DNA from: Candidatus Hodarchaeota archaeon
Lineage (GTDB): Archaea > Asgardarchaeota > Heimdallarchaeia > Hodarchaeales > YT1-057
Reading direction: 5' to 3'
Assembly (NCBI GenBank): GCA_016839955.1
Contig: JAEOTI010000320.1
Coordinates: forward strand, 1 to 18,571
Length of the DNA: 18,571 nt
Part shown: one piece after another, positions 1 to 18,571 of the stretch
How positions within the stretch are numbered: the first letter of the stretch is position 1
Layout: each line of letters opens with the position of its first letter
Made by a program: the position numbers and the translations under genes
Notes under the pieces: model-generated
The model's input: only the letters and a program-made list of their open reading frames with translations
Told to the model about the DNA's origin: nothing
The model's database searches: none

Positions 1-1
1 A

Positions 2-166
2 ATTAAAAATCTCAATCTTGCAATTGATATGGGATATTTCCTGTCAGTGGACGGTTTACGTAATATCTGGCCAGAACTTTTCATTTATACTAATCACCAC
101 GATCGTGAAGAGTGGAAAGAACTTCTTGTACGACTTGAAAAAATACATTCACTATCAAGGAGGTAA
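2..166 (+). CDS. C-terminal end of an unrecognised protein (5' end outside window)
   Basis: Frame 2 is open from the left edge to a TAA at 164-166 and gives a protein-like 54-residue tail (IKNLNLAIDMGYFLSVDGL near its start, ending KIHSLSRR). It has mixed hydrophobic and charged residues and a helical, basic end. I do not recognise the family. The Shine-Dalgarno of the next gene (AGGAGGT, 158-164) lies on the last codons and stop of this frame, so the two genes are probably translated from one message. A competing open frame starting at 18 covers the same bases but has poor composition and no ribosome site. Confidence 0.55.
   Translation: MKNLNLAIDMGYFLSVDGLRNIWPELFIYTNHHDREEWKELLVRLEKIHSLSRR
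158..164 (+). promoter_or_regulatory. Shine-Dalgarno AGGAGGT
   Basis: AGGAGGT lies 9 bases before the ATG at 174. It is a near-complete match to the archaeal anti-Shine-Dalgarno and fixes the GNAT start at 174 rather than at the in-frame ATG at 18. Confidence 0.75.
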
Positions 167-173
167 ATTAGTA

Positions 174-1010
174 ATGTATAAACTTCCAAAAGCAAGGTAT
201 CAACATGTGAAATCAATTTTTAGTGATGAAAGATATAGGTTTTTTCAGATACGTGTTCATGCAATCGCAAGTGAAACCGTTAAAGGAGAGATTTGGGTTG
301 ATAATATCTCAAATCCCCAATCAGTTTGTGTTTGGGACTCCAAATACAAATTTTACCTTGGTGGTAATGTTAGTGACGATATCTATAAATCTCTAAATTA
401 TTTATTGATAAATGAAATAGCTCCTGAAGCGAAGAGGAAAAATCTTGAACATTTTTTTCTTTTTTATCCTCGAGATTCTAATTGGGACATTTATTTACGA
501 AACAACAAAATTATTCGAAATCTTAGAGAAAATAAACGAAGCTATTACCTCTTTCGGGATTCTAATATTACTTGGAAAGAGAGAATTCCTAAAGGCTACT
601 CTGTTAGACGAATTACTAAGGATCTATTAGAAAATACAGATTTAGAAGGAATTCACTTTGTGATTGAGGAGATTGAATCCATGAATAAGTCCATTGATTA
701 TTTCCTTAACAATGGATTTGGATTTTGCGTTATTGATGAAAAAAATGGCAAAATAGTTACCTGGTGCACTTCAGAATATATGGTGAATTCAATGTGTGAA
801 TTTGGAATCGAAACATTTGAAACATATCAAAAGAAAGGATTTGGAACATTAACAGCTGCTGCAGCTGTTGAATACGGAATATCCCAGAATTTTACCAGAC
901 TGGGATGGGATGCATGGGCGAATAATATAGGCTCTAAAAAAATTGCAGAGAAAATTGGTTTTGAAAAAACCGATGAATATTCAATTTATTTTGGTAAATA
1001 TGAGGATTAA
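174..1010 (+). CDS. GNAT-family N-acetyltransferase (paralogue A)
   Basis: A 278-residue protein predicted to transfer an acetyl group from acetyl-CoA to an unknown small molecule or peptide in the cytosol. The GNAT fold sits in the C-terminal half. Motif A is around residues 211-230, with the acetyl-CoA loop Q219-K-K-G-F-G224. Motif B is around 243-263 (LGWDAW, then NNIGSKKIAEKIGF). The first 130 residues form an additional N-terminal domain, as in the longer GNAT_acetyltran-type proteins. The start at 174 is set by the strong Shine-Dalgarno at 158-164. The gene ends five bases before the convergent kinase gene. A full-length paralogue of the same layout lies at 8200-9033. The substrate cannot be read from the sequence. 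Confidence 0.85.
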   Translation: MYKLPKARYQHVKSIFSDERYRFFQIRVHAIASETVKGEIWVDNISNPQSVCVWDSKYKFYLGGNVSDDIYKSLNYLLINEIAPEAKRKNLEHFFLFYPRDSNWDIYLRNNKIIRNLRENKRSYYLFRDSNITWKERIPKGYSVRRITKDLLENTDLEGIHFVIEEIESMNKSIDYFLNNGFGFCVIDEKNGKIVTWCTSEYMVNSMCEFGIETFETYQKKGFGTLTAAAAVEYGISQNFTRLGWDAWANNIGSKKIAEKIGFEKTDEYSIYFGKYED

Positions 1011-1015
1011 CTCCT

Positions 1016-2032
1016 TTAAATCAATGAAAGATTTTCAGCAAGAATTGTAGAAATCCTATCTGTGTTTTGATGGTGCCAAAGAGCTTTTTTTGCGTAGTAA
1101 TCTAAGTTAGATAAGCTTCCTCGAATGGGATCATTAACTAATTGCCAATAGGCATAAGCAAAATCCTCTATTGCGCCAGCTGTGAATAGCATAGATAAAT
1201 ATCGTATATCTTTCTTTTGAAGTGAGAAGATTTTATTATATTCTTTTAGGAACTCTGAGGATAAATTGAGGTCTGTCTGAATAGGATTGTTACGATTATT
1301 ACAACATGTTTGTATAATTATAGCAATGTCTTTCAAGAAAGTATCATTCATCATAGAAACATTTTCAAAGTCAATAATGCCCTTGATTCTTCCTTCATGC
1401 CATATTAAATTATTTGGATTAATGTCTCGATGAATTGGATATGCAGGATATTCCGAATAAGTGGGATCATGTAATGACTTATGTATAGATAATAATTGAT
1501 CAATGCATTCCAGGAATTTCAATTCATTTCCTTTTTTATTGGTTTTAGCTGTGATTTGAATTTTAAATTCTATTAATTCGTTAAAGACAAATGTAGGAGC
1601 AATTTGAGAATCCCTTAGCATGTTGTTATCAAGATCTGAACTTTGCAAAATGGAGTGGATTTTTGTAATCATTTGTGCAATTTCACGCAAATTTGAAAGA
1701 TTTAATGGTTTCATTATTTCTCCTTTAATATAACGATAAATCCAATAATAAAATCCTTGAAATTCTACAAATCTTTGTCCATGAATTGTTTTCAGTGGTT
1801 TAGGGATTTTATAAGAGAATTTCTGGTTTTCCAAATATTCTAGATAATCAAATTCAAATAATAATTGAGGAATAGTTCGTTCAAAAATAACTTTCTTCAG
1901 GATAAATGTATCATAACTAGTTACTATCATCCAATTTTGATTAACATCTCCTTGTTGTATCATTGTACTTGATAACACAGTCCCAAGCGACCAATTTGAC
2001 AAAATATGTTTGAGACTGTTAGTAGAACTCAT
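1016..2032 (-). CDS. APH/ThrB2-type small-molecule kinase (phosphotransferase enzyme family)
   Basis: A 338-residue protein of the aminoglycoside-phosphotransferase fold, which also includes homoserine, choline and fructosamine kinases. It has an N-lobe beta-hairpin with a candidate ATP lysine at K46/K47 (FILKKV), then the catalytic loop HRDINPNN (H201, D203, N208) and the metal-binding motif IIDFEN (D221). The C-terminal helical region (about 260-338) would bind the acceptor. The ATG at 2032 is preceded by AAGGTAATC. The gene lies 34 bases after the actin-like gene on the same strand, so the two are probably co-transcribed. Archaeal members are metabolic kinases more often than resistance enzymes, so I do not call it an antibiotic-resistance gene. 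The acceptor is unknown. Confidence 0.85.
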   Translation of the reverse strand: MSSTNSLKHILSNWSLGTVLSSTMIQQGDVNQNWMIVTSYDTFILKKVIFERTIPQLLFEFDYLEYLENQKFSYKIPKPLKTIHGQRFVEFQGFYYWIYRYIKGEIMKPLNLSNLREIAQMITKIHSILQSSDLDNNMLRDSQIAPTFVFNELIEFKIQITAKTNKKGNELKFLECIDQLLSIHKSLHDPTYSEYPAYPIHRDINPNNLIWHEGRIKGIIDFENVSMMNDTFLKDIAIIIQTCCNNRNNPIQTDLNLSSEFLKEYNKIFSLQKKDIRYLSMLFTAGAIEDFAYAYWQLVNDPIRGSLSNLDYYAKKALWHHQNTDRISTILAENLSLI

Positions 2033-2066
2033 GAAGATTACCTTAAATGACTACTCAACGTCAATA

Positions 2067-3242
2067 TCATAAAGATCGGTGAAATATATGTGGTCCTTTT
2101 TTTTGGTAATCTTCCTGAGTAATAAATGATTTTTGATAAGATCTACTGGAGCTTAGGATTGATCCACCAATCCAAGCGGAATATTGACGATCTGAGGGTG
2201 CCACAATCCGAACTTCCATGGTTTCTGGAACAAGTTTGGAAAGTTCAAGTCGGAGGCGTTGCTTTAGACCCGGGAACATTGTGGAACTTCCAGATAAAAT
2301 GATATTATGAAATAACTCTCTCCGTATATCAATTGCACAATCCTGGATCGAATTATAAATGCATTCATTCAATGGTAGATCTTCTTTTCCGAGGAGAGTA
2401 GGATTAAATAGCGCTTCAGGTACTAGGAATCGTTCTGGGCCAACTGTAATTTTTTTATGGGTAGGAAGAGTGTATTGTTTCTCTATCCGTGTTTTATCTT
2501 CTTCTGATATGACTTCTCGTTCGGGATCCAAGGCAATGTAGCATAAATTTCCTTTAATATCTTGGATACTTTCACGTTCTGTGAAGGAAGAGAAAGGATA
2601 ACCTCTTTGTTGTAGGAGTTTTCGAAGATAATCATTCATATCTCTATTTGTAATATTAATGTATGAAATCGCATGAAAAATTGCGAAACCTTTGTAGATT
2701 GGCACAATTTGTATGATTCCATCACTAAACTCAATCACTGTACCAGTGGTTCGGCCAGAAGCATGGAGAGAGAGAACTGCTTGCATAGAAACTTGAATAG
2801 AAGGACAATTGAACGTTTCAAAAAGGATTTCAGCCATTTTCCCCCGGTTTTCATCTGGGTTCAATACAGCTTCTGTTAATAGTACTGGGTGTTCAGAGGG
2901 ATTCACTTTAAGTTCGTCATGGAATGTGTAATGCCAAATTTTTTCCATTGCGTTCCAATCAGATACAACACCACTACGATTGATTGGATAAAATAGACTC
3001 AAGTCATTGTGTAATTTTAAAGCCTCTTTTCCGACGTAAAATTCTAGTTGGATATCTTCCTTCGGAGTAGAAACTTTACTTTGATCTTTCATTCGTGAAG
3101 GAATTCTCAGGTCTTTTCGTTTAGGAAATCCAACTACGGTTGGGAAGATTGAACATGGCTTACTTTCTCCACTAAACCCATTTTTAGAGAAACCCGGATC
3201 ATTATCAATAACAATGGGGGTTCCCGTATTTATCGTGGCCAT
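2067..3242 (-). CDS. divergent Asgard actin-family protein (actin/Arp-like)
   Basis: A 391-residue protein aligning with eukaryotic actin end to end. Landmarks are IDNDPGFSKNGFSG (12-25, phosphate loop 1), YVGKEAL (69-75), DWNAMEKIWHYTF (95-107), EHPVLLTEAVLNP (117-129), the MQAVLSLHASGRTTG helix (153-167), EFSDG (171-175, phosphate loop 2), ERESIQDIK (222-230), LSGSSTMFPG (316-325) and YSAWIGGSIL (354-363). It ends with the actin-like stretch GPHIFHR. Length (391 against 375) differs mainly at the N-terminus and around the D-loop (50-66). K20 and Q154 (actin K18, Q137) are kept. However, GSG of loop 1 is DPG, D154 is E171, G156 is S173, H161 is Q178, G302 is S319, K336 is Q353, and the H73 site is replaced. 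It may therefore bind or hydrolyse ATP differently, like an Arp rather than a conventional filament former. An AAGGA site precedes the ATG. Confidence 0.93.
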   Translation of the reverse strand: MATINTGTPIVIDNDPGFSKNGFSGESKPCSIFPTVVGFPKRKDLRIPSRMKDQSKVSTPKEDIQLEFYVGKEALKLHNDLSLFYPINRSGVVSDWNAMEKIWHYTFHDELKVNPSEHPVLLTEAVLNPDENRGKMAEILFETFNCPSIQVSMQAVLSLHASGRTTGTVIEFSDGIIQIVPIYKGFAIFHAISYINITNRDMNDYLRKLLQQRGYPFSSFTERESIQDIKGNLCYIALDPEREVISEEDKTRIEKQYTLPTHKKITVGPERFLVPEALFNPTLLGKEDLPLNECIYNSIQDCAIDIRRELFHNIILSGSSTMFPGLKQRLRLELSKLVPETMEVRIVAPSDRQYSAWIGGSILSSSRSYQKSFITQEDYQKKGPHIFHRSL

Positions 3243-3269
3243 AGAGCTACCATATCCTTAAAAAAATGC

Positions 3270-3303
3270 AAAATCAAATAAGAAAAATCTAGGATTTGAT
3301 TTT
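3270..3303 (-). repeat. perfect 10-bp inverted repeat in front of the actin-like gene
   Basis: AAAATCAAAT (3270-3279) is repeated as its exact reverse complement ATTTGATTTT (3294-3303) around a 14-base loop. It starts 28 bases upstream of the actin-like ATG. A further copy of TTTGATTTT lies near 3355-3363. It could be an RNA hairpin in the leader or a repressor site. Because it is A/T-rich, chance is a real alternative. Confidence 0.4.
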
Positions 3304-3440
3304 TCTACTTGGATAATGACTTTTAACCAATATTATCTTTCTTGCTTGATTTAGTTTGATTTTTTTTATCTTAATTTCTTTGGTTATTCAAAGAATAGTA
3401 TAACTCAATTTTTGTTAAGTGACTAATAACAATCTTGAAA

Positions 3441-3450
3441 TTTTATATAG
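3441..3450 (-). promoter_or_regulatory. candidate TATA box for the actin-like gene
   Basis: Read on the minus strand this is CTATATAAAA, a good archaeal TATA element, placed just after a T-tract that would end the upstream ABC transcript. Initiation about 25 bases on would leave a leader of roughly 175 bases, which is long for an archaeal message. The element is near-symmetric, so the direction is inferred from context. Confidence 0.4.
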
Positions 3451-3453
3451 ATG

Positions 3454-3466
3454 AAAAAAAAGAAAG
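3454..3466 (-). terminator. T-tract terminator after the ABC permease
   Basis: On the minus strand an eight-T run preceded by TTTC lies about 20 bases after the permease stop. Runs of T at the 3' end are the usual intrinsic termination signal in archaea. Confidence 0.45.
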
Positions 3467-3484
3467 GAATGTAGGTATACTCAT

Positions 3485-4342
3485 TTAATCAAGATCAAGT
3501 GTTCGATAAATGAGTATTCCTGTGATGAGTGCGATAATAGGAATACCAAATAGAATTAAGATTGAAAGGCTAGGAAAAGGTGCTGGGCTGAAATAATGGT
3601 AATCCAAATCGTAATTCCCAATTAACCAACGGACAATTTCTTGTTGATGGTATTTGAAAGAAAGATTTTCCAGATGCCAATCTGTTGGAAAAAACTCAAT
3701 TCCAATTGCAAGAAATGAATCGATTAAGATAAAAAAGCTAATCCCAAGAACTGCTGCTATTGTTTGACTTCTTGCATAGGTACCGACAACCGCTGTCGTG
3801 GTGGTGGCAATGAATATTGAAACCACAAGTAATAACTGGATTTTTAATGTCTGTTCTAGAATGATAGGTACCATCTCAGTTATGTCGAGACCATTGAAAA
3901 CTCCTATTCCTAACATACCCAAAGTCATCACGATGGAACCAAATACTGCAAGAAGATAGCTATTGAGGAAGACAGAGAAATTTCTACCTAAATAAGTACT
4001 TTCTCGACTTACTGGGGCAGATTGTACCAATCTCAAAGTTCCTGATTTCATATCTCGAGCAAGAGCTCCAGCTCCAAAATAGCATGCTGCTCCAACTCCT
4101 AATAATTGGTAGAAAAGTCCTGATCCCATAGAAACTGAGAGGTTAGCCCATGTTTCTTCATCGGGGTCAATAAAGATCTCTGGAACTCCTTCTCCTTCTC
4201 CAACGTCTGCTGACATCATATAACCAATAGACATTAACATAAATACGGTAAAAATAACAAAAATAGCCCCAACAAGTAATGTCTTTTTACTAAAGAGATC
4301 TCTTCGAAATTCAAAAATGAAGACATCATAAGTTTTATTCAT
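3485..4342 (-). CDS. ABC-2 type transporter permease
   Basis: A 285-residue integral membrane protein, partner of the ATPase encoded just upstream. About six hydrophobic segments are visible: 21-45, 77-95, 122-147, 170-192, 197-216 and 260-282. An extracytoplasmic acidic loop lies at about 46-70. The cytoplasmic sequence DMKSGTLRLVQSAPVSR (96-112) is characteristic of ABC-2 permeases of the ABC2_membrane_2 group, where it contacts the ATPase. The start codon overlaps the ATPase stop (ATGA), so translation is coupled. It would form the channel of an exporter. The substrate is not predictable; related archaeal systems export lipids, peptides or drugs. Confidence 0.9.
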   Translation of the reverse strand: MNKTYDVFIFEFRRDLFSKKTLLVGAIFVIFTVFMLMSIGYMMSADVGEGEGVPEIFIDPDEETWANLSVSMGSGLFYQLLGVGAACYFGAGALARDMKSGTLRLVQSAPVSRESTYLGRNFSVFLNSYLLAVFGSIVMTLGMLGIGVFNGLDITEMVPIILEQTLKIQLLLVVSIFIATTTTAVVGTYARSQTIAAVLGISFFILIDSFLAIGIEFFPTDWHLENLSFKYHQQEIVRWLIGNYDLDYHYFSPAPFPSLSILILFGIPIIALITGILIYRTLDLD

Positions 4343-5286
4343 TGCTTTTTGCCCCCTTCTTTTTTGTTATTAGTTAATTCAAAGAAAATGGACTCTAATT
4401 GGGTTGTTGTAGGTTTAAACATATATAATGCCAGATTATTTGTTGCTATTATCTTTGGGAGATTTTTCATTAGGATATCTGGTTCATTTGTCCGAATTTC
4501 TAAACCACCGCTTACAAAGCGAGTATCTACAACCCATGGTTCATCAAGTGCATTATTGAGTGTCTTTACATCTGAGACATTTACAAAAAACGCATAACCA
4601 TGATGTGCTTGGCGGATATCATCCAAAGTTCTATCTTCTACTATTTTTCCTTGGTCAATAATAATTATACGGTCTGCTAATGCTTCTGCCTCTCCTAAAA
4701 TGTGAGTGCTTACGAAAAATGCTCGGGGGATGTCATCATGTACAAGCGACCGGAATAAGGCGATAATCTCTTTTTTACCATGGGGATCTAGATTAGCAGT
4801 AGGTTCATCAGCAATTAGAATCTCAGGGTCTCCAAGCATGGCTTGGGCGATACCAAGCCGCTGTTTCTGTCCACTAGAGAGAGTATCTATTCTTCGTCTA
4901 TCTAATTGATCTAGTTGTACTAAAGAAAGCTTTTCTTGAACTTCGTTAGTAAGAATCATCCCTGATAGCCCCCGAAGTCTTCCCATATACCTACAAAATG
5001 TTCGAATAGACATATCAGAACAGTAAGCAGAGTTTTCTTCAGGAACATAACCAATCTGAGCACGAGCATTAGTACCTTCAGTAACTACATCGAATCCATT
5101 TATTTGAGCTGTCCCCTTTGTAGGGGCGAGACCTCCTGTCAACATTCTAATTGTCGTTGTTTTCCCTGCACCGTTGGGTCCAAGGACTACAACTACTTCT
5201 CCCTTCCTTACTGACATGGTTAAATCGTCAACAGCAGTGAGTGTACCGAATTTTCGGGTCAAATCTTCTGTTTCAATTGCTAACAA
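4339..5286 (-). CDS. ABC transporter ATP-binding protein
   Basis: A 315-residue cytosolic ATPase driving the permease encoded next. Counting from the TTG start, it has Walker A GPNGAGKTT (36-44), the Q-loop region YVPEEN (E in place of Q, common in this subfamily), the signature LSSGQKQR (136-143), Walker B ILIADEP (D160, E161) and the switch H195 (STH). The C-terminal 90 residues form the extra domain seen in ABC-2 exporter ATPases. The frame extends to a GTG at 5295, but AAAGGTG at 5297-5303 is one base from that GTG and ten from the TTG at 5286, so I prefer TTG, which gives the usual LAIETEDLTRKFG start. Confidence 0.92.
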   Translation of the reverse strand: MLAIETEDLTRKFGTLTAVDDLTMSVRKGEVVVVLGPNGAGKTTTIRMLTGGLAPTKGTAQINGFDVVTEGTNARAQIGYVPEENSAYCSDMSIRTFCRYMGRLRGLSGMILTNEVQEKLSLVQLDQLDRRRIDTLSSGQKQRLGIAQAMLGDPEILIADEPTANLDPHGKKEIIALFRSLVHDDIPRAFFVSTHILGEAEALADRIIIIDQGKIVEDRTLDDIRQAHHGYAFFVNVSDVKTLNNALDEPWVVDTRFVSGGLEIRTNEPDILMKNLPKIIATNNLALYMFKPTTTQLESIFFELTNNKKEGGKKQ

Positions 5287-5296
5287 TGAAATCACA

Positions 5297-5303
5297 CACC
5301 TTT
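5297..5303 (-). promoter_or_regulatory. Shine-Dalgarno AAAGGTG deciding the ABC ATPase start
   Basis: AAAGGTG on the minus strand is ten bases from the TTG at 5286 but only one base from the GTG at 5295, favouring the shorter protein. Confidence 0.5.
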
Positions 5304-5323
5304 ATGAGAATCATTAGTATGTT

Positions 5324-5335
5324 ATTTTATAACTT
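5324..5335 (-). promoter_or_regulatory. candidate TATA box for the ABC exporter operon
   Basis: The minus strand reads AAAAGTTATAAAATAAC here. A TTATAAAA core at about 5326-5333 would place initiation near 5304-5308, giving a very short leader that just contains the ribosome site. This is a prediction from spacing and base content only. Confidence 0.4.
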
Positions 5336-5461
5336 TTGTTACTTATGCAATACTAGTAATATATGATATATTGTTAATAAAGTTTAATTATTTAGTCGTT
5401 GAAATAATTAATTTCTCAAATTCACCTTGTTTTCTGGAAAACAAATAGTTTGCACTTTTTT

Positions 5462-5480
5462 CGAAATACCTTAAATATAA
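5462..5480 (+). promoter_or_regulatory. candidate BRE/TATA promoter for the helicase gene
   Basis: CGAAATACC (5462-5470) followed by TTAAATATAA (5471-5480) has the order and composition of an archaeal BRE plus TATA box. Initiation about 25 bases later (near 5500) would give a leader of some 55-60 bases containing the ribosome site at 5547. Confidence 0.5.
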
Positions 5481-5546
5481 ATCAAAAATGACGTTTACAG
5501 ACCTGTTTATCCTATTATCAGAAATTAGATGTGCATTCCCACATTC

Positions 5547-5551
5547 GAGGT
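5547..5551 (+). promoter_or_regulatory. Shine-Dalgarno GAGGT deciding the helicase start
   Basis: GAGGT lies seven bases before the ATG at 5559, which favours that start over the in-frame ATG at 5529 that has no ribosome site. Confidence 0.6.
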
Positions 5552-5558
5552 ATTTCAT

Positions 5559-7148
5559 ATGAATAGTTTAGTGTCTCCACGTTCTTATCAACTTGAAATA
5601 CTTCAGCTCCTAGAAAGAAATTCACAACAAAATCAAATCGTCCATCTTGCATTTGGTGCTGGAAAAACATTGATTGCGTTATGGTCAATGATTGAACGAC
5701 GAATAAGAGAACCGAATAATAAAATCCTCTATCTTTCAGCCGGAGAGGGAGGATATGACCGGTCTCGACAAGCACTTGATATGGCAATTAAATTTAATTT
5801 ACAGTCCGAACTCGGTTATTGTTTAGATCCTAAATCAATGTTCGACCGTTCTACTTCGAAACGAAAGGAAATAGCTTGGAAAGAAGCCAATGTAATCTTT
5901 GGTCCTATGCAGGCTATTTGGAACTTATTAGATAGAGATTTTCCGACATCAAAGTCTTCTATTAACTATATTATTGTTGACGAAGTTGCTGACATTGTCT
6001 CTCGGGATTTGGTAGGATGGAGATTCCATAAAAGTGCTGAGGGTCTGTTTAATCTTGCAAAAGAATCTCGAATCCCCATTCTTGGTTTAACTGGTAGTTT
6101 AGACCAGTCTAGGTTAAATGCAGTTGTTAGATTACTTCAAGCTAAACTTATTACTAAGCCAGAGATCCAACCATTCACTTATCAATATTCAACTCTATTT
6201 GTTGAGGATCCTGAAATTCAACGGATTGACTCAATTATTAGTGCTGGTCTGAATGATTGTGCACAAAAAGCTTCAAAATTGTTAGATCATCCTATAACTA
6301 TTGATGTACTCTATGAATTGCTATATGCGGGTTTTCTTAACCGTTTATATCATCCTAAACTCTCATTTCCATCAGAATCTCCCCTTCTGGAAAAGTTGAA
6401 GAATCCTGAAGACCGAAATGCTCTGTTTCAAATATTACGTGACTTTCATCTTTATGCTCATGGTCGTATGATCGCCCTGAATTCCACACCCGATCATTTA
6501 GCAAAATTTATAGAAAAATATAGATTGCCCGCCCCATTATATTATTCTCTGAAGGATTTGATAACTCAAAGGTGGCAAAAAACTGGACTATCGTCAAAAG
6601 TTTTGAGAACAATTATTCCCATTCGTGAAGCCAGTAGAAGAGGTCCTGTAATTGTATTTGCTAGGTTTCTTGACCTTGTAAGTCAATGTGAAAGGACATT
6701 AAAAGCTAATGGAGTAGATGCACGTCAATTAACTGGTCAAACTAAAGTTACATCCAGAAAAATGCTTTTGCAAGAATTTCGGGATAGATCTTTTCCTGTT
6801 CTAGTTTTAAGCCCCCTAGGTACTCGGGGATTAGACCTTCCTGATGTTCAACTTGTAGTCCATCTCGATATTCAACAGAACACTGATGTTGTTGCTCAAC
6901 GATCCGCAAGGATTCGAGGAGGAGAAGTTTGGTATACTATTTATACTAAAACCAGTGAGGAAAACAAATTGCGATTGTTAGAAGACCGACTAGGGACTTC
7001 AAAGCATTATTATGGCAATTCATTTCCACGCGATAAAACGGAAGAAATTACAAAAGAAGAGAAAGAAAAATTACTAAGCAATGACCTTTCAGAAAAACAA
7101 CGAGATTTAATTAGTTGGTTTGAACAACATAAAGATCAAAATGGATAA
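5559..7148 (+). CDS. divergent SF2 helicase, Hef/FANCM-like
   Basis: A 529-residue protein with two RecA-like domains. Domain 1 has an RSYQ N-terminal motif, Walker A AFGAGKT (31-37), Walker B VDEVAD (DEVA, 141-144) and motif III LTGS (177-180). A helical insertion (about 220-350) separates the domains, as in Hef, MDA5/RIG-I and FANCM helicases. Domain 2 has motif IV VIVFAR (364-369), motif V SPLGTRGLDLP (418-428) and a variant motif VI QRSARIRGG (447-455). The C-terminal tail after 490 is charged. Motif Ia is replaced by an unusual LSAGEGGYD stretch. There is no ERCC4-type nuclease domain after it. Its likely role is remodelling branched DNA or dsRNA, but the motif changes leave its substrate open. 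The start at 5559 is chosen by GAGGT. Confidence 0.82.
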   Translation: MNSLVSPRSYQLEILQLLERNSQQNQIVHLAFGAGKTLIALWSMIERRIREPNNKILYLSAGEGGYDRSRQALDMAIKFNLQSELGYCLDPKSMFDRSTSKRKEIAWKEANVIFGPMQAIWNLLDRDFPTSKSSINYIIVDEVADIVSRDLVGWRFHKSAEGLFNLAKESRIPILGLTGSLDQSRLNAVVRLLQAKLITKPEIQPFTYQYSTLFVEDPEIQRIDSIISAGLNDCAQKASKLLDHPITIDVLYELLYAGFLNRLYHPKLSFPSESPLLEKLKNPEDRNALFQILRDFHLYAHGRMIALNSTPDHLAKFIEKYRLPAPLYYSLKDLITQRWQKTGLSSKVLRTIIPIREASRRGPVIVFARFLDLVSQCERTLKANGVDARQLTGQTKVTSRKMLLQEFRDRSFPVLVLSPLGTRGLDLPDVQLVVHLDIQQNTDVVAQRSARIRGGEVWYTIYTKTSEENKLRLLEDRLGTSKHYYGNSFPRDKTEEITKEEKEKLLSNDLSEKQRDLISWFEQHKDQNG

Positions 7149-7186
7149 ATGTCAGAAGAGATTTTCCTTCCTGTGTTGGGATATTA

Positions 7187-7203
7187 AATTAAATATAATA
7201 TAA
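7187..7203 (+). promoter_or_regulatory. candidate TATA region for the dimethylargininase-like gene
   Basis: TTAAATATAATATAA lies about 120 bases before the ATG at 7322, following the helicase stop. It would give a leader of about 100 bases. This is a spacing-based guess, since the region is A/T-rich throughout. Confidence 0.3.
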
Positions 7204-7321
7204 TGCTTCTTTTAATATGAATAGAAAAATGATGTTTTCAGCTTTTCATTCTCTTCATAAAAGTAATCAAAATGACTGTGTTAAATAATACCGTTACAGA
7301 AGAATAAATCGGGTTTAGTAA

Positions 7322-8071
7322 ATGAAACATGCGTTGGTTCGAGAACCAGGAAGAAATTTTCCTGATTGTATTTCGTCCCATCCACTATGGCATACAATAA
7401 ATATAGACAATGCTCGTCAACAGCATCAGAATTATTGTGAAACTCTTGAAGAACTCGGACTTGAAGTTATTCGCTTACCACGCTTGGATAAGCATCCGGA
7501 TTCGTGCTTTGTTGAAGACACTGCAATTATTTTTAAGGATAAAGCGTTCATTGCACGTTTATGCGCAGAAAGTCGGCGTGGGGAAGAAAATTCAGTAGAG
7601 GATGTCTTATCCCAATACAAAAAGACCAAAAGAGCTGTATCACCTGCAACTGTTGAAGGGGGAGATATAGTCAACGTCTATGACAAGATAATTTGTGGGA
7701 TCACAAAACGAACAAATATGAATGGGGCTACTCAACTTGCAGGTTGGTTAAGTGTAAAGGTTGAAACTCTAGTTGATCCCTTCCTTCTTCATCTTAAAAG
7801 CCATGTATCATACCTTGGGAAGAATATAATAGTTTCAACAAAGGATCTTGCAAATGAAACTTTATTGAGTAATTTTAAGGTTCTTGTTGTTCCTGACAAT
7901 GAAAAATTTGCAGCTAATTGTTTAGCAGTCGATGGTACTGTTTTAATACCGATCAACTCTCCTAATACTCAAGCTCTTATAAGAGATGTTGGTTTCACTG
8001 TCCTTCCTATTAATATTTCTGAATTTCAGAAGTGTGACGGAGCTATCACCTGTCTTTCTATCCTTTTTTAA
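7322..8071 (+). CDS. dimethylarginine dimethylaminohydrolase-type amidinohydrolase
   Basis: A 249-residue protein of the guanidino-group-modifying superfamily, matching DDAH in length (about 254). DDAH hydrolyses N-omega-methylated arginine to citrulline and a methylamine through a covalent cysteine intermediate. The catalytic set is visible: FVEDTA (E65, D66), VEGGD (E112-D115), LKSHVS (H161) and a near-terminal Cys (CDGAITCLS, C244). The fold repeats the five-fold pentein pattern. No arginine deiminase, carbamate kinase or ornithine transcarbamylase gene is near. The ribosome site is weak (GGGTT region), so the start is less certain. An archaeal arginine- or agmatine-related substrate is the main alternative. 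Confidence 0.87.
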   Translation: MKHALVREPGRNFPDCISSHPLWHTINIDNARQQHQNYCETLEELGLEVIRLPRLDKHPDSCFVEDTAIIFKDKAFIARLCAESRRGEENSVEDVLSQYKKTKRAVSPATVEGGDIVNVYDKIICGITKRTNMNGATQLAGWLSVKVETLVDPFLLHLKSHVSYLGKNIIVSTKDLANETLLSNFKVLVVPDNEKFAANCLAVDGTVLIPINSPNTQALIRDVGFTVLPINISEFQKCDGAITCLSILF

Positions 8072-8085
8072 TGGCTAGAAACGTG

Positions 8086-8116
8086 AAAATGTTACTACGT
8101 AACTTTTTGCTCTTTT
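8086..8116 (+). terminator. stem-loop plus T-tracts after the dimethylargininase-like gene
   Basis: GTTAC-TAC-GTAAC (8091-8103) forms a short perfect stem. It can extend through one mismatch with AAAA/TTTT, and is followed by TTTTT and a second six-T run. It lies 20 bases after the stop codon. Confidence 0.5.
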
Positions 8117-8129
8117 TTGAGTTTTCAAC

Positions 8130-8142
8130 ACTCATATAAAGG
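8130..8142 (+). promoter_or_regulatory. candidate TATA box for GNAT paralogue B
   Basis: CACTCATATAAAGG contains a CATATAAA core about 60-70 bases before the start of the second GNAT gene and just after the T-tracts closing the previous gene. Initiation would be expected near 8160. Confidence 0.4.
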
Positions 8143-8186
8143 ATTTTTTTGGTTATTAAGTTCAGAAACTCTGTTTTCTTTTGACT

Positions 8187-8191
8187 GGTGA
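8187..8191 (+). promoter_or_regulatory. Shine-Dalgarno GGTGA deciding the GNAT B start
   Basis: GGTGA is complementary to the 16S 3' end and is eight bases from the ATG at 8200. The alternative GTG start at 8188 lies inside this ribosome site, so it is unlikely to be used. Confidence 0.6.
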
Positions 8192-8199
8192 GAAAATTT

Positions 8200-9033
8200 A
8201 TGCTAACCGAATTGAGTCCAGAAGATTTTCCTCGAATAGAACCATTATTAACTGATCTTGATTATTTGAAAGGTTTTTTGAAAATTATATTAATGGGAAA
8301 CCACAACGCACGAATTTGGGTTGATTCTGCATTCAAACCAGCGTCTGCATTAATTTGGGATACTCGATATGCATTCGTCATAGCAGGATCGACAGATGTT
8401 CCAGGATTTAATACAGAACTTGAAAATTTATTTACTAAAATTATTGCTCCTGATGCTCTTCAACGAGGTTTTGAACAGGTCTGGTTGATGTGCTCTGGTA
8501 GATGGGCTGAACAATTATTTAATAATGGGAATTTTATTGAGATTTCTCTCAAAAAATACCCCAGGCAGTACTATGTTCTCACTCAGTCCCCCAGAAAGAA
8601 TTGGAAAAAGCTAATACCAGACGAAGTCTCCTTAAAATCTGTGGATTCTGATTTCTTTAAGTTAAAAGATTTGAAAAATCACAACACAATAATTGATATG
8701 CTGAATCTCCAATGGCGGTCATTAGATGATTTTTATCAACTTGGTTTCGGTTTTTGCCTTGTGAAAGAAGATACAATTCTTAGCTGGTGTTTATCGGAGT
8801 TTAATGCTGAAGATATATGTGATATTGAAATTGAAACTGTGGAAGAGTACCAACAAAAAGGTTTTGCGACCTTAGTTGCTTTAGCATTTCTTGAGGAAGC
8901 CTTTTCTCGAGGTTATAAAGAAGTCGGGTGGCATACTTTCACTCAGAACATCCCTAGTGTTCGTACCGCTCAGAAATTAGGCTTTAGCGTTGAGAAAGAA
9001 TACTTTAGTTATGTGTGGACACACAACAAATGA
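8200..9033 (+). CDS. GNAT-family N-acetyltransferase (paralogue B)
   Basis: A 277-residue acetyl-CoA-dependent acetyltransferase of the same layout as the protein encoded at 174-1010. An N-terminal domain of about 130 residues is followed by the GNAT core. Shared landmarks are FYQLGFGFC (178-186; FLNNGFGFC in paralogue A), SWC (195-197), motif A IETVEEYQQKGFATL (211-225, pyrophosphate loop Q218-Q-K-G-F-A223) and motif B VGWHTF, NIPSVRTAQKLGF (242-262). The last glycine of the QxxGxG/A loop is alanine, which is allowed. The gene is single with its own TATA candidate and ends four bases from the convergent surface-protein gene. Substrate unknown. Confidence 0.85.
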   Translation: MLTELSPEDFPRIEPLLTDLDYLKGFLKIILMGNHNARIWVDSAFKPASALIWDTRYAFVIAGSTDVPGFNTELENLFTKIIAPDALQRGFEQVWLMCSGRWAEQLFNNGNFIEISLKKYPRQYYVLTQSPRKNWKKLIPDEVSLKSVDSDFFKLKDLKNHNTIIDMLNLQWRSLDDFYQLGFGFCLVKEDTILSWCLSEFNAEDICDIEIETVEEYQQKGFATLVALAFLEEAFSRGYKEVGWHTFTQNIPSVRTAQKLGFSVEKEYFSYVWTHNK

Positions 9034-9037
9034 AAGT

Positions 9038-10891
9038 CTAAATTAGTTGGGTACGAACTTTTCTAGTTAATATAACCATTGAAAAGGCTGAGATTAGTAA
9101 TATCGTATCGAAATTACTTCCGGAGTTCTTGGAATCTTTATCAACGATTGTTACAATTATTCTATCCCTGCTTGATAACCCTGTTTCATAACAGATGATG
9201 ATAGTAAAATTGTAGACTCCCGGACTTAGATCATCAATAGAAATTGTGAGTTCTGTTGTGTTCCAACTCCCAGATGCTTTTATTGTCCCATTTTGATAAA
9301 TCGTATAGTTGAGAGGGTAGCAATTGTCTCTAGTCCATGTAATGTTTACTTTGGAACTTTCTTCATCCCATTTAATGTCTGAAGGATGACCTATTGAAGG
9401 AGGGACAGTATCATCAAAGACAGTGATCCAAACTGTATCCGTTGCTTGGTTTCCAATGATATCAAGGGCAACTAATGTAATTCTATTGTTACCAATTGAT
9501 AAGCTTGCTAGGTTAAATGAGATTGAACCATTCCACCATCTGTCGCTCACCACAGGATTATAACCTAGATAAACAAAATACGATCCTCCGGAGTGTTCGT
9601 CACTTATCGTCCAGGTAATATTTACATTTGCTTTATTCGTAAAAGAAGTCATGCAATTACCAGGAGATACAATAAAGGGGGAATTATTCTCCGGATGGTT
9701 AATTATTTTCAAACTAAAGGTTAAAACTTCAGCAGAAGTTTGATTATTGAAGAAAAACTGAAATTTATGTATTCCATCTTCAAAGATAGTTGTGTTAATT
9801 TCAAAAATAGCATGGGTTGGATTAAAGAGATTTCCTGTTGCCTCAGACCATTCTTCATCATTAATTTTCACTTGAAGGCTATCGAAGGTTACATTGTTCA
9901 ATGTGAAATTTAGAACGATGTTCCCAGAAATAACTGTTCCGTTAACAAGTTCCGAAGGAGCAATGATATTTCTTCCGTTCCAACCTGCTAACCGGACCCA
10001 AAGCCACCAAGCAGCATATGCTTTCATGTTAGCGTTTAAAGGCTGGCTGTGGGCGGAAGAACATGAATACCATTCACCCGGATGGGCATCTTGCCATTCG
10101 ATCGCCCAATTACCAATTTGGTAATTACAAGCATCGTCGACATATCTGTCTCCAAAGTATTCTCCATCTGGATTAAAAGATTCAATATCTTCGAAATCGA
10201 AAAGGATTTTGTTATTAGCTAAACAATAGTCACGAATTTGCTGATTATTTATTGCTACACTTCCAGCTAAACCAGCTCCGTCCGTGTGTCCCGTCATATA
10301 GACAAAATGCACATTGGGGAAATCGTTCTCAAGCTGTGTCATAGGATCTAGGTAATGATCAATAAGCCCTTGTTCTGTATAACTTCCAACCTGCCCACAC
10401 CAGGACCACATCACCACATTGACATCTGAATGTGCAGGGTCATTAAGATAATTCCTAGTGGCAAGTGCCCAGTCATCATATCCCAAATCTGATGCAGAAG
10501 GAGCATAACTACCCATAGCGTAATCATCTAGATCAAGCGCACCTGATAGAGGGCCGTCGTTCCAGTCATAAAGTCCTGGTGTTCCTCCAAGCCCCTCTTT
10601 GAAGGCAGGAAGATCTAGCATGCCCGTCGTGATTTGACTACCATGAGAAGTATGTTGGTAAGCTATATGCAAGTTGTTCTTAGCATTTTCAATCATACTC
10701 TCTGGAACTTCATCGTCCATGATTTGTCTAATAATAGAATGATCAGCGATAATCGGAGTTCCAAATTGGTTGATTGAAGATTTATGCCTCCTAGAGGTGT
10801 TAGTACCTTCATTTAAAGAAGATGATAAAGGAATTTGTCCAATAAGAAGAAATAAAAAGATTATTAGTAATGTATAATTCGATTTTGGCAT
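9038..10891 (-). CDS. secreted SGNH-hydrolase-like surface protein with Ig-like region and C-terminal anchor
   Basis: A 617-residue exported protein starting at the ATG at 10891 (AAGGTT seven bases upstream). It has a signal peptide (residues 1-25; hydrophobic LLIIFLFLLIGQ). The N-terminal domain (about 45-310) carries HTSHGSQ (80-86), FVYMTGHTDG (196-205) and SSAHSQPLN (278-286). These resemble nucleophile, block-III/oxyanion and catalytic-His segments of SGNH esterases, with S85 and H281 as candidate catalytic residues. Beta-rich Ig/FN3-like modules follow (about 312-585), rich in N-x-S/T sequons. A terminal hydrophobic stretch (about 595-609) ends in RK-rich residues, like an archaeal CTERM anchor but without the PGF motif. 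An upstream ATG at 10939 would bury the signal peptide. Enzyme class is inference; a binding-only role is possible. Confidence 0.75.
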   Translation of the reverse strand: MPKSNYTLLIIFLFLLIGQIPLSSSLNEGTNTSRRHKSSINQFGTPIIADHSIIRQIMDDEVPESMIENAKNNLHIAYQHTSHGSQITTGMLDLPAFKEGLGGTPGLYDWNDGPLSGALDLDDYAMGSYAPSASDLGYDDWALATRNYLNDPAHSDVNVVMWSWCGQVGSYTEQGLIDHYLDPMTQLENDFPNVHFVYMTGHTDGAGLAGSVAINNQQIRDYCLANNKILFDFEDIESFNPDGEYFGDRYVDDACNYQIGNWAIEWQDAHPGEWYSCSSAHSQPLNANMKAYAAWWLWVRLAGWNGRNIIAPSELVNGTVISGNIVLNFTLNNVTFDSLQVKINDEEWSEATGNLFNPTHAIFEINTTIFEDGIHKFQFFFNNQTSAEVLTFSLKIINHPENNSPFIVSPGNCMTSFTNKANVNITWTISDEHSGGSYFVYLGYNPVVSDRWWNGSISFNLASLSIGNNRITLVALDIIGNQATDTVWITVFDDTVPPSIGHPSDIKWDEESSKVNITWTRDNCYPLNYTIYQNGTIKASGSWNTTELTISIDDLSPGVYNFTIIICYETGLSSRDRIIVTIVDKDSKNSGSNFDTILLISAFSMVILTRKVRTQLI

Positions 10892-11069
10892 AAGTAAAAC
10901 CTTAAGGAAGTGTGTTATCGCAAGAAATGTTGAATTCAAGCTAACCTAGTTACTTTCTTCTATTCCTTTCATTTAGAGGATATCATTTGGTTATTTTAAG
11001 ATTTGTCAAATAAAAGTTGTAATAATAACGGGGTTTGAATCTAAAAGAATAAACAAAATTATAATCGCA

Positions 11070-11603
11070 TCATTCTAATAGTAGACTCTTGCTGACCCAG
11101 TTATCTTCTTCTATTCCTTGCATTCTTAGTCGCCGCTGTAATGCACCGATATGGAGCATTATATGCCTCAAATTATATAATATGGAACTTAGAATCGAAG
11201 ATCCGTGCCATTCAAAAACTGATTCACTTGTTAATTCTTGTAGAGTTAGATTTTCGAATCTTTTTTTTCCTTTAATTCTCAACTCTTTAAGATAATTCAA
11301 AACTTCACTTTTTGGTAAAGTGGGCTCTTCTGGATTACTAAAATTTTCTTTTGAAGTAGCATAATCTTCTTGTTCGGGAAATCTTGGGGTAAATGAAGTG
11401 CGTTCTTCTTTATTTCGACTCAAGTATACATCTATGAAGTACATGGTATGGTAAACTATTTTAAAAAATGGTGGACCGTTTTTTGCATCATCCCAATAAT
11501 TTTCTGGACATTTTTTGACGAGATTTTCGATCATCTTGAAGGAGGCGCCATATTGCTCAAGAACAGCGTTTATAACAGCTCTATTTGTTTTTAAATTGCC
11601 CAT
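11070..11603 (-). CDS. DinB-fold (DinB/YfiT-like) putative metalloprotein
   Basis: A 177-residue four-helix-bundle protein of the DinB_2 type. The metal-binding histidine triad appears as H52 (VYHTMYF) and H147/H151 (LRHIMLHIGALQ), the usual H then H-x3-H arrangement. Members include thiol-dependent S-transferases (bacillithiol, mycothiol) and many proteins of unknown role. The ATG at 11603 has an excellent AGGTGA six bases upstream (11610-11615). It is divergent from the lyase gene at 11724, sharing a 120-base control region, and lies upstream of the surface-protein gene on the same strand with a 178-base gap. The substrate or thiol cofactor in an archaeon is unknown. Confidence 0.82.
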   Translation of the reverse strand: MGNLKTNRAVINAVLEQYGASFKMIENLVKKCPENYWDDAKNGPPFFKIVYHTMYFIDVYLSRNKEERTSFTPRFPEQEDYATSKENFSNPEEPTLPKSEVLNYLKELRIKGKKRFENLTLQELTSESVFEWHGSSILSSILYNLRHIMLHIGALQRRLRMQGIEEDNWVSKSLLLE

Positions 11604-11723
11604 ATTAAGTCACCTGATCGTCAAATTCTTTCTTCTCAAAAAATATTTCTGCTATATCATTTTATTAAGTTTGTAGATTGCCATTCTTGTAGTTTGTTAC
11701 ATTAAAAGGATAGTGAATGGACC

Positions 11724-13307
11724 TTGACAATTGTTTTGACTGGTTCTGATTTAACTATTGGAGATCTTGTAAAAGTGGCTCGGCATGGTGAAGAGGTAGA
11801 AATTCATCCAGATGCTAAAGCCCGAATGAAAGCTTGTCGTGACATGTTAGAAGAGAAAATTGCTGCACGAGAAATGATGTATGGTATTACAACAGGGATA
11901 GGAGAATTCTCTGAAACTTTCCTTGACGAAGAACAGACGAAACAGTTCCAACGTTATCTTATTTATAACCATGCAGCGGGCATCGGAGATCCCGCTCCGA
12001 TTGAATTTGTCCGTGGAGCAATGTGTTCTAGAGTTAATGTCTTATCAAAAGGATATTCTGGTAATCGACCAATTATTGCTGAAACATTTGTACAGATGCT
12101 CAATAAAGGTGTGACCCCTTACGTTTGTCAAAAGGGCAGTGTGGGGGCATCAGGCGATCTCGCGCCAATGTCGCAAATAGCATTACTCCTTATGGGCGAA
12201 GGTAGAGCTTATTATAAAGGTGAATTGCTTCCTGGAAAGGAAGCTATGGATCAAGCAGGGATAGAAATTCCCGGTTTGATGCCTCGTGATGGTCTGGCCG
12301 CAATAAATGGATCTAATTTACTTACTGCAATGAGTGCAATAACATTGTATGATGTGAATCGTTTCTTTAAACAAGCTGAAATTGCTGCAGCGATGACACT
12401 TGAGGCTTTGAAAGCTAATACAAAACCATATACACCTACTCTTCATGAACTCCGTGGTTTCTCCGGAGCTATTCGATGCGCAAACAGCCTGAAAAAGATT
12501 CTAGCAAATGGGGACATTGCGGAAGGTCGACTGAAGGTAAAGGTTCAAGATGCTTACAGTATGCGAAGCACACCGCAAGTGATTGGAGCAGCCCATGATG
12601 CTTTAGTTTGGGCCAGAAAACAAGTTGAAATTGAATTAAATGGTGTCGGAGATAATCCTGTCTTTTTGACTGAAGAGAAATTAACTCTTACCGGTGCAAA
12701 CTTCCAAGGTACGCCTGTTTGCTTGCCAATGGATATGATTGGCGCAGCTGTCACAATGGTTTGTGTGATGAGCGAACGTCGAATGAATAGGCTTAACCAT
12801 CCTGCGCTAAACGTTGGTTTGCCTGCTTTTCTTACCAAAGGCGCTGGTTTGATGTCTGGGTTGATGCTTAGTCAGTACACCGCTGACATGCAAATCGTAG
12901 AGATGCGTATTCTTTCTATGCCTGCTAGTATTCAAAGTATTCCCGCCGCTGCAGACCAAGAAGACTTTGTTTCAATGGGAATGAACACAGCAATCAAGAA
13001 TGTCCAAATCATGGATAATGCATTTGGTGTTCTAGGAATCGAGTTTATGGCTGCTGCTCAAGCATTGGACTTCCGGGAGAAGGATGAAGGACAAAACTTT
13101 GGAACTGGTGTAGAAAAAGCCCGAGAGATTATCCGGAAATATGTGGAGTTCCTTGATGAAGACCGTCCACTCTATGATGACCATACTGCAATGAAAAGTT
13201 TAGTTAAATCCTGTGAAATCCTTGACGAAGTCGAGAAAGTGATTGGAAGTCTCGAATGGAAACCAAAAGAGGAAAAAACATCAGAGTCATACCCGTCAAT
13301 CCATTAA
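11724..13307 (+). CDS. hutH: MIO-type aromatic amino-acid ammonia-lyase, histidine ammonia-lyase family
   Basis: A 527-residue cytosolic enzyme that would remove ammonia from histidine (to urocanate) or a related amino acid using the self-made MIO group. The MIO triad A142-S143-G144 lies in GSVGASGDLAPMSQ. Also visible are the catalytic Y53 (YGITTG), H83 (NHAAG), the INGSN loop, and QEDFVSMG near 430. Homotetramers are usual. The HAL-typical QEDHVSMG has F in place of H, and SENKALAHPAS of HAL reads VEMRILSMPAS, so substrate choice is uncertain. No hutU, hutI or hutG is in the window. Start is TTG, with AAGGA 13 bases upstream. G+C is higher than in the flanking genes (sampled lines 55, 30 and 50 percent, against 28 in the methyltransferase), which hints at acquisition from bacteria. 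Confidence 0.88.
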   Translation: MTIVLTGSDLTIGDLVKVARHGEEVEIHPDAKARMKACRDMLEEKIAAREMMYGITTGIGEFSETFLDEEQTKQFQRYLIYNHAAGIGDPAPIEFVRGAMCSRVNVLSKGYSGNRPIIAETFVQMLNKGVTPYVCQKGSVGASGDLAPMSQIALLLMGEGRAYYKGELLPGKEAMDQAGIEIPGLMPRDGLAAINGSNLLTAMSAITLYDVNRFFKQAEIAAAMTLEALKANTKPYTPTLHELRGFSGAIRCANSLKKILANGDIAEGRLKVKVQDAYSMRSTPQVIGAAHDALVWARKQVEIELNGVGDNPVFLTEEKLTLTGANFQGTPVCLPMDMIGAAVTMVCVMSERRMNRLNHPALNVGLPAFLTKGAGLMSGLMLSQYTADMQIVEMRILSMPASIQSIPAAADQEDFVSMGMNTAIKNVQIMDNAFGVLGIEFMAAAQALDFREKDEGQNFGTGVEKAREIIRKYVEFLDEDRPLYDDHTAMKSLVKSCEILDEVEKVIGSLEWKPKEEKTSESYPSIH

Positions 13308-13539
13308 AGCACCTTCTGGTGCGGCAGGTCTGACTGATAAGACTTCTGAAGACTTTCTTAGAGATCTGACTCAATCTCATCATCAAATAAAATCTACAAA
13401 AACTATTGATTTTACTGATGCGAGGTTTTCACCTGCTATTTTTCACCAATTGGAAGATGAATTTGGTTACAGTCTAATAGAATTAGTAACTGTAACCACT
13501 GCGATCCCTGCAAGGTTGGAACGCTTCAATTCTTATTAA
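13243..13539 (+). CDS. short overlapping frame, possible CMD/AhpD-like C-terminal fragment
   Basis: A 98-codon frame overlapping the last 65 bases of the lyase gene in another frame. Only the part after about 13320 looks like protein sequence. Its end, LIELVTVTTAIPARLERFN, resembles the closing helix of carboxymuconolactone-decarboxylase/AhpD-like proteins (pattern LVEL...IA...RFN). The CxxCxxxH active site of that family is absent, so if related it is the C-terminal third only. The ATG at 13243 has GGAAG upstream, but no start codon other than CTG exists after the lyase stop. It may be a translationally coupled small protein, a gene fragment, or the result of a frameshift. I am unsure. Confidence 0.4.
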   Translation: MEVSNGNQKRKKHQSHTRQSIKAPSGAAGLTDKTSEDFLRDLTQSHHQIKSTKTIDFTDARFSPAIFHQLEDEFGYSLIELVTVTTAIPARLERFNSY

Positions 13540-13565
13540 AAAAAACGATTCCTATTTAGCTACAC

Positions 13566-13589
13566 TTTTATTTATTTCATTTATTTTTT
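13566..13589 (+). terminator. T-rich transcription end after the lyase region
   Basis: TTTTATTTATTTCATTTATTTTTTA is almost pure T with A spacers, about 27 bases after the stop at 13539. This is typical of archaeal T-tract termination. The adjacent TTTTATAC may double as the TATA box of the methyltransferase gene. Confidence 0.4.
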
Positions 13590-13665
13590 ATACAAAAGTT
13601 TTCTTTGTGAAAAATGATCTTTTTTGATAATAGACGACTTTAATGAAAGGAACGGTTGAATAATC

Positions 13666-14442
13666 TTGACACAATTAATTCATAAAGAAGTTCAAAATAT
13701 AATAACAACTTTGAATGAAATTTCCGGGGGTAAAGTCTTAGATATTGCAACAGGAGAAGGAAACTTTATTAAAACGCTAATGAAAACCCTTAGTAGTTAT
13801 GATACCTTTACAGCAATAGAAATCTCAGAAGAAGAATTGGAAAAAGCAAAAAAGGTGTTAAAAGATATTCCAGTTAGATTTTTCCAAATGAACGCAGAAA
13901 AAATGGAGTTTCAAAAAAACGAATTTGATACAGTTTGTCTTTCTCATTCATTACATCATCTTGAAAACATAGAACAAGTCCTCGCTGAAATGCTAAGAGT
14001 TTTAAAACCTAATGGTAATTTTATTCTTCAAGAATGCTATTCAGATGGAGAACAGACTGAAACACAAATGACAGATATTCTTATACACCACTGGGATGGA
14101 TTCATCGATCGTAAGAAAGGAACTACGCATAACGAAACTCTAACTAAACAAAAGATAAGTGATTACGTAGAAAAATTAACATTGGCAGAGTATCAACAAT
14201 TTGATATCCCACACAATGTTTATTGTGCATTTTGTGAGAAGATAGAAGAATGTAATGATCCTAAAAGCGAATTTACCGTTAAAAGCGCGGGTCAATATAT
14301 TGATGAAATTCTAAAGAATGCATTAGGATTTGATTCCATTAATTCAAAAGAATATGAAAAAACAGCAAATGAATTGCGAAGAAGGGTAATTCAAATTGGC
14401 AGATCAGAAGCTTCTTCGTTGTTTTTCTTGGGAAAAAAATGA
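13666..14442 (+). CDS. class I SAM-dependent methyltransferase (Methyltransf_11 type)
   Basis: A 258-residue cytosolic methyltransferase. Motif I VLDIATGEGNF (24-34) binds SAM. E52 at the end of strand 2 (AIEIS) would hold the ribose hydroxyls. NAEKM (76-80) is motif II, SHSLHHLENIEQVL (93-106) the post-II region, and EMLRVLKPNGNFIL (108-121) motif III, all in the order of the UbiE/COQ5-like group. The C-terminal 120 residues are a variable substrate region with several Cys and His (C208, C211). The start codon is TTG with GGTTGA six bases before it. The only upstream in-frame region is interrupted by a stop. It stands alone, converging on the UFL1-like gene. Small-molecule acceptor unknown. 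Confidence 0.87.
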   Translation: MTQLIHKEVQNIITTLNEISGGKVLDIATGEGNFIKTLMKTLSSYDTFTAIEISEEELEKAKKVLKDIPVRFFQMNAEKMEFQKNEFDTVCLSHSLHHLENIEQVLAEMLRVLKPNGNFILQECYSDGEQTETQMTDILIHHWDGFIDRKKGTTHNETLTKQKISDYVEKLTLAEYQQFDIPHNVYCAFCEKIEECNDPKSEFTVKSAGQYIDEILKNALGFDSINSKEYEKTANELRRRVIQIGRSEASSLFFLGKK

Positions 14443-14484
14443 AGGAATGGGGAATTATAGCTATCTCTTTACGAATAATATGTC

Positions 14485-15501
14485 TTAAAGGACAACTTGA
14501 TCTTTACAGTTTGGACAAAAAGTGAGACTTTCCAGCCAATCTGTCCAATGTTCTCTATAAGCACGAGTTCCACAGTACGAACAAAGTAATATCTCCCTCG
14601 CAGAGAAATAGGATCCTCGTTCTAGTTTTTCTGGTTTTTTTCGTGAACTTTTCATCTCTTCCTTATCAAGATTTGTCATTAACTCCATCTTTGCTCTTTC
14701 TAGAGAAATAAAGAATCCTTGCGGAGTGAAGAAACCACTAGGTCTCGTAATTTTTTCACAAAGACTTTGGACATGTTCTTCAGAAATTCCCTTTTTTTCA
14801 GCGAATGATTGGAGACTTACTTGCCCTTGCTCTTCAAGTTCTTTCTTCCATTTACTAACTTCTTCCCGGGAGATTTTAATGAATGCATTACTAGAAAAAA
14901 CCCCTTTGATATCATTTGAATCTGTTAGGTTGTAGGTCGCTTTTTGGATCACATTTATTGGGAGATTTAGTTGTTTTGCAGCGTCTTTATAATATATTTC
15001 TCGTTGTTTACTTGAGTTGATGTGCTCCTTTACCAAAACATTTGTCGACGTTATTGATTCGTTGTCAAGAAGTATAATATCTGTCATTTTCTGAATTATT
15101 TCTTGGATAACTGTTTTTGGAATTCCTAATTTTACACCTGCATCATGAAGGGAAATCTTCTCCTCAACAATAATTAAGCCCTCAATTGATTTCTTTACTG
15201 AGTCTTTAGAATGAATCTGATTATTGTGAAGAAAGGCAAAACCTTGCATCTTTTGTTTAAAGTCTTTAAATTCCTTATCAGAAAACAGTCCTTCTATGTT
15301 ACTTAGATTTACATTCCCTTGAGACAGGATGATCTGTTGAGCTTCCCACCCTTTCTGCATGAAATCCGGTTTTTTAGAGTGTAAATATAAAAATAAAGTT
15401 AATATTATTGTGATAAAAATACCACCAAGCCCTATGAAGACTAGAAATAAAAGTACTTCGTCAGAGATTATTTTATTCACCACTTGGGGTATTAAAGTCA
15501 A
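14485..15501 (-). CDS. membrane-anchored winged-helix-repeat protein with zinc ribbon, UFL1-like
   Basis: A 338-residue protein with an N-terminal membrane segment (16-40) followed by basic residues, so the rest is probably cytosolic. Four repeats of about 50 residues follow (about 58-105, 110-160, 166-220, 224-278). Each begins with a short strand and a helix-turn-helix of the form G-x-V-x-L-x-x-x-A-x-x-x-x-I (KISLHDAGVKLGIPKTVI; EIYYKDAAKQLNLPINVI; GQVSLQSFAEKKGISEEHV) and ends with a wing (GFFTPQGFFISLERA). This pattern is that of the winged-helix repeats of UFL1, the UFM1 E3 ligase. A charged linker (280-296) leads to a zinc ribbon (C307, C310, C329, C332). Start is TTG with no clear ribosome site; the GTG codons 7-8 are alternatives. 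A generic transcription-factor-like WH protein is the other reading. Confidence 0.6.
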   Translation of the reverse strand: MTLIPQVVNKIISDEVLLFLVFIGLGGIFITIILTLFLYLHSKKPDFMQKGWEAQQIILSQGNVNLSNIEGLFSDKEFKDFKQKMQGFAFLHNNQIHSKDSVKKSIEGLIIVEEKISLHDAGVKLGIPKTVIQEIIQKMTDIILLDNESITSTNVLVKEHINSSKQREIYYKDAAKQLNLPINVIQKATYNLTDSNDIKGVFSSNAFIKISREEVSKWKKELEEQGQVSLQSFAEKKGISEEHVQSLCEKITRPSGFFTPQGFFISLERAKMELMTNLDKEEMKSSRKKPEKLERGSYFSAREILLCSYCGTRAYREHWTDWLESLTFCPNCKDQVVL

Positions 15502-15576
15502 TATTTATAGAGTAGTTTGAGGATCTTATTCCATTTTTCAGAGAGTGTATTACTAATAGATGGTTTAGAACTTTTC

Positions 15577-15711
15577 TCAAATACTAAATGCACTAAACTC
15601 AATTTGATAATTAAGATTTAGCGAATTATTTTACTCGAATTTTAGTTTTGGATCGTCCATGTATGTGACCATTTGTTCATGAATACTCAAGGAAATATCA
15701 TATATCTTCAA
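15577..15711 (-). pseudogene. N-terminal remnant of a cyclase-family (kynurenine-formamidase-like) gene
   Basis: A TTG at 15711 with a strong AAGGAG eight bases upstream (15720-15725) opens 26 codons reading MKIYDISLSI...MVTYMDDPK before a TAA at 15631-15633. M-K-I-Y-D-I-S-x-x-I...M...Y...DP is the standard N-terminus of the cyclase family (PF04199, about 210-260 residues). Reading through the stop continues plausibly (SLNLNYQIEFSAFS; family members have xNLSxIxFSAHxGTH) up to a TGA at 15577. The metal-binding HxGTHxD and the rest of the enzyme are missing. It follows the MBL-hydrolase gene by 22 bases, as an operon partner would. The ribosome site is intact, so a 26-residue peptide may still be made. 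Confidence 0.55.
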
Positions 15712-15733
15712 TAAGAAGTCTCCTTAAGAGGAT

Positions 15734-16633
15734 CTATGATGAGAAATAGTGATTATCTTCTTTTACTATGGAATTGCGTTTCAACAGACCTTGTAAATGT
15801 TTTAAAATCATTTGTTCTTCCCAAAATCTGAGCAATATTTCTGCATAAGGGAAGGAACCATAAATTGGTGCTTGATCAACTAAATGCTTAATATTCGTGA
15901 ATCCTTTATCCAATAGAGAAAGGATTTTGTGATCTCTCTCTTCAAACTTTTTGATGAATTTACTGAATTCATTTTGAATATTATCTGAAAATACTCCTTT
16001 ATGTGAGGAAATAACCAAGTTGGGATATAAATTTCTCATCTTTTCTATTGACTTGATAAAAGGAACGATTTCTGATTCTCGGTGTCCAAACCAAGGTCCA
16101 AATGTTGTGAAATCGAGATCAAATGCAAATAATATTCTCTTCTCTTCTTCAAAAAAGCAGTAATGGTCTATAGTATGCCCGGGCGTGTGAATTGCTCTTA
16201 AAGTTGTATCTCCTATGTTTAATTCATGTCCATCACGAAAAGAATGAGTTGGATGGTTTGGTTTAAATTGGAGCATTTCCCTCGCAAATTTTCTCCAAGT
16301 TTGTGCAAGAAAACCGGGTTTTGTGAATCTTTCTGAAAGTTTAATAAGGTTTCCACTTGTATCAAAACCTTCTACTGGGACAAGGATAGGAATTTTTTCT
16401 TCTCCGAATACCCAATTGCCACATGAATGATCTGGATGGTTGTGAGAATTAATAACTTCAATAATTTCGTATTTTTCTTTCAACGCTCTTAAAATGTCAA
16501 TTCCACAACCAGTATCGATTAGAATTGCACGTTTGGAAGGTTTACTAAAGATTAAGATCGAATGTGAATAAGGAAAGCGACCATTTCGTTTTCCTTTTAC
16601 TAGAAACATGCTGTCTGCTATTTTTTCCAGCAT
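15734..16633 (-). CDS. metallo-beta-lactamase-fold hydrolase (glyoxalase II/LACTB2-like)
   Basis: A 299-residue dinuclear-metal hydrolase. Metal ligands are in SHNHPDH (H64, H66, D68, H69), HTPGHTIDH (H153), the FDLD aspartate (D172 or D174) and SSHKG (H211). The strand ending ILIDTGCG (38-44) is motif 1 of the fold. The C-terminal 50 residues look like the small winged-helix end of LACTB2-type enzymes. The substrate is probably a thioester, lactone or phosphodiester; neighbours do not decide. The start at 16633 has AGGTG eight bases upstream (16642-16646), and a perfect palindrome lies 18 bases before the ATG (16651-16670). The gene is first in a minus-strand group with the cyclase remnant and the UFL1-like gene. 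Confidence 0.9.
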   Translation of the reverse strand: MLEKIADSMFLVKGKRNGRFPYSHSILIFSKPSKRAILIDTGCGIDILRALKEKYEIIEVINSHNHPDHSCGNWVFGEEKIPILVPVEGFDTSGNLIKLSERFTKPGFLAQTWRKFAREMLQFKPNHPTHSFRDGHELNIGDTTLRAIHTPGHTIDHYCFFEEEKRILFAFDLDFTTFGPWFGHRESEIVPFIKSIEKMRNLYPNLVISSHKGVFSDNIQNEFSKFIKKFEERDHKILSLLDKGFTNIKHLVDQAPIYGSFPYAEILLRFWEEQMILKHLQGLLKRNSIVKEDNHYFSS

Positions 16634-16650
16634 TCAAGTTGCACCTAGGA

Positions 16651-16670
16651 GATATAGAAGATTCTATATC
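16651..16670. promoter_or_regulatory. perfect 9-bp palindrome, candidate operator
   Basis: GATATAGAA, two bases, then TTCTATATC: perfect arms with a 2-base spacer, between the divergent MBL and CMD genes and ending 18 bases from the MBL start codon. On the minus strand CAATTATAAC (about 16671-16680) could be the MBL TATA box, which would put initiation inside the palindrome. A dimeric winged-helix repressor bound here would block MBL transcription. Confidence 0.5.
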
Positions 16671-16758
16671 GTTATAATTGGAATCCCTACATGAATATTT
16701 TGATTAGCACAAGGATAAGAATGTCAATATAGTGCTATAATTACTGAGGATAACTGAA

Positions 16759-17103
16759 ATGGAATCCCAGATTACCAAATTTAAAACAGAACGGGAAAAT
16801 TTGAATGATAAAGTAATGAAGTACGCAAAAACTACCATTAAAAGATTTTTCAATTTAGATTCACGTGTTTACGATGAAGGTGCGTTATCTAAAAAGACCA
16901 AAGAACTCCTAGGATTAGTTGCATCAACAGTCTTACGTTGTGACGATTGTATACTTTATCATTTAATCCAATGTCATAAAGAAGAGTTAACCGATGATAT
17001 GGTGGAAGAGGCATTAGCCATTGCTTTAGTTGTTGGTGGATCAATTACTATTCCACATCTTAGAAGAGCATTCGATGCTTGGGATAAGTTGAAGGAAGAT
17101 TAA
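16759..17103 (+). CDS. carboxymuconolactone decarboxylase/AhpD-like protein
   Basis: A 114-residue, all-helical protein of the CMD family, which includes AhpD-type alkylhydroperoxidases and the decarboxylase of protocatechuate breakdown. The active motif CDDCILYH (C61, C64, H68) marks it as the thiol/disulphide, peroxidase-like branch. ALSKKTKELLGLVAS (42-56) and EEALAIALVVGGS (83-95) are the family's flanking helices. Length is typical for single-domain members, which form hexamers or trimers. GAGGA lies about ten bases before the ATG. It is divergent from the MBL-hydrolase gene and shares a 125-base control region with the palindrome. A role in redox or peroxide handling is the most likely, by family only. 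Confidence 0.9.
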   Translation: MESQITKFKTERENLNDKVMKYAKTTIKRFFNLDSRVYDEGALSKKTKELLGLVASTVLRCDDCILYHLIQCHKEELTDDMVEEALAIALVVGGSITIPHLRRAFDAWDKLKED

Positions 17104-17111
17104 AACGATAT

Positions 17112-18095
17112 TTAGATTCTAATAGGCAAAAATCCTCCAGGGTAAGCAATACCTCTAGAAAGACTTTCTGATAATACACTATTAGGTAGTACGAGTAAAT
17201 TACTAATTCTTACGTCATTATTAACAGTTGTATCTTTACCAATTATCACCGATGGCCCTAGAATGCATTTTTTTCCAATTTTTACAGATTTATCAATAAA
17301 AAATGGTGGTATAAAAGTTTCATTTTTTCTAGATGGATCTATACTCTGGTTTTTTTGTAATAATTCAAAGTTTATACGGTAAAGATCTTTTGGTTCAGAA
17401 AGATGGATCCATCGAGTGGAATGTACTCGTCCCACTTTGTTTCCCTTCTCAATCATTGATTGGATTGCACTCTGGACTTCATATTCACCTCTATGTGAGG
17501 AGCTTATCTTGCTAAGTTCTGTTAAAAAGCTCTGTTTGAATATATAGATTGGTGCTGCTGCTAAATCTCCCTTCGTTTCATCTATTCTGGGTTTTTCTTT
17601 TATTTCTTCAACAAACCCATCCTCATCCAATAAAACACAACTACGTGAAGTCATTTCTTCGTGGTTTGCAAATTCAGTTGCCATAGTGATTTCATACTCG
17701 TGAGAGATATGAAACTCCAACATTTTCTTTAGAAAATCCTCTGGAAATACTGAATCACCTGCACAGACTCGAAATGATGTACTATCAAGCCATTCTTTTG
17801 CTTCAAGAATTGCTGCTCCCATTCCTAACGGATTCTGTTGTACAAACGTATTACCTGTGAAATTTACAATTAAATCTGTAGAAATATATGGTGGTATCAC
17901 TACTCCTATATCGGGAATTCCTACGGTCTGTAGAGCCGCGATATTCCAGTTTACTAGTGATTTGTTTAAAAGAGGTAAGAAAGGTTTGGGTATGCAGTCT
18001 GTTAAAGGGCGCATCCGTCGTCCTTCACCTGCAGCCAATATTAATGCCTTTATGTTTTGAGTTTTCAACGTAAAATCACTATTAGTTTCATTCAC
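17112..18095 (-). CDS. sugar-1-phosphate nucleotidylyltransferase with left-handed beta-helix end
   Basis: A 327-residue enzyme making an NDP-sugar from a sugar 1-phosphate and an NTP. The nucleotide loop LAAGEGRRMRPLT (20-32), lysine K37 (PKPFLP), QQNPLGMGAAI (86-96), the metal-binding GDS (113-115) and GEYEVQSAI are all present. The C-terminal region (about 262-315) has hexapeptide repeats (IGKKCILGPSVIIGKDTTV) of a left-handed beta-helix, as in archaeal GlmU-like and mannose/glucose-1-phosphate transferases. It lacks the length of a full acetyltransferase domain. The frame begins at a GTG whose sequence GTGA overlaps the stop of the upstream surface-protein gene. A TTG at 18068 with AGTGAT six bases upstream, giving MKTQNIKALILAAG, is an alternative start. 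Confidence 0.9.
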   Translation of the reverse strand: MNETNSDFTLKTQNIKALILAAGEGRRMRPLTDCIPKPFLPLLNKSLVNWNIAALQTVGIPDIGVVIPPYISTDLIVNFTGNTFVQQNPLGMGAAILEAKEWLDSTSFRVCAGDSVFPEDFLKKMLEFHISHEYEITMATEFANHEEMTSRSCVLLDEDGFVEEIKEKPRIDETKGDLAAAPIYIFKQSFLTELSKISSSHRGEYEVQSAIQSMIEKGNKVGRVHSTRWIHLSEPKDLYRINFELLQKNQSIDPSRKNETFIPPFFIDKSVKIGKKCILGPSVIIGKDTTVNNDVRISNLLVLPNSVLSESLSRGIAYPGGFLPIRI

Positions 18096-18571
18096 TTCAT
18101 TTTTTTACGTTTTTGAACGATTCTTGTCACGTTGAATACTATTATGCAAAGAAATACGAAAAGGAATTCGAATCCAGGAGTATTTTCTTCAGGTTTTGAT
18201 GACGAGATTTTGGTATTTGTTCCAATAAGGTACAATGGAGATTCGACTTCTCTGCTATACAAACCAATTAAAATTCCTGTTCCTTTGTCAAAATATACGT
18301 AAACATCTTCATCATCTTGAAATTTGGCGATCCAAGCTTCTATTGTTCCTATGGGTGTTTTCAATTTTATTTCATCAACAACATAAAGAAAATCACCTTC
18401 TAAATCTAATTTTAATCCAACGGAGATATTTTCCGGATCTAACCAGTAAATCCAGTCTCCTGTTCCTACATCGTCTGAGAAGTAATTAAATGAATTATTG
18501 GTAGATTTTTTTGAAACATCATAAGATGCTACAAAATTTTCCCAAGATTGTATGCGATAAAACATATCTAT
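18092..18571 (-). CDS. C-terminal part of an exported protein with PGF-type anchor (5' end outside window)
   Basis: The frame stays open to the right edge, so the ATG at 18565 is probably internal. The visible 157 residues are beta-rich, with a segment of the type W-x-x-x-x-x-D-x-x-x-x-Y-F-D-K-G-T-G-x-L (about 81-103) that is common in archaeal surface proteins. A short polar linker leads to NTPGFEFLFVFL (from about 128), a membrane segment and a basic KRKK end. TPGFE before a final hydrophobic stretch and basic tail matches archaeal PGF-CTERM-like sorting signals, including those described in Asgard lineages, so the protein would be anchored on the outer face of the membrane. The sugar-nucleotidyltransferase gene follows with a four-base overlap. 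Confidence 0.75.
   Translation of the reverse strand: MDMFYRIQSWENFVASYDVSKKSTNNSFNYFSDDVGTGDWIYWLDPENISVGLKLDLEGDFLYVVDEIKLKTPIGTIEAWIAKFQDDEDVYVYFDKGTGILIGLYSREVESPLYLIGTNTKISSSKPEENTPGFEFLFVFLCIIVFNVTRIVQKRKKMK

What the first reader, a model, noticed from the sequence alone, without database searches (positions are those of the whole stretch)
2067..3242. Actin-family protein with a rebuilt nucleotide pocket
The chain follows eukaryotic actin from end to end, yet residues that hold or hydrolyse ATP are changed together. Loop 1 GSG is D15-P16-G17, loop 2 D154 is E171 and G156 is S173, the catalytic-water partner H161 is Q178, G302 is S319, and adenine-contacting K336 is Q353. Q137 and K18 equivalents remain. 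This suggests a second, Arp-like Asgard actin that may bind nucleotide but hydrolyse it slowly or not at all, for instance as a nucleator or cap for the conventional actin.
Basis: partly seen in the sequence, partly recalled or inferred. Interest (0 to 1): 0.75.

Follow-up and report, generated by a model that had tools for sequence, protein, structure and literature searches.

The report
Runaway archaeal actin with altered pocket
A stretch of DNA from an Asgard archaeon, close to the group nearest to eukaryotes, carries an intact actin gene that descends from ordinary archaeal actin but has changed its ATP site and one of its two filament-joining faces, so it may work as a special helper actin rather than as a normal filament brick.

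Summary
One, K336Q, is common in Asgard actins (13 of 74). None of 74 near Asgard actins has the pocket changes. The best listed match in 227 Asgard genomes is 60% identical. The tree nests it among Hodarchaeales-side conventional actins on a branch of 0.94, median 0.029: a lokiactin by descent, not by residues. Changes concentrate in the pocket and, more strongly, the pointed face; the barbed face is not significantly above background. Best reading: a lineage-specific Arp-like actin, poor or dead as an ATPase, most likely a pointed-end terminal subunit, or else a non-polymerising regulator. Hydrolysis, ATP binding, polymerisation and the presence of a conventional actin in the same genome are untested; no genome is held and the lineage is poorly sampled.

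The parts
2067..3242 (-). Divergent actin-family gene, 391 aa, ATG start at 3242
3195..3200 (-). Loop 1, residues 15-16 (D-P) in place of G13-S/T14
   Evidence: 0 of 74 near Asgard actins have D13 or P14
3036..3119 (-). D-loop region, residues 42-69, 12 residues longer than the Asgard consensus; hydrophobic residues at 44 and 47 lost
   Evidence: the only protein found with residues 38-95 as query was the window's own
3003..3011 (-). Residues 78-80 H-N-D in place of R62-G63-I/V64 (pointed face)
2973..2981 (-). Sensor (H) loop, residues 88-90 N-R-S in place of E72-H73, one residue longer
2706..2732 (-). Loop 2 and H161 site, residues 171-179 (E-F-S-D-G-I-I-Q-I)
2550..2564 (-). Residues 227-231: Q227 for R210, G231 for E214; K230 kept for K213
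2457..2462 (-). Residues 261-262 T-H in place of D244-G245 (pointed face)
2322..2333 (-). Barbed-face segment I304-D305-I306-R307 (actin 287-290): I287, D288 and R290 kept
2286..2291 (-). Residues G318-S319: S319 in place of G302
3243..3484 (-). 242-base gap between the actin and the upstream ABC transporter gene on the same strand; probably its own promoter region (inference)

Best explanation
This is a lineage-specific descendant of the conventional Hodarchaeales-side actin (lokiactin type) that has evolved far faster than its relatives while staying under selection, and has become an Arp-like protein. SHOWN by sequence: intact gene; nested among Hodarchaeales-side actins on a very long branch; catalytic D154 and H161, gate residues H73 and R177, phosphate-loop residues 13, 14 and 156 and residues 182, 210, 214 and 302 replaced together; pointed face altered (lengthened D-loop without the hydrophobic residues at 44 and 47, R62H, G63N, D244T, G245H); barbed-face residues I287, D288, R290, G168, F169, I345 and L346 kept. 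INFERRED: it does not hydrolyse ATP at a normal rate and has lost the normal nucleotide clock, so nucleotide, if bound, is structural. INFERRED, less sure: because it can still offer a barbed face to the D-loop of a conventional actin but no longer a normal pointed face, it sits as the last subunit at the pointed end of conventional actin filaments, as a cap or a starting template, the geometry used by Arp2/Arp3 toward the daughter filament and by Arp11 in dynactin.
For: Residue survey: pocket changes absent from 74 of 74 near Asgard actins, and from 35 of 35 conventional-type locus proteins (11 further locus rows are divergent actin-like proteins and vary). Tree with pocket and D-loop residues masked in the window protein nests it in a 23-row Hodarchaeales-side clade (100/98) with an end branch of 0.94, median 0.029; same side in the larger tree. 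Selection kept: the window differs from consensus at 54 of 187 near-invariant, 45 of 104 intermediate and 56 of 83 variable columns; neutral substitution down to 60% identity gave 9.8 stops on average and a stop-free frame in 0 of 200 simulations. Pattern: pointed face 12 of 19, pocket 9 of 20, barbed face 8 of 28, remaining core 22 of 115 near-invariant columns changed; one-sided Fisher against the core p = 0.0002, 0.016 and 0.20. Mechanism from passages of papers: D154/H161/Q137 chemistry and the R177/N111/H73/G74 back door (PMC9646518); triple mutant ATPase-dead but polymerising (PMC6867828); R62-D288 and D244-R290 bridges (PMC10019781, partly in Plasmodium numbering; PMC10918085); barbed faces of Arp2/Arp3 take the D-loops and R62 of daughter actins (PMC10918085); Arp11 belongs to dynactin's pointed end and its subdomains 2 and 4 touch p25 and p27 (PMC8047447).
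Against: The barbed face is not untouched: E167K, Y143H, D286A, L349S and S at 355 (L or M in the others) make its cleft more polar. Direct pointed-versus-barbed comparison is only p = 0.034, and 0.22 with the region lists printed in PMC10019781; without the ambiguously aligned D-loop columns the pointed-face excess is p = 0.03 against the rest. Pocket against all other columns is p = 0.08. The sets were drawn up partly after seeing the alignment and the p values are not corrected for several tests. Q137, D157, K18 and K213 are kept, so some nucleotide binding or slow hydrolysis is possible. No ortholog was found to show that the changes are conserved. No conventional actin partner was seen, because no genome is held. 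The placement rests on a long branch.
Confidence: 0.4

Rival explanations
1. A stand-alone, non-polymerising scaffold or adaptor actin, like the nuclear Arp4 or Arp8: ATP, if bound, only props the fold open or shut, and the long D-loop insertion binds a partner protein.
For: Arp4 binds ATP structurally and did not hydrolyse it above background, and Arp8 has H73 replaced by R and H161 by S plus insertions that explain its inability to polymerise (PMC3510490, passages); the window protein also has R at 73, a replaced H161 and an insertion. The cleft on its barbed face is also partly altered.
Against: The barbed-face residues I287, D288 and R290 are kept, and barbed-face columns are not changed significantly more than the core (8 of 28 against 22 of 115, p = 0.20), which is hard to explain if neither face is used.
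Confidence: 0.3
2. It is the only actin of an unsampled, fast-evolving lineage and still makes filaments with different chemistry.
For: No genome is held for the window. The lineage is poorly sampled: the helicase at 5529-7148 has no relative above 62% in the protein database and only 30-33% in the 25 matches at E 1e-52 or better among 227 Asgard genomes.
Against: The rest of the contig is not so fast: the aromatic lyase is 80-81% identical to genomes (e.g. G014, G015, G018, G024) to whose best actin the window actin is 56% identical, and conventional Asgard actins are 73-95% identical to P0031. None of 16 other window genes has a match (tblastn E 1e-10) beside the actin gene in the ten loci L001-L010 (held flanks up to 6 kb), apart from ABC ATPase matches at 30-32% in four of them.
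Confidence: 0.13
3. A redundant duplicate losing its function by relaxed selection.
For: Changes are spread over the whole protein (54 of 187 near-invariant columns).
Against: Intact frame where neutral substitution predicts about 10 stops; constraint still graded by column conservation; changes concentrated in functional sites rather than uniform (24 of 44 in pocket, back door and pointed face against 30 of 143; p = 3.5e-5).
Confidence: 0.1
4. A working ATPase with compensating residues (E for D154, Q for H161), co-polymerising with normal actin.
For: Both replacements are chemically related; Q137, D157, K18 and D11 remain.
Against: Gate residues H73 and R177, loop-1 position 14 and base-side positions changed at once; pointed-face bridge residues R62 and D244 lost.
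Confidence: 0.07

Closest known systems
Conventional Asgard actin (lokiactin type) of the Hodarchaeales side, e.g. P0031 and loci L001-L008, L010
   Same: Fold, length along the whole chain, 58-60% identity, tree position
   Different: The pocket changes (except K336Q), the sensor loop, the D-loop insertion and the pointed-face residues
Solved 'HC1 actin' 9wc4 (best PDB match)
   Same: 464 bits, best stretch residues 6-386
   Different: 9wc4 keeps G13, D154, G156 and H161 and has R at 336 in the printed alignment
Eukaryotic Arp2/Arp3 and dynactin Arp11
   Same: Works-like analogy: a diverged actin whose barbed face receives actin and whose pointed face is specialised (PMC10918085; PMC8047447; passages)
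   Different: No kinship claimed; eukaryotic Arp sequences were not in the trees; in the solved branch junction Arp3 carried ADP-BeFx and Arp2 ATP (PMC10918085, abstract)
Nuclear Arp4 and Arp8
   Same: Arp8: replaced H161 and H73, insertions, low ATPase; Arp4: no ATPase above background (PMC3510490, passages)
   Different: The window protein keeps Q137, which is E in Arp8 and apparently T in yeast Arp4
Divergent Asgard actin-like proteins (e.g. L064 from genome G012, 35% identical)
   Same: L064 also reads E at 154, S at 156 and Y at 177
   Different: Apart from it in the tree, so the likeness looks convergent; very long branches make this unsure

Membership tests
Actin family (PF00022) | Full-length match above the curated cut-off | tested here: met
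   336 bits against a cut-off of 27, residues 8-389
Conventional Asgard actin (lokiactin) | Position inside the conventional Asgard actin clade | tested here: met
   Inside a 23-row clade, 100/98, with pocket and D-loop masked in the window protein, nearest join 86/76; 87/80 and 90/88; long branch, so the exact neighbour is unsure
Conventional Asgard actin (lokiactin) | Conserved ATPase and nucleotide residues | tested here: not met
   Changes at 13, 14, 154, 156, 161, 182, 210, 214, 302
Conventional Asgard actin (lokiactin) | Gene neighbourhood of the conventional gene | tested here: not met
   None of 10 loci shares a window neighbour except ABC ATPase matches at 30-32% in 4 of 10; flanks held are at most 6 kb, less in five loci
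Conventional Asgard actin (lokiactin) | Polymerises with ATP hydrolysis | not testable with these tools
   needs purified protein
Deep-branching Asgard actin-like proteins | Grouping with divergent Asgard actin-like proteins (27-36% identical) | tested here: not met
   7 such rows: six form a weakly supported group, the seventh (L066) falls on an unresolved fork; the window protein joins neither. All seven have very long branches
Eukaryotic Arps (Arp2, Arp3, Arp4, Arp11) | Orthology in a tree | not tested
   only eukaryotic actins, no Arps, were rows; eukaryotic actins group apart 100/100
Crenactin / syringactin | NCBIfam equivalog score | tested here: not met
   42 of 630 bits and 84 of 300 bits

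The most novel reading that the evidence does not exclude
An archaeon close to the eukaryote-sister lineage has on its own turned a conventional actin into a nucleotide-uncoupled, pointed-end-specialised Arp: the first step of the path by which eukaryotes made Arp2, Arp3 and Arp11, seen a second time outside eukaryotes.
Probability: 0.25. Interest if true: 0.8.

Novelty: new variant of a known kind. Interest (0 to 1): 0.52.

Why it matters
[quoted passage not shown] An Asgard actin that left the conventional mould on the Hodarchaeales side, losing catalytic and pointed-face residues but keeping barbed-face contacts, would be an independent replay of that step and can be tested directly with purified proteins.

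Tried and rejected
Viral origin: a scan of viral contigs found no relative, and none of the 17 window proteins scanned with Pfam matched a virus-specific family (three had no match). Ortholog by the D-loop segment: of 3 candidates only the window's own protein scored. Deep Asgard Arp: not supported by the tree. Pocket-only change: rejected; against all other columns p = 0.08, and the pointed face is changed more. K336Q as evidence of altered catalysis: rejected as background. Structure: AlphaFold2 with 40 rows gave a middling model (pLDDT 71.5, pTM 0.61); the 50 Foldseek rows shown, of 947 matches, are actin or actin-containing entries at TM about 0.5 and rmsd 8.5-11.3, so no geometry was read from it. 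A matched control, conventional P0031 with the same rows, gave pLDDT 80.6, pTM 0.77; the low parts of the window model at residues 43-65, 154-166, 182-191 and 351-358 are weak hints only. Own genome: not held. Literature: the listings of searches (20 of 47 papers; 4 of 5; 2 of 3; 12 of 32) show no title on a pocket-altered Hodarchaeales actin; the library lacks most subscription papers, so this is not proof of absence. The paper behind 9wc4 was not found or read.

Full report
WHAT IS THERE. The open reading frame at 2067-3242 is on the minus strand, starts with ATG at 3242 and encodes 391 residues. It is an actin from end to end: PF00022 at 336 bits, best solved relative 'HC1 actin' 9wc4 at 464 bits, then eukaryotic actins near 400 bits (60 of 160 matches shown). 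Upstream on the same strand, 242 bases away, lie an ABC-2 membrane protein and its ATPase; downstream, also on the same strand, an APH-type kinase. The other genes with a family match look like ordinary cellular ones. No tRNA was found.

WHERE IT COMES FROM. No genome is held for the window. The contig looks like Heimdallarchaeia: the helicase at 5529-7148 has relatives at E 1e-52 or better in 25 of 227 Asgard genomes, all 25 also in the 58-genome class set; the metallo-beta-lactamase is 52-54% identical to five genomes (G002, G005, G007, G009, G045), four of which carry the Hodarchaeales-type actin; the aromatic lyase is up to 81% identical to genomes of the G014/G015/G024 group and 78% to G047. 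The lineage itself is poorly sampled: the nearest helicases in the protein database are 61-62% identical (3 proteins). This limits every statement about absence below.

THE RESIDUES. Against 74 near Asgard actins (the proteins of at most 420 residues among the 120 listed, window left out; 45 longer ones dropped) the window protein has G13D, T/S14P, H73R with an inserted residue, D154E, G156S, H161Q, R177Y, G182N, R210Q, E214G and G302S. At 13, 154, 156, 161, 182, 214 and 302 all 74 are canonical; at 210 one has K; at 14 all are T or S (68 and 6). K336Q is not special: 13 of 74 have Q, 60 R, 1 H. The same canonical residues stand in 35 of 35 conventional-type locus proteins; the 11 other locus rows are divergent actin-like proteins. 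The D-loop is 12 residues longer than the Asgard consensus, and a search with residues 38-95 found only the window's own protein.

IS IT MORE THAN DRIFT? 187 columns are at least 97% conserved among the 74; the window breaks 54. When each other actin is left out in turn the worst breaks 14 of 194 and the median is 0. Differences from the consensus rise with column variability (54 of 187, 45 of 104, 56 of 83), so constraint remains. Random substitution of a relative's gene down to 60% identity produced 9.8 stops on average and never a stop-free frame in 200 runs (insertions and deletions not modelled). The gene is thus maintained.

WHERE THE CHANGES LIE. I sorted near-invariant columns into pocket, back door and sensor, pointed face, barbed face and remaining core. 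The pocket list is recalled; the face lists are partly from PMC10019781, partly recalled. Changed: pocket 9 of 20, back door 3 of 5, pointed face 12 of 19, barbed face 8 of 28, core 22 of 115. Against the core: pocket p = 0.016, pointed p = 0.0002, barbed p = 0.20; pocket, back door and pointed together 24 of 44 against 30 of 143 elsewhere, p = 3.5e-5. Against my reading: pocket against all other columns is only p = 0.08; pointed against barbed directly is p = 0.034, and 0.22 on the lists of PMC10019781; the D-loop columns depend on an uncertain gap placement, and without them the pointed excess is 7 of 13 against 41 of 166, p = 0.03. The lists were fixed partly after seeing the alignment, and no correction for several tests was made. 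In the two known intrastrand salt bridges, R62-D288 and D244-R290 (PMC10019781; PMC10918085), both pointed-side residues are lost (H and T) and both barbed-side residues are kept. Yet the barbed cleft also carries E167K, Y143H, D286A, L349S and S at 355.

ANCESTRY. Among 63 rows (Asgard actins, eight eukaryotic actins, seven divergent Asgard actin-like proteins) the window protein falls among Hodarchaeales-side conventional actins (87/80 with P0041, P0064, P0111; 90/88 for the 17-row group) with an end branch of 1.12, median 0.05; 22 of 58 inner branches of that tree are open and the divergent rows have branches of 3.8 to 9.5. With its pocket and D-loop masked, the divergent rows removed and the other rows partly changed (56 rows), it stays on that side (23-row clade 100/98; nearest join 86/76) with a branch of 0.94, median 0.029. 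Among 29 columns where the window residue is shared by only one to seven of the 74, the group P0041, P0044, P0050, P0052, P0064, P0066, P0111 shares R at 225 (7 of 7) and P at 199 (5 of 7); most other such columns point elsewhere. Conventional Asgard actins are 73-95% identical to P0031, but the window protein is 53-60% identical to the 74. The actin loci L001-L010 share no window neighbour except ABC ATPase matches at 30-32% in four of ten. This fits a duplicate, but a moved single copy is not excluded.

HOW IT WORKS. In filaments Q137 places the attacking water, D154 and H161 hold the water thought to take the proton, and phosphate is thought to leave by a back door of R177, N111, H73 and G74, with S14 switching (PMC9646518, passages). 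The Q137A/D154A/H161A mutant hydrolyses nothing measurable yet binds nucleotide and polymerises (PMC6867828, passages). The window protein keeps Q137, N111 and G74 and has lost D154, H161, R177, H73 and S/T14. I infer little or no hydrolysis and no normal phosphate-release timing. Whether ATP is bound is open: proline at 14 would remove a backbone contact and base-side residues (role recalled) are replaced, but K18, D157 and K213 remain. With the pointed face altered and the barbed bridge residues kept, the best single reading is a terminal subunit at the pointed end of conventional filaments, as Arp2 and Arp3 present barbed faces to the daughter filament (PMC10918085, passages) and Arp11 belongs to dynactin's pointed end (PMC8047447, passages). 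The nearest rival is a stand-alone scaffold of the Arp4/Arp8 type (PMC3510490, passages).

KNOWN OR NEW. Asgard genomes are known to carry several actin-like proteins: four in Lokiarchaeum ossiferum, one lokiactin and three grouping with Arps (PMC9834061, passages), and putative ARP2/3 homologs are mentioned for some Hodarchaeales (PMC12077186, passage). A conventional-clade actin with this pocket was not seen in the listings of searches, within the limits of that library. I file it as a new variant of a known kind.

Noticed in passing
window 5529-7148 (+): Helicase with relatives at E 1e-52 or better in 25 of 227 Asgard genomes, all in the Heimdallarchaeia class set, 31-33% identical; three relatives at 61-62% in the protein database.
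   Followed up: partly
window 11724-13307 (+): Histidine/aromatic ammonia-lyase, 530 bits to an NCBIfam histidine ammonia-lyase model (cut-off 524), up to 81% identical to Heimdallarchaeia genomes; in 22 of 58 genomes, by my count of the listing, a second 35-39% identical copy lies beside it on the other strand; none lies in this window.
   Followed up: partly
L064 (genome G012): Another Asgard actin-like protein, 35% identical, with E at 154, S at 156 and Y at 177: pocket loss may have happened more than once in Asgard actins.
   Followed up: partly
P0064, P0066, P0111: Three conventional-type actins near the window protein in the tree with faster change than usual (14, 14 and 16 broken conserved columns, counted without these three in the reference); perhaps a mildly diverged sister form.
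   Followed up: partly
window 14485-15501 (-): Protein with a likely N-terminal membrane segment and a C-terminal pair of CxxC motifs (read by eye), no Pfam or NCBIfam match.
   Followed up: no
window 3-1010 (+) and 8188-9033 (+): Two GNAT_acetyltran (PF12746) genes in one contig.
   Followed up: no
window 9038-10939 (-): Large, probably secreted protein (by eye) with no Pfam family.
   Followed up: no
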